NCBI GenBank assembly: GCA_031275085.1
Contig: JAISPG010000028.1
Location: 208,719 to 272,718, forward strand
Length of the DNA stretch: 64,000 nt
Origin: Bacteroidales bacterium
GTDB lineage: Bacteria; Bacteroidota; Bacteroidia; Bacteroidales; ML635J-15
Reading direction: 5' to 3'
Made by a program: the position numbers and the translations under genes. Positions 1-64,000 of the stretch are shown piece by piece; the first letter of the stretch is position 1, and the number at the start of each line of letters is the position of its first letter. A model generated the notes under the pieces. That model ran no database searches and had not been told where the DNA came from. It worked only from the letters and a program-made list of their open reading frames with translations.

Positions 1-51
1 TAATCCCCAATTCAACGGACTAATAAGTATATTTTTCCTTTTATCCAATTT

Positions 52-825
52 TTAAGGAGTAACAATTGTTTTAAAACCCATTTTTTCTATCTCCTCGCCT
101 ATTTCCTGCATTTTATGAAGGTTGATACTTTCAAGTCCTTCCATTGGTGTATCTCTGGCAATCGAATATATCATCACCATTTCAGGAGATATCTTTTTCA
201 ATACTTCATAATATTTTTCCAATGATCTTTTTGTTGTGTTATCAAAGTAATAATCATCAAATGAGGCTTTTAAAAACATTGTTTGTATTATTGGCTTTCT
301 TATTTTCAAGATTATCATATCAATAATCTTTTCAATTGTAATATTATTTACAGGGCCATTTATTAATTCAAATTCTTTCTGATCCACTGTATCTATTTTC
401 AGAATAGGCATATCAATTTTATTTAATCCTTCCACAACTTCAGGATTGTTTAATTGTGTAGCATTTGTCAATACAGCTATTTTTACATCCGGTAAGTAAA
501 AATTCCTTAATTCTACAGTTTTATTTATAATTTCAAAAAACTCCGGATTTAGTGTAGGTTCTCCATTTCCGGCAAAAGTAATAACATCCGGCTTTATTGA
601 ATCAGAAGACAATGATTTCAAATATTTCTCCAACTCAACAGATACCTGACTGGCTGTAGGGAAAAAAAGTTCTTCGTGTTCCCCCGACCATCCACATTCA
701 CAATATACACAATTATAATTACAATATTTTGCATTATTAAACAGTATATTTATTCCTAAAGAATTTCCTAAACGCCTGGATTTGACAGGTCCGAAAATTA
801 TTTTATCAAACAAGAACGTAGCCAT
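52..825 (-). CDS. Radical SAM family protein
   Basis: ORF with CNYNCVYCEC (CxxxCxxC) cluster motif near the N-terminus and FAGNGEPTLNPEF, typical of radical SAM proteins. Confidence 0.85.
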   Translation of the reverse strand: MATFLFDKIIFGPVKSRRLGNSLGINILFNNAKYCNYNCVYCECGWSGEHEELFFPTASQVSVELEKYLKSLSSDSIKPDVITFAGNGEPTLNPEFFEIINKTVELRNFYLPDVKIAVLTNATQLNNPEVVEGLNKIDMPILKIDTVDQKEFELINGPVNNITIEKIIDMIILKIRKPIIQTMFLKASFDDYYFDNTTKRSLEKYYEVLKKISPEMVMIYSIARDTPMEGLESINLHKMQEIGEEIEKMGFKTIVTP

Positions 826-831
826 TCATTT

Positions 832-1251
832 TTAAATTAAAATTTTCACAAAGGTATTATCTTTTAGCTTCAAATTAATCAAATCAAGATTTTCTATTAA
901 AATAATTCCTGATTTAATACCTTTTTTCAATATTTTAGTTGTTGTATCTTTTTTTGTTTCAGCAAAATCCGAAATATATAATTTCAGCAATTCAACCAAA
1001 GGTATTTCCGGTTGTGTAAATGATATTTTCTTAAGAGTGTCCAGAGACTTCTTATGTGAAGCTATATCATTTTTGTCTGTAATAAAATAAGGGCTTATGA
1101 TTCCATTATAAAAAATCATCCTTGGTCTCTCTATAGTAGCTTCTCCTTCTTTGCTTACGTATCGGATTATTCCATTATCATCTACTGAAAGGTAGGAGTT
1201 TTTTATTAATTTACTACCATTAAAAAGATAGTTCGCCGCAAAATGTTGCAT
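832..1251 (-). CDS. Short amidohydrolase-like protein lacking the metal-binding barrel (possible remnant)
   Basis: 139 aa; N-term 'MQHFAANYLFNGSKLIKNSYLSVDDNGIIRYV...FYNGIISPYFI' resembles amidohydrolase N-terminal beta-sandwich; C-term 'KKGIKSGIILIENLDLINLKLKDNTFVKILI' resembles the family C-terminus; no HxH motif. Confidence 0.55.
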   Translation of the reverse strand: MQHFAANYLFNGSKLIKNSYLSVDDNGIIRYVSKEGEATIERPRMIFYNGIISPYFITDKNDIASHKKSLDTLKKISFTQPEIPLVELLKLYISDFAETKKDTTTKILKKGIKSGIILIENLDLINLKLKDNTFVKILI

Positions 1252-1256
1252 TTTGG

Positions 1257-1622
1257 TTAAGTATTTTTACCTTTTTCTCTGCTAAGTCTTTCAAATATTC
1301 TATCATATACAGCATATAATGAATCAATTTGGTTATGCATGTAATATAATAAGGATTCATCAATTTGCTTGCGTGAATATGAGTATTTTTTATATATGCT
1401 TTCGTATATTAAAGTGTCTGTAAGTATATCATTAGCAGGATTATAAACTCCTGTTGTTATTATAGCATCAGAAAGATGAATATCATATAGTATAAGTTCT
1501 ATTGTATCCAGCTTGATATACTGATATCCCTGGGGTGAAGTATATTCCGGCTTAACATTTATACACGAAAAAAAAACAGAGAATATAAATATTATCAAAG
1601 TAGATTGTAATACTTTTTTCAT
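1257..1622 (-). CDS. DUF4296-like lipoprotein
   Basis: 121 aa with lipoprotein signal (IFSVFFSC) and Bacteroidota DUF4296-like layout (ILYDIHLSDAI...YKKYSYSRKQIDESLLYYMHN). Confidence 0.6.
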   Translation of the reverse strand: MKKVLQSTLIIFIFSVFFSCINVKPEYTSPQGYQYIKLDTIELILYDIHLSDAIITTGVYNPANDILTDTLIYESIYKKYSYSRKQIDESLLYYMHNQIDSLYAVYDRIFERLSREKGKNT

Positions 1623-2371
1623 AAATTTTCCTTTATTTTCTTGAATAGCTCAGAAGCAAAAACAAAGTCATTAAGTTCCTTATTATCAGAATGAAATATT
1701 TCCTCATTATTCCCACTCCACCAGACTTTAGCTTTATTTATAAAGTATACTTTATCGGCAATTTCCATTACAGAATTCATATCGTGTGTGTTCACAATAG
1801 TAGTCATATTATATTCCTGAGTTAATTCTTTAATTAAACGATCTATTAATATAGAATTCTGCGGATCCAGTCCGGAATTTGGTTCATCGCAAAACAAATA
1901 TTTGGGATTAAGAGAAATGGCCCTGGCAATAGCAACACGTTTCTGCATTCCTCCACTGATCTCTGCCGGGTACAAATAATTGGAATCCTTTATATTAACA
2001 CGTTCAAGACAGAAATTCACTCTGTCGAGTTTTTCGGATTTACTGTAATCTGTAAAAAGATTTAACGGGAACATAACATTTTCCTCAACAGTTAATGATG
2101 TAAATAATGCTCCGCCTTGAAACAGCATTCCTATCTCTTTTCTTATTTCTCTTTGAAATTTTATACTGGCTCCGACAAATTCTCTTCCGTCAAATAAAAT
2201 TTCACCATCTTCCGGAATATACAATCCAATAATAGATTTCAGCAATACTGTTTTTCCCGAACCACTTTGTCCGATAATCATAGATACCTGTCCGGGTTGA
2301 AATTCGGCATTAATACCATCAAGAACCTTATGTTCGTTAAAACTTTTACTTATGTTTTTTACTTCGATCAT
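1619..2371 (-). CDS. ABC transporter ATP-binding protein, MlaF-like
   Basis: Walker A GQSGSGKT, signature SGGMQKRVAIARA, Walker B YLFCDEPNSGLDP; overlaps the permease gene. Confidence 0.9.
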   Translation of the reverse strand: MIEVKNISKSFNEHKVLDGINAEFQPGQVSMIIGQSGSGKTVLLKSIIGLYIPEDGEILFDGREFVGASIKFQREIRKEIGMLFQGGALFTSLTVEENVMFPLNLFTDYSKSEKLDRVNFCLERVNIKDSNYLYPAEISGGMQKRVAIARAISLNPKYLFCDEPNSGLDPQNSILIDRLIKELTQEYNMTTIVNTHDMNSVMEIADKVYFINKAKVWWSGNNEEIFHSDNKELNDFVFASELFKKIKENL

Positions 2372-3108
2372 GTAAGAAGTAATTGTGTTAAAATCAAATT
2401 AAATATAAGAATTATTATTATGCTGTAAACTACAGCTTTTGTACTGCTTACACCAACTTCCAGTGCTCCTCCCTGGGTATAATATCCGCAAAAAGAGGAT
2501 ACCGATGTAATGATGACGGCAAATACGCACATTTTTATCAATGTATAAAATACATAAAACGGAATGAATGCATAATGTAAACCATATACATAATCATATA
2601 AAGATACTACACCTGTAAATAAAGACACTAAATATCCTCCAACAATTCCAAGTATAATACTTAAAATACTTAAAAACGGAAATGTAATAAAAGCTGCAAC
2701 AATTTTAGGTAGTATCAGGTAATTGGCACTGTTCACTCCCATTATTTCCAAGGCATCTATCTGCTCTGTTATTCGCATGGTGCCTATTTCGGAGGCAATA
2801 TTTGACCCCACTTTTCCTGCAAGTATCAAACATATAACAGTGCTTGAAAATTCAAGTATCATTGTATCTCTGGTACTCAAACCTACTAAATATCTAGGGA
2901 TAAAAGGATTTTCAAAATTTATGGCAACCTGCAAAGTTAATACTGCTCCCATAAAAACAGAAACTATACTTATTATCCAGATAGAATTTATACCTATACT
3001 ATCTATTTCAGCCAGTATTCTTTTACCAAATATTTTAGCCCTGACCGGCTTGGTAAAAGCGGCTTTCATCAACACAAAATACTTACCTATATTCTCAAAG
3101 ATATTCAT
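2368..3108 (-). CDS. MlaE family ABC transporter permease
   Basis: MlaE-type sequence (LAGKVGSNIASEIGTMRITEQIDALEIMGVN); hydrophobic helices. Confidence 0.9.
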   Translation of the reverse strand: MNIFENIGKYFVLMKAAFTKPVRAKIFGKRILAEIDSIGINSIWIISIVSVFMGAVLTLQVAINFENPFIPRYLVGLSTRDTMILEFSSTVICLILAGKVGSNIASEIGTMRITEQIDALEIMGVNSANYLILPKIVAAFITFPFLSILSIILGIVGGYLVSLFTGVVSLYDYVYGLHYAFIPFYVFYTLIKMCVFAVIITSVSSFCGYYTQGGALEVGVSSTKAVVYSIIIILIFNLILTQLLLT

Positions 3109-3199
3109 ACTTATTTAAAGAAACCAAATTTAAGAAACAAAGTTGTAAATGAAAAATAATATCGTTATTTTGTCGTTTTTTAAAGTAAATTTCAATTTT

Positions 3200-4285
3200 A
3201 TGATGAATCAAAACTATTGTATAATAATGGCAGGTGGCATAGGCAGCAGATTCTGGCCAATAAGCCGTACAAATATGCCAAAACAATTTATTGATATTTT
3301 AGGAACAGGTAAGACATTAATCCAAGAAACTTACAACAGATTCATAAAAATCATACCTAAAGAAAATATTTTCGTAGTTACAAATAAAGAATATTGTCAT
3401 ATAGTAAAGGAGCAACTTCCATTAATTCCTGAAGAAAATATACTAGGTGAACCAATGAGACGTAATACAGCTCCGTGTATTTTATATGCCAATATCAAAA
3501 TCGCTCTTCAAAATCCTGATGCAAATATAGTGGTTACTCCTGCAGATCATCTTATAATTAATGAAGAACAGTTTATTGAAGATATTAATGAAGGATTAAA
3601 ATTTATTTCTCTTACTAATTCTTTACTCACTCTTGGAATTACTCCCGACAGACCTGCAACCGGATATGGTTATATACAACTGGAAGAATTAAATAATGAT
3701 TCCAGATTTGTAAATGTGAAAACATTCACGGAAAAACCACATTTGGAATTAGCAAAGTTTTTTATTAAAAGTGGTGATTTTTTATGGAATTCCGGAATAT
3801 TCTTATGGAAAAATAAAGTTATTGATAATGCTTTTAAAGAATTTTTACCTGAGCTATACGATCTTTTCTATGAAAATATAAATTATTTTGGTACTAAAGA
3901 AGAACAAACTGTAATAAACAGGATTTATTCAGATGCAAAAAGCATATCAATAGATTTCGGAGTAATGGAAAAAGCACAAAATGTATATGTTTTAAAAACT
4001 GATTTTGGCTGGTCTGATCTTGGTACATGGAATTCTTTGTACAGTTTAAAAGAAAAGGATGAAAACAAAAATGTACTTGTAAGCGACAATATAGTAGTAA
4101 ATCATTCTTCCAGTAATTATATAAATTCTACAGCAAAAGACCGGATACTGGTATTAAAGGATCTTGATGATTATATTGTTGTAGATACCGATTCTGTTTT
4201 GCTGATTTGTAAAAGAGAAAATGAACAACAAATTGAAAATTTGTTAAATGAATCCCGAATAAAATTTGGCGATTCAATAAAATAA
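3200..4285 (+). CDS. manC: Mannose-1-phosphate guanylyltransferase
   Basis: MAGGIGSRFWPISR nucleotidyltransferase signature, VVTPADHLI, FTEKPHLELA, WNSGIFLWK. ORF opens at 3149 but the start is placed at 3200 (MMNQNYCIIMAGG). Confidence 0.88.
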   Translation: MMNQNYCIIMAGGIGSRFWPISRTNMPKQFIDILGTGKTLIQETYNRFIKIIPKENIFVVTNKEYCHIVKEQLPLIPEENILGEPMRRNTAPCILYANIKIALQNPDANIVVTPADHLIINEEQFIEDINEGLKFISLTNSLLTLGITPDRPATGYGYIQLEELNNDSRFVNVKTFTEKPHLELAKFFIKSGDFLWNSGIFLWKNKVIDNAFKEFLPELYDLFYENINYFGTKEEQTVINRIYSDAKSISIDFGVMEKAQNVYVLKTDFGWSDLGTWNSLYSLKEKDENKNVLVSDNIVVNHSSSNYINSTAKDRILVLKDLDDYIVVDTDSVLLICKRENEQQIENLLNESRIKFGDSIK

Positions 4286-4311
4286 AAAAGGGAGCTAAAA
4301 ACTCCCTTTTT
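4285..4311. terminator. Bidirectional Rho-independent terminator between convergent manC and gldN
   Basis: AAAAAGGGAG ctaaaaa CTCCCTTTTT. Confidence 0.8.
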
Positions 4312-4344
4312 CATTTTATACTGATTTTAAATCTTTACTATTTC

Positions 4345-5292
4345 CTAGAATTCCCACAAATCGTGTTCAAATGTAAATAGTTTTGCCTGAATTCTTTCTC
4401 CTTCACGAAGTGCATCTATTCCTAAAAGATAATCAGAAATCAGTCTATTATCATAAACATTAGATTCTGCAACTATATAACTTTTAAATCTTCTTTTAAG
4501 AAAAATATCATCAAAAGTTCTAGGTTCAGCATCATTATGAGTATTGAAAGTTTCGTAAGAAGCGAACAAAGGTCTGTAATCATTATAAGATATCCAGAAA
4601 GGCCATATTCTGCTATCACCATACCAGCCATCAATTGCCATAGCCTGAATCCTAACGTCCATTACTGATCTCTGTTTATCAAATACCCATTCTTCCCAAA
4701 TCCACAATTGATCCATTACTCTGGTATCTTCACCTTCCAATGGAGCATCGAAAACTTCTTCCATCTCACCTAATGACGGATCTTCCGGATCTATATAACG
4801 CCTTCCCATTGTTTGATATGACAACAATGTTTCTCTTTTAGGATCATCAACTGCAATAGGTTCTTTATACCAATTAGTGATATCTCTCGGATTTAATTTA
4901 AACACCGGATATCTGTTTGAATAATCAGGAACATCATCATTAATTTTTTCACCTGTAAGGAGTTCATAACGTTCACCAAGTATTCCAATATTATATATCA
5001 AATATAATAAATTTACTCTACTTCTTTGAGGTTGCAATCCACCAGGACTAGTAATCCTGGTTATAGGGAAATATAATGGATGATTGATCTTTTCCGTCAA
5101 TTCTACAACACGTAAAATCTTTTTAGAAAACATAGCATCCTCTTCACGAATATTCTGTAAAGCAACAGGAGTTCTTTCAGCAGTGTGCTCCCTAACGTAT
5201 GCTCCGTCTAATACCGGATTATACTGAGCTTCAGCAGCACTACCCACAAAGAGCAAACATATAACCGGAAAAAATCTTTTCAAAATTCTCAT
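4345..5292 (-). CDS. gldN: Gliding motility / T9SS protein GldN
   Basis: Last gene of gldKLMN order; sequence 'ILRVVELTEKINHPLYFP...WIWEEWVFDKQRSVMDVRIQ'. Confidence 0.9.
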   Translation of the reverse strand: MRILKRFFPVICLLFVGSAAEAQYNPVLDGAYVREHTAERTPVALQNIREEDAMFSKKILRVVELTEKINHPLYFPITRITSPGGLQPQRSRVNLLYLIYNIGILGERYELLTGEKINDDVPDYSNRYPVFKLNPRDITNWYKEPIAVDDPKRETLLSYQTMGRRYIDPEDPSLGEMEEVFDAPLEGEDTRVMDQLWIWEEWVFDKQRSVMDVRIQAMAIDGWYGDSRIWPFWISYNDYRPLFASYETFNTHNDAEPRTFDDIFLKRRFKSYIVAESNVYDNRLISDYLLGIDALREGERIQAKLFTFEHDLWEF

Positions 5293-5298
5293 AATATA

Positions 5299-6936
5299 TT
5301 ATTCTAAAATTACACTTACCCCGTTTGTTTGTTTTGTACCTGATGGTCCGTCATAGAAAATATTAGAAAAAGACACTTGTGATCCTGATCCCATTCTTCT
5401 TATTTCAGCCAGAATACGTTCATCAAACCTAGATCCCTGAACTGTTATTCTCTGGGCTACTCCCCTTACGCTGTATATAAAATCAAACCTATTAATTGAA
5501 TATCTTACATCTTCAAACGGGAAGAAACCTTCTCCTAAAGTAGCCACTAAAAACGGATTATTCAGAATAACAGCTTTCGGAGCTTTGGCACCATCACTGT
5601 AAGCACCTACTTTTATAACCGGAGGAGGAACATTAAATACTCTATAAGTATCAGATCCTAAAGTTCTGCCACCCTCTTCGGTTCTAACAGAAACAGTTAC
5701 AGATACTTCTCTGGCTGTTACAGAAGCCGGAACAGTAACAATATAACCACCTCCAGCAGCAGGACGAATTTGAGCACCACCACTGATACTAACACTAACA
5801 CTTTCTCTAGGATAACCAGATACTGCTACAGCCAGCGGATTCTCCAAACCTCTGTAAAACACATTACATTTTGTCGCAGAAGTAGTAAAACCTGCATCAC
5901 CAACCTGATATTCTGCTTTATACGGCAACCACATATCACCTTTGTTGGATTTATAATTTACTAATCCACCATATTCAAAATTCCCTACATTATTACATTG
6001 AATAGAATATGCGCCTCTACCTGTTTCATCAACAACAAGAGTATCATAATGAATACCTTCTCTTTTACGATATTCTACAACACCATTTGTAACAATAGAA
6101 TCATAAAATGGCTGATTATGTGTTAGATATATTGTTGGTCGCATAGTAGTATCACGAGCACCCAAAAATATACTGGAAGTATACTGACCGCCACGTACGA
6201 CAAAGCTTTTGGGAGCACTAACCAGACCAACTAACTCAGTAATCCTTATATCCAAACCTTCAAGTTCTGCAATCATATATTCTAAAACATCAGCTTCTGC
6301 ATTTCTAACATCAGCCTGTAATTTTGATAACAAAGCCACAGAGCCTATCAAAGGCATTGCTTTACTAAAAGATTCTTCCCATGTCCACTTTTCATCACCT
6401 TGCAGATTATCAACAATTTCCAAAGTTTTTCCAACAGATTTATAAACAGTATTAGAGGTATCATTAATTACGCTAAGAAGTATATCCCTATATTCTTCTA
6501 CCCAGCCCCTGAGTTTTATACCCATCTTAGGACCACCATCTCCAACCATCACAATATTTGCAGCATTAAGATCATCTTTTTTCTTAATATCCGTATCTAA
6601 TGTTGCTTCAGGTCCTTCACTTTGCTGAATAATCATTAATTTGATTTCATCTATGTTTTTAAAAAGCTCATTAGATTTTGTTTCTATCTCATGGGCAGTT
6701 CTAGCTAATTCAGTGTATTTTCCAGGTTGTTCAGCAGCCTTTGCATCTATTCTTCCGTATAATGATCCTGTTTTATTGTTGAAACTTTCTGTAGTTTTCT
6801 TAATACTATCATCAATTTTTACGAATGCATTTATTACCTCACTGGAGACATTCAATGCCAACAATGCTGTGTAAAATAAATACATCATACCTATCATTTT
6901 CTGCCTCGGGGTCTCCGGACAATTTCCACCTGACAT
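5299..6936 (-). CDS. gldM: Gliding motility / T9SS protein GldM
   Basis: N-term 'MSGGNCPETPRQKMIGMMYLFYTALLALNVSSEVINAF' characteristic of GldM. Confidence 0.95.
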   Translation of the reverse strand: MSGGNCPETPRQKMIGMMYLFYTALLALNVSSEVINAFVKIDDSIKKTTESFNNKTGSLYGRIDAKAAEQPGKYTELARTAHEIETKSNELFKNIDEIKLMIIQQSEGPEATLDTDIKKKDDLNAANIVMVGDGGPKMGIKLRGWVEEYRDILLSVINDTSNTVYKSVGKTLEIVDNLQGDEKWTWEESFSKAMPLIGSVALLSKLQADVRNAEADVLEYMIAELEGLDIRITELVGLVSAPKSFVVRGGQYTSSIFLGARDTTMRPTIYLTHNQPFYDSIVTNGVVEYRKREGIHYDTLVVDETGRGAYSIQCNNVGNFEYGGLVNYKSNKGDMWLPYKAEYQVGDAGFTTSATKCNVFYRGLENPLAVAVSGYPRESVSVSISGGAQIRPAAGGGYIVTVPASVTAREVSVTVSVRTEEGGRTLGSDTYRVFNVPPPVIKVGAYSDGAKAPKAVILNNPFLVATLGEGFFPFEDVRYSINRFDFIYSVRGVAQRITVQGSRFDERILAEIRRMGSGSQVSFSNIFYDGPSGTKQTNGVSVILE

Positions 6937-6987
6937 ATATTTTACTTTTTATAATTAAACATAATAACAACTACAACGCTAATAAAA

Positions 6988-7914
6988 CTAGTCTTGTCTA
7001 AAATTCATAGCAGCCAGCATATTTCCATATACTGTATTCATTGCTGACAAATTATGACTTAACTTGCTTATTTCATCACGATAACGTTTAGTATCTTCAG
7101 CAGATTGTTTCAAATTTGCCATAATTTCGTCCAAACCGCTATATAGAGTTTTGGAAGCTTCAAATTGTTTATTAGTTCCCTGAAGTTGTAGTTCATATAC
7201 TGCATTTAAAGCAGCAAGGTTTTTATTCATTACGTCTAATTGTTCAATATATGATTTTCCACCACCAACACTCATTTCAAGTTCTTTGCTCATCGAATCT
7301 GTAAGTTTTCTATATGCTTCAGATAATGAATGACCTGAACTTCCTACGATTTCAGCAGATTTTTCATAAGTAGAGGCTAACCTGTCAGCCTGAACATTTA
7401 ATTTTTCAGCAGAACTTCCATAAGCATCAGCAAAAGACGATACTTTTTGAGAAGCTTTTTCAAAATTAGCTACATAATTATTTGTTGCAGCAGTAGCATC
7501 TGAAACATCATGTAGTTTTGCAGTAGTATCATTCAAGTTTTTCAAACCATGTCCTAATTTTTCAAATAGCTCAGGAGTTATTTCAGCATTTTCAATCATA
7601 GCGTCAAATTTCTCAAGAGCTGATTTTTTATTACTTACTGCAATTTTTTTATCAGAAATATTTAAATTTTCTTCTATACCTGCTAGTTCTGGATATACCA
7701 AACTCCAATCAACTTCTTCATGAGGAGGTTCAAATGCTGATAAGAAGAAAATAACTGCTTCAGTCAAAAGACCTATTACCAACATTGGTCCTGCGCCCGG
7801 ATAATGCTGAATTTTAAATAATGCACCAACCATAACAATTGCAGCTCCCCATCCGTAAACAAAACCCATAAATTTTTTGTACTTCTTACTCGAGGTAATT
7901 TCGCTCAAATTCAT
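6988..7914 (-). CDS. gldL: Gliding motility / T9SS inner-membrane protein GldL
   Basis: 'FMGFVYGWGAAIVMVGALFKIQHYPGAGPMLVIGLLTEAVIFFLSAFEPP' typical of GldL. Confidence 0.95.
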   Translation of the reverse strand: MNLSEITSSKKYKKFMGFVYGWGAAIVMVGALFKIQHYPGAGPMLVIGLLTEAVIFFLSAFEPPHEEVDWSLVYPELAGIEENLNISDKKIAVSNKKSALEKFDAMIENAEITPELFEKLGHGLKNLNDTTAKLHDVSDATAATNNYVANFEKASQKVSSFADAYGSSAEKLNVQADRLASTYEKSAEIVGSSGHSLSEAYRKLTDSMSKELEMSVGGGKSYIEQLDVMNKNLAALNAVYELQLQGTNKQFEASKTLYSGLDEIMANLKQSAEDTKRYRDEISKLSHNLSAMNTVYGNMLAAMNFRQD

Positions 7915-7977
7915 AACTTCGTCTGATTTTTAATTAATACTCTATTAATAATTATACTTAAAATTTTTATTCATTAA

Positions 7978-9648
7978 TTAGTTATATACCTGAGAAGTAG
8001 AACTTCCATCCTCTTTTGATCTTCCCAAATATTCACGGACACATCTAAAACCTATATAACTTTTTGCTGTATCCTGATATTCATAAGTTCTTGTTCCATT
8101 TTGCAAATAATAAGCTACATCTTTCCAGGATCCTCCTCTTACTACTTTACGTTTCTTTGCCGGCGGATCATCAGGATGAGCATCATATCGATAGTCTGGA
8201 TTTAAATCATGTGTGAAACTATATGAAGATTCATCAAATGCATTTGATGTCCATTCTGCTACATTTCCAGCCATATCATATAATCCCCATTCATTCGGAT
8301 CATAACTTGCTACCATAACTGTATAAACGCCTCCGTCGTCAGAATAGCTTCCTCTCATTGGTTTAAAGTTTGCAATAATACATCCGTTATAATTACGTGT
8401 ATATAAACTTCCCCACGGATACATTGACATTGCTTGTCCTCCTCTTGCTGCATATTCCCATTCTGATTCTGTAGGTAATCTATAAGCTTGTAGATCATAA
8501 TCTCCAGAGCTTCTTTGATAAGCATTTTTCAAACAGGTTCTCCAAGTACAGAAGGCATTTGCTTGTTTCCATGTTACGCCAACCACAGGGTAGTAATCAT
8601 ATGCAGGATGCCAGAAATATGCTCTTGTTTGTGGTTCATTATATCCATATGTAAAATCACTCATCCAGCACAAAGTATCGGGATACACATGAACTTTTTC
8701 ATACATATAATAACTATATCTTCCTCCCTTTCTTCCTGCATCAGTTCTACCATCATAGTTTACGATCTCGCGTGTTGCAAAATCTTCCCACGGTGCATCT
8801 TCTTTCATTTTAGCTTTATCTTTAATAGAACCTTCATAATTACCGGTTTCAGGGTTAAAATGACGACCAATTCTTAATCCATGGTCTTGTTGTCTGTCAA
8901 AAGTACGTGCAACATTCTGGGTAACTCCATCGGCACCCGATTTAAATGTTGTTTTTTTAGCAGCTTGTTTCAAATCCACCCAAAAATATTCGTAATATAA
9001 CGCATCTGTATTTAAGTCAATAGATCTTGTAAATCTGTAAACATCAACAGGAGGAGCTAAAAATAAAGTTTGATTAAAATTATTTGGAATTTCATTTTTT
9101 GTCAGGATTGCCACTATTTCAGCATTTCCATAATCCAATGGACCATTCCAATCCAAAAAGTTATTGCTATCATAATTATCCGGGTCGAACTCACCATTTT
9201 CATAAATGTTTGTAATAAAATTCACATCTGTTTCAGACATGTCTGTATCATCTATGATAAAATCTATTGCCTGAAGTGGTCTTCTGCTATTTGCATTTAC
9301 ATCTCCAAAATCAGTAGAATTTTTAGTTTCTTTACCTAATACAGTTAAAGCAAGCGAGTCTCTCACCCAATTAACAAATTGCCGATATTCAGAATTGGTA
9401 ATTTCTGTTTCATCCATCCAAAATGCACTGATTGTGACTCTTTTGGTCTGAGCTGTCATTGCATAAGGCACATCTTCATCGCTAGGTCCCATCTGATACG
9501 ATCCTGGCCCAATAAATATCATTCCGTATGGTTGCGGCGTATACCAGAGCTTCCTGTCAACTCCGACAAGTTCGCCGTTTCCTTGATATGCACAACTACT
9601 TAATATTATAATTAAGATTGTACTGATGATGAGCAATTTCTTTCTCAT
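7978..9648 (-). CDS. gldK: Gliding motility / T9SS lipoprotein GldK (FGE-sulfatase fold)
   Basis: Lipoprotein signal (ILSSCAYQ), FGE-sulfatase motifs (RLPTESEWEYAARGG, GLYDMAGNVAEWT, RGGSW, GFRCVRE); gldKLMN context. Confidence 0.92.
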   Translation of the reverse strand: MRKKLLIISTILIIILSSCAYQGNGELVGVDRKLWYTPQPYGMIFIGPGSYQMGPSDEDVPYAMTAQTKRVTISAFWMDETEITNSEYRQFVNWVRDSLALTVLGKETKNSTDFGDVNANSRRPLQAIDFIIDDTDMSETDVNFITNIYENGEFDPDNYDSNNFLDWNGPLDYGNAEIVAILTKNEIPNNFNQTLFLAPPVDVYRFTRSIDLNTDALYYEYFWVDLKQAAKKTTFKSGADGVTQNVARTFDRQQDHGLRIGRHFNPETGNYEGSIKDKAKMKEDAPWEDFATREIVNYDGRTDAGRKGGRYSYYMYEKVHVYPDTLCWMSDFTYGYNEPQTRAYFWHPAYDYYPVVGVTWKQANAFCTWRTCLKNAYQRSSGDYDLQAYRLPTESEWEYAARGGQAMSMYPWGSLYTRNYNGCIIANFKPMRGSYSDDGGVYTVMVASYDPNEWGLYDMAGNVAEWTSNAFDESSYSFTHDLNPDYRYDAHPDDPPAKKRKVVRGGSWKDVAYYLQNGTRTYEYQDTAKSYIGFRCVREYLGRSKEDGSSTSQVYN

Positions 9649-9689
9649 AATTATTATATTTAATTAATCTCTATTTTTTATCTCTAAAT

Positions 9690-10646
9690 TTATAGTCTTC
9701 TAACAGTTTTAGACGTTGTCGGAGTAGGTGATCTTGATATATCAAAGCAATATCTCAACATAATTTCGTGTGATCCGTAAGACCCAATACCCGATAACCC
9801 TATATCATAACTGTAAGCTACACTTATACCATTAACCAGATGCAAACCTACCATAGGTACAATAGCTTCTGTAAATCTATATGATACTCCACCCCAAAAT
9901 CTTTTATTATACAATAACTTAGCATTTAATTGAAATTCTGCTCTTGTTACTCTGTCTGACTGAACTATACCTGATAATAAAAGATCAAAAGATGGGTTTG
10001 GTAATGAATAATTATATCCACCCATTAAATATATATGTAATGGCAACTTACTCGGTACTTCATTTGAAAAACTAACTTTTGGAGATGTTAAATGGGTAAA
10101 AGCTAATCCTGCCCAATATTTATCACCTATTAAAGTTGCTCCAAAATTCAAATCAAAAACAATAACACTGCCCATGTGCGGAATAGCCGGATCTAAATAA
10201 ACACTTCCACCATTTATTGATCCTTGTGTCTGCCATCCCGGATCCGGATCTATTTGCCTGTTAATAGCTCCCAGACCTAACCCCAAACCTAACGTACCAA
10301 AATCAAGTTTCAATCTATATGCGTAATTAAGTTTTATATACAAATCGGTTTGAAATCCGATTATATCTTGTGTTATTCCCAGTCCTATACCGCTGTTTAT
10401 AGCATTTATAGGCATATCAAAAGAAAACAGTGTTGTTATCGGTCGGCCGGCTCCTTTATCCGGCCCATATCCAACCCATTGCTGCCTGTGTGTACTTGTT
10501 ACACACATAGCATTATTTGCCCCTGCAGCACCTGGATTATATGCATTTTCACTATATTCAAATAGACTAAAATGCGCATCGGCCTGCCCTAGTGAGTAAT
10601 TCGCCATTACTCCTAAAACGATAATCAACAGTATTATTCTCCTCAT
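9690..10646 (-). CDS. PorP/SprF family T9SS outer-membrane protein
   Basis: 'QADAHFSLFEYSENAYNPGAAGANNAMCVTSTHRQQWVGY' PorP/SprF signature; upstream of gldK. Start moved to MRRIILLIIV. Confidence 0.92.
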   Translation of the reverse strand: MRRIILLIIVLGVMANYSLGQADAHFSLFEYSENAYNPGAAGANNAMCVTSTHRQQWVGYGPDKGAGRPITTLFSFDMPINAINSGIGLGITQDIIGFQTDLYIKLNYAYRLKLDFGTLGLGLGLGAINRQIDPDPGWQTQGSINGGSVYLDPAIPHMGSVIVFDLNFGATLIGDKYWAGLAFTHLTSPKVSFSNEVPSKLPLHIYLMGGYNYSLPNPSFDLLLSGIVQSDRVTRAEFQLNAKLLYNKRFWGGVSYRFTEAIVPMVGLHLVNGISVAYSYDIGLSGIGSYGSHEIMLRYCFDISRSPTPTTSKTVRRL

Positions 10647-11045
10647 ATCAATCAATTATATTACTCAATCAATACTTAAATTATATTTTTACAATTTGTA
10701 AATAAACATCATTTATTTTTATTTTCCAAATTTTTATTAACATTTTTTGTTGATAATGCACAATTTATTAAAAATTTATACTTCAAAAAAATCCCAACAA
10801 TATAAAAATATAATTTTTTTCATCTTAAATTAAACCAGATACATCTTACGATTATTATTTTAATTATGTTAACATTTTATATTATTTTTATTAACTTATT
10901 AAAACTCCATTATAGTTTTCAAAGTTATATCATATTTTTTTTCAACAAAAACAGATAAAAATATTTTTTATAATATTTATTAACAAAAGAATTTAAATTC
11001 TTTTTAGCAATAAGCCCAAAACAATTTAATTATAATTGACTGATA

Positions 11046-13313
11046 TTATTTATTTTTATTGTTAATTATTTCTTTTGCCTGTTCAGGTGTTAATGTTTCA
11101 GGGTCATAGTCTTTAGGAATCCGATAGTTTTTATTTTCAAAAGAAATATACGGACCATATTTTCCTCTTAAAATTTGCAGACCTGGAATTTCCTCAAATG
11201 TTCTGGTAAATTTTTCTGTTTTTGTCTTTTTTTCCTCAATTATTTCTATTGCTCTTTCTATATCAATAGTGTAAGGATCATCCTGTTTTTTAAGAGCAAA
11301 AAAAGCTTTATTATTCCTGATATAAGGGCCATATTTTCCTATTGCAACAACAACATCATCACCTTCAAACTGACCGATATTACGCGGAAGTTTAAAAAGA
11401 TCCAGCACTTCTTCCAGTGTAATGGTTTCTATATTCTGATTCTTTCTTAAACTTGCATGACGAGGTTCTTCATTACCTTCTATAGATGCATAAGGACCAT
11501 ATTTTCCCATTCGCAGTATAACAGGAAGTCCTGTAGCAGGATCTTTACCGACTTCTCTCTCCCATTTTGAACTTTCTTTTTCCTTTAAGGTCTGGTCAAC
11601 TTTATTACTGAAATCTTTATAAAAATCACCGATCATATTATTCCATATCAATTCTCCCAAAGCTATTTCATCAAATTTTTCCTCGATCTGGGCAGTAAAG
11701 TTATAGTCAAGAATATCATTAAAGTGAGATACAAGATAATCCGTAACTAAAACTCCCATTGAAGTAGGAAATAATTTATTGGTTTCGGAACCATAATTTT
11801 CGGATTGCGTTTTTTCTGTTATTTTATTATTATCAAGTAATAAATAATTTATCTTACGCGTTTTAGCCGGCCGGCTTTCTTTTACAACATATTCACGTTG
11901 CTGTATTGTAGATATTGTAGGTGCATAAGTTGACGGACGACCTATACCTAATTCTTCCATTTTTTTTACCAAACTAGCTTCTGTATATCTGTAAGGAGGC
12001 TGATCAAATTTTTCAACAGCTTCAATCTTAACAACTTCTGCCTGTTCTCCTTTTTTTACTGATGGAATTAGAGATTCTTTTTCTTCATGATGTTCTTCAT
12101 CTGTTGACTCCATGTATATCTTCAGAAAACCGTCAAAAGTCACCATTTCTCCGGTAAGGATAAAACTGATTGTGTTACTTTTGTTATTTATGGAAATAAC
12201 TGTTTTTTCAATTTTTGCATCCGCCATCTGAGATGCTACAGAGCGTCTCCAAATAAGCTCATACAATTTTTGTTCCTGTTTTGATCCTTCTATTGTTGAA
12301 TTTTCAACATACGTAGGACGTATTGCTTCATGAGCTTCCTGAGCTCCTTTTATCTTGGATTTATAACTCCTTACTTTTGAATATTCTTCTCCGAAACTAT
12401 CGAGGATTGTCCTTTTAATAGTATTGATAGCCAAAGAAGACAAATTAAGAGAATCGGTTCTCATATAGGTTATATACCCGTTTTCATATAGACTTTGAGC
12501 AAATTTCATTGTCTGTGAGACAGAAAAACCTAACTTACGTCCGGCTTCCTGCTGAAGTGTTGAAGTTGTAAAAGGCGGTGCCGGTGATTTTTTTCCTGGT
12601 TTTTTAACAATATCTTCAATATGAAATTCTTGTCCTATACAACTCTCCAGAAACGTTTCAGCATCTTTTTTAGTATTAAATTTTTTATTTAATTCCGCTT
12701 TTAATATATTACCATTAATATCAAAATAACCCCAAACTTTATAGTCGGATTTTGTTTTAAAATCGTTAATTTCCCTTTCTCTTTCAACAATAAGCCTTAC
12801 TGCTACAGATTGTACACGTCCTGCAGACAAGGAAGGTTTAATTTTTTTCCACAACAATGGGGATAAGCTAAAGCCTACTAATCTATCAAGAACGCGACGG
12901 GCTTGCTGGGCATTCACAAGATCAATATTAATACTTCTGGGATTTTCAACAGCATGCTTTATTGCATCTTTAGTTATTTCATGAAATACTATTCTTCGTG
13001 TATTCTCCTTATTAAGTTTCAATACCTCGCTCAAATGCCACGAAATTGCCTCTCCTTCACGATCTTCATCGGAAGCCAGCCATACTGTATCTACTTCAGA
13101 TGCCGCCTTTTTAAGCTCGGCTACCACCTTCTTCTTATCAGCAGGTATTTCATATTCGGGAGCAAAATCATGCTCTATATCTATACCCAGATTCTTCTTA
13201 CGCAAATCTCTAACATGACCGTAGCTGGACTTTACAACAAAATCATCACCTAAAAACTTTTTTATAGTTTTTGCTTTAGCAGGTGATTCAACAATAACCA
13301 GATTTTTTTCCAT
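11046..13313 (-). CDS. topA: DNA topoisomerase I
   Basis: MEKNLVIVESPAKAKTIKKFLG, TYMRTDSLNLS, GRPSTYAPTISTIQQREYV; C-terminal repeats. Confidence 0.97.
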   Translation of the reverse strand: MEKNLVIVESPAKAKTIKKFLGDDFVVKSSYGHVRDLRKKNLGIDIEHDFAPEYEIPADKKKVVAELKKAASEVDTVWLASDEDREGEAISWHLSEVLKLNKENTRRIVFHEITKDAIKHAVENPRSINIDLVNAQQARRVLDRLVGFSLSPLLWKKIKPSLSAGRVQSVAVRLIVEREREINDFKTKSDYKVWGYFDINGNILKAELNKKFNTKKDAETFLESCIGQEFHIEDIVKKPGKKSPAPPFTTSTLQQEAGRKLGFSVSQTMKFAQSLYENGYITYMRTDSLNLSSLAINTIKRTILDSFGEEYSKVRSYKSKIKGAQEAHEAIRPTYVENSTIEGSKQEQKLYELIWRRSVASQMADAKIEKTVISINNKSNTISFILTGEMVTFDGFLKIYMESTDEEHHEEKESLIPSVKKGEQAEVVKIEAVEKFDQPPYRYTEASLVKKMEELGIGRPSTYAPTISTIQQREYVVKESRPAKTRKINYLLLDNNKITEKTQSENYGSETNKLFPTSMGVLVTDYLVSHFNDILDYNFTAQIEEKFDEIALGELIWNNMIGDFYKDFSNKVDQTLKEKESSKWEREVGKDPATGLPVILRMGKYGPYASIEGNEEPRHASLRKNQNIETITLEEVLDLFKLPRNIGQFEGDDVVVAIGKYGPYIRNNKAFFALKKQDDPYTIDIERAIEIIEEKKTKTEKFTRTFEEIPGLQILRGKYGPYISFENKNYRIPKDYDPETLTPEQAKEIINNKNK

Positions 13314-13396
13314 TAATCAAAAAATTTGTGCAAAATAAAGAAATTCACGAATAAATTCATAAAAAAAACTTATTTTTACGTCATAATTTTTTTTGT

Positions 13397-15748
13397 ATGG
13401 CTAAAAAGAAAACAAAAGAAACAGGTTATTCTAATAAGTTTGCTAAAAAATTCCTGATCTGGTTCTGGACAATAATATTAGGATTTTTTATTCTTATAGG
13501 TATATATTTTTTACTTACCTCCAAAGGCGTATTTGGAACCATGCCTACATTCGAACAATTAGAGAATCCCAATGAAAACCTTGCTACGAAAATATATTCT
13601 TCAGATCTGGAACTTATCGGTACATATTTCAGAGAAAACAGGATGGCTGTTTCATATGAAGACCTTTCGCCCTATCTGGTGGATGCTTTGATAGCTACCG
13701 AAGATGTCAGATTTCATGAACACAGCGGAGTCGATTTTCGTGCATTACCGAGGGTCTTTGCAGGAATGATTGGCAGCAGCAGCAGAGGAGGAGGAAGCAC
13801 AATAAGCCAACAGCTGGCAAAAATGCTGTTCCCACGAAAAGAATCAATGTCCAAACCAGAGATTGTTCATCGTAAATTCCAGGAATGGATTATTGCTATA
13901 AAACTTGAAAAAAATTATACCAAAGAGGAAATCATTACAATGTATCTTAACAAGTTTGATTTTCTTAATCTTGCTGTTGGCATTGAATCTGCTTCAAGAG
14001 TATATTTCTGCAGTACTCCTGATTCGCTGAAAATACAGCAGGCAGCAATGCTTATTGGAATGGCACAAAACCCATCTTTATACAATCCACTACGAAGACC
14101 TGATGAAACTTTACACAGGCGTAATGTTGTCTTATCACAAATGATGAAATATGATTATTTAAGTCGTGAGGAATTTGATTCTTTAAAGTTATTGCCACTA
14201 GATATTAATTATCAGAAAGTTGATCATAATATAGGACAGGCAACTTATTTCAGAGAATTTCTTCGCTTATGGCTTACGGCAAAAAAACCAGAATATAGCA
14301 ATTATATTGATAAACGTGATTATATTGAAGATTCAATAAACTGGTATAGCGATCCTTCATATGGTTGGTGTAATAAAAATACAAAACCCGATGGTACTTC
14401 TTATGATATATATAAAGATGGCTTACAGATTTATACTACTATAAACAGCCGTATGCAAAAATATGCAGAAGAAGCCGTAGCCGATCATATGGGAAATTAT
14501 ATACAGCCTGAATTTTTCAAAGATCAGAAAACCAATAAAAGAGGTCCATTCGGATATGATGTTACAGATGCTCAGATCGAACAAATAATGCAAAGTTCAA
14601 TGATGCGTACCGAAAGATGGAGAACATTAAAAGCTTCAGGACTTTCTGAAGATTCTATAAAAAATATATTTAACACCCCGATAAAAATGTCGGTATTTTC
14701 ATGGAATGGAGATATTGATACTGTAATGACCCCTATGGATTCATTACGTTATTGCAAATACTATTTACGGGCAAGTTTTATGTCTATGGAACCAAATACC
14801 GGATACGTAAGAGCATATGTCGGCGGAATCAATTATAAACATTTTAAATTTGATCAGGTTACAAAAGCAAGACGCCAGGTCGGTTCTACCGTAAAGCCTT
14901 TTATCTATTGCCTTGCTATGCAAAACGGATATTCTCCATGCCATAAAGTACCTAATATTGAAGTTACATTTAAACTTCCTAAAGGATCATCACAGGAATA
15001 TTATACGCCAAAATATTCTCCGTCAAAATTAGATGGTCAAATGATTACAATAAAACAAGGACTTGCATTATCACTGAACCAAATATCCGCCTGGGTATTA
15101 AAACAGTTTTCACCTCAGGCAGCAGTTAATATTGCAAAAAAAATGGGTGTAAACAGTCATATTGATCCTTATCCTTCAATCTGTGTAGGAGCTGCAGAAG
15201 TCTTACTAAGCGAAATGGTAGGAGCTTATTGTACTTTTGCAAATAAAGGTATATATACAAGACCTATGTATATGACACATATTGAAGATAAAAACGGAAA
15301 TGTACTGGCAACTTTTTCAGCCAACCAATCGGAAGCAATAAGTGAAGAAACTGCTTACCTTATGATAGATCTTATGAAAGGAGTTGTCGACATGGGTACA
15401 TCTGTCAGGTTGAGGACAAAATATGAATTAATGGGTGAATTAGCAGGAAAAACAGGGACAACAAACAACCATTCGGATGGATGGTTTATGGGAATTGCTC
15501 CCGAATTGGTTAGTGGAGCCTGGGTCGGAGGAGAAGAAAGAAGTATCCGCTTTAGATATATGAATATGGGACAAGGTGCAGTATTGGCTCTTCCGATATG
15601 GGCACTGTATATGCAAAAAGTTTATGATGACCCAAAACTTCCATATTCAAGAGATGCTAGATTTGAAAGGCCTACACAACCTCTTTCGGTAGAAATAAAT
15701 TGCGAAGAATACGAAAAGAACAGAAAAAACAGTGACTTTAATCAATAA
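13397..15748 (+). CDS. Penicillin-binding protein 1A (transglycosylase/transpeptidase)
   Basis: GT51 motifs (ATEDVRFHEHSGVD, GGSTISQQLAK), transpeptidase motifs (GSTVKPFIY, SLNQ, KTGTTNNHSDGWF). Confidence 0.95.
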   Translation: MAKKKTKETGYSNKFAKKFLIWFWTIILGFFILIGIYFLLTSKGVFGTMPTFEQLENPNENLATKIYSSDLELIGTYFRENRMAVSYEDLSPYLVDALIATEDVRFHEHSGVDFRALPRVFAGMIGSSSRGGGSTISQQLAKMLFPRKESMSKPEIVHRKFQEWIIAIKLEKNYTKEEIITMYLNKFDFLNLAVGIESASRVYFCSTPDSLKIQQAAMLIGMAQNPSLYNPLRRPDETLHRRNVVLSQMMKYDYLSREEFDSLKLLPLDINYQKVDHNIGQATYFREFLRLWLTAKKPEYSNYIDKRDYIEDSINWYSDPSYGWCNKNTKPDGTSYDIYKDGLQIYTTINSRMQKYAEEAVADHMGNYIQPEFFKDQKTNKRGPFGYDVTDAQIEQIMQSSMMRTERWRTLKASGLSEDSIKNIFNTPIKMSVFSWNGDIDTVMTPMDSLRYCKYYLRASFMSMEPNTGYVRAYVGGINYKHFKFDQVTKARRQVGSTVKPFIYCLAMQNGYSPCHKVPNIEVTFKLPKGSSQEYYTPKYSPSKLDGQMITIKQGLALSLNQISAWVLKQFSPQAAVNIAKKMGVNSHIDPYPSICVGAAEVLLSEMVGAYCTFANKGIYTRPMYMTHIEDKNGNVLATFSANQSEAISEETAYLMIDLMKGVVDMGTSVRLRTKYELMGELAGKTGTTNNHSDGWFMGIAPELVSGAWVGGEERSIRFRYMNMGQGAVLALPIWALYMQKVYDDPKLPYSRDARFERPTQPLSVEINCEEYEKNRKNSDFNQ

Positions 15749-15808
15749 ATAGCACTTAATTTTTTGTTTAAAGTGACTGATATGATACTTTTGTTGTTAA
15801 TTTTTAGG

Positions 15809-15888
15809 TTCGGCTTACTTCGGCTTACTTCGGCTTGGTTCGACTACGCTCACCAGCCGACGCTCAGTAGCCACCGCTCAGTAGCCGG
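15809..15888. repeat. Degenerate intergenic repeat of ~10-bp units (TTCGGCTTAC ... CTCACCAGCC GACGCTCAGT ...)
   Basis: TTCGGCTTAC|TTCGGCTTAC|TTCGGCTTGG|TTCGACTACG|CTCACCAGCC|GACGCTCAGT|AGCCACCGCTCAGTAGCC; homologous copy at 29746. Confidence 0.8.
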
Positions 15889-15955
15889 TAGTCAGTAATT
15901 GTTGTTCAATAAACACCACTCAGTTCATTTTTAATTTTTCATTCTTAATTTAATC

Positions 15956-16447
15956 CTATTCTTCTTCATCAAAAACTTCATCAAATTTTTTCTCAAATTC
16001 ATTCTTTTTGTCATCTATAGTATTAAATCCTGTACATTTCTTTTTATATGATGAAAAATCCTTTTCTTTTTCCAAATATTTGTAAATATCTTTGGCTTTA
16101 AGATTATCATCTCTTTTCATATAATTAAGATCTGCAATAAAAATATCCAGATATTTACATGCCAGCCTTAAATTTTCATCATAATTATAATGTATTTCCA
16201 CTAATTTTGATGCCGCATCCAAACGCATTAACTGATATTTTCGTTTATCAGCCCTTTGAGGAATATTATCCATTACAATAATAAACTCTGCGGATGCTTC
16301 TTTATACTTTTTTCTTTCAAATGCAGAAACACCTGAATCATAATTTTTTTCGACTCCCTTAAGAAGCTTCTGGGCAGACAAATCTCCAGAATATTGAAAT
16401 ATTACTGCTACAGCAATAAAAAACAGAATTGAATTAAAGTTTTTCAT
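15956..16447 (-). CDS. Hypothetical secreted protein, possibly TPR-like
   Basis: Signal peptide followed by 'YDSGVSAFERKKYKEASAEFIIVMDNIP'. Confidence 0.6.
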   Translation of the reverse strand: MKNFNSILFFIAVAVIFQYSGDLSAQKLLKGVEKNYDSGVSAFERKKYKEASAEFIIVMDNIPQRADKRKYQLMRLDAASKLVEIHYNYDENLRLACKYLDIFIADLNYMKRDDNLKAKDIYKYLEKEKDFSSYKKKCTGFNTIDDKKNEFEKKFDEVFDEEE

Positions 16448-16516
16448 AATATATTCTTTAAATTATTTATGTACAAAAAGTTTACCAAAAATAATAATTA
16501 TACTTATAAATATTCC

Positions 16517-17152
16517 TTATTTATTTTTCAACTTATCTATTTCAGATACTTCAATACTATTCAAACCAACACTGATCTCTTTATTCAATGTCAAAATATT
16601 ATAATTAATATTTGCAGTCAGTTCTAATACTTCCATACGGTCATATGCTTCAAAAAGTGAGCTCCCTAATGTTATTGCTCCGTGATTTTTCATTATTCCT
16701 GCATCAGCATTTTTCATTTTACATGCGCATATTTCTGCTAATGTAGTTGTTCCCATTAGTGAATAATCAATCTCCTCTATTTCTCCTAATATATATCTGG
16801 CTTCACCTGTCAAAGTTGTATTAATCTTCATACCCAATACAGCAAAAGTGCTGGCAAATAAAGGATGAGAATGAACAACAGCAGAAATATCAGGACGTCC
16901 TTCATATATCATAAAGTGCATATTATATTCCATACTGGGTTTTAAATCAGGAGTCAAATTATTTAATTTATTATCAAAAACAATTATTTCTTCTGGTTTT
17001 ATACAGGCTTTATCTGTCTGACTTGCCGTAATAAAAATATATCCTTCCTTATTTTTAAAACTGACATTTCCTCCACTGGCTGTTGTAAGACCACGTTTAT
17101 ATAAACGACGCATAATTTTCGCAACTTCTTTTCTTTCTTTTCTGAATATCAT
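16517..17152 (-). CDS. Class II aldolase/adducin family protein (fuculose-phosphate-aldolase-like)
   Basis: GNVSFK, PSMEYNMHFMIYEGRPDISAVVHSHP, GIMKNHGAITLG; overlaps mtnA. Confidence 0.88.
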   Translation of the reverse strand: MIFRKERKEVAKIMRRLYKRGLTTASGGNVSFKNKEGYIFITASQTDKACIKPEEIIVFDNKLNNLTPDLKPSMEYNMHFMIYEGRPDISAVVHSHPLFASTFAVLGMKINTTLTGEARYILGEIEEIDYSLMGTTTLAEICACKMKNADAGIMKNHGAITLGSSLFEAYDRMEVLELTANINYNILTLNKEISVGLNSIEVSEIDKLKNK

Positions 17153-18219
17153 AAAAAAAGATTTTTTATTGATTCTTTATCCGGATTTATAATTCCTTTT
17201 TCTGTAATAATTCCTGTAATTAATTCTGCAGGAGTGACATCAAAAGCAGGATTCAAAGCTTTTGAACCTGGATTTGCTACCTGAATTTCAATAATTTTAC
17301 CATTTTTTTGTTTTCCCGAATAATACAAAACTTCCTCCTCTCCTCTTTCTTCTATTGAAATAAGGCTTCCATAATTTGTTTTCAAATCTATTGTGCTTGT
17401 AGGTGCGGCAATATAAAAAGGAATACCATAATATTTTGCTGAAATCGCTTTTTCAAGTGTCCCGATTTTATTTGCAGTATCGCCATTTGCTGCAATACGG
17501 TCTGCTCCGGTTATAATTATATTTATTTTTCCTTTAGACATATAATGAGCTCCGGCATTATCAGGAATTATAGCATGAAGAATACCGTGCTGTTCCAGTT
17601 CCCAAGCCGTAAGTCTTGCTCCCTGACTCCTGGGGCGTGTTTCATCAACATATACAAATATATTTTTTCCCGAATCATGTGCCGTATATAAAGGTGATAA
17701 GGCACTGCCATAATCGACCAAAGCCAGCCAACCTGCATTACAATGTGTTTCTATACCATATCCGTCCTTTATAAGTTCAGCTCCGAAAATTCCTATTTTA
17801 CGGCTTTGTTCTACACATTCATCTGCAATAGCAAAAGCCTCAGATACTGCAAACTCTTTGGAAATTTTAGAAGCTTCTAATACTCTGTCCGTAGCATAAA
17901 ATAAATTAACTGCTGTAGGCCGTGTTGAATCTATTTTCTGCTTTGAAACAAAAAGTTCATTATACAGGTTTTCGTCACTTTTATTATTGTATATCGCCTG
18001 CAGCATTCCATAAGCTCCTGCGGCTCCGATAGATCCTGCACCACGGGTAATCATCGTTTTTATAGCCCTACAGGTTTCATCAATATCATTACACCTGTAA
18101 ATGCTGAATTCAAATGGTAAAAGATTCTGATCAATCATACAAACCGTAGATCCTTCCATCCATAAAGCCCGGTAATGTTTTCCGTTAACATTCATTTGTC
18201 TGATTTTATTTAAGTCCAA
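17149..18219 (-). CDS. mtnA: S-methyl-5-thioribose-1-phosphate isomerase
   Basis: TRGAGSIGAAGAYG, THCNAGWLA, VDETRPRSQGARLTAWEL, ITGADRIAANGDTANKIGT. Confidence 0.93.
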   Translation of the reverse strand: MDLNKIRQMNVNGKHYRALWMEGSTVCMIDQNLLPFEFSIYRCNDIDETCRAIKTMITRGAGSIGAAGAYGMLQAIYNNKSDENLYNELFVSKQKIDSTRPTAVNLFYATDRVLEASKISKEFAVSEAFAIADECVEQSRKIGIFGAELIKDGYGIETHCNAGWLALVDYGSALSPLYTAHDSGKNIFVYVDETRPRSQGARLTAWELEQHGILHAIIPDNAGAHYMSKGKINIIITGADRIAANGDTANKIGTLEKAISAKYYGIPFYIAAPTSTIDLKTNYGSLISIEERGEEEVLYYSGKQKNGKIIEIQVANPGSKALNPAFDVTPAELITGIITEKGIINPDKESIKNLFL

Positions 18220-18258
18220 ATTTAAATGTTTACATTGTCAATTCCTAATTAAGGTTTT

Positions 18259-18347
18259 AGAAAAGAGAAGACGGGAAGAGAGAAAGACCGAAAGAGGGAA
18301 AAAAAGAAGACGGGAAAAAAGGAAAAGAGAAGACCGGAAGAGGGAAA
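18259..18347. repeat. T-free, purine-dominated tract with two ~40-nt degenerate repeat units
   Basis: No T on the + strand from 18259 to 18347; AGAAGACGGGAA...AGACCGAAAGAGGGAAA recurs as AGAAGACGGGAA...AGACCGGAAGAGGGAAA. Confidence 0.8.
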
Positions 18348-18421
18348 TAAATTTGTATTTTTAATATTTAGTATTGTGCAAAAGAAAAAATATTAATTTC
18401 ACAAAAAATTTACATTTAATT

Positions 18422-19852
18422 ATGAATAAAGTTTTCCTGATATTGTTTTCAATTCTGCTGCCTTCACTAATACATTGCCAGTCAAAAAGTTATAATGAAA
18501 TTCAAATAGGATTTATTAATAAGAAAGAACTCAAAAATGCCGGAATCAGCTTATATGCTGAAAATATTAAATCAGGAAAAACCATAATGGATCATAATTC
18601 CGATATAAGCCTCATTCCTGCTTCGGTTTTTAAAATATTCCCAACTTCAATAGCTTTGGAGTTATTCGAACCTGATCATAAGTTCAAAACCGAACTGGCA
18701 TACAGTGGAGTAATTTCCAAAGAGGGGGTATTAAACGGAAATATATATATCATTGGCTACGGGGACCCATGTCTTGGTTCTGAAAACTTTTCGTCACATT
18801 ATAACAAGAATGGACAATTATTGGATTTATGGGCAAATGAAGTAAAGAAAATGGGCATAAAAAAAATAAACGGTAATATTATTGCAGATATATCATATTT
18901 TGGAGAAATAAATATTCATGATAAGTGGATATGGGAAGATATTGCAAACTACTACGGACATCAGGGATCTGCCCTGAATTATTACGATAATTTATATCAC
19001 GTCCATTTTTCTACAGGTAACTATGATGGCAGTAAAACTTCCATCACTAAAATTGTTCCTGAAAATACCGGTATCTCTTTTGAAAATTATGTTACATCTT
19101 CTTCCTCAACAGGAGATGATGCATATATTTACCCGGGTAATAATAATAAAGAACGGATAATCAGAGGTACTTTACCATGGAAAAGAGATAATTATGTTAT
19201 AAAAGGATCAATGCCGGAACCTGAATTATTTCTGGTAAGAAATTTTACGGAAAAATTAAAAAATAACGGAATAGAAGTTTCAGGAACTCAAATACTAATT
19301 TCAGAAACCGACAAGAATATAAAAAAAGTTATTCATACCACATATTCACCCGAACTTCAGGAAATAGCCAAAATAACCAATATTAAAAGCAATAATTTAT
19401 ATGCTGAGGTATTAGGTCATCATATTTCAAAAATTACCGGAAAAAAATATAAAGATGCTGTCACTGATTTTTTAAGATCAAAAAATATCAGTACAGAGGG
19501 GCTCAATGTGGATGATGCCTGTGGATTAAGCCATTTCAATACTCTGACATCAAAACAAATGTCTGAATTTTTAAAATATTTAGAAAAATCTTCTCCGCAA
19601 TATAATTATTTTTTCAAAACCTTACCTGTCTCAGGAATAAACGGCACTTTATTAACCAGCTATAAAGACACCAGATGGAGTGTTCATGCAAAAAGCGGCA
19701 GTATGACCAGAGTAAGAGGGTATGCCGGTTATATCATAAATAAATCAGGAGAAAAGATCGTGTTCTGTTTTATAGTAAATAATTATAATTGTAGTAGTAC
19801 TCAAATGAGAAAGATATTTGAAGAAATGTTTAAAAATATAGCGGAAAAATAA
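18422..19852 (+). CDS. dacB: D-alanyl-D-alanine carboxypeptidase/endopeptidase (PBP4, peptidase S13)
   Basis: SLIPASVFKIF (SxxK), IKSNNLYAE (SxN), HAKSGSM (KSG); signal peptide. Start moved to MNKVFLILF. Confidence 0.9.
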   Translation: MNKVFLILFSILLPSLIHCQSKSYNEIQIGFINKKELKNAGISLYAENIKSGKTIMDHNSDISLIPASVFKIFPTSIALELFEPDHKFKTELAYSGVISKEGVLNGNIYIIGYGDPCLGSENFSSHYNKNGQLLDLWANEVKKMGIKKINGNIIADISYFGEINIHDKWIWEDIANYYGHQGSALNYYDNLYHVHFSTGNYDGSKTSITKIVPENTGISFENYVTSSSSTGDDAYIYPGNNNKERIIRGTLPWKRDNYVIKGSMPEPELFLVRNFTEKLKNNGIEVSGTQILISETDKNIKKVIHTTYSPELQEIAKITNIKSNNLYAEVLGHHISKITGKKYKDAVTDFLRSKNISTEGLNVDDACGLSHFNTLTSKQMSEFLKYLEKSSPQYNYFFKTLPVSGINGTLLTSYKDTRWSVHAKSGSMTRVRGYAGYIINKSGEKIVFCFIVNNYNCSSTQMRKIFEEMFKNIAEK

Positions 19853-19985
19853 GAAATATAACCTTTTCAATACAATAAACTAATTATTAATCAATTATTT
19901 TCTTTCAATCATTCCTGCCTTTTTGGGTCGCTTCTTTTTTATTTATAAATTTGTTGTTTATATTTGTCAGGTATATTTTAATACA

Positions 19986-21071
19986 ATGAACTTATCGGAA
20001 CAAAATATTGATGGTAATTATATATTATTTGATGATCCGCTTACTCAATTTGCGGCAATGATTGAAGATATAAAAACTGCTAATCATAGTATATTCCTAC
20101 AAACGTATAAGTTTGGAAATGATGTTATCGGTGAAAAATTTAAAGTAGAGCTTACAAAAAAAGCAAAACAAGGGATAAAAGTTGTTCTTTTGATTGATTC
20201 ATGGGGAACGGGAGTTACTGAAAGATATTTTTCAGAAATGATATCTTTCGGAGGAAGAGTAAAATTTTTCAAGAAAATAAAGTTCAGCCTTGATCTTTTC
20301 TCTGCCAACCATAGAAGGAATCACAGAAAAATGCTTATTATTGACGAAAAAACTACATATATAGGTTCTTCTAATATAACAAATTACTGTATAAACTGGC
20401 GGGAAAGCTGTTTGAGGATAAAAGGGAGTATCGCAAAAGTATTTAAAAAGATATTTTTTGATGATTATCATATTTCTAATAAATTCTATCAGAACAAAAA
20501 AAATTTCTCGACAAAATTAAAACATGACGGAATTGAAATTATCAGGGATATACCAAGTAACAGGATACAACCTACCAGAGATAAATTCCGCAAACTGATA
20601 AATAAAGCTCAAAAAAATATTATTATTGAAACTCCTTATTTTCTTCCGGGGAGTTCATTAAGGAAAGCAATTGCAGACGCACTTTTAAGAGGAGTAAAAG
20701 TTAAAATTATAATACCGCAGAACTCCGACGTAAGGTTATTCGATATACTAAGGAACAAATACCTGGGACAGTATCATAAAAACGGGGTAGAAATAGTGGA
20801 ATATACTCCCAATAACTTACATGCAAAGGTTTTTCTGATAGATGATTCAACATTTGTTCTTGGTTCAAGTAATTTTGATTATCGTAGTTTCAGATTTATG
20901 CATGAAATAAATATTTGCGGTCAGAATCCTGAGATCATAAGGCTTATACAAAACCACCTTACCGAAACTGAAAGCGAATCTGTTCCATTTAATTATGATA
21001 ATTGGAAAAACCGCAGGTTAAGTACAAAAGCAATTGAAAGGTTACTGGTTCCGCTAAGACACTTTTTTTAA
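19986..21071 (+). CDS. Phospholipase D / cardiolipin synthase-like protein
   Basis: Two HKD motifs: NHRKMLIIDEKTTYIGSSN and LHAKVFLIDDSTFVLGSSNFD. Start moved to MNLSEQNIDG. Confidence 0.88.
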   Translation: MNLSEQNIDGNYILFDDPLTQFAAMIEDIKTANHSIFLQTYKFGNDVIGEKFKVELTKKAKQGIKVVLLIDSWGTGVTERYFSEMISFGGRVKFFKKIKFSLDLFSANHRRNHRKMLIIDEKTTYIGSSNITNYCINWRESCLRIKGSIAKVFKKIFFDDYHISNKFYQNKKNFSTKLKHDGIEIIRDIPSNRIQPTRDKFRKLINKAQKNIIIETPYFLPGSSLRKAIADALLRGVKVKIIIPQNSDVRLFDILRNKYLGQYHKNGVEIVEYTPNNLHAKVFLIDDSTFVLGSSNFDYRSFRFMHEINICGQNPEIIRLIQNHLTETESESVPFNYDNWKNRRLSTKAIERLLVPLRHFF

Positions 21072-21174
21072 CCTAAAATTGCAACTTTTTATCCTGTACT
21101 GCCAGCCTAAACCTTAGTTTTAGATCGATATAAAAAGCAGGTGAAGATTTGTGGCTCCAATATATGTTTAAATG

Positions 21175-21248
21175 AGTAGCTACTTAAATAAATTTAGTAG
21201 CCACTAAATTGCAAACGGGTAGCTACTCGTTTGAATTAAGTAGCTACT
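21175..21248. repeat. Array of four AGTAGCTACT-type palindromes at 21-22 bp spacing
   Basis: Copies at 21175, 21196 (AGTAGCCACT), 21218 (GGTAGCTACT), 21239. Confidence 0.88.
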
Positions 21249-21360
21249 CATTTAAATTTGCCTACTTATACCTTCTTGAATTTTGCAGTATCAAATATTT
21301 TCCGCAGTTTATTAACCTGAAATAAAATTACTCCTATTTTTTGCTGATGGTGTTATATTC

Positions 21361-21401
21361 AAGTTTCCGGGGATTTTGCAAAGCAAAATCCCCGGAAACT
21401 T
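21361..21401. repeat. Perfect inverted repeat, 19-bp arms, 3-nt loop
   Basis: AAGTTTCCGGGGATTTTGC aaa GCAAAATCCCCGGAAACTT. Confidence 0.92.
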
Positions 21402-21651
21402 TATAAATTCAGCACAAGTTTGTACCTTGTTTTATGTTGTCAAAAAGTAGGTCATTAATCCCTTAGAATCGAATATTTGAATTTGATACTGTATAGGGAT
21501 ACGAATAATACAATGACAAAAATACTTTTGGTACAGCCTCTTTATTATTTCATAAATGACACAAACCAATACTTATCTAAACTCAGGTTCTAAAGTAAAA
21601 CACCACCTTTATTCATATCTTAATCTATTGATATTTCAGGCTGTCCAAATA

Positions 21652-21687
21652 AAAAAAAACAGCAAACTTTAGTTTGCTGTTTTTTTT
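21652..21687 (-). terminator. Rho-independent terminator of T9SS cargo gene 21721-24618
   Basis: AAAAAAAACAGCAAACT tt AGTTTGCTGTTTTTTTT. Confidence 0.85.
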
Positions 21688-21720
21688 ATCAATTATTTTA
21701 AAACTTTTATATTAAAAGTT

Positions 21721-24618
21721 TTATTCTATTATAACTTTATGTGTACTTACACCATTGTTATTTTCAACTTTAACAAAATACATACCTGCTGATTGAGTAA
21801 AGCTAACTTCTGAACCGGCATTTACATTATGTGTTTCAATTATTCTTCCTGTCATGTCAATAACTTTAACAACAGAATTTTCTGAAACTAATATATTTAC
21901 CAAACCACTTGATGGGTTTGGATAAATGCTAACTTCATTAGTTAAATCATAAATAGGAGCGCCGGATTGATCTTCTTCAATAGAAATATTATCAATATAC
22001 AAATAATATTTATAATAAGAGAAATAATTAATTGCAACAAATTTAGTTCCGACAGGTGCAGTTCCTAAATATTCTGTATATGTTACAGCACCTGACGCAC
22101 CTGTAACAGTTTGCTCTTCACCCCATGTAAATGCACTTATATCATTTGTAGTAGTGGAATAGCCTACTTTAAATGTTTCAACTGCAGATGATGAGGTATG
22201 AGGGGCATAATAGAAACTTATTTTTAAACCTAAGCTTGTAACTGGCAACTCAGGAGATATTAAATATTGATTATAATCGGAAGCTGTACTAAATGAAGAA
22301 AATCTCCAGGAATATGTTCCTTCATAAGGTTCTTCATATATACCTAAAGTATTTGTAGTTGAATTATTGATTGCTGTCCAGCATAAATAAGAATCGTCTT
22401 CGAAATCCTCAGTAAACGGGAAAGTAATAGCACCGCTACAATCAACAGCTGTTGTAAAAGTATAAGGACCTGCCCAATCCGATTCATCAGATACTCCACA
22501 AACAGATTTTACATAAAAATCATATTGGGTCATTTCAGTTAAACCTGTCAATGTGTAAGGATTAGTAACATCCTGATCAATTAAAGTTCCTGCTGTTTCA
22601 ACATCAAAACCGGTAGTTCCGTATTTTATGTACCATTCAGTAGCAGGACCATTTTCTGTCCATGAAAGAACTGCCTGATCAAACTCAATATCTGTTGCAT
22701 CTAAATTTGACGGATCATTACATGCTGTAGGATCCAATTTGGTTTTAAATGTCCAGCTATAGTCTCTGTCGAGATTGTCTGTTCCGTCGGAAACAGAACC
22801 TGCTCCTATTGTAACAGTATATTGAGTGTTGTATTCCAGATCATCATGTGCGATAGTTAATACATTGTTATTTATAGAAGGTACCCATCCTGTAACAGTT
22901 GGTATAATTGTAATTAAATTAAAATCAACTTCTGTAACATCAACAGTAAAAGTAGCAGATATTGTTGCATTAACTTCCTGATCCAAAGAATTATCTTCAG
23001 GAGTAACTAAAGATACATAAGGACCAATAGGTTTATTTGTTGATACAAAAGTCGCATATTGCTCACTTATTGTTAAATCATTAATTGTAACAAATAATCC
23101 TGTAGTTATATCATAATATCCAAATAAATAATCAGTTCCACAAGTAAGGCTGTATAACCTTCCTGTAGCATAGTCAAATGTCACATCCTGTCCGTAGTTT
23201 ATTGATATTCCATGAACACCGACAAGCTCAAACAAACCTGTTTGCGTATCTATTTTATAAAGGCTTCCTCCTGTAGTTCTGGAAGGAGCATACAAGTACC
23301 CATCAGATGCCATATCCATTGCAATAACAGAAATAGCAGTAGTTCCGAACTGTCCTATTATTGTTGCTGCGTATGTTTCCATATTTAATGAATATATAGC
23401 CGGAACCCCATCACTATTGAGCACCAATGCATATACAACATCATTAGTCCAGTCATAAGCAATTGACAATATTGATGCACCTGGGCCTGTTGGAGTTCCT
23501 GTAATTGTACCGGTCTTTTCGTAATATCCAAAGGGAGTAACAATTCCAATATCATTATTACTATAAAGCCTGTAAATATAATCTCCTATAAATTCTTCAC
23601 CCATTGGAAAAACAGAAGTTGGATAATTATCAGAAACAGGAGTAAACTGATAGTTTTGCATATTTAAAGTTTGATATTCTTCAGTATCTACATTGCCTGC
23701 ATAAAATTCCTGATAATAACCGGCTTTGAAATCTTGTACTTTTGTATTATTACTTTGGTCATCATCTGTTAGAGTAAGTGTTGCTGTCATTGTATATTCT
23801 CCGGTAGCAGGTGTCCATGTGTCCGGCATTTCAGCAATATATGTACTTAATACCTGGATAGTTGAACTTCCATTAAAAGTAGACGTATAAACATCTGATG
23901 TTCCGTTATTAATCACTAAAGTAACACTGTATGTGCTTATATCTGTAGCACCCATGTTTCTAAGTTCAACTTTTGGAGTAATTACTTTATCTGCCAGCCA
24001 AGACTCCGGAGTTATAGCTACAATTGCCAAATCTGTTCCTGTTGCAGGTAAAACCGTTACAGTACCTTCATCATCAGATGTTCCATAATAGCTATAGCCA
24101 TCGCCTGCTGCATACCAATCAATGTTCATATTACCTGTAAATGAAGCATCAATAGTCACATTTACAGTCCATGATGCAACACCATATAAAAGTCCATCAT
24201 ACGATTGCCCAGCCATATCTCCCCAAGAAGTAGTTATGCCATTTCCGGTTTCGCCATTCCACTCCAAATCAAAATCAGTAGCAGAATTAACTGTAACTCC
24301 AGTAGGAAAAGTTAAAGATATACCATCAACGTATTCGTATTCAACCGGAGTAAAATCACATTCAAAAACCATATCAAATGTTCTTCCTGCAATATAATAA
24401 TCAGGACCAGTTACTGAGCCCATAATGATTTTTGTTCCATTCTCATCTTTTTTAGATTTATTAAAAGGAACAGCTCTAATATAGTCTTTTCCTGTTGCCT
24501 TTTCTAATAATTCTTTAGCAGCCAAATCTTTCATTTGCTTTTTCGCGACCTGGGCATTCGCTTGTCCTATATTAAGCATGACAAGTGCTGCAACAAATAA
24601 AATTAGTAATTTTTTCAT
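21721..24618 (-). CDS. Large secreted protein with fibronectin III-like, Ig-like and MAM-like modules and T9SS type A sorting domain
   Basis: Signal peptide; 'PSNLDATDIEFDQAVLSWTENGPATEWYIKYG' FN3-like; C-term 'VSIYPNPSSGLVNILVSENS...GMYFVKVENNNGVSTHKVIIE'. Confidence 0.87.
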   Translation of the reverse strand: MKKLLILFVAALVMLNIGQANAQVAKKQMKDLAAKELLEKATGKDYIRAVPFNKSKKDENGTKIIMGSVTGPDYYIAGRTFDMVFECDFTPVEYEYVDGISLTFPTGVTVNSATDFDLEWNGETGNGITTSWGDMAGQSYDGLLYGVASWTVNVTIDASFTGNMNIDWYAAGDGYSYYGTSDDEGTVTVLPATGTDLAIVAITPESWLADKVITPKVELRNMGATDISTYSVTLVINNGTSDVYTSTFNGSSTIQVLSTYIAEMPDTWTPATGEYTMTATLTLTDDDQSNNTKVQDFKAGYYQEFYAGNVDTEEYQTLNMQNYQFTPVSDNYPTSVFPMGEEFIGDYIYRLYSNNDIGIVTPFGYYEKTGTITGTPTGPGASILSIAYDWTNDVVYALVLNSDGVPAIYSLNMETYAATIIGQFGTTAISVIAMDMASDGYLYAPSRTTGGSLYKIDTQTGLFELVGVHGISINYGQDVTFDYATGRLYSLTCGTDYLFGYYDITTGLFVTINDLTISEQYATFVSTNKPIGPYVSLVTPEDNSLDQEVNATISATFTVDVTEVDFNLITIIPTVTGWVPSINNNVLTIAHDDLEYNTQYTVTIGAGSVSDGTDNLDRDYSWTFKTKLDPTACNDPSNLDATDIEFDQAVLSWTENGPATEWYIKYGTTGFDVETAGTLIDQDVTNPYTLTGLTEMTQYDFYVKSVCGVSDESDWAGPYTFTTAVDCSGAITFPFTEDFEDDSYLCWTAINNSTTNTLGIYEEPYEGTYSWRFSSFSTASDYNQYLISPELPVTSLGLKISFYYAPHTSSSAVETFKVGYSTTTNDISAFTWGEEQTVTGASGAVTYTEYLGTAPVGTKFVAINYFSYYKYYLYIDNISIEEDQSGAPIYDLTNEVSIYPNPSSGLVNILVSENSVVKVIDMTGRIIETHNVNAGSEVSFTQSAGMYFVKVENNNGVSTHKVIIE

Positions 24619-24661
24619 CTCATTAAATTTTAGTTAATATTTAAGTATTATATGTTTGATA

Positions 24662-24669
24662 CAAAGTTA
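24662..24669 (-). promoter_or_regulatory. Bacteroidota-type -7 element (TAACTTTG)
   Basis: Minus strand TAACTTTG matches TAnnTTTG; conserved with the paralogue's upstream region. Confidence 0.55.
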
Positions 24670-24804
24670 AACTAAATTTTAAAACAAAGAATAAATATTT
24701 GTCAGTTTTTATAACCTGGCGGTCAGATTAAATATAAAATAATTATCGGATATTATTCTTAAGCAGATTTTATCAAAAGTATATCCGATTAAAACTATCC
24801 TAAT

Positions 24805-24838
24805 AAAAAAACAGCAAACTAAAGTTTGCTGTTTTTTT
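24805..24838 (-). terminator. Rho-independent terminator of T9SS cargo gene 24872-27934
   Basis: AAAAAAACAGCAAACT aa AGTTTGCTGTTTTTTT; near-copy of 21652-21687. Confidence 0.85.
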
Positions 24839-24871
24839 ATCAATTATTTTAAAACTTTTACACTAAAAGTT

Positions 24872-27800
24872 TTATTCTATTATAACTTTATGTGTACTTA
24901 CGCCATTATTGTTTTCAACTTTAACGAAATACATACCTGCTGATTGTGTAAAGCTAACTTCTGAACCGGCATTTACATTATGTGTTTCAATTAATTTTCC
25001 TGTAACATCATAAACTTGTACTGTAGATTTTTCAGAAACCAACACGTTTACCTGCCCGTTTGAAGGATTTGGATATACACTGACTTCGTTATCTGTTAAT
25101 GCCGGAGTTATTCCTACTTTATAATCTACTTTTACATCATCAATTTTTATATAAAATTTATCTGTACATTCATTATGAACAAATGCTATATAAATAGTTT
25201 GTCCTGCATAACTTACCAAAGAAATAATTCTATTTTCCCAAGTAGTGGAGTTTAAAGTTTCTTCAAAGACACTAGTAAAATCAGACGGATTAGTTCCGGT
25301 TGTAGAAATCATTACTTCATAATGATCACCAAGAGCATCAGGATCTTGTGCTGCAACCCAATAAGTCAATTCTAAGTTACTAGCCGAAGGAATTGATAGC
25401 TGTGGAGTAATCAAATAATTATCAGGAGTTAACGCTGAAGGATTCACCCATGAAGCTGAAGCGGCAGATTTTGTTCCGGTATGAGCAGAGCCTGTAAAAT
25501 TATAAGAAAACCAATTCATTCCATCACCATCATTATCTATCATTGTCCAACATGAAGGAGGAAAAACTTCGCCTTCAAAACCTTCTGTCCATGGAAATGT
25601 AGAAATAGCTTGACATACAGTATTTGTTACGGTTACTTCAACAGAATTATTCGTAGCAATTGCATCATCTTCTAAAATAACAGTAACTTTAATTGTATGA
25701 TCACCAGCAGCAGATAAATCTGCAGTAGCAGTAAATGTATATTCTGCTTGCTCAAAACTTGCAATGCTTTCTGTATAAGTTTCTGTATCAACAAGTGTTC
25801 CATCAACTTCTAATTTTATTGAAAAATTAGAAATTGCATCACTACCACTATTTTTAATAATAGCTTTTACTATTTCTGAATCACTAAGATTGATTCCTGA
25901 AACAGGTTCTGTTATTGATAAAACTTCAGCATCTACAATTCCTGAAAATTCTACAATCGAAATATCATCAATATATAAATAATATTTATAATTTGACATG
26001 TAGTGAATTGTAATATATTTAGTACCAGCAGGAACAACAGTTGCATATTGAGAATAAGTTAAGGTTGAAGAACCTGTTACAGTTTGCTCATCCTCCCATA
26101 TAAATGCACTTATGTCATTTGTAGTAGTAGAATAGCCTACTCTAAATGTTTCTATTGAATATGATGAGGTATGAGGGGCATAATAGAAACTTACTCTTAA
26201 GTTTGATGTTGAAGTTGGTAATTCCGGTGTTATTAAATATTGATTATAATCGGAAGCTGTATTATATGAAGAAAATCTCCAGGAATATGTTCCTTCATGA
26301 GGTGTTTCTCGTATATCTAAAGTATTTGTAGTTGAATTATTGATTGCAGTCCAGCATAAATACGAATCGCTTTCGAAATTCTCAGTAAATGGGAAAGTAA
26401 TAGCAACACTACAATCAACAGCTGTTGTAAAAGTATAAGGTCCAACCCATTCAGATTCTTCAGATGTTCCACAGATAGATTTTACATAAAAATCATATCC
26501 GGTTGACGCTGTTAAGTCTTCTAATGTATAAGGATTAGTAACATCCTGATCAATTAAAGTTCCTGCTGTTTCAACATCAAAACCGGTAGCTCCGTATTTT
26601 ATGTACCATTCTGTAGCAGGACCGTTTTCTGTCCAAGAAAGAGTAACTTGATCAAATTCAATATTACTTGCACCTAAGTCTGTTGGATCATTACACGCAC
26701 TTGGATCTAATTCTGTTTTAAAAGTCCACACAACATCATATGTAAGTTCTGTTATAGCAGAAGCTGAAATTGTAATAGTATACTCTGTATTATAGTCAAA
26801 ATCATCATGTGTTATATTTAACTGGTTGTCAACAATAGAAGCAACAACATTACCCGGATCTGGAGAAATGGCAACATTTGTAAGTGTTCCTGCTGTAATA
26901 TTTCTGTTAAAAGCTGCAAATACAGATGCGTCTACTGCAACCTCCTGAGCATCTGCAACAGGTGATAATGTTTCAACAAAAGTGTTTGAGAAGAAAGCTA
27001 CAATTTCTGCATTACCACCTATAGTTCCTAAATCTGTTCCAACACCTGTAGATATATTTATTTCGATCAATTTGCCATTATCATCTTCGTCAGCTAATGC
27101 CCAAAATAATCTGCCTGAAACCGGGTCGAATCCCATAGATTCTGTATAATATGGAACAAATCCTGTATTTCCAATTTGATTAACAGTTCCTGAAACTTTA
27201 TCAATTGAACAGAAATAACCAGTTTCATCTACACCATACAATTGTCCTGTTGGGCTGCAAGCTAATACAGCAAAGTTTCTGTCTAAGGTTGCTACATCCG
27301 CAAATTCTGCAGTTGTCAAATTGATTGTTATAATTTTTGATACATAACTTTCATCTACTAGTTGCACTGTACTCAAAGCAAACATTGTACTAGTAGTAGC
27401 ATCATATGCCATATCGCCACATAGTGCAGACAATGCTGTTGTGTTAGTTACTGTCCAGTCTACTGTTGAAATTTGAACAAGATCGACAGAAATCCATCCA
27501 TATCCAGAAAAATAGTAGCCATTAACCAAATATAAATACCCATTTGCAAATTCGCCACTCCTAGTTGTGTTATTAGAAACATTAATTAAATTTACTTCTA
27601 CTATATCATTAACAGTAGCTGGAGTACCAGACTCAAAATTCACAATTGACCATGCTGTGTTTACGTCGTCGTATATTCTAACTCCATAAAGATTGATTGA
27701 TTCTCCATTTTTAAAACCATTGCTAACCACAATTTCTGATGATTGCCCTGTTGAATTTGTGCTAGTTTCTTTAATTTTAAATTTTGCATCAACATGTAAA

Positions 27801-27934
27801 ACCGGACCTTTTAAGCTTTCTATTTCTTTAAGCTTATTTTCATTCAATGTCATCTTTTCTGACTTTCTAGTTTCTTGTGCATTCACCACGTATCCGGCAA
27901 ATAACACAATAATTAAGAATAGTAACTTTTTCAT
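24872..27934 (-). CDS. Large secreted protein, paralogue of 21721-24618, with T9SS type A sorting domain
   Basis: Signal peptide; FN3-like 'VTLSWTENGPATEWYIKYGATGFDVETAGTLIDQDVTNPYTL'; C-term nearly identical to the neighbour. Confidence 0.87.
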   Translation of the reverse strand: MKKLLFLIIVLFAGYVVNAQETRKSEKMTLNENKLKEIESLKGPVLHVDAKFKIKETSTNSTGQSSEIVVSNGFKNGESINLYGVRIYDDVNTAWSIVNFESGTPATVNDIVEVNLINVSNNTTRSGEFANGYLYLVNGYYFSGYGWISVDLVQISTVDWTVTNTTALSALCGDMAYDATTSTMFALSTVQLVDESYVSKIITINLTTAEFADVATLDRNFAVLACSPTGQLYGVDETGYFCSIDKVSGTVNQIGNTGFVPYYTESMGFDPVSGRLFWALADEDDNGKLIEINISTGVGTDLGTIGGNAEIVAFFSNTFVETLSPVADAQEVAVDASVFAAFNRNITAGTLTNVAISPDPGNVVASIVDNQLNITHDDFDYNTEYTITISASAITELTYDVVWTFKTELDPSACNDPTDLGASNIEFDQVTLSWTENGPATEWYIKYGATGFDVETAGTLIDQDVTNPYTLEDLTASTGYDFYVKSICGTSEESEWVGPYTFTTAVDCSVAITFPFTENFESDSYLCWTAINNSTTNTLDIRETPHEGTYSWRFSSYNTASDYNQYLITPELPTSTSNLRVSFYYAPHTSSYSIETFRVGYSTTTNDISAFIWEDEQTVTGSSTLTYSQYATVVPAGTKYITIHYMSNYKYYLYIDDISIVEFSGIVDAEVLSITEPVSGINLSDSEIVKAIIKNSGSDAISNFSIKLEVDGTLVDTETYTESIASFEQAEYTFTATADLSAAGDHTIKVTVILEDDAIATNNSVEVTVTNTVCQAISTFPWTEGFEGEVFPPSCWTMIDNDGDGMNWFSYNFTGSAHTGTKSAASASWVNPSALTPDNYLITPQLSIPSASNLELTYWVAAQDPDALGDHYEVMISTTGTNPSDFTSVFEETLNSTTWENRIISLVSYAGQTIYIAFVHNECTDKFYIKIDDVKVDYKVGITPALTDNEVSVYPNPSNGQVNVLVSEKSTVQVYDVTGKLIETHNVNAGSEVSFTQSAGMYFVKVENNNGVSTHKVIIE

Positions 27935-27977
27935 CTTATTAAATTTTAATTAATATTAAATCATTATATATTTGACA

Positions 27978-27985
27978 CAAAGTTA
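27978..27985 (-). promoter_or_regulatory. Bacteroidota-type -7 element (TAACTTTG)
   Basis: Minus strand TAACTTTG; same context as 24662-24669. Confidence 0.55.
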
Positions 27986-28051
27986 AGCTAAATTTCAAAA
28001 CAAAATACAAATATTTGTCAGTTTTTATAACCTGATGGTCAGATTAAATAT

Positions 28052-28059
28052 TAATTTTG
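28052..28059 (+). promoter_or_regulatory. Bacteroidota-type -7 element (TAATTTTG) for the histidine kinase operon
   Basis: TAATTTTG matches TAnnTTTG, ~17 nt before the ATG at 28076. Confidence 0.45.
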
Positions 28060-28075
28060 TAAAAAATAATTGTTT

Positions 28076-29032
28076 ATGGTATTAAAAATTGCTCTTGTTA
28101 TTGCTATTATATTCCAGATAATAGCTGCAATAGTTTCCTTAAAACTGACAAAACGTACAAAATATAATCTTTCGTGGATCTTTATTACTCTTGGTTTTGT
28201 ATTTCTGCTTATAAGAAGGGTTATAGAAACCCTACCGTTTTATTCCGATTTTAAACCTCAGGATTTCAGACTATTATATATTTGGTTTGGTGTTGCTTCC
28301 TCTATATTTTTTGCAGTAGGTCTTATATTAATCGGTAAACTTTTTTCTTATATGGAACGTATGGAAAAAGAAAAACGTGCAAGTGAAAAAAGATTTTTAT
28401 CGATTATAATAAAAGCCGAAGAGAATGAACGCAGGCGATTGGCAAAGGATCTTCATGACGGATTGGGACCATTATTATCAACAATAAAAATGTCTGTTTC
28501 CGCATTGAAAAAACAGGAAAATAATGAGCATTCAAAAGAAATTCTTAATAATCTCGACAATGTAATTGTTGAATCCATTAAAAGTATAAAAGATGTTTCA
28601 AATAACCTGAGTCCTCATGTTCTTGATCATTTTGGACTGAATAAAGCCATAAACAACTTTATAGATAAAATTAATACCACAAATACATTAAAAATACACT
28701 TTAAAAGTAATTTAAACGAACAAAGATTTGAACAAAATATAGAATCCGTACTTTACAGGCTTACATGCGAACTTATAAATAATACAATGAAACATGCTAA
28801 TGCCAGCACTGTAAATATTGATCTCAACTATGATATTTATTCTATTAATATGAGATATTCTGATGACGGTATAGGTTTTGAAGTGGATAATTTATTTAAA
28901 CCTCAGGAAAAAAGTACCGGATATTATAATATTTACAGCAGGATCAGCACTTTAAAAGGGAAAATAGATGTTCAGAGTACAGCAGGTAAAGGTGTCGATA
29001 TTTTAATACATATTCCATTTGCTCATGACTAA
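28076..29032 (+). CDS. Membrane sensor histidine kinase (HisKA_3 / NarX type)
   Basis: ENERRRLAKDLHDGLGPLLSTIKM H-box, HATPase_c (RYSDDGIGFEVDN, GYYNIYSRI). Confidence 0.9.
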   Translation: MVLKIALVIAIIFQIIAAIVSLKLTKRTKYNLSWIFITLGFVFLLIRRVIETLPFYSDFKPQDFRLLYIWFGVASSIFFAVGLILIGKLFSYMERMEKEKRASEKRFLSIIIKAEENERRRLAKDLHDGLGPLLSTIKMSVSALKKQENNEHSKEILNNLDNVIVESIKSIKDVSNNLSPHVLDHFGLNKAINNFIDKINTTNTLKIHFKSNLNEQRFEQNIESVLYRLTCELINNTMKHANASTVNIDLNYDIYSINMRYSDDGIGFEVDNLFKPQEKSTGYYNIYSRISTLKGKIDVQSTAGKGVDILIHIPFAHD

Positions 29033-29678
29033 AGATAAAATATTCAATGTAATGATCGTTGATGATCATGCTTTATTCCGTAACGGTTTAAAATTATTAT
29101 TGAATTCTTATAACGATTTTAATGTAGTTGCTGAAGCATCTAATGGTATTGAATTTTTAGATTCGGTTGATGTTTTACCAATTGATGTTGTGCTACTTGA
29201 TATTAATATGCCGGAAATGGACGGAGTAGAAGCTGCCCAGATCGCTCTAAAAAGAAATCCGGAACTTAAAATCGTTACATTATCCATGTATGGTGACGAA
29301 AATTATTATTACAAAATGGTAGAAGCCGGAGTTGCCGGATTTCTACTGAAAGATTCGGATATCGATGAAGTCCATTCTGCCCTGCGTTCTGTTGTGGAAG
29401 GCAGAAGTTATTTCAGTCAGGAATTATTGCAGAATTTGTTGAAAAATATTAAAAATACATCTGAACAAACTAAAAGTGTATCCGAATTATCAGATCGTGA
29501 AATTGAAATAATATTATTGATTTGTCAGGGATATTCTAATGCGGAAATATCAGAAAAGTTATTTCTTAGTAAACGTACTGTTGAAAAACACCGCGCAAAT
29601 ATTCTTGAAAAAACAAATACAAAAAATACTGCCAGCCTTGTAATGTATGCGATAAAAAATAAAATAGTGGATGTGTAG
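29019..29678 (+). CDS. NarL/LuxR-family response regulator
   Basis: Receiver (MIVDDHALFRNGL, VVLLDINMPEMDG) plus LuxR HTH (LSDREIEIILLICQGYSNAEISEKLFLSKRTVEKHRANI); overlaps the kinase. Confidence 0.95.
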   Translation: MLMTKDKIFNVMIVDDHALFRNGLKLLLNSYNDFNVVAEASNGIEFLDSVDVLPIDVVLLDINMPEMDGVEAAQIALKRNPELKIVTLSMYGDENYYYKMVEAGVAGFLLKDSDIDEVHSALRSVVEGRSYFSQELLQNLLKNIKNTSEQTKSVSELSDREIEIILLICQGYSNAEISEKLFLSKRTVEKHRANILEKTNTKNTASLVMYAIKNKIVDV

Positions 29679-29745
29679 TTTATAAGTACCTAGTTTGAAA
29701 AGTTCAGTGTACCTAGTACTTAACTTTTCATTATTCATTCTTAAC

Positions 29746-29820
29746 TTCGGCTTGGTTCGACTTGGTTCGGCTTGGTTCGACTGCGCTCACCAGTCGCCGC
29801 TCAGTAGCCGCCGCTCAGTT
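29746..29820. repeat. Second copy of the ~10-bp-unit degenerate intergenic repeat
   Basis: TTCGGCTTGG|TTCGACTTGG|TTCGGCTTGG|TTCGACTGCG|CTCACCAGTC|GCCGCTCAGT|AGCCGCCGCTCAGT. Confidence 0.8.
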
Positions 29821-29868
29821 CATCGCATTCTTAACTTTTCATTCTTAATTTCCAATTCCATCATCTTG

Positions 29869-31914
29869 CTAATCGGAGCTTTTTTTGTTAATTTTTTTCA
29901 AGTATTTATAAATTTCTTCTTGTGTCCGAACTTTTTTTCCGGGCATGTTCCTTATATTGTTTTTCTCTTCGCTGTTCCAGTCCCGTGCCGATACATTATC
30001 TTTAAACTGTACATCTAATATATACTGTAATTCTTTCTGTAAATTTTTATCATAAACAGGCGTTGTGACCTCTATTCTCAGATCAAGGTTCCTTATCATT
30101 ATATCTGATGACCCGATAAAATACAAAGGTTTATTACTATTACAAAAAGCAAATATACGTGCATGTTCCAGAAATCTGTCAACAATACCGATAGTTGTAA
30201 TATTCTCGTTTTCATTTCCAATAAGGCAACAGGATGCCCTGGAACTAATCCTTATTTTCACTCCGGCTTTTGCTGCTTCTTTTAACTTTTCAACAAAAAC
30301 AGAATCAGTCAGACTGTTAAGTTTTAAATCAATCCAGGCTTTTCTGCCTTTGGATGCATTTTTTATCTCATTATTAATTAATGTCATCAATCGGGTCCTT
30401 GTATACAAAGGACTTACAATAAGATGATCGAAATTTATTATTCTATAGGCAGATTCTATCAAATAAAAAACTTTTCCGACATCAATTCCTATTTCCTGGT
30501 TTGCAGTAAGTAAAGAAATATCACTGTATACTTTTGCCGTACGTTCATTAAAGTTTCCTGTGCTTATTACCGAATAATAAATATTTTCTTTTTTTTCTTT
30601 AGTATGTATCAAGATCAGTTTTGAATGAACTTTTATACCGGAAATAGTTTTTATTATCGTCACTCCTGCTTCTTCGAGCTTATTTGTCCAGTAAATATTA
30701 TGTTCTTCGTTAAAACGGGCTTTAAGTTCAAGAAATGCAGTTACTCTCTTTCCGTTATTAGCTGCATTTATTAAAGCATTTATAATTTTCGAATCATCAG
30801 CCAGCCTGTATAATGTTATTTTTATGGATTTTACTTTAGGATCAACAGATGCTTCCCTCAGCATATTTAAAATATAATTGAATGAATTATAAGGATAATG
30901 CAGAAGAATATCTTTTTTCTTTATTGACGATAGAATTGTAAAATCTTTATTTATATCGCGGTGAGGTATCGGTGATATAGCCGGATAAACAAATTTTTCC
31001 CCAAGTAAATTCGGAAACGACATATAATCTTTTGAATTATGATATCTGGCTCCTTTAGTGATATGATCTTTATTTTTTATTTTAAAACAATGTATAAGGA
31101 TATCTATTAAATCAGCAGGCATGCAACTATCATAAATGAATCTGACAGGGGCTCCGGTCTGTCGTTTTTTTATACTCTCGGCTACAATATCGATAAAGCT
31201 CTTTGAGACATTGCCATACATATCTATTTCCGCATCTCTCGTTATTTTAATAGTATAGGCATCATATCTGGCATAACCGAAAACAGAAAAAATATCTTTC
31301 AGACAAAATCTTATTATGTCATCAAGCATAATTATCGACTGATAGCTTCCTTTTTTCGGTAATACTATAAATCTCGAAAATTCGTCGGCAGGAATACGTA
31401 TCAATGCATAGTCCTTTTTCTTGTTTTTATCAGGTTTCTGTAATACTATAGCAAGGTATATGGTGCCGTCATTAAGACTGCTGAGATCTGCATTTCGTGT
31501 AAGCCTTACTGTAAACAAGCCCGGTAATATTTTTTCTTTGAAAAAGTTTTTTACAAATATTACCTGTTCTTCGTTAAGCTCTTTTTCATCACGCATATAT
31601 ACATGATGTTTTTCAAATTCTTTAAATATCTCGTCTTTTATTTGATTAAACTCTTTTTGACGACATGCTATATAATCTTTGATTTCAGAATATAATTTTT
31701 CAGATTCGGCAACTTTTGCCGGATAATTTTTCTTGTTAAAGTCTATTAATCTGTGTGTAGATGCAACTCTGACCCTGTAAAATTCATCGAGATTATTAGA
31801 ATAAATCCCTAAAAATTTTATTCTTTCCATTAATGGTACATCTTTATCGGCAGCTTCCTGTAGCAACCTACTGTTAAAATGAAGCCAGCTTATTTCCCTG
31901 TCAATAATTTTCAT
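29869..31914 (-). CDS. ppk1: Polyphosphate kinase 1
   Basis: INREISWLHFN-like N-terminus, NLDEFYRVRVA, HYPYNSFNYIL, SKIINALINAANNGKRVTAFLELKARFNEEHNI. Confidence 0.93.
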   Translation of the reverse strand: MKIIDREISWLHFNSRLLQEAADKDVPLMERIKFLGIYSNNLDEFYRVRVASTHRLIDFNKKNYPAKVAESEKLYSEIKDYIACRQKEFNQIKDEIFKEFEKHHVYMRDEKELNEEQVIFVKNFFKEKILPGLFTVRLTRNADLSSLNDGTIYLAIVLQKPDKNKKKDYALIRIPADEFSRFIVLPKKGSYQSIIMLDDIIRFCLKDIFSVFGYARYDAYTIKITRDAEIDMYGNVSKSFIDIVAESIKKRQTGAPVRFIYDSCMPADLIDILIHCFKIKNKDHITKGARYHNSKDYMSFPNLLGEKFVYPAISPIPHRDINKDFTILSSIKKKDILLHYPYNSFNYILNMLREASVDPKVKSIKITLYRLADDSKIINALINAANNGKRVTAFLELKARFNEEHNIYWTNKLEEAGVTIIKTISGIKVHSKLILIHTKEKKENIYYSVISTGNFNERTAKVYSDISLLTANQEIGIDVGKVFYLIESAYRIINFDHLIVSPLYTRTRLMTLINNEIKNASKGRKAWIDLKLNSLTDSVFVEKLKEAAKAGVKIRISSRASCCLIGNENENITTIGIVDRFLEHARIFAFCNSNKPLYFIGSSDIMIRNLDLRIEVTTPVYDKNLQKELQYILDVQFKDNVSARDWNSEEKNNIRNMPGKKVRTQEEIYKYLKKINKKSSD

Positions 31915-31984
31915 TACTGCAAATTTGATATGTAAAGATATAATGATTTTTTATACATATAACGCGAATAATGGAAATATATAA

Positions 31985-32011
31985 AAAAAGGTGATTAAAA
32001 ATCACCTTTTT
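31985..32011 (-). terminator. Rho-independent terminator downstream of fabD
   Basis: AAAAAGGTGATT aaa AATCACCTTTTT. Confidence 0.8.
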
Positions 32012-32015
32012 ATTA

Positions 32016-32894
32016 TTATTGTATTCCTTCGGTACTTACATTCCTGTCTATTTTGTTTATCAATCCTTGCAATACTGAGCCCGGACCAACTTCAATAAAT
32101 TCTGTCGCGCCATATACGATCATATTCTGAATTGTCTGCACCCATCTGACAGGGCTGGTAAGTTGTTTAATAAGGTTTTCTCTTATTATTTCCGGTTCTT
32201 CATGCGGATTTCCATCAACATTCTGGAAAACAGGACATACCGGAGCATTAAAATGTGTCTGATTTATTGCAACCATCAGTTCTTCGCGCGCCGGCTCCAT
32301 TAATGGAGAATGAAATGCTCCTCCTACCGGAAGTTTTAAAACTCTTTTTGCTCCGGCTTCTTTTAATTTTTCTGATGCAATTTCAATACCTTCATTTGTA
32401 CCACTAATAACTATCTGCCCCGGAGCATTATAATTTGCTGCTACTACAACTTCGTCGATTTCAGAACAAATCTGATCAATAATATCTCCGTCAAGATTAA
32501 GTACTGCTGCCATTGACGAAGGAGCAATTTCACATGCTTTCTGCATAGCCATAGCTCTTTTATAAACCAGTTTTAATCCGTCTTCAAAACTTAAAGCTCC
32601 TGCTGCTACCAATGCGGAAAATTCTCCTAAAGAGTGTCCCGCAACCATATCAGGATGTGGAGTTTCAGGCAAACACATGTATGTTATAACAGAATGTAAA
32701 AATATTGAGGGCTGAGTTACTTTAGTCTGTTTTAGATCTTCGTCAGTACCATTAAATATTATATCTGTTATTCTGTAGCCTAAAATTTCACCAGCTTTTT
32801 CAAATAGTTCTTTTGCTTTGGGATTAGTGTCATAAAGTACTTTGCCCATTCCTATAAACTGGGATCCTTGTCCCGGAAATACATAAGCTTTCAT
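32016..32894 (-). CDS. fabD: Malonyl-CoA:ACP transacylase
   Basis: FPGQGSQFIGMG, GHSLGEFSAL, GGAFHSPLM. Confidence 0.95.
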   Translation of the reverse strand: MKAYVFPGQGSQFIGMGKVLYDTNPKAKELFEKAGEILGYRITDIIFNGTDEDLKQTKVTQPSIFLHSVITYMCLPETPHPDMVAGHSLGEFSALVAAGALSFEDGLKLVYKRAMAMQKACEIAPSSMAAVLNLDGDIIDQICSEIDEVVVAANYNAPGQIVISGTNEGIEIASEKLKEAGAKRVLKLPVGGAFHSPLMEPAREELMVAINQTHFNAPVCPVFQNVDGNPHEEPEIIRENLIKQLTSPVRWVQTIQNMIVYGATEFIEVGPGSVLQGLINKIDRNVSTEGIQ

Positions 32895-32921
32895 AGATAT
32901 TAAGTTTAAATTTTTTTACAA

Positions 32922-33536
32922 TTATATAATTTTTCTGTCGATTAATGACAAAAATTCTTTACGTGTTGCTTCTTTTAAAAATGCTCCTGTGAAATCGGAT
33001 GTTGTTGTTAAAGAATTTTGCTTCTGAACACCACGCATTTGCATACACATGTGGTGAGCTTCAATAACAACTGCAACTCCTAAAGGGTTTAATGTATTTT
33101 GAATACAGTCTTTTATTTGTGTAGTAAGTCGTTCCTGAACCTGCAAACGTCTTGCAAAAACGTCTACAACTCTTGCAATTTTGCTTAATCCTGTAATATA
33201 ATGATTAGGAATATAAGCAACATGAGCTTTTCCGTAGAACGGTAACATATGATGTTCACACATACTGTAAAGTTCAATATCTTTAACAATCACCATCTGC
33301 CTGTAATCTTCCCTAAACATTGCCGAACGCAATATTTCTTCAGGATCGATACAATGACCATGGGTTAAGAATTGCATTGCTTTAGCTACTCTTACAGGTG
33401 TTTCTTTAATTCCTTCTCTGGTAATATCTTCGCCTAATAGTTTCAATATCTCTGTATAATGTAAGGCAAGCTTTTCTGTTGTTTCCTTATCAAATTCTTC
33501 TGTTCTCTGATAATTGTTTCTATTTTTATTGTTCAC
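32922..33536 (-). CDS. folE: GTP cyclohydrolase I
   Basis: [55 protein letters not shown]. Confidence 0.96.
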
Positions 33537-33652
33537 TTATTATCCTCTTTAATTTTGTGCAAAATAAATAAAAATAGTTGAGATTATTACTTGACAATGT
33601 TTTATAAAATAAAAATCACATTGAATTATGGTAGTATGTTTTTAATTAATTA

Positions 33653-34990
33653 CTAGAAATAACTTGCAATCTTATGTATTGCCGGAGCTAAAGCAAACAA
33701 AACAACTTTGTCATCCGGTTTTATCTGGGTATCTCCCATCGCAATAAAACTTTTGTTTCCTCTTACTATTCCGCCTATTATTACTCCTTCGGGGAAGTCT
33801 ATGTCTTTAAGTTTATTTTTAGTTACAACTGCATCTTTTGACGTAACAAACTCCAAAACTTCAGCATCGGTTCCGGTAAGCCATTTTATAGAGGAAACTT
33901 CGGCTTTCATGGTAAATGTATAAATATTACTTGCTGTACTTAATTTTTTATTAATTATTGTATCAATTCCCATTTTAGAGGCGATATCAATATAATCAAT
34001 ATTTTCTACTTCGGCTATCGTTTTTTTAACTCCATATTTTTTTGCTAATATACATGCAAGTATATTGGTTTCAGAGTCTCCTGTAACGGCAATGAATGCA
34101 TCCATATTTTCCAGTCCTTCCTCTACCAAAATATCAATATTTCTACCATCGCCGTTTATTATCATTGTATCCGGCAATTCATCAACAAGTTTGAAACTTT
34201 TTTCAGGGTCCAGTTCCACAAGTTTTACATTTAACTGGTTCTCTAAAAATTTGGCAGATTTCACTCCAATGCGACTACCTCCCAAAAACATTACATTGTT
34301 TATATCAAGTTTCTTTATACCGAACAATTCCAATAAAGACGGCATTCCTTTAGGATTTGTTATAACGTATACAATATCGTCCAGATTTATTTTATCACTT
34401 CCGTTAGGGATAATTGTTCCTTCTCCGCGTGTTATTGCAACAAAACGATAGTCTTTATTCCTGGCTTCAACAGCAATTTGTTTAAGATTTTTATCTTTTA
34501 TTCTGGAATTATTATCTATCCTTAATGTAAATAATACAAGTTTTCCGTTAGAAAATTCATAAATATCTGTAGTTCCAATCTGTTTAAGCACACCTATAAT
34601 TTCTTTTGCAGCAATATATTCAGGGTATATCAGCTTGTCTATGCCAAGATTTATAAAAGTTAATCTGTTCACAGGATTCAGATATTCCATATTATTTACT
34701 CTGGCTATACTTTTTTTGGCTCCAATTTTTTTTGCCAGTATGCAGGATAATATATTTGTATCTTCAAAATTAGTTACTGCTATATATAAATCAGAATTAT
34801 GTACATTTGCTTCCCTGAGTGTCTGAAATGAAGTACAAGAGCCAACAACACTCATTAAATCATAATTAGAATCGACTTCGGTTATTAATTCAGGATCCAT
34901 ATCAATAATAACAATGTCATGATCTTCCTTTATCAGCATTTTAGCAAGGAATTTTCCAACATCACCGGCTCCTGAGATTACTATTTTCAT
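33653..34990 (-). CDS. trkA: Trk potassium uptake regulatory protein TrkA
   Basis: Two Rossmann TrkA-N domains (IVISGAGDVGKFLAKML; NVMFLGGSRIGVKSAKFLE) each with a TrkA-C region. Confidence 0.92.
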   Translation of the reverse strand: MKIVISGAGDVGKFLAKMLIKEDHDIVIIDMDPELITEVDSNYDLMSVVGSCTSFQTLREANVHNSDLYIAVTNFEDTNILSCILAKKIGAKKSIARVNNMEYLNPVNRLTFINLGIDKLIYPEYIAAKEIIGVLKQIGTTDIYEFSNGKLVLFTLRIDNNSRIKDKNLKQIAVEARNKDYRFVAITRGEGTIIPNGSDKINLDDIVYVITNPKGMPSLLELFGIKKLDINNVMFLGGSRIGVKSAKFLENQLNVKLVELDPEKSFKLVDELPDTMIINGDGRNIDILVEEGLENMDAFIAVTGDSETNILACILAKKYGVKKTIAEVENIDYIDIASKMGIDTIINKKLSTASNIYTFTMKAEVSSIKWLTGTDAEVLEFVTSKDAVVTKNKLKDIDFPEGVIIGGIVRGNKSFIAMGDTQIKPDDKVVLFALAPAIHKIASYF

Positions 34991-34999
34991 GTTGCCGGA

Positions 35000-35890
35000 T
35001 TAATTATTATAAATATTATTATCCCTGTATATATCCATAACTTTTTCGGCATAATCGATTTCAAAACCATTTTCATTTTTTTGTTTCAAAATCATAATAC
35101 GTAATTCAAACAAGTGGAATAAAAATTCCGTATAGGTTTTTATATCAATATCTGATATATTTTCAGATATTTTCTGCATTTTTAAATATTTTTCAATTAT
35201 TTGCGGATTAACAAGTCCTCCTTCGTCATAAGGGTGAATATAAAAAACATGCTCATCTCTATTTTGAGAAAAAAGATCCTGAGAAAGTAATTCTTCTTTA
35301 TATGCCAACAAAAAAATTCCGGGAATATCAGCCGGAAATAAAGGGACATTGGCTTGTTGGGCAATAATACAATATAAAAGTGAAATAGTAGGCGAAATAT
35401 ATTTTCTATAACTTATACAATTAGTAAAACTAATATATTCTTCCTTAAATTCGCCTACAGGATATTTTTTAAATTTATGTTCTCTGAATAATACTTTGTT
35501 TATCACTTGTATTTTTTCAAAACCAGTAAGCTGGTCATTTAGTTCGAGCCATACACTTTTAATTATTTTATCGCAATTTTCTTCAAGTTGTTTTATATCT
35601 ACATCACGATTAAAATACCGTTCCAGTAATAAGGCTCCTTGTAATAATGTAGAGTCAGGATTTTTAAGATACCTGACAAGCTCTTCTTCAAATTCTTTAA
35701 AAAAGATCTCATCAAGTAAATGTTCCGATCTTTCAAGTGCTAAATTATCAATAGATAAAGAATGATAATTTTCAAGATAGATCTTAAACATTTCACTATT
35801 ATCCATTATCTTATCCCTGACAATACTATATACTTTACCGTCAGGATCTTCAAGCAGTTTCAATAAAGATGTTATTTCAGTTTTATTCAT
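35000..35890 (-). CDS. SirB1/transglutaminase-like family protein
   Basis: Layout of SirB1_N: 'YFNRDVDIKQLEENCDKI...INKVLFREHKF...YISPTISLLYCIIAQQANVPLFPADIPGIFLLAY'; overlaps the spoT stop. Confidence 0.65.
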   Translation of the reverse strand: MNKTEITSLLKLLEDPDGKVYSIVRDKIMDNSEMFKIYLENYHSLSIDNLALERSEHLLDEIFFKEFEEELVRYLKNPDSTLLQGALLLERYFNRDVDIKQLEENCDKIIKSVWLELNDQLTGFEKIQVINKVLFREHKFKKYPVGEFKEEYISFTNCISYRKYISPTISLLYCIIAQQANVPLFPADIPGIFLLAYKEELLSQDLFSQNRDEHVFYIHPYDEGGLVNPQIIEKYLKMQKISENISDIDIKTYTEFLFHLFELRIMILKQKNENGFEIDYAEKVMDIYRDNNIYNN

Positions 35891-38099
35891 TACTTTTATC
35901 TTCTTCAATCCTCACTACAGATTTTACCCCTTTGACCTTACCTATACGGGATATTACATCTCCCAAATCCTGGGAATTATGAACATACAGATCTATTTCT
36001 CCCGTAAAAACCCCGTCATTTGTTTCAAAGTTAAGAGATTTTATATTAACATCAACTTCCTGTGATATTATTTTGGTTATATTATAAACAACTCCGACTT
36101 TATCAACTCCTTCAATCTTAATCTTCACAAGAAAAGATAATAATTTATAACTTGACCATTTGACCGTTATTATTTTATTTCCTTGTTTCGCAGCAATATT
36201 GTTTAAGTTCGTACATGTTTTTTTATGGACAATTACAGAATTATTAGGATTAATTATACCTGCTACTTCATCTCCGGGAATAGGATTGCAACATGTAGCA
36301 AGAGTAAATTTCTGGTTATCAATATCATTAATTACATAAATATCTTTTGATGTCAGGCCTTTTTGATTTTTTTGTTTACCTACACCTGTAAGTTTCCAAT
36401 AACGGGCAAAAACATTTTTCGAATTTTTCAAAAGTTGTTTTTCAATATCATCTATCAGAATTATCCCCGCTCCTATTTTCTGGTAAAATTCTTCTTTGTT
36501 CGGAGTGTCGTATTTTTCTCTTAATTCCTTAAAAGATTTATGACTAAGATTAAGTTGTAAATCTTTAACTTTAGTCATAAAGATTTCCTGTCCTTTTTCA
36601 ATGTTATGCAACCTCTCTTCCTTAAGAGAACTTTTTATACGTGTTTTTGCTTTTGACGACATGGCAAAATTAAGCCATTCGCGTTTAGGTGATTGTTTCG
36701 AAGATGTAAGTATTTCAACCTGATCGCCACTATGTAATACATATGAAAGTGGCTGGAGCTTATAATTAACTTTTGCAGCAATTGCTTTGTTCCCGATCTC
36801 GGTATGTATTTCATAAGCAAGATCGATAACTGTAGAGCCTTTTGGCAGTTTCATCAATTTGCCTTTAGGAGTAAAAACATATATTTCTGTTGTAAATATG
36901 TTCATCTTAAAATCATCTAAAAAAGCCAAAGAATCCGTTTCCGAATTTTTTAAAGATGTTTTAAGATTTTCAATAAGTATATCAAGGTTATTTGAACCTC
37001 TGTTATCATCCTGTTTGTATTTCCAATGCGAAGCTAATCCTTTTTCGGCAATATCATCCATTTTTTGGCTCCGGATCTGTATTTCAACCCATTTACCCCT
37101 GGGACCCATAACCGTAATATGCAATGCTTCATAGCCATTTGGTTTAGGATTTTTTACCCAATCCCTGATTCTTTGTTCGTGGTGCGGATATATATCAGTA
37201 ATTAATGACATAATATGATAACATTGAGCCCTTGCATTGCTGTCAGGATAGTCGTCAGGATGATCAAAAACTATTCTTATTGCAAATAAATCATATATTT
37301 CTTCAAAAGGAACATTTTTTGTCTGCATTTTGTTCCAGATAGAAAAAATTGATTTAAGACGTCCTTTTATTGTGCATTTTATTCCATTTTTATCCAGAAC
37401 TTCCTGAATAGGCACAATTATTTCATCAATGTATTTTACACGTTCTTCTTCTGTTTCTTTGAATTTTCTCGAAAGTTCACGATATATCAAAGGGTGTTCA
37501 TATTTCAGAGCAAGATCTTCCAGTTCTGTTTTTATGGAATACAAACCAAGCCTGTGAGCTAAAGGTGCATAAAGGTATATTGTTTCACTTGCAATCTTTA
37601 CTTGTTTATATTCCGGCATAGAATCCAATGTCCTCATATTATGAAGACGATCGGCAAGTTTTATCAGAATTACACGTAAATCCTGAGACATTGACATAAG
37701 CATCCGCCGGAAATTTTCAACCTGTAAAGATGCATCTTTGTCTAAAACATTGGATATCTTTGTTAAGCCTGCAATAATCCCGGCTATAGTCGAACCGAAA
37801 AGCCTTTCTATATCTTCAATTGTATAATCAGTATCCTCAACAACATCGTGAAGTAATGCACTGGCAATAGACTTTGCGCCCAGACCTACCTCCTGGGCTA
37901 CTATTTTAGCCACAGCAATAGGATGAGAAAAATATGGTTCCCCTGATTTTCTCCGCATATTGGAATGAGCCTCATTTGCAAGATCAAATGCTTTTCTGAT
38001 CAATTCTTTATCAGCATCCGATCTTACTCTTTTACTTATTTCCATAAGTTCTTCATATTGCTGTTCAATCCATATTTCTTCCTGTTCGGTTAGGCTCAT
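35883..38099 (-). CDS. RelA/SpoT bifunctional (p)ppGpp synthetase/hydrolase
   Basis: HD domain (HPIAVAKIV, ALLHDVVEDT), synthetase domain (GYEALHITVMGP), TGS (VFTPKGKLMKLPKGSTVIDLAYEIHTEIG), ACT. Confidence 0.96.
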   Translation of the reverse strand: MSLTEQEEIWIEQQYEELMEISKRVRSDADKELIRKAFDLANEAHSNMRRKSGEPYFSHPIAVAKIVAQEVGLGAKSIASALLHDVVEDTDYTIEDIERLFGSTIAGIIAGLTKISNVLDKDASLQVENFRRMLMSMSQDLRVILIKLADRLHNMRTLDSMPEYKQVKIASETIYLYAPLAHRLGLYSIKTELEDLALKYEHPLIYRELSRKFKETEEERVKYIDEIIVPIQEVLDKNGIKCTIKGRLKSIFSIWNKMQTKNVPFEEIYDLFAIRIVFDHPDDYPDSNARAQCYHIMSLITDIYPHHEQRIRDWVKNPKPNGYEALHITVMGPRGKWVEIQIRSQKMDDIAEKGLASHWKYKQDDNRGSNNLDILIENLKTSLKNSETDSLAFLDDFKMNIFTTEIYVFTPKGKLMKLPKGSTVIDLAYEIHTEIGNKAIAAKVNYKLQPLSYVLHSGDQVEILTSSKQSPKREWLNFAMSSKAKTRIKSSLKEERLHNIEKGQEIFMTKVKDLQLNLSHKSFKELREKYDTPNKEEFYQKIGAGIILIDDIEKQLLKNSKNVFARYWKLTGVGKQKNQKGLTSKDIYVINDIDNQKFTLATCCNPIPGDEVAGIINPNNSVIVHKKTCTNLNNIAAKQGNKIITVKWSSYKLLSFLVKIKIEGVDKVGVVYNITKIISQEVDVNIKSLNFETNDGVFTGEIDLYVHNSQDLGDVISRIGKVKGVKSVVRIEEDKSNE

Positions 38100-38185
38100 A
38101 ATAAATCCTTAAGAAAATTTATTCTTTTTATAATCTGAAAATTGTAAAAATTATTTTACAAAAATAAAAAATAGTCTGGTTATTT

Positions 38186-39700
38186 TTACTTGATAATTAC
38201 AAAGAATGTACCAATTTTTTTATGTGTTTTTCCGGTAAAGTCTTTATATTTTATAGAATACTGGTACTGTTGGGATGGTACCAATTTACCTTTTAAACGT
38301 CCGTTCCATCCCTTATAAACATTATCAGAATTAAATATTTCTTCTCCCCATCTATCAAAAACTGATAATTCATAAGTATCTTTTTCAAAAAATGTCAGAA
38401 CAGGTTTAAATTCTCTGTTTTTCTCATCAGAAGATGCTGCATTGATAGCTGTAGGAACCCATATTTCAGGTAATTTATATGCACAACTTATATTTGACCG
38501 GCTTCTGGATACTCTGCCGTCAATACCTATATTCTGAACAGCTTCTACATAATAACAAAGTTTATTATCAATATAAATCTCATTATTATGACTATTGATA
38601 ACATAAGATTCTATATTATGATAATATTTCAAACTTAATGTATCGGCTGTTCCCACAAAAAATCCCGAATAATTAAAAGTATTATATATTTCATACTCGT
38701 CTACACCGCTTCCCCAAAGCTCATATGGTGTCCAGGTCAAATATTGTTCGAAAGTATTATGATTAGATACTTTTAACAATATATTTGAGGCAATATTAGA
38801 ACTTCCTGTCTCAACTCTGCAAGGATCAACTGAAACTATTCTGTAGTTATATACTAACTTGTATATATCCGCATTATTATCAGTATAAAGTATCACGGGT
38901 TGCCCGTTATTTTCCACTACTCCAATAGTAGTAAAAGTTTGATTTGCAGAATCTCTCCTTTGAATAAGATATTCAAGGACTTCGGCATTGGTATCTACAG
39001 CAAATCTAAGATTTATATGTTCATCTTCAACTGTAGCATATTCCGCTAACAGATATGAAGGCTGATAATACGAATCGGTAAAAACTTCTATGGAGTTTGT
39101 TGTTGCCGTATGGTTTTGCAAGTTTACAGCCTCCACATAATAAAAGTATTTAATATTCCTTTCTACACTACTATCCACAAATTGTAAAATATCTCCATTT
39201 ACTCTTCCAATTTCTTCATATGAAGATGCTTCCGAACGTCTTAATATTCTATATTCTGAAACTCCATCCTGCCATCCGTGATATTCCGTCCAGCTGAGCT
39301 CTACTTCCACATCACATTTTTCATATGAAAAATCGAGTAACATAGTTGTATGAGGATCCGTTATGGTACTTAACAATAACCTGTCGGTAAATGCTGCCAA
39401 TCTGTATTTTTCAGGTTTATAAACTCCTGTATATAAATATTCATATGTAAGGGTCAGTCTTCCATTTACGGTTCCTATTATCCGCGTTATATCATCTATA
39501 ACCTGATATACATAATACCCTGCAACATCCAGTGAATCGCTTGGCTCCCATGTTATCCTTATCATTAACGGATCGGATTCCGGAACTACACTGGCAGATA
39601 CTAATACCGGCTCGTCCGGTTCTTCAGACTGAGAATATAACGCCATTGGTGCCAAAAAAAGCAAAACCAAAAATAATATTTTTTCCAAATTCTTCACCAT
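38186..39700 (-). CDS. Secreted protein with T9SS type B (gliding motility-associated/CHU_C) sorting domain
   Basis: Signal peptide; C-term 'WVPTAINAASSDEKNREFKPVLTFFEKDTYELSVFDRWGEEIFNSDNVYKGWNGRLKGKLVPSQQYQYSIKYKDFTGKTHKKIGTFFVI'; FN3-like repeats. Start moved to MVKNLEKILF. Confidence 0.88.
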   Translation of the reverse strand: MVKNLEKILFLVLLFLAPMALYSQSEEPDEPVLVSASVVPESDPLMIRITWEPSDSLDVAGYYVYQVIDDITRIIGTVNGRLTLTYEYLYTGVYKPEKYRLAAFTDRLLLSTITDPHTTMLLDFSYEKCDVEVELSWTEYHGWQDGVSEYRILRRSEASSYEEIGRVNGDILQFVDSSVERNIKYFYYVEAVNLQNHTATTNSIEVFTDSYYQPSYLLAEYATVEDEHINLRFAVDTNAEVLEYLIQRRDSANQTFTTIGVVENNGQPVILYTDNNADIYKLVYNYRIVSVDPCRVETGSSNIASNILLKVSNHNTFEQYLTWTPYELWGSGVDEYEIYNTFNYSGFFVGTADTLSLKYYHNIESYVINSHNNEIYIDNKLCYYVEAVQNIGIDGRVSRSRSNISCAYKLPEIWVPTAINAASSDEKNREFKPVLTFFEKDTYELSVFDRWGEEIFNSDNVYKGWNGRLKGKLVPSQQYQYSIKYKDFTGKTHKKIGTFFVIIK

Positions 39701-39737
39701 CAACAGAAAACTATGTAAAGTAAACAAATTATTATCA

Positions 39738-40352
39738 TTATTCAAGACTTTTAATATAAAATTGTTGTCCATTTACATTCTGAACTTTAAATCCTATTTT
39801 CTTTAAAGACCGGCTATAGGCTTTATGAAAAGACTGGGACAAAATTTTATTTATACCAAGTTTTTTAAAATAACCGGGATTTTTATTATAAATATAATTT
39901 CCCGTACCCAAATCCCTGTAAATTGGTTTTATATAATCTACTTCTACTTTCAATACATCTCCGGAAATAGTATAAATAAATATTCCAACTGTAATATTAT
40001 CACTTAAAATTATAAAAAATCTTTGCCCTTCGTCAAACTGATAAAAAGGAAAAAAGTTATAAATATCTTTTTTATATGTTTCAATAAATTCTTTGACCTT
40101 TTCATCGTTTATACTAACTTCTTCTAATCTTATCCGGGATTTTCTTCCGTTAACCTTTACTATGTATATAAATATACCTAATATTAAAATTAATACTATG
40201 GTAAGAAGATATATTGGTCTGATAACACTATAAACTATAAGACATATCATTGCCAAAATGAATAGCATCCATCGTCGGGTCCTGGTAAAAACTGCCACTC
40301 CAAAAATCCCGGTAATAATTCCGCTTAATCCTAATATATCTATATATTCCAT
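39738..40352 (-). CDS. Membrane protein with cytoplasmic GNAT-like C-terminal domain
   Basis: Three hydrophobic N-terminal segments; C-term 'FFIILSDNITVGIFIYTISGDVLKVEVDYIKPIYRDLGTGNYIYNKN...LGINKILSQSFHKAYSRSLKKIGFKV' acetyltransferase-like. ORF opens at 40409; 40352 preferred. Confidence 0.5.
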   Translation of the reverse strand: MEYIDILGLSGIITGIFGVAVFTRTRRWMLFILAMICLIVYSVIRPIYLLTIVLILILGIFIYIVKVNGRKSRIRLEEVSINDEKVKEFIETYKKDIYNFFPFYQFDEGQRFFIILSDNITVGIFIYTISGDVLKVEVDYIKPIYRDLGTGNYIYNKNPGYFKKLGINKILSQSFHKAYSRSLKKIGFKVQNVNGQQFYIKSLE

Positions 40353-40357
40353 ATAAA

Positions 40358-40395
40358 AAAGAGTCTCAAATATAACATTTTTTTTAAGACTCTTT
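40358..40395 (-). promoter_or_regulatory. Terminator-like hairpin adjacent to the start codon of 39738-40352
   Basis: AAAGAGTCT (20-nt loop) AGACTCTTT; on the minus strand followed by a T-tract then AT-ATG. Confidence 0.5.
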
Positions 40396-40514
40396 AAATT
40401 ATTTATCATAAGTCTTACATTATAATTATTTTAATTATATAAATATACTCGTTATCATTATATTATCAATATGTAAATTTAATTTTTTTTTTAATATGTT
40501 ATACATTTTTGTAA

Positions 40515-40550
40515 AAAAAAACACCTCAAAATATTTTGAGGTGTTTTTTT
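40515..40550 (-). terminator. Rho-independent terminator of the S8 protease gene
   Basis: Perfect 18+18 palindrome AAAAAAACACCTCAAAAT/ATTTTGAGGTGTTTTTTT. Confidence 0.85.
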
Positions 40551-40566
40551 GAATTATTATTTCTGC

Positions 40567-43500
40567 TTACATTTTCACAACTTTTGTTGTATATACCTTA
40601 TCATTATTATATAGTTTAATGAACATATTACCTTCACTAAATTCTGTCAAATCTATTTTCTCAATTTCGTTTGTAATTTTTCCTTTTTGAAGAATTCTAC
40701 CGGTAATATCAAGTATTTCATATTCAGATCCCTGACAATTTGTTATATTTAATATATCACTTGAAGGATTAGGATATATTTCAATATTACCAAACCCGAA
40801 ATCTTCGACATCTGATAAAGGAGCTATTTGTATTATAAATTCCTGAGTGACTCTAAATAATCCGTCATAAACCTGTAGAACAACTCTGTTTTGTCCTGAA
40901 CTAACAGGTACTCCAGACAATGTTGCCCTACCATTGGTTCCCAGATATAAGCCTGCCCAGCTAGGAATAGTAGTTGCTGTTAATGTAAGATTTTTTCCCT
41001 GATCGCTAATAGCTTCAATATCATATGAATATTCCCTATATGTTGTACCTGTTAAAACAGGAGAGGAAACAAATGTCGGAGGAGTGCTTGAAGTCCTTAC
41101 ATTAATAGTGTCTCTTTGTTCCCTGCTGGTAATACCATTAGATGCAACAACAATCAGTAAATATCTTGCTAATGTATCTGATGCAGCGAGCGTTGGAGTT
41201 GTACCAGCAACTGAACCGGTTCCGTCTCCATTATCTACAATTGTTGTCATCCATGTTGGAGGTCTGCTCACAGTTATCGTAATTTCTTTATTATTTTCAT
41301 CATATGTTTCAATCTCATAATAGAAATCATCTCCTTCTATAAAATTTCTTGGAGCGGATGATAAAAAGTAAGGAGCTTCTGGCCATCTGTATATACCTCC
41401 TGAAACATCTGAGACTCTACCTCCTACCCAGCCATGATCTTCATCAATCATAAGGACTTTTGTATAATATATATCCTCATCAATTGTAGTAAAAGTTGCT
41501 GCATTGTCATTAGTTAAATATGTTTTCATTACATTATTATCAGCCGTATCTACCATTATAAAAATATAATTGTTAGCCTTACCCGGAATAGAAGAAATAT
41601 CTACTATTAAGCCGTTAAATTCTACTGTTCCCCAGGCTACACCGGAATTTGCAGTACGTCTAAGAACACATGTATCAACTTCACCTGTTATTTCGTTTAT
41701 TTTTTCAAAATATGCAAATCCACCATTTACGTTATAAAATGACATTGCTTTCAATTCCATATCTTCTGCAACCAGAACCTTTTCCCAATTAGCTCCTGCA
41801 TCAGCAGTTCTGTATATATAACCGTTTGTTGTTCCAAACCAAGCCCTGGTACCAGTTAAATATCCTACTCTGGCAACAACTTCTTCACCGTTTCCTGCAG
41901 AAGGTAAATTCGTTAATTTAGTCCATGTAGTTCCTCCATCTGTTGTACGGAATAGTTCAATAACATCATTCACAGGATTTCCTACACAAAATCCTATTTC
42001 AGTGTTAAACATTTTTATTATTTTAACTTCATTATTGCTGTCAAAAGTAGCTGTAGACTGGATCGTCCAAGTCTCACCACCATCAACTGTATTAAAAACA
42101 GCACCTCCACCGTTTTCATGACTAGCCAATAACCATGCAACATCTGTTTCCGGAACAGATAAATCTACCGGAGAATATCCTGTTCCAAGATTGATTGTAC
42201 TTACTGCCCAGGATACTCCCCTGTTAGTTGTTTTTGAAAGGCTATTAATAACTTCACCTGTTTGTTCGTCAGCAGCCAAAACCCATGCTTCCTGCTGATT
42301 TGGAATCTCTATATCAACAACTTCTACTCCATTGCTGAAATTAAGATTTTGTTCAATCCAGTTATTCTGTTGTAAATCGTCAGGATTTTCAACCTGATTC
42401 CCTACAATGATATATGAGGTTTTTATTTCTGTATCTGAATTTGTACCGTCACTAACTGTTAACTGTACACTTTGAATTCCTCTTTTGTTAAACACAATTT
42501 CTGTAGGATTTTGCTCGTCACTCTGTGATGGTATGGCATTTTCAAATACCCACTCCCATGATGTAGGAGTTCCTTCAGAAAAGTCTGTAAAATCTACAGA
42601 ACCTCCAAGTTCTACAAAAATAGTATTAGCTTCAAATTTTGCAACTAAATCGTTTCCTGCCATATCTATTGCTAAAGAAACCGCTTCCAGTGCATTTATC
42701 CTTCCTGTACCAATTTTTCCTACATACTGGTCGTTTTCTTCATCAACATTATCACATGATGCTTTAAGCAGTTCTTTCAGTTTGCCAGGTGTTAAATCCG
42801 GATTTACGGATAACATCAAACCACATAAGCCTGATGTTATTGCAGCAGCACCTGAAGTTCCGCTCATAATATCATAATTCCCTGATATTGCAATAGATGT
42901 TGCGTCTCCTGCATAAGAGCCGGCACCACCTGTAAGCTGGGTTAAAATACCATCAATAGTTCCGGCAGTATTATATGTAGTACTCAACAATGAAAATTTA
43001 CCAATACCTTGCTGATTACCTGAAGTAGCAAAGCCTCCCGGAGCCATAACGTCAACCCATTCTCCATAATTTGAAAACTCGGATTTATTATTACCCAGAT
43101 CACATGAAGCAACAGCGATCACATTATCAAAAGCTGCCGGATAATACATATCGGTACCGTCATTATTATTTCCGGCAGGAGCAACTATCACACAACCTTT
43201 GTTAAAGGCATAATTTACAGCATTCAACATAGCTTGCGACCATTCTGTTGTTTGCCATGATACATTGATAACATTAGCTCCATTATCAGCTGCCCATATA
43301 ATACCTTCGGGCACATAACTTAAAGTAGTGCCGTCATCAGAGTCAGCAGACAGTTTTACAGCCATGATTTTCACATTATCATTACCTATTGAAGCAATTC
43401 CTATTGTATTATTATTTTCTGCAGCTATTAAACCGGCAACATGTGTGCCATGCGACCATACATAAGTATCAGAAGGAGGATTAGGATCATTATCTCCATC

Positions 43501-44109
43501 TATAAGATCTATAGAACTGACTACTTTATTTTCCAAATCAGGATGGTCGATCCAAATAGCATTATCCAATACAGCAACTATTACTTCATTCATATTTGTT
43601 GATTCCATTGCAGTCCAGGCTTCTGAAGCATTTACAAGATCAAGATGCCATGATGTATTGGTTTGTCCCAGATCGTTTCCCATAAAAGATCCGGTAACAG
43701 CCATATCATAATATATATCATCCGGATCAGCAGAGAAAGAGGACATGCTAAATACAGGAACTTTTTCTGCATATTCAATATCCGGATTAGAATTTAACTC
43801 ACTCAATAAAGATTGAATATTTTCTACATTATTAAAATTTATTCTTAAAGTACGTTGAAGCCTGTCATTCTTAGCTGATAAAAATGGCATTTTTACTTCT
43901 TTTATCTGGTATTTTTCAATTAATCCTTTAAGGAAATAAACATCTTCAGAATTAATTTTACCGTTTTCATTTGCCACATTCAAAAATACGTGATCAGCAA
44001 TCTTTACGTAAACTCCTCCGGAATTTTCATTCACAGCCTGAGCAAACGTATTCACAAACGGAAATAATATTAGCACAAGTGCAAAAATTACTTTAATAAA
44101 TGTTTTCAT
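40567..44109 (-). CDS. Subtilisin-like (S8) protease with PKD, Ycf48/BNR-like and cadherin-like domains and T9SS sorting domain
   Basis: AVLDNAIWIDHP (D), WSHGTHVAGLIAAE (H), SGTSGAAAITSG (S); PKD 'SFTDFSEGTPTSWEWVFENA'; C-term 'IEIYPNPSSDILNITN'. Confidence 0.9.
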   Translation of the reverse strand: MKTFIKVIFALVLILFPFVNTFAQAVNENSGGVYVKIADHVFLNVANENGKINSEDVYFLKGLIEKYQIKEVKMPFLSAKNDRLQRTLRINFNNVENIQSLLSELNSNPDIEYAEKVPVFSMSSFSADPDDIYYDMAVTGSFMGNDLGQTNTSWHLDLVNASEAWTAMESTNMNEVIVAVLDNAIWIDHPDLENKVVSSIDLIDGDNDPNPPSDTYVWSHGTHVAGLIAAENNNTIGIASIGNDNVKIMAVKLSADSDDGTTLSYVPEGIIWAADNGANVINVSWQTTEWSQAMLNAVNYAFNKGCVIVAPAGNNNDGTDMYYPAAFDNVIAVASCDLGNNKSEFSNYGEWVDVMAPGGFATSGNQQGIGKFSLLSTTYNTAGTIDGILTQLTGGAGSYAGDATSIAISGNYDIMSGTSGAAAITSGLCGLMLSVNPDLTPGKLKELLKASCDNVDEENDQYVGKIGTGRINALEAVSLAIDMAGNDLVAKFEANTIFVELGGSVDFTDFSEGTPTSWEWVFENAIPSQSDEQNPTEIVFNKRGIQSVQLTVSDGTNSDTEIKTSYIIVGNQVENPDDLQQNNWIEQNLNFSNGVEVVDIEIPNQQEAWVLAADEQTGEVINSLSKTTNRGVSWAVSTINLGTGYSPVDLSVPETDVAWLLASHENGGGAVFNTVDGGETWTIQSTATFDSNNEVKIIKMFNTEIGFCVGNPVNDVIELFRTTDGGTTWTKLTNLPSAGNGEEVVARVGYLTGTRAWFGTTNGYIYRTADAGANWEKVLVAEDMELKAMSFYNVNGGFAYFEKINEITGEVDTCVLRRTANSGVAWGTVEFNGLIVDISSIPGKANNYIFIMVDTADNNVMKTYLTNDNAATFTTIDEDIYYTKVLMIDEDHGWVGGRVSDVSGGIYRWPEAPYFLSSAPRNFIEGDDFYYEIETYDENNKEITITVSRPPTWMTTIVDNGDGTGSVAGTTPTLAASDTLARYLLIVVASNGITSREQRDTINVRTSSTPPTFVSSPVLTGTTYREYSYDIEAISDQGKNLTLTATTIPSWAGLYLGTNGRATLSGVPVSSGQNRVVLQVYDGLFRVTQEFIIQIAPLSDVEDFGFGNIEIYPNPSSDILNITNCQGSEYEILDITGRILQKGKITNEIEKIDLTEFSEGNMFIKLYNNDKVYTTKVVKM

Positions 44110-44147
44110 AATTTGCTTTTAATTAATTAATAATACATAATTTGCCC

Positions 44148-44155
44148 CAAAGATA
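44148..44155 (-). promoter_or_regulatory. Bacteroidota-type -7 element (TATCTTTG) for the S8 protease
   Basis: Minus strand TATCTTTG matches TAnnTTTG, ~40 nt upstream of the ATG. Confidence 0.5.
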
Positions 44156-44186
44156 ATTTTTTTTTTTTACATCTCCATTAAATTGT

Positions 44187-44843
44187 TTAATTTTTTACAG
44201 CATAAATAACATGTCTTTTACCTGCCGGACCTACTACCCTTTTTACATCCAGACCACAATCCCTTAATGTCTGTTTTACAATGCCTTTGCTACAATAAGT
44301 AACAAATATGCCTCCCTTATCAAGCCTTGTGATTATTCTCTGCAGATTTTTATATTCCCACATTTCAGGCTGGGTTTCCGGAGAAAATGCATCAAAATAT
44401 ATTATATTATATTCTTTATCCGGATTAAAATCATTAAGATTTATGTTGTTTTTTAACAAAATAAACTTTTGGTCAATCTTTATTTCAGTATTCCATTCTT
44501 CATAAAAACGCCAAAATATTTCCGGTTTAATATTCAGTTTTTCTCCATATCCGATCTCTCTGATTATTTCGTTTTCAAGGCGTACGGTATCTATTGCATG
44601 ATAAAAAATATGATTATCCAGATACTCGTTTGCCAAATAAGAAAGAATTGCATTTAAACCTGTACCATAACCTATTTCAAGAATATTTACCTGCCTATTC
44701 TTAAATTTTTTCAGACCAAGATTTATATATATATGTTCCGATTCCGCTGCAGCTCCGTTTATACTATGGTAATGCTCATTGTATTCACCGGAGTAAACCG
44801 TATTAAAACCATCCCTTGTAGAAATAATCTTAATTTCATTCAT
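44187..44843 (-). CDS. mnmD: tRNA (5-methylaminomethyl-2-thiouridine) methyltransferase MnmD-like
   Basis: DUF752-type: SINGAAAESEHIYINLGL, ILEIGYGTGLNAIL, IIYFDAFSPETQPEMW, GGIFVTYCSKGIVKQTLRDCG, GPAGKRHVI. Confidence 0.88.
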   Translation of the reverse strand: MNEIKIISTRDGFNTVYSGEYNEHYHSINGAAAESEHIYINLGLKKFKNRQVNILEIGYGTGLNAILSYLANEYLDNHIFYHAIDTVRLENEIIREIGYGEKLNIKPEIFWRFYEEWNTEIKIDQKFILLKNNINLNDFNPDKEYNIIYFDAFSPETQPEMWEYKNLQRIITRLDKGGIFVTYCSKGIVKQTLRDCGLDVKRVVGPAGKRHVIYAVKN

Positions 44844-45080
44844 AATTTAATTTTATTACAAGAATGTAAGTTACGAATTATTTGGAAAATATAAAAATAT
44901 ATTTTCCAAAAATACTTTTTGTTAATAAAAACTTTTTGTTTACCCGGTTTTATTAGCTTATTAATTTCATAAATTACCATACAAAAATAAATTATTTCTT
45001 TTATTAACACATAAAAACGAGGATTTTCACATGTTTTTTATTTACTTTGTATTGTATTTACATTTTTAAACACTTTTATT

Positions 45081-47594
45081 ATGAAATACTTTTTCTTAAT
45101 AACATTATTTTCTTTTTTATTTCCACATCTTATTGCACAACAAAACCAGAAAATAATGCCGGACAGTTATTATCTGATGCCTTATTATGAAGAAACAGAA
45201 GATCTTGATCATATCTGTATTGCTCCTCCTGCCAAAAGCCTTATTAAAACCGATGATGTAGAAAAAAATGATAAAGACGGAACCATGTATGTAATAGGAA
45301 TACTTTTGCCTGTAGATCTAACTCCTGAAAATTCAGGCACATGGATTACAACTGAAAATGGTTTAAAAATATGGAGATTACGGTTATCCAGTGAAAATGC
45401 AAAGGCTGCAGCACTTCATTTCGATTATTTTAAACTACAAAAAGATTCCAGATTATTCGTTTACAGTGAGGATTTCAGTATAGTGCTTGGACCTTTTACC
45501 AATAGTGATAATCCCGAAGGTCTGGAATATTCCATTGGTGTATTAAATGGAAATGACATTATAATTGAATACGTATTACCGTCTGAAACAATTCCTCAAA
45601 AAAGTTTACATAACGGAAATGTAAAAAAATCTGATTTTAAAATAAGTGCATACTCTTATATATACAGGGGAGAATACTTATTTTTCGATCAGTCTAAAGC
45701 AACAGGATATGGTACATCAGGAGAATGCGAGGTCAATGTAAATTGTTCGGAAGGAAATAACTGGAGGGTACAACAAAGGGGAATTGCCAGGATTTATGCT
45801 ATCGAAGGTATTTATGCCGGATATTGTACAGGATCTCTTGTAAACAACACAGCCAACGATCTTACTCCATATATGCTTACAGCAAACCATTGCGGGGAAA
45901 ACTCTACCGCTGCAAATTTCAGGCAATGGAGATTTGATTTTAATTATGAAAGCCCCGAATGCATATCTACAACAGAACCTTCCAGAAATAGTTTTGCAGG
46001 ATGTACAAAAGTAGCTGCAGCCCCTTTAGGTGGCGGATCTGACTTTCTTTTATTAAAGTTAAGTGCAAGTAAAGAAAACTTAAAAGCAGCCAATGTTATT
46101 TACAACGGATGGCGAAAAAATAATGTCGGAAGTTACAGTGGTGTTGGCATCCATCATCCTAATGGTGATATTAAAAAAATTTCTACTTATAATACTAATC
46201 TGACTACAGCAACATACAATGGAGATAAGATTGGAGCAAATAATGCTCATTGGAGAGTTCGCTGGACTTCAACGGCAAACGGATTTGGCGTTACGGAGGG
46301 AGGCTCTTCCGGATCTCCTATATTCGATAACGAAGGATATATTATCGGTACGCTTTCGGGTGGATCTTCTTATTGTAATCAAACATCCGGATCCGACTTA
46401 TATGGAAAAATATCATATCATTGGGATTCCAATGGCACTACTGACACATTACAGTTAAAACCATGGCTGGATCCGATAAACTCCGGCAATACAAACTGTG
46501 ACTTTCTCGATCCGAACTCTGATATAGATATGATCCCTGAATTTACAGCATCCAGAACTACCATAGGATATGGTGCTTATGTCAAATTTACGGATATTTC
46601 AACCAGTTCGTCATCTATAAATTCATGGTCATGGCATTTTGACGGAGGTACACCGTCTTATTCTTCGGAAAGAAATCCGGTAATCGTATATAATGATCCA
46701 GGAACATATAATGTAAGTCTGACTATAACAAATAACAATGGGTCCAAATCAAAAATCAAAAATAATTTTATAGAAGTCTTAAATGTAAGAAATAGTTTTT
46801 CATATGATTTTGAAGATTGTACTGATTTTTCTGTAGACCAGTTTGCCCCGTGTACAACATATGACGGTGACAGACAACCTACATATGGTACGGAAGATTT
46901 TGACTTCATTAATGAAGGATATACCGGATCATTCATAGTATTTAATGCTTCCCAGACTATGCCGGCTGCAGAATCACCATGGTTTGCATATGAAGGAGAA
47001 AAAGCAGGAGCCTGTTTTGCTGCAATTGATTCACCAAATAATGATTGGTTTATCTCTCCGCAATTATACATTCCCAACAACACAACATTCAGCTTCTGGG
47101 CAAAATCTTTAACTGATGAATATAGTCTTGAAAGGTTTAATGTATTAGTTTCAACCAACAGTAATAACTATTCCGATTTTGTTAAGATATCCTCGGGAGT
47201 GTTTACAGAAGCTCCGGCAACCTGGAACAAATACGAATATAACCTTTCCGAATATGCCGAAGAAAGAATATATGTTGCCATTCAGTGTGTATCGGATAAT
47301 GCTTTTGTATTTATGATCGACAATATCGAAACAGTATCTCCCTCATCTGTAAAATCAAACCCGGACACAAATGTTTCAATATATCCCAATCCAGGCAACG
47401 GAATATTTAATATTGATATAGAAAACGAAAAAGCCACAATAACCGTTTATAATATACTCGGAAAAGAGATAAAAAAATTAAAATTAAGTTCTGATAAAGG
47501 AAAAATAGACCTCAGTGATCAAAATTCCGGAATATATTTCATTGAAATAATTACTGATGACATAAAAACAATTAAAAAAGTTTCTATTTATTAG
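45081..47594 (+). CDS. Trypsin-like (lysyl-endopeptidase-like) secreted protease with PKD and MAM-like domains and T9SS sorting domain
   Basis: LTANHCG (H), DFLLLKL (D), GGSSGSPIFD (S); PKD; C-term 'VSIYPNPGNGIFNIDIENEKATITVYNILGKEIKKL'. Confidence 0.9.
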   Translation: MKYFFLITLFSFLFPHLIAQQNQKIMPDSYYLMPYYEETEDLDHICIAPPAKSLIKTDDVEKNDKDGTMYVIGILLPVDLTPENSGTWITTENGLKIWRLRLSSENAKAAALHFDYFKLQKDSRLFVYSEDFSIVLGPFTNSDNPEGLEYSIGVLNGNDIIIEYVLPSETIPQKSLHNGNVKKSDFKISAYSYIYRGEYLFFDQSKATGYGTSGECEVNVNCSEGNNWRVQQRGIARIYAIEGIYAGYCTGSLVNNTANDLTPYMLTANHCGENSTAANFRQWRFDFNYESPECISTTEPSRNSFAGCTKVAAAPLGGGSDFLLLKLSASKENLKAANVIYNGWRKNNVGSYSGVGIHHPNGDIKKISTYNTNLTTATYNGDKIGANNAHWRVRWTSTANGFGVTEGGSSGSPIFDNEGYIIGTLSGGSSYCNQTSGSDLYGKISYHWDSNGTTDTLQLKPWLDPINSGNTNCDFLDPNSDIDMIPEFTASRTTIGYGAYVKFTDISTSSSSINSWSWHFDGGTPSYSSERNPVIVYNDPGTYNVSLTITNNNGSKSKIKNNFIEVLNVRNSFSYDFEDCTDFSVDQFAPCTTYDGDRQPTYGTEDFDFINEGYTGSFIVFNASQTMPAAESPWFAYEGEKAGACFAAIDSPNNDWFISPQLYIPNNTTFSFWAKSLTDEYSLERFNVLVSTNSNNYSDFVKISSGVFTEAPATWNKYEYNLSEYAEERIYVAIQCVSDNAFVFMIDNIETVSPSSVKSNPDTNVSIYPNPGNGIFNIDIENEKATITVYNILGKEIKKLKLSSDKGKIDLSDQNSGIYFIEIITDDIKTIKKVSIY

Positions 47595-47602
47595 TTTAAT
47601 AT

Positions 47603-48073
47603 ATGAAAAAACTAAAGAATCCGTTTGCAGAAAAAGGAGGAAAAAAGAAATGTTTCGGCTGTTCTCCAAATAATAAATACAGTTTGCAAATGACTTTTTT
47701 TGAAGATGGCGAAGACATATGGTCTGAATGGCAGCCAAGGCCTGAATTTGACAGTTGGGATAATATCGTTCACGGCGGGATTCAGGCATGTTTAATTGAT
47801 GAAACAGCAGGCTGGCTTATTGTAAAAAATATAGGGAGATTTACAGTAACTAAAGAACTTGATATAAAATTTAAAAAACCGTTAAATTCAAATCTCGGTA
47901 TTATAAAAACAAAAGCATCACTAATAAGAATTGAAGACAATATTGCATATATTGATGTAGAAGTATTTAATCACGAAATGCAATTATGTACAAAAGCAAT
48001 AGGGACTTTTTATATGTTCAGTGCGGAAGATTCAAAATCAAAATTCAACATTCCGGAACATGATGATTTTTAA
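47603..48073 (+). CDS. PaaI-like hotdog-fold thioesterase
   Basis: 'WDNIVHGGIQACLIDETAGWLIV' hotdog motif. Confidence 0.82.
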   Translation: MKKLKNPFAEKGGKKKCFGCSPNNKYSLQMTFFEDGEDIWSEWQPRPEFDSWDNIVHGGIQACLIDETAGWLIVKNIGRFTVTKELDIKFKKPLNSNLGIIKTKASLIRIEDNIAYIDVEVFNHEMQLCTKAIGTFYMFSAEDSKSKFNIPEHDDF

Positions 48074-48151
48074 ATAAGACATATGTTTATAACACTATAT
48101 GATACATTATAAAACATTTCTAACTTTATAAGTTCTGCAGTTTTGATTTTT

Positions 48152-50605
48152 CTAGAATTTTGCAACAAGTTTAAGATTCAAACGTCTGCCGGTAAGATAA
48201 TTAGGAACACCATATTGTTCTCCCTGTATGCTTGTCACCCATGTATAAGATATGGTATTATCAATATCCAACAAATTAAACACTTCAAGACTTATCCACA
48301 TTTCTTTAAAATACCGGAAAATATTTCCTTTAGGTAACTTTTTTTCTGATGATATAAGTCTTTTGGAAACTCCAAGATCAACACGTCTGTATGGACGAAA
48401 CTTCCCAATCGACAGATATTTATCCTTATTTAAAATGTTATATGGTAAACTGGTTCCGAATAATAAACTTAAATGAACCTGCCATGACTGATTTCCGGGT
48501 ATGTAATCCTGAAAAAATATCCCTATATTCAACCGTTGGTCTGTTGGTCTGGGAATAAAACCATACATTACCGTATCTAATTTTCCTTCATCGTTTTTAG
48601 TGGTATAATATGCTCCGTCTATTTTTTCTTCTGTTTTCATAAAAGAAATACTGAACCAGGATTCTGTGCCTTTAACAAATTCTCCGTTAATTTTTGCTTC
48701 AATTCCCGCAGCATAACCTTCTGCAATATTTTCACCAAAATATGTTATTTTAACATTATCAACACTATAAGGATTTAAATTATAAAGATATTTATAAAAT
48801 ATTTCAGTCGATAATTTAAACGGACGGTTCCACATTTTAAATTCGTAGTCAGCACCCAAAACAACATGGTATGAAGACTGTGCTTTTATATCTTTATTAA
48901 TAGTCCCGTCCATACGTCTTATTTCCTTAATTGTAGGCGGCTGATGGTATAAACCTGTAGCAAAACGGAATATGAAATTTTTGTTCCAGTAAGGATGAAT
49001 TCCCAGGCTTATTCGGGGACTAGCCAGAAATTCATTATTGTAACTCCAGTAGTTAAACCTTACGCCACCGCCAAGTGATAAATTAAATTTATCAAAATTA
49101 AATTCATAAGAGTCCTGTATATATGCACTTATTCTACTACTTCTTATACCAACTTCTCCTATATCAACAAAATATAATTTAATGGAATCATCCCTGTATC
49201 CCGGCGACCAAATAGAATAACCTGCAGAATCAATCATGGTCCACTCGTTTATATGATAATCATAGTCTTCATAATTATATTGTATTCCCCACAATATGTT
49301 ATGATTTTTTTTATTGATATCACCCATGTGTTTAAATGAAAATACATTTCCGGTCAAATAATTACGGGCATGATCAAGATATTTTCCTATCCCTATATTA
49401 ACGACACTATCTCCCAGATGATTTGATCCCTGACTGGCATCCAGTTCATTTAAATAATATTCGCCCAGGATATCAAATGTTTCTTCTTCATTTGTATAAT
49501 ATGTAGAAAATATAAATTTCAGGTTTGTATTTAGATTCATTCTGTACAATGCTGTTAGTGCTCCCGTAGCATTTGTGAACTGGTCAATTTCCTGTCCTTC
49601 AAAATACATAGTCACATTCATCGCATTATCTCTTGCTCCAAAAGATGTTTTTCTGTCTTCGGGTACAAACTTATACTTATTACTATTTATATTACCAAGG
49701 AAACTTAATTCGACCTTGTCGTTTAAATCATAAGTCATATATGTCTGAAAATCCAAATAGTTAGGATCATATTGTCCGCTCATATCCATTGAACTAAGAA
49801 TATATTTTGTTGTTTTATACCTTAATCCTGTATTATATCTGAATAAATGATTTTTACTTGTGCCTTCAAGATGTACATCTGCACCGAGTAAACTTGCAGA
49901 TACGGAACCTCCGAATTCGCGTGGCTGCCTGTATTTTATATCCAGAACTGACGACATTTTATCACCATATTTTGCATCAAATCCCCCGGCTGAAAAAAGG
50001 ATTGAGGATATCATATCCGAATTCAAAAAACTTAAGCCTTCCTGATTTCCCGATCTGATAAGAATAGGACGATATATTTCCACATCATTTACAAATACCA
50101 TATTCTCATCAAAATTTCCACCACGGACATTATACTGACTGCTCAATTCATTATTAGACGATACCGAAGGTAAGGTTTTTAAAATTCCTGCAACACCATC
50201 ATGAGTTGGAATCTTTTTTGTAACCGAATTATCAATTCTGGTATAAGCACTATGTATATCTCCTCTTATCTCAGCACCCGGAAGCATTGTATATTTTTGT
50301 TCCAGATATATTTTGTGCTGAGCTACTTCTCCGGGTTTTAACTTTAATTTCAGTACATACATCTCATGTCCCAGATAAGATATTTCCAATACCAAATCGA
50401 CATTTGACGGTACCTTAAGCTCAAAATTCCCATCCATATCAGTGGATGTACCAAGCGACATGCCTGCAACATTAATATTTACCAGTTGTGCAGGTTTAGA
50501 TTCAGAATCATATATAATTCCTTTTACTGCAGAATTTTGGGAAACCCCCAAAACACAAATAAATAAGGTTAGCTTTATGACCAGCAGAATCTTTATTTTC
50601 TCCAT
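48152..50605 (-). CDS. TonB-dependent receptor with N-terminal carboxypeptidase-regulatory-like domain
   Basis: 'VKGIIYDSESKPAQLVNINV...', plug 'VAGILKTLPSVSSNNELSSQYNVRGGNFDENMVFVNDVEIYRP', beta-barrel. Start moved to MEKIKILLVI. Confidence 0.9.
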   Translation of the reverse strand: MEKIKILLVIKLTLFICVLGVSQNSAVKGIIYDSESKPAQLVNINVAGMSLGTSTDMDGNFELKVPSNVDLVLEISYLGHEMYVLKLKLKPGEVAQHKIYLEQKYTMLPGAEIRGDIHSAYTRIDNSVTKKIPTHDGVAGILKTLPSVSSNNELSSQYNVRGGNFDENMVFVNDVEIYRPILIRSGNQEGLSFLNSDMISSILFSAGGFDAKYGDKMSSVLDIKYRQPREFGGSVSASLLGADVHLEGTSKNHLFRYNTGLRYKTTKYILSSMDMSGQYDPNYLDFQTYMTYDLNDKVELSFLGNINSNKYKFVPEDRKTSFGARDNAMNVTMYFEGQEIDQFTNATGALTALYRMNLNTNLKFIFSTYYTNEEETFDILGEYYLNELDASQGSNHLGDSVVNIGIGKYLDHARNYLTGNVFSFKHMGDINKKNHNILWGIQYNYEDYDYHINEWTMIDSAGYSIWSPGYRDDSIKLYFVDIGEVGIRSSRISAYIQDSYEFNFDKFNLSLGGGVRFNYWSYNNEFLASPRISLGIHPYWNKNFIFRFATGLYHQPPTIKEIRRMDGTINKDIKAQSSYHVVLGADYEFKMWNRPFKLSTEIFYKYLYNLNPYSVDNVKITYFGENIAEGYAAGIEAKINGEFVKGTESWFSISFMKTEEKIDGAYYTTKNDEGKLDTVMYGFIPRPTDQRLNIGIFFQDYIPGNQSWQVHLSLLFGTSLPYNILNKDKYLSIGKFRPYRRVDLGVSKRLISSEKKLPKGNIFRYFKEMWISLEVFNLLDIDNTISYTWVTSIQGEQYGVPNYLTGRRLNLKLVAKF

Positions 50606-50662
50606 AATACCAGTTGATACACTTAATAACAAAAAGTAATTAAATATATTGCTTTACTTTCT

Positions 50663-52786
50663 TCATTTTTTTTCTTCAACATCAGGATATGTTATTCGTG
50701 TATGATAAATATTTTTGATCTTGGATACAAATATACTTTTAGCTATAGTAATTTGCTTTAAGGTAATTTCAACTTCATCAAACTGACCATCATTAAGCTG
50801 CTGATTAACAATACCGTTAACAAGTTTATCTATAGATTCAGGAGTGTATTCTTTTAAGGTTCTCGATGCCGCTTCAATAGCGTCTGCCATCATCATCACA
50901 GCAGTTTCAAGAGTTTGCGGTTTAGGTCCGGGATATTTAAAATTACTTATAACAGGTTCCTGACCTGGGTGGGAATTTATCCACGAATTGTAAAAATAAC
51001 GTGTAACACTTGTTCCGTGATGCATTGTAATAAAATCAACTATTTGTTTTGGCAAATGGTATTTATGAGCCAGGTCTTCCCCGTATTTTACATGTGAAAT
51101 AATCTTCTGTGCACTTTCTTCAAGGTCAAATTTATCATGTATATTTTCGCCATTCTGGTTTTCAATAAAAATTTCAGGAGCTTCCAATTTTCCTATATCG
51201 TGGTACAATGCTCCTGCCCTTGCCAGCAGGTAATCTCCACCCAATTCTCTTACAACCGATTCAACAATATTGGCAACCTGTACTGAATGCTGAAATGTTC
51301 CCGGCGCTTTTTCTGCCAGTTCTCTCAAAGCAGGACTATTAGTATCACTTATTTCCATCAGGGTAAAATCGGAAATAAAACCAAATACTTTTTCATAAAT
51401 ATATACAATTGGTAAATACAATAATAAAAATGCAGAACTTATTGCATAACTGAACATTTCATTTTTAAGTAATTCAGAAAATGATCCCTGACGCATAAGA
51501 ACAAATCCGATATATATTATCATATAACTTACAAATACCAGTAATAATGTAATAAAAATCTGTCTTCTGCGTTGTTTTTTTCGCAAACTGAACATTGCAA
51601 CCATTCCGGTAATAGTTTGAATAAAAATAAATTCGAAACTATTGGGGGCGAAAAAACCTGCAACAAATATCGTCAGTAAATAAACGAAAAAGGATATATG
51701 AAACCTGTAGAATGTTATTAACAATGCAGGTACAAGAGTGAATGGTATAATATTAATGTTTAAATCGGTATACTTAAATACTACAAAAACAGAAAATATT
51801 ATCAATAACATCTGTAAAGTAAAAAAAGTATTGTTCTTAAAACTTAATAGTACCTGCCTGTTATAAAAGAAGAAATAACACAGATATACTACAAAATATA
51901 ATGAAAAAAACAATAATATTACTCCTATGCTTATAAGATAACGGTTGACATTAGAATCATCGGCTTCTGTTTCTTTTTTCAGCGATAATAACATTTTATT
52001 CTCTTTTTCTCCAACAATAGACCCCTTTGATATTATAAGTTCACCGGTCTGCACTATTCCCATTGTCGGGGATATTGACTTTATCTGTTTATTCAGCATT
52101 TCATTGCTGACATTACTGTCATATAGTATATTAGGTCTAAACTCATAAGATTTTATCAGGTTATATATAGGATAATCATTCAAAGAATCTATATTTTTTA
52201 CACCCGAATGGTTATAAACATCCATAAATAGATCTTCAACATTCTTTTTCTCATAAAACTCATCCTGAAAACTTAATTCATATATCTTATTTTTAAATAC
52301 ATAAAACTTATAATTACCATAATCGTCTAAAGTATCAGGCAGAATAATTAATCCTTGTCTATAAATTTTATTTATCAAACTGTCTGCCGACCTGTTAAAC
52401 CGGTCCAGATAAGTCTTTGGATTTGTATATCTTTTTCTTAATGTTTTACTATTATCGTAATAAGTTAAAATTTTTGTTTCTTCTGTTTCATGCAGTTTAT
52501 TTACAAAGTCCGAAGTAATGCTGCCAAATACAGTAGTATCAATATAATAATAAGGGATAAAGTTTTTCACAACACTGTCTTTTTCTACCTGCAGTTCTTT
52601 ATCTGTCCTGTAGATAGGAAAATCAAAAGCAGCAATCATGTCTTCATGTAACCATGGACTTCCTTCAACAAATGAATATTCAAATTTCTTATCTTTGGGA
52701 AATATATACACTACAATAGTTACACTGAGAAGAAACAATATAACAGTGTAAATTACTACTGAATATTTTTTTAGATCAAATTTCAT
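50663..52786 (-). CDS. 7TM-7TMR-HD family phosphohydrolase (PgpH-like, putative c-di-AMP phosphodiesterase)
   Basis: Extracellular N-term, 7 TM, HDIG domain (APGTFQHSVQVANIVE, ALYHDIGKLEAPEIFIENQ, ITMHHGTS). Confidence 0.9.
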   Translation of the reverse strand: MKFDLKKYSVVIYTVILFLLSVTIVVYIFPKDKKFEYSFVEGSPWLHEDMIAAFDFPIYRTDKELQVEKDSVVKNFIPYYYIDTTVFGSITSDFVNKLHETEETKILTYYDNSKTLRKRYTNPKTYLDRFNRSADSLINKIYRQGLIILPDTLDDYGNYKFYVFKNKIYELSFQDEFYEKKNVEDLFMDVYNHSGVKNIDSLNDYPIYNLIKSYEFRPNILYDSNVSNEMLNKQIKSISPTMGIVQTGELIISKGSIVGEKENKMLLSLKKETEADDSNVNRYLISIGVILLFFSLYFVVYLCYFFFYNRQVLLSFKNNTFFTLQMLLIIFSVFVVFKYTDLNINIIPFTLVPALLITFYRFHISFFVYLLTIFVAGFFAPNSFEFIFIQTITGMVAMFSLRKKQRRRQIFITLLLVFVSYMIIYIGFVLMRQGSFSELLKNEMFSYAISSAFLLLYLPIVYIYEKVFGFISDFTLMEISDTNSPALRELAEKAPGTFQHSVQVANIVESVVRELGGDYLLARAGALYHDIGKLEAPEIFIENQNGENIHDKFDLEESAQKIISHVKYGEDLAHKYHLPKQIVDFITMHHGTSVTRYFYNSWINSHPGQEPVISNFKYPGPKPQTLETAVMMMADAIEAASRTLKEYTPESIDKLVNGIVNQQLNDGQFDEVEITLKQITIAKSIFVSKIKNIYHTRITYPDVEEKK

Positions 52787-52855
52787 CTTTTTTATTTAAT
52801 AAACCTGAATAGCCCGTAAAGATAAATTTTTTTATAATTTTTTTAAAATTTATAT

Positions 52856-53323
52856 TCACCGGGAAATAAAATTGAGAAAATTTTCTCCAAAGTTTATATA
52901 TAACAAAGTCCATATAGAAAATCTCATAAAACGTCCTATAAACATGAATAATGCCGACAATTTCGGACTTATTTTATAAAAACCAAGAGCCAGTGCCAGA
53001 ATATCCCCTACAAATGGTAACCATGTGAAAAAAGCAAGCAGATTTCCGTATTTATCAACTTTTTCTTTTTGTTTTTCCAGAGTTTCGGGTTTTACTTTAA
53101 ACCATTTTTCAATCCATTGCCATTTTCCAAGGTATCCTAATCCGTATGTGGTCATTCCTCCCAACCAGTTACCTGATGTAGCAACTATTAAAGCTATATA
53201 CGGATTAGCTCCCATCAGTAAAACCCCTGTTAGTAATATATCACTGCTAAAAGGTATAATTGTAGAAGCTAAAAAACAACCTATAAATAAACCAATATAC
53301 CCAAAACGAATTAATGATTCCAT
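52856..53323 (-). CDS. YqaA/DedA-family membrane protein
   Basis: 'FIGCFLASTIIPFSSDILLTGVLLMGANPYIALIVATSGNWLGGMTTYGLGYLG' typical of YqaA. Confidence 0.88.
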   Translation of the reverse strand: MESLIRFGYIGLFIGCFLASTIIPFSSDILLTGVLLMGANPYIALIVATSGNWLGGMTTYGLGYLGKWQWIEKWFKVKPETLEKQKEKVDKYGNLLAFFTWLPFVGDILALALGFYKISPKLSALFMFIGRFMRFSIWTLLYINFGENFLNFISR

Positions 53324-53462
53324 ATGTTCTTAAAGTACTTAGTTACCAACTCTTAGTTACTAATACTTTGTTATTTAATTCTTAATTTTTAATTCTTAAT
53401 TGATCTCGTTACTCACAGCCCGGTCCTTCATTTTACATTACTAATCTCTAATTTTTCAATTC

Positions 53463-54050
53463 TTACCACCCAAAGTGTCCGAATTTAATAGAAAAACAAG
53501 CACCTACAGAATTTAATGATGTACTATCATAAAATGCCGGTTCGTCAGGAAAAAAACAATGTCTATATTCTACTCCCAGACTTATAGCAAAAATATCATT
53601 CAGATAATATTCAATTCCTATAGATGGAACCAGGCCATAATAAAGGCTATTATTGCCACGCTCATAGTTATCAGCATTAACAGTATTAATATTTCCTATC
53701 AGTATTTTAAGATCTGCCAAACCATGAAAACGTTTTGATTTCCATAAAGGATAACCTGCATATATACCTCCATAAGCACATGAAACTTTATATTCATTAT
53801 CTGTTTCGTCATCTTTAATTTTAGTATTGGAAGTAAGTCCATTGAAAAATACTCCCAATCTTATATCTTTTACAATAAATCCGCCACTTCCGCCGGTAAA
53901 AAAAGCAAATTCCTGATCAATTGAATTAAACCCAAAGTTCAGAGAAGCAAACCCTCCACCCTTTCTCGACTCATCCTCAGGATTTACCTGGGAACTTAAT
54001 TTAAACACAGATAAAACAATTATTATTAATAACAGAACTAATTTTTTCAT
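53463..54050 (-). CDS. Outer-membrane beta-barrel protein
   Basis: Signal peptide and alternating beta strands ending in an aromatic residue. Confidence 0.7.
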   Translation of the reverse strand: MKKLVLLLIIIVLSVFKLSSQVNPEDESRKGGGFASLNFGFNSIDQEFAFFTGGSGGFIVKDIRLGVFFNGLTSNTKIKDDETDNEYKVSCAYGGIYAGYPLWKSKRFHGLADLKILIGNINTVNADNYERGNNSLYYGLVPSIGIEYYLNDIFAISLGVEYRHCFFPDEPAFYDSTSLNSVGACFSIKFGHFGW

Positions 54051-54133
54051 ATAGTTTTTTTTTGTAAAATAATTTATTTATTTTGTGAAATAAAAAATAA
54101 ATATACTAATTTAATTGATAAAAAACACTTTAT

Positions 54134-56752
54134 ATGAGATTTTTTTTTATTTTTCTGTTACTCTTTATAAGTACAAATATCTTTTCCCAGTCGGAGCTTA
54201 GTTCCATGTTGTTAAATGAACTATCACAAAACAATAAAGAATACCTGAATGTCAATATTTACTTCCATAATAAGAACAATATAAACGAACTTGCTCTGAA
54301 ACTTGATAAAAACCATTCAGATTTTAATACCAGAGTAAAAAAAGTTATAGAATTACAGAAAAACAATGCCGGTCATTCCCATGAAGTATTCATAAATAGT
54401 ATTTCCCGGATGGATTATGATAAAAAAGAAATTCTCAAAAACATTAATCATTACTGGGTTTTAAATATGATTAATGCTGATGTAAAAACAGAATACATTT
54501 ATGAACTCCTTAATTTTGATGAAATTGCACATATAGATCTAAACAGCCCGCGATACAGGGTACATGAAGTTCAAAAAACAGAAGTCGACGGCCAAAAGTC
54601 TGTAAATAGTTCAGAACCCGGACTAAAGGCAATAAATGCACATAAATTATGGGAACTGGGTTACACAGGGCGTAACATACTTTTTCTAAGCGTTGATACG
54701 GGAGTATTACCTCAACACCCTGCAATAAGTAATAATTTTGCAGGAAACTATTTACCAATGAGCCAATGTTGGTATGGAATAAGACATGAATACCCGACAG
54801 ACAACGATCTTTCTTCAAGCCACGGCACACACACCACAGGAACCGTACTTGGTCTTGACCCGTCAAACAACGATACTATAGGAGTTGCTTTCAATGCCAG
54901 ATGGATTGCTACAGATCCTGTTGCAAGCAGAGAATCTGAACTTCTGACACCTGCACAGTTATTAAGTGTGTTTGAATGGGCTTTGAACCCTGACGGTGAT
55001 GATAATACTACAAATGATGTCCCAAGAGTTATAAATAATTCCTGGGGTTTTGACTATCAGTTAGCTGCCCAGTTCAATGCATGTGATATACAAGAAGCTC
55101 AAATACTCGTAATAATAGAAACAGCAGGCATATGTTCTCCGTTTTCTGCAGGTAATGAAGGATCCGGGGAAAGTACTATCGGTTTTCCTGCAATGCTTGC
55201 ATATAACGAAATCAACCCTATGTCCATCGGTGCATTAAATGCTAATTTAACAATTGCTAATTTTTCAAGCAGAGGACCATCAACATGTATAGATGAAGAC
55301 GGAATTCTAAAAATCAAACCAGAAGTATGTGCTCCAGGAGTAAATATAAGATCATGTTCTAAAACGAACGGATATGCATATTTATCCGGAACCTCAATGT
55401 CGTGCCCGCATGTTTCCGGAGCTTTAATTTTGCTGGCAGAAGCTTTTCCGGACGCCTCTGCCTACGAATTAAAAAATGCTCTGTATTTAACAGCTATCGA
55501 CCTCGGAGAAGAAGGTGAAGATAATACTTTCGGACGGGGTATTATTGATGTTTACGCTGCTTATGAATTTTTATGCAACACATATACACCTACTGCTCCT
55601 GTTACAAATCAATATGACCTGAAAACAGAAATAATAGTCCCTGAAAATATAATTACATGCACAGACAATAATAATCTATCTGTAAAAATCAGAATTATAA
55701 ATGAAGGGATATCTCCGGTAGAAAATTTCAATTTCAAAGTTTACATAAATAATGAACTGATTTCCGACCAGTTTCAGGAATTAATATTAAACTCAGGTGA
55801 GTATTTTGAATATAGCATAGACAACTATAATTCTGAACAAACATACAACACTATCTATGCTACCGTTGCTGCCGAAGAGAACATACAGGAATTCGACATA
55901 TTTAACAATGGAGTTGTATATAATTTCTATCTGATAAATGACGGCACTTATCCTTTAAATGAAAATTTTGAGAATTTTGAGAATATCGAAAATATAACAC
56001 CTGCATTAGGATGGGTAATTTTAAATCCTGATTATTCCAATACCTGGGAAATCCTCAAATGGGGAGAAAACGACGAACACAAATCCATAGGCATTAATTT
56101 TAAGGAATACATTTCGAATAATAATGAAAAAGATTACATATATATACCCAAGATATTATTACCCGAAGATGATTCAATATTCTTTAACTTTACATATGCA
56201 TACAAAAACGATAATCCATATGGAGAAAAAGACAGTTTAATTATTGAATTAAGCACAGATTGCGGTAATACATTCCAACATAGCTTATTTGCACAAGGTC
56301 ATAAATATCTTGCAACAGTTCCGGGACAGTCATTTCCATTATATAAACCCGTAAGTTTTGATGAGTTCGACACAATCAGCATACCGTTGACAGAATTTAA
56401 AGGACAGGAAATACTGATGCGCCTTACTGCTGTAAATAATAAAGGTTCTGTTATTTACATAGATCAGACAACAATAGGAAAAAGATTTTCAGAATCCGGT
56501 ATTTTCAATTATTCAAATAATTATGGCGATTTGAAAATATTTCCGAATCCGGCAAAAGATATTATAAAAGTTGAAATTCCTGATAATATAAATTCAGACA
56601 TACTTGAAATTTACAATTCCACAGGACAATCAATATTGAAAATACCGGTAAAAAACGGGATACAAACAATAGATTGTAATAGTTTTAATCCGGGAACTTA
56701 TTTCATAAAATTAATGCATTCCGGCTTAAGAACAAAATTCATAAAAAAATAA
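54134..56752 (+). CDS. Subtilisin-like (S8) secreted protease with T9SS sorting domain
   Basis: FLSVDTGV (D), SSHGTHTTG (H), LSGTSMSCPHVSGA (S); C-term 'LKIFPNPAKDIIKVEIP...GTYFIKLMHSG'. Confidence 0.93.
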   Translation: MRFFFIFLLLFISTNIFSQSELSSMLLNELSQNNKEYLNVNIYFHNKNNINELALKLDKNHSDFNTRVKKVIELQKNNAGHSHEVFINSISRMDYDKKEILKNINHYWVLNMINADVKTEYIYELLNFDEIAHIDLNSPRYRVHEVQKTEVDGQKSVNSSEPGLKAINAHKLWELGYTGRNILFLSVDTGVLPQHPAISNNFAGNYLPMSQCWYGIRHEYPTDNDLSSSHGTHTTGTVLGLDPSNNDTIGVAFNARWIATDPVASRESELLTPAQLLSVFEWALNPDGDDNTTNDVPRVINNSWGFDYQLAAQFNACDIQEAQILVIIETAGICSPFSAGNEGSGESTIGFPAMLAYNEINPMSIGALNANLTIANFSSRGPSTCIDEDGILKIKPEVCAPGVNIRSCSKTNGYAYLSGTSMSCPHVSGALILLAEAFPDASAYELKNALYLTAIDLGEEGEDNTFGRGIIDVYAAYEFLCNTYTPTAPVTNQYDLKTEIIVPENIITCTDNNNLSVKIRIINEGISPVENFNFKVYINNELISDQFQELILNSGEYFEYSIDNYNSEQTYNTIYATVAAEENIQEFDIFNNGVVYNFYLINDGTYPLNENFENFENIENITPALGWVILNPDYSNTWEILKWGENDEHKSIGINFKEYISNNNEKDYIYIPKILLPEDDSIFFNFTYAYKNDNPYGEKDSLIIELSTDCGNTFQHSLFAQGHKYLATVPGQSFPLYKPVSFDEFDTISIPLTEFKGQEILMRLTAVNNKGSVIYIDQTTIGKRFSESGIFNYSNNYGDLKIFPNPAKDIIKVEIPDNINSDILEIYNSTGQSILKIPVKNGIQTIDCNSFNPGTYFIKLMHSGLRTKFIKK

Positions 56753-56826
56753 ATTCCGGGAATTTTAAATTTTGGTGCGATTTTTGATAGTAAAAATAAA
56801 CGTAAAAAATATTAAAAAGATATACT

Positions 56827-57234
56827 ATGAAAAAGATTTTACTATTTGCAGTAGCAGTGTGTTTTTCTGTGGCACTTTTCTCACAGCAGTCAGGTCCTTC
56901 CATATCCTGGGAAAAAGTAGTTCACGATTTTGGGACATTCAACGAAGATGCAGGAGTTCAAAGTTATACTTTCGATTTTGTTAATACGGGAAACGAACCT
57001 CTTTACATTACGAATGTAAAACCTTCATGCGGATGTACCGGAGTAGATTATAGTAAAGAACCGATACAACCGGGTGGTAAAGGATTTGTTACGGCTGGAT
57101 ACAATCCGGATAAAAGACCGGGCAAATTTAATAAATCTATAAATGTTACCACTAACGAATTCCAACCTACATCTGTATTAAGAATAATGGGTGAAGTAAC
57201 CCCAAGAAGCAATCCTGAAGAGTCACAAAATTAA
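56827..57234 (+). CDS. Single-domain DUF1573 secreted protein
   Basis: 'ISWEKVVHDFGTFNEDAG...FVNTGNEPLYITNVKPSCGCTGVDYSKEPIQPGGKGFV'. Confidence 0.9.
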   Translation: MKKILLFAVAVCFSVALFSQQSGPSISWEKVVHDFGTFNEDAGVQSYTFDFVNTGNEPLYITNVKPSCGCTGVDYSKEPIQPGGKGFVTAGYNPDKRPGKFNKSINVTTNEFQPTSVLRIMGEVTPRSNPEESQN

Positions 57235-57244
57235 GTTAATTATC

Positions 57245-58357
57245 ATGAAAAAATTAAGTTCAATAATTATAATAAGCATAATTACGATTTTTGCAATTAA
57301 TGCCCAAACACAAAACTCCAGCATTTCCTGGGAAAAAACGTCTCACGATTTTGGTTCTTTTAAAGAAGAAGCCGGACCGCAAACAGCAGTTTTTGCTTTT
57401 ACAAATACAGGAAATTCTCCTTTATACGTAACAAATGTAAGAGCTTCCTGCGGATGTACTGCTACAGACTATACCAAAGAACCTATTCAACCAGGTGGTA
57501 AAGGATATGTAAATGCTACATATAATCCTGCAAACAGACCTAATAAATTTAATAAATCAATTACTGTTACAACGAATACAGAAAATCCTACTACAATTTT
57601 AAGAATAGAAGGAAATGTTGTTCCGCGCGAAAAAACCATTATTGACGAATATCCAAGGGAATTCGGTAATTTGAGGCTTAAAAGTACTCATGTTCCTTTT
57701 TCCAAAATATATAATACCAGTGTTGTTTCAGAAACTATTGACGTAGTGAACATGGGAACAGAAGCAATAGACATAACTTTCGAGAATATTCCTTCACACA
57801 TCACCATAGTTGCCGAACCTCAAAGACTTGAAGGTATTAATCCTAATGCAGAAACAGGTCAGAAAGGGATTATAAAAATAACTTATGACGGTAAAAAGAA
57901 AAACGACTGGGGACAATCAAACGACAGAATAAGTATTATAATTAACGGTGAAAAAAATTCCCAGTATCGTTTATCAGTAAGTTCAACACTTGAAGAAGAT
58001 TTTTCTCATTTATCCGCAGAAGAACGGGCTAATGCTCCTAAAATAGAATTTAAAGAGTTTGAACATGATTTCGGTACTATAAAACAAGGAGAAAAAGTTT
58101 CATATAATTATGTTTTTAATAATTCCGGAAAAACAGACCTTATAATCAGAAAAATAAAAACAACATGCGGATGTACTGCTACAAATCCTGAAAAAATGGT
58201 AATAAAACCGGGAGAATCAAGTCATATTACCGTTACTTTTAATTCTGCAGGAAAAAAAGGCAACCAGCAAAAAACTATTACAGTAATTTCAAACGACCCG
58301 AACCAATCAAGTATAGCTTTAAAGATAAAGGGAAATATTGAAGAATCTGCAAATTAA
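57245..58357 (+). CDS. Two-domain DUF1573 secreted protein
   Basis: Two HDFG...CGCT repeats (SHDFGSFKEEAG...ASCGCTATDYTKEP and EHDFGTIKQGEK...TTCGCTATNPEKM). Confidence 0.9.
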   Translation: MKKLSSIIIISIITIFAINAQTQNSSISWEKTSHDFGSFKEEAGPQTAVFAFTNTGNSPLYVTNVRASCGCTATDYTKEPIQPGGKGYVNATYNPANRPNKFNKSITVTTNTENPTTILRIEGNVVPREKTIIDEYPREFGNLRLKSTHVPFSKIYNTSVVSETIDVVNMGTEAIDITFENIPSHITIVAEPQRLEGINPNAETGQKGIIKITYDGKKKNDWGQSNDRISIIINGEKNSQYRLSVSSTLEEDFSHLSAEERANAPKIEFKEFEHDFGTIKQGEKVSYNYVFNNSGKTDLIIRKIKTTCGCTATNPEKMVIKPGESSHITVTFNSAGKKGNQQKTITVISNDPNQSSIALKIKGNIEESAN

Positions 58358-58378
58358 TATTTTATAAAGAAATATATG

Positions 58379-58410
58379 AAAACGGTTGAATATTTTTCAG
58401 CCGTTTTTTT
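58379..58410 (+). terminator. Rho-independent terminator after the DUF1573 pair
   Basis: AAAACGGTTGA atatttt TCAGCCGTTTTTTT (one G-U). Confidence 0.8.
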
Positions 58411-58435
58411 GTTATTTTGCATGAAATTTTGATTT

Positions 58436-61216
58436 ATGACATATAATATTTTTAACATATTCTTTATAAAAATAAAATCCGGATTATTCAGCAAGATCAT
58501 ATTTTGTTTTATTATCTTATCATTATTTACATTTAGAATAAAAGCCCAGGACAATAATCCATACTACGACAATATTATTATTCTGAAAATAAAAGAAGAA
58601 TATAAAAACGGTTTTTTCTCCAATAAACAGATCTCTTCTTATTTTTCGGAATTAAATATAAAAAGTTTAGAAAAGGAATTCCCAAATACAATAACACCCG
58701 TACAAAAATATAATACCTACGGGCAAAAACTTACAGATTTAACCAATATATACCGTCTGGAAACAGAAAATAATGATATAAAACCAATAATAAATTATCT
58801 TAATAAACTGGAATCGATCGAATATGCAGAACCTTTATACAAAATAGAGCTTTTATTTGTTCCCGACGATCCGCATGCAGTTTCAAACCAATATTGGCTG
58901 GAAAAAATAAAAGCATATGATGCATGGGATATTCATAAAGGCGATACCAATACAGTTATTGGTATATCTGATACCGGTATAGATTTATCACATCCCGATC
59001 TCATATATAACATCAAATATAATTATAATGATATTCCTGACGGAATTGACAACGACAGGGACGGATATATTGACAATTTCAGAGGATGGAATTTCGGAGA
59101 CAATAATAATAACCCTCAGGCAACTGATAACCATGGAGTTCAGGTTTGCGGAATAGCAGGAGCTTCGGTCAACAATGGAGAGGGCGTTGCAGGAGCAGGA
59201 TATCTTTGCAAAATATTACCTCTGAAGATATCTAATTCATCAGGCACCATCGTCAATGCGTATCAATCTATAGTTTATGCGGCAGAGCACGGTTGTGCCG
59301 TAATTAATTGTAGTTGGGGAAATACATATTATCAAAAAATGGGGCAGGATGTCATAAATTATGCTGTTAACAATTATGACTTACTCGTTGTTGCTGCATG
59401 TGGAAATACTAATACAGAAACAGAATACTATCCGGCTTCATATGAAAATGTTTTATCTGTTGCTGCAACAACGAGTAACGATGAAAAATGGATGCCTTCG
59501 AATACGGGCACAACTTCCGGGTCAAGCTACAGCTATAATGTCGACATATGTGCTCCGGGAACTATTTTTTTCACAACTGCCCTGAACGGAACATATTCTC
59601 AAATATATGGTGGAACGTCATATGCTGCTCCTATTGTCTCGGGATGTGCCGGTATACTTCGCTCCTATTTTCCGCAATATTCTGCATTGCAAATCGGAGA
59701 ATTAATTAAAATAAGTGCTGATAATATATACGGTATAGAGGCAAATATCCCATATTCAGGAAAACTTGGAGCCGGGAGAATAAATTTATATAATGCTCTT
59801 ACAATTGAACCTACACCCTCAATAGTATTCCGCAACATATCTGTTGATTACCGGGAAGATAAAGTAATAATAAACGGCGAATTCAGGAATTTTCTTGCCA
59901 ATGCGGAAAACCTTAACATTACTGCCAACATAAATTCAATCTATACACACATTGAAAATAATAACATATTCAGCGGAAATTTAAACACTAACGAAGCATA
60001 TTTATCTGATAATGAAATTATAGTTTATATAAGAAATAATCCGGAAAACGAAAAAGTCAGCCTGGAATTAACTTATGAAGCCGATAATTATTCAACAAAA
60101 CAATTGTACGAATTCTATCTTAATAAAACATATAAAAACGCGGAAACAGACTTATTAACACTATCGGTAACCGAAAATGGGCGTTTAGGATACTCAGATC
60201 CCAGTTCAACAACAGGAGACGGATTTATCATAAATTATAATGATAAATTATTTAACTCATGCGGGATAATATCCGGATCAGGCGCATTACAAATATACAG
60301 TTCCGTAGGGCAGGTCTCTGATTTTAAAACAAGTTCCATACCCGGATCAATAGAAAATGAAGATTTTGATTTTCATATAAGATACGAGTTCAGCGATTCA
60401 AGCGATATTGATCCTTCCGGAATAAAATATATACAGGATGTTTATTCAAAATATGGAAGTGATTACAAAAATTTCATTTTAATAGATTATACCTTAATAA
60501 ACAAGTCCGGCATAGATCTTGAGAATTATTATTTCGGACTATTTGCCGACTGGGACCTTATAAACGGAAATATCAACTCTTCGGAGTACATTGAGAGTGA
60601 AAATTTTTTATATTGCAAAAGTGATAATGCAGAAACTTTATATGCCGGAATAAAACTTTTAAGCGGCCATCCTGTAAAAAATTATGTGATCCCAATGGTT
60701 TCAGGAGGAGACGGACTAGTCGACCTGACCAACGGACTTCTGGATATTGAACGTTTCCATATTATAAGTAATTCAAGCAATACTTATCCCGGAGATTCAA
60801 CAGATGTATCACAATATACCGGAGTAGGACCTTTTAATTTGAAAAACGGTGATACTACAGTTATAAGTTTTGCATTGATAGCTTCTTACGATTATTATAA
60901 CTTCATCAATGGATTGAACAAAAGCAAAGAAGTCTATAAAGAATTACATAATAACAACGAAAATTCCATAATATCTTACGAGAATAACTATGTCAGGATA
61001 TTCCCAAACCCTACAAACGGATCTCTTACTATTGAAATAGAAGAAGGCCATAAAGCATTATATTATGAAATAATAAATACAGCAGGAATTACTGTATTAA
61101 AATCCGATTTCAAAAAGGATATAGATGTAAACTCGTTGCCATCAGGAATTTATCAATTAAGAATAATCTGCAGGAATAAAGTACTTACAGAAAAATTTAT
61201 TAAAACTGATAAATGA
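58436..61216 (+). CDS. Subtilisin-like (S8) secreted protease with T9SS sorting domain
   Basis: GISDTGIDLSHP (D), DNHGVQVCGIAG (H), YGGTSYAAPIVSG (S); C-term 'VRIFPNPTNGSLTIEIEEG...GIYQLRIICRNKVLTEKFIK'. Confidence 0.92.
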   Translation: MTYNIFNIFFIKIKSGLFSKIIFCFIILSLFTFRIKAQDNNPYYDNIIILKIKEEYKNGFFSNKQISSYFSELNIKSLEKEFPNTITPVQKYNTYGQKLTDLTNIYRLETENNDIKPIINYLNKLESIEYAEPLYKIELLFVPDDPHAVSNQYWLEKIKAYDAWDIHKGDTNTVIGISDTGIDLSHPDLIYNIKYNYNDIPDGIDNDRDGYIDNFRGWNFGDNNNNPQATDNHGVQVCGIAGASVNNGEGVAGAGYLCKILPLKISNSSGTIVNAYQSIVYAAEHGCAVINCSWGNTYYQKMGQDVINYAVNNYDLLVVAACGNTNTETEYYPASYENVLSVAATTSNDEKWMPSNTGTTSGSSYSYNVDICAPGTIFFTTALNGTYSQIYGGTSYAAPIVSGCAGILRSYFPQYSALQIGELIKISADNIYGIEANIPYSGKLGAGRINLYNALTIEPTPSIVFRNISVDYREDKVIINGEFRNFLANAENLNITANINSIYTHIENNNIFSGNLNTNEAYLSDNEIIVYIRNNPENEKVSLELTYEADNYSTKQLYEFYLNKTYKNAETDLLTLSVTENGRLGYSDPSSTTGDGFIINYNDKLFNSCGIISGSGALQIYSSVGQVSDFKTSSIPGSIENEDFDFHIRYEFSDSSDIDPSGIKYIQDVYSKYGSDYKNFILIDYTLINKSGIDLENYYFGLFADWDLINGNINSSEYIESENFLYCKSDNAETLYAGIKLLSGHPVKNYVIPMVSGGDGLVDLTNGLLDIERFHIISNSSNTYPGDSTDVSQYTGVGPFNLKNGDTTVISFALIASYDYYNFINGLNKSKEVYKELHNNNENSIISYENNYVRIFPNPTNGSLTIEIEEGHKALYYEIINTAGITVLKSDFKKDIDVNSLPSGIYQLRIICRNKVLTEKFIKTDK

Positions 61217-61234
61217 TCTTTGGGTAAACAATTT

Positions 61235-61421
61235 ATTCAGGGGTATTCGCTGAATAATACCAAAGTGAATTATTTTTAATTCCGTAGGAATGAGAATCTG
61301 GTAGAAACATAATCCGTAGTACAACTCATGCCAGAGGTATGAGACTTTCAAAAAGTAGCATCCCTAACAGGATGCCCGGGTTATCCGATTTTTTTTACCG
61401 GACTTGAATCTCTATGAGATT
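61235..61421. repeat. String of five small inverted repeats in the convergent intergenic region
   Basis: ATTCAG/CTGAAT, ATTCCgtaGGAAT, CTCATGCCagaGGTATGAG, GCATCCctaacaGGATGC, AATCTCtatGAGATT. Confidence 0.75.
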
Positions 61422-61599
61422 TAGAAACAATAAAATAATTCGTTTTAATATGAATTACAGCTAATTTTTTAATATTTTGATATTTTATCAAAATAAATAC
61501 TCCATTTTTAAAGAAAAAATTTTAAAAATAGGGTAATGTTATTGAAAAATCTATTTTTAATTTGCTGATTTTTAAGATTTTAAACATTTAGCAAAAACT

Positions 61600-62202
61600 C
61601 TATTTATTCATAAATACTATCCATTTCCAGTCATTTGGATCTCCGCATCCTACACTTGGCGTATACAGGAACATTTTTACAATTTGTTCCGGATTTGAAG
61701 ACAAATATTCGCGTGCCTTAACAACAGGCTGAACAGCACTCCAAACTTCATCATAATTATACGTAATTTCAGGTTGCGAATTAAAAACATTTTCAAACCC
61801 ATTTGCAGGATACACATAATCATTAGTGATTGCTATCTGAAAATCATCACGGCTTAAAATATTCTCCGGATATATTATATTTCCACATCCCATCCACACA
61901 ATAGTACCATAAAATAATAATTCATTAATTTCGGAATAATACAGTTTCAAACTTCCAAAATCACCGGGAGGCGCATATTCATTTGTTATTGTAAATGTTT
62001 CCGACGGTTTGGAAAAATTTAATATCTTACCTCCTTCAAATCTGTTGGAAGTATAGTCAACCACAAGCATCAAAACATCATTTGTGTCGTCAACAACTGT
62101 TCCGGGATTATTAATTTCATCAATAAGATCGTGAAAATCTGCGTTATTACAACCTGATAAAAACAATATAAATAAAGAAAAAATAAAAATTTTTGTTCTC
62201 AT
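61600..62202 (-). CDS. Hypothetical lipoprotein
   Basis: Lipobox LFLSGCNN; 200 aa; no family recognised. Confidence 0.65.
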   Translation of the reverse strand: MRTKIFIFSLFILFLSGCNNADFHDLIDEINNPGTVVDDTNDVLMLVVDYTSNRFEGGKILNFSKPSETFTITNEYAPPGDFGSLKLYYSEINELLFYGTIVWMGCGNIIYPENILSRDDFQIAITNDYVYPANGFENVFNSQPEITYNYDEVWSAVQPVVKAREYLSSNPEQIVKMFLYTPSVGCGDPNDWKWIVFMNK

Positions 62203-62445
62203 AACATTACTTTTTATTAGCTACTTGACAAATATACATAATTTTATTATATGAAGTATAGTGTATTGTTTAAAAAAAATCATTACACAAAATGAATTTG
62301 TATCTATTTTTTTGGTATATTGTGATATTACAATCAGTTAATTAATGAAATTAACGTTTAAAAAATAAAAAAACACCAAACAGACAAATAAAAGTTAAAT
62401 TAATATAGTATAAACCGTCTGATAAAGACATAAACAGTAAACACT

Positions 62446-62829
62446 ATGACAATTCAAATTAAAGCAGTAGAACGCCCGCAACCTGGAGTTGCCGGTGGAG
62501 GCATAAAGAAATTTTATGCAAGCCCTGTACATGACAGGGAAATAAGTCTTGACAGCTTAACTAAAGCTATAGAAAAGACTAGTACTGTCAACGGTGCAGA
62601 TATTCGTGCAGTACTTTACGCAATGGTTGAAGAAGCGGTAACAGGTTTATCGGAGGGTAGAATAATTCGTTTGGGCGACCTGGGCAGTCTTCGTATAACC
62701 ATCAGCAGCGAAGGTAAAGATACAGCCGAAGAAGTAACAGCAGCATCAGTAAAAAAAACAGGAGTAATTTTTACTCCGGGTAAAAAACTACGTGAAATGC
62801 TTGATTCTGCAAAATTCAAAAAGGTATAG
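62446..62829 (+). CDS. HU-family (HU-HIG-like) DNA-binding protein
   Basis: 'RPQPGVAGGGIKKFYASPVHDREISLDSLTKAIEKTSTVNGADIRAVLYAMVEEAVTGLSEGRIIRLGDLGSLRITISSEG' typical of Bacteroidota HU-like proteins. Confidence 0.88.
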   Translation: MTIQIKAVERPQPGVAGGGIKKFYASPVHDREISLDSLTKAIEKTSTVNGADIRAVLYAMVEEAVTGLSEGRIIRLGDLGSLRITISSEGKDTAEEVTAASVKKTGVIFTPGKKLREMLDSAKFKKV

Positions 62830-62845
62830 GCAAACAATTAAAATG

Positions 62846-62941
62846 AGTAGCTACTTAAAAAATTTGAGTGGCTACTCATTTTATTTTAGTAGCTACTAAA
62901 TTACAAACGAGTAGCTACTCAATTATAAACAGATAGCCACT
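62846..62941. repeat. Array of five AGTAGCTACT-type palindromes at 21-22 bp spacing
   Basis: Copies at 62846, 62867 (AGTGGCTACT), 62888, 62910, 62932 (GATAGCCACT). Confidence 0.88.
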
Positions 62942-62996
62942 AAATAATTAGTACTCGAAACTGGGAACTCAGTACTAAGTACTAGGTACTAGGTAC

Positions 62997-63410
62997 TCAC
63001 TCCTTCTCCCTGAGCAATTTTTCTAACAAAACGATTTTTTCCTGCTCTTTTTCCAATAGCTTTTCAAAGAGTTCAACGATCTTTTCTATAGGATTATTAT
63101 TAATATTATCTCCAGCAATATAATAACCTGCTGCACCTTTATTGTTTTCTATATTACTATTTTCAAAAATAATTGTCACCGGATCTTCTTCCAGCTCTTT
63201 AATTAATTGTGGAGCAACATCCAATGCCCTAGCAAATTTCCCTATCATATCGTCTTCGATCTCCCTCTTTTGCTCATAAAATGATACAAGAGCCTGACTT
63301 ATCCCCATATCGGCAGCCAGAGCTTCCTGTTTTATGCCTAAAGTGTGGCGGAAGCGTTTAACTGCATGTCCGTGGTGTATATTTTTCTCTTTTTTTTCCA
63401 GTGTTTCCAT
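62997..63410 (-). CDS. XRE-family helix-turn-helix regulator
   Basis: 'VKRFRHTLGIKQEALAADMGISQALVSFYEQKREIEDDMIGKFARALDV' HTH followed by a Glu/Lys-rich C-terminal helix. Confidence 0.9.
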   Translation of the reverse strand: METLEKKEKNIHHGHAVKRFRHTLGIKQEALAADMGISQALVSFYEQKREIEDDMIGKFARALDVAPQLIKELEEDPVTIIFENSNIENNKGAAGYYIAGDNINNNPIEKIVELFEKLLEKEQEKIVLLEKLLREKE

Positions 63411-63625
63411 TTTATCTTCAGTTAGGATTCAAATATACGAAGAGTTATTATTTTCAGCAAAAATATACAAAAATCTTCAACGTTAATAATTATTAAACAG
63501 ATACTGATAATTATAAGCGCATTTTTTTTCGTATTCCATGCCGGGAATGTTTACTTTACAACAAAAAATAATTATGGTATCGAATAAAAAACAACCTGGT
63601 AACAGCATTACGATCTGTCGTTTTA

Positions 63626-63642
63626 TTACCGCTAAGCGGTAA
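63626..63642. repeat. Short inverted repeat TTACCGCT-A-AGCGGTAA
   Basis: 8-bp perfect arms around one central base. Confidence 0.7.
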
Positions 63643-63899
63643 AACAATATGCAGTTACCAGCATTACTTAAATTTTAGTTTAGTATAGATATTTTATCAA
63701 GTTAATTTGCATTTTATATAAATTATAACTACAATTACATGGATAAAAAAATATATTTTAAAGAATAATTTATTCTGTTCACATATATTATGAAAAATAA
63801 CCAAGGCCTATATAATGACTGACACATAAAAAGATAGCCCTTCAATAGCACTGGGTACTAGGAACTCGGTACTAGAAACTAAAAAAAACTTAATTATTA

Positions 63900-64000
63900 T
63901 GAAAAAACTACTACTCCCAACAATTTTAATTACTTTCCTTATTCTTTCCTGTTACATATCCCATAGCCAGGAGACAAGACTGGCAGAAGAACAATGCGGC
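63900..64000 (+). CDS. N-terminal part of a secreted/lipoprotein-like ORF, truncated by the window edge
   Basis: ATG at 63900: MKKLLLPTILITFLILSCYISHSQETRLAEEQCG...; signal peptide, open to the window end. Confidence 0.55.

Follow-up and report, generated by a model that had tools for sequence, protein, structure and literature searches.

This locus raises the question of why five short palindromes stand at nearly even spacing between an HU-like gene and an XRE gene, and what recognizes them. It lies within a 64-kb stretch of Bacteroidales DNA that was analysed as a whole, here called the window, and its features are as follows.

62446..62829, plus strand: HU-HIG gene, 127 aa, N-terminal motif ERPQPGVAGGG (profile matches)
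62846..62941, unstranded: array of five 10-bp palindromes, core AGTAGCTACT, in steps of 21, 21, 22 and 22 bp (sequence scan)
62846..62855, unstranded: array unit 1, AGTAGCTACT
62867..62876, unstranded: array unit 2, AGTGGCTACT
62888..62897, unstranded: array unit 3, AGTAGCTACT
62910..62919, unstranded: array unit 4, AGTAGCTACT
62932..62941, unstranded: array unit 5, GATAGCCACT
62997..63410, minus strand: convergent XRE gene

The array and its two neighbouring genes

On recheck, all start coordinates and steps of the palindromes in the initial annotation are exact, and its HU-like gene (plus strand) and XRE gene (minus strand) converge around the array at agreeing coordinates. The array begins 16 bp after the HU-HIG stop codon and ends 55-56 bp short of the XRE gene, whose 3′ end faces it; because it is intergenic and its steps are not all multiples of 3, a coding repeat is ruled out. 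Across the window, there are 40 AGTAGCTACT-type sites with at most two mismatches, compared to 19.4 expected. In particular, the real window contains a chain of four such sites spaced 20-23 bp apart, whereas 40 dinucleotide-preserving shuffles of the 64-kb window never placed even two of them at that distance. A neutral minisatellite or a chance arrangement is thus a very unlikely origin. Short tandem repeats are common in Bacteroidota genomes, and minisatellites of 22 and 23 nt without a known role occur in Porphyromonas gingivalis (PMC4596501), but the shuffles exclude chance, the array is strongly associated with one gene family, and the palindromic cores are kept while the linkers diverge. 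Among AGTAGCTACT arrays, conservation is 1.69 bits per position in the cores, a figure slightly lowered by two stray ACTAGGTACT matches in the unit list, versus 0.45 in the flanks and linkers.

Other repeats also occur in the window. The XRE gene is flanked on both sides by imperfect 7-bp repeats (ACTAGGT/ACTCGGTACTAG type; 62948-62997 and 63846-63880), and Bacteroides sp. 519 (L039) has a comparable repeat of the TAGTAGT type. Further, a compound repeat is present in two copies (15809-15887 and 29746-29819), where a 10-bp unit (TTCGGCTTAC / TTCGACTTGG) is followed by a 14-bp unit (ACGCTCAGTAGCCG).

HU-type proteins are textbook examples of non-specific DNA binding, and HU-HIG is a little-studied HU-type family, expanded in Bacteroidota, for which Burroughs et al. 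reportedly predicted in 2017 a role in the recognition of invasive DNA. By profile, the window gene product is an HU-HIG protein and belongs with the HU/IHF nucleoid proteins (PF00216), in their HU-HIG clade (PF18291, TIGR01201). Its match to PF18291 (E = 7.2e-32; 110.5 bits versus a curated cut-off of 26.2) covers residues 1-126 of 127, with weaker matches to TIGR01201 HU_rel (2.9e-21) and PF00216 (1.5e-5). A family profile (A2) matches the HU/IHF structures 5eka, 1b8z and 1ihf (E from 6e-8 to 2e-5), leaving the first ~30 residues uncovered; AlphaFold2 with seven sequences returned a pLDDT of 38, which is too poor for use. Membership in a defence system was considered and rejected, as the window HU protein has no PADLOC match.

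The initial annotation proposed a protein-binding array, with the HU-like and XRE proteins as candidates. A protein-binding array with its sites on one face of the helix is the best-supported reading, and comparative data link the array strongly to HU; the XRE part did not survive. An operator for the neighbouring XRE regulator is extremely unlikely: the convergent gene is close by and the palindromes would suit an HTH dimer, but the array is downstream of that gene's 3′ end, away from its promoter, and an XRE homologue was found at none of 16 compared loci (mostly other AGTAGCTACT arrays or their HU relatives), which leaves the XRE gene incidental.

Arrays in the source genome and in related loci

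The window contains a second array, absent from the initial annotation, together with the remains of another HU-HIG gene.

21175..21248, unstranded: second array, four units (AGTAGCTACT, AGTAGCCACT, GGTAGCTACT, AGTAGCTACT) starting at 21175, 21196, 21218 and 21239, in steps of 21, 22 and 21 bp (sequence scan)
21267..21340 (end approximate), minus strand: degenerate HU-HIG 3′ end adjoining the second array, 5′ part missing (blastn, translation)

The remnant still reads ..IGVILFQVNKLRKIFDTAKFKKV / ..DTAKFKKV in translation, and blastn aligns this region to the five-unit locus with 75% identity over 208 bp, spanning the HU end and the array. A third, more worn array follows another HU fragment on contig C19 (L010/L248). 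Pattern searches of all 78 contigs of the 3.1-Mb genome found no arrays beyond these three places; genome-wide, every copy of the array adjoins an HU-HIG gene or its remains, which ties each of them to HU-HIG. None of 99 sampled relatives, of which 25 belong to the same genus, has the AGTAGCTACT array pattern.

A scan of one genome per species yielded 42 stretches with the AGTAGCTACT array pattern, and the multi-copy stretches came mainly from Bacteroidales MAGs (for example, Gx481_bin123, Cus372_bin26, Ncb351_bin112 and TD116_bin5). Six of the 42 hold an HU-HIG gene that is 66-91% identical to the window protein, and every intact HU-HIG gene recovered beside a AGTAGCTACT array has the array on its 3′ side. 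Two loci (L017 and L037) are nested, where a CTGCGCAG array and an HU C-terminal remnant are followed by an HU N-terminal fragment and a AGTAGCTACT array. A viral origin was rejected: only a single pair of sites matched in each of six viral contigs, and a search of viral contigs for HU relatives found none. Separately, four MAG contigs from Chitinophagaceae and Treponema (L025, L031, L041 and L048) have GTAGCTAC cores with a period of exactly 21 bp and up to 13 copies; no HU-HIG gene was found near them, and since 21 is a multiple of 3, these arrays may be coding or a separate minisatellite.

Alternatively, the array may be a mobile element of the MITE or REP kind, dispersed whether or not the HU gene travels with it; the HU protein would then be a passenger or a helper. 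In Gx481_bin123 (G100), solo AGTAGCTACT arrays at seven or more places have flanks in common (CTTGCAGG..., ...CCTGCAGG), which resemble imperfect inverted ends and are seen in the G100 solo arrays only; these shared flanks suggest spreading, and the array and HU remnants of the window genome fit the same picture. However, all three window-genome arrays keep to an HU gene or remnant, and mobility leaves unexplained why each HU paralogue has one motif, at a constant place and period phylum-wide. We consider a mobile origin unlikely.

HU-HIG genes and their palindromes across the phylum

That HU-HIG genes are associated with palindrome arrays, each specific to its gene and in phase with the helix, is well supported. 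In Bacteroidota, these arrays have 3-9 palindrome copies with a 21-23 bp period and are usually directly 3′ of the gene. When HU-HIG genes were sampled regardless of arrays, 37 of 57 had one (23/37 in a first sample, made up of a phylum survey and two own-genome paralogues, and 14/20 in an order sample), compared to 16 background genes out of 226, taken from 15 stretches within these genomes; this background, unmatched in non-coding length, has non-coding flanks less often. The pooled difference has a Fisher p of about 1e-19, calculated with an array caller written after the pattern was seen and on genes that are related to each other within a sample. An array was called when at least three palindromic units lay within 260 bp of the gene; the HU-HIG samples were drawn by protein similarity alone, and genomes picked for AGTAGCTACT arrays were excluded from the counts. 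In mostly non-coding flanks, the background rate is 8/77 (3′) and 2/91 (5′). Moreover, when any step between 12 and 40 bp was allowed and AGTAGCTACT arrays were set aside, 21-23 bp accounted for 70% of the steps, with a mode of 22.

About one third of HU-HIG genes have no called array, including those in gut HU-smalltalk-amidase cassettes, and arrays were found at 0/13 of the remoter HU-like hits (L122-L134), which match at E about 1e-11 and in many cases contain stops. In one group whose HU-HIG proteins are longer (G089 and G343), the arrays tend to lie 5′ of the gene. As named examples, both read by eye, Parabacteroides distasonis (NZ_OY725757.1) encodes HU WP_009275732.1 with a 3′ array of ATCACCCGGTGATC, and Treponema saccharophilum plasmid pTS1 (NZ_AP025289.1; L236) encodes HU WP_002701845.1 with an upstream 22-bp array of AAAAAGTTACTGAGTTTTTTTA; the latter is an HU-HIG gene outside Bacteroidota. 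Gut Bacteroides and Parabacteroides HU-HIG genes at L231, L233 and L235 lie beside amidase genes, one of them with a smalltalk protein, and have no clear palindrome array, with a faint 22-bp repeat upstream at L231. At L184, L185 and L187 (G089 and G343), 22-bp palindrome-like arrays, such as six copies of GGATATATATGG, are found beside genes other than HU-HIG and may be solo arrays of another HU-HIG. A search of the open-access literature, with most subscription papers outside its reach, found no description of an association between HU-HIG and palindrome arrays, and we know of no report of HU-HIG genes with arrays of gene-specific palindromes.

Each gene has one palindrome type, and paralogues can differ in it even when their proteins are 81% identical, as are the window protein and that of L078. 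Paralogue 3′ flanks show the same place and period with different palindromes: CTGCGCAG (L078), ATGCGCAT (L093), ACGAGTATTCGT (L094), AGGGGCGCCCCT (L089) and CATACGTATG (L104). Phylum and order surveys by protein similarity add GACATAACTATGTC (L117), AACATATGTT (L119), CCTGCGCAGG (L113), CACGCGTG types (L198, L200-L203), GAAGCTTC (L212) and AAAGATGTACATCTTT (L210). Overall, protein identity correlates weakly with motif similarity (Mantel 0.11); motifs agree among close proteins only, and complete switches occur. The proteins with AGTAGCTACT do not form one clade (AU p 1e-4, with column 11 left out), and on the tree the motif changes three times, with residue 11 (Pro) changing at the same three places.

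One subclade, whose proteins start with ER/EK-x-x-PG-V-x-GGG, provides a lead that N-terminal residues track the central bases of the palindrome. The centre is AGCT in 8/8 proteins with Pro11 and in 1/16 without it (naive p 1e-5), while Arg10 (with G/A/S11) goes with GCGC and Lys10 (with Gly11) goes with CGCG (7-0/0-5; naive Fisher p 0.001); this relation is post hoc, from a small sample in which some centres were judged by eye, including the GCGC centre of L196, where the program chose another. The tree-independent contrasts are just 3-0 and 2-0, too few for significance, and L195 and L205 are exceptions. L218 (ERG; ATGC/TTAT half-sites) and L215 (ERG; scattered GCGC sites), both read once the rule was in hand, are compatible with it though not clean. 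A broader reading is tentative, and we hold it at somewhat below even odds: HU-HIG would be a large sequence-specific nucleoid family, each member with its own 22-bp-phased array, in which a few residues of the N-terminal ER/EK-x-x-PG arm re-set specificity by reading the central bases. The arm code, equally tentative as part of that reading, would pair P with AGCT, R followed by G/A/S with GCGC, and K followed by G with CGCG.

Recognition as DNA or as RNA

The array is likely a dedicated multi-site DNA target of the adjoining HU-HIG protein, with a probability of roughly 0.6. An HU-HIG dimer is predicted to bind each palindrome and, because sites 21-22 bp apart all face the same side of the helix, several dimers could bind side by side, which would form a small nucleoprotein assembly where the protein's own gene ends. 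Such an assembly could serve in autogenous control or titration, or as a local site of DNA architecture or anchoring. Paralogues would have switched their palindrome, apparently along with changes in the N-terminal ER/EK-x-x-PG segment. That HU-HIG binds the array, that the N-terminal residues take part in this and what follows from it are inferred from sequence comparisons.

The initial annotation also considered that repeat units pair with each other in the transcript, in which case the array would act as RNA, forming a (bidirectional) terminator or an mRNA 3′ stabiliser that would serve both the HU gene and the gene converging on it. Adjacent units do fold: units 1 and 2 give a 21-bp stem followed by a U-run (UUUUAUUUU), which would make a good bidirectional terminator at the window locus, the folding z is about -8 to -9 for both strands, and likewise for the second array, and the AGTAGCTACT group has no separate terminator ahead of the array. 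However, pairing between units needs neither palindromic single units nor a 21-23 bp period, and several arrays are 5′ of their gene or behind a separate terminator. In particular, a terminator-like hairpin lies between the HU stop and the array in 10/45 3′ arrays, so those arrays probably act as DNA. A known RNA family was rejected, as all Rfam matches are far below family thresholds. An RNA role in place of DNA recognition is improbable; the palindromicity of single units, the helical period, the 5′ arrays and the arrays behind a terminator point to recognition at the DNA level, and at the window locus both roles could hold.

The array shares features with several known systems. In ParR/parC, TubR/tubC and Rep/iterons, the gene for a small DNA-binding protein lies beside several sites, and here too the sites are about two helical turns apart. 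Unlike in these centromere and iteron systems, each site is itself a short palindrome, and the locus showed neither a partner NTPase nor a replication initiator, nor any plasmid context; at this end of the window, the HU gene is flanked by the XRE gene and by a gene for a 200-aa protein that has no Pfam match, and no ParM/ParA/TubZ-type NTPase gene is beside the array. REP/BIME elements with RAYT are palindromic repeats tied to one gene family, with solo copies elsewhere, which is also the case here, but the linked gene is HU-type, without RAYT or another transposase, and the period is a strict 21-23 bp. The BrickBuilt MITE of P. gingivalis has intergenic 23-nt tandem repeats with a leader, a tail and IS5-like inverted ends, and BrickBuilt_14 adjoins a gene for a PF00216 protein (PMC4596501); it and the 22-, 23- and 41-nt repeats of that species are described without an HU-HIG link. 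Compared by its description, BrickBuilt has 23-nt direct repeats versus the 21-22 bp period of the window array. A BrickBuilt-like 23-bp array beside a G089 HU-HIG gene was rejected as a dispersed element, as it occurs on three contigs only, two of them at contig ends, and is not clearly dispersed.

Ordinary HU is not sequence-specific; the HU-HIG genes here carry gene-specific palindrome arrays. The different palindrome of each paralogue gives each HU-HIG protein a predicted target, which makes its specificity and function directly testable. If the relation between residues and bases holds, it would be a simple, evolvable mode of recognition in the HU fold. Overall, these comparisons suggest a family of sequence-specific nucleoid proteins, unrecognised so far, whose genes come with binding sites of their own.
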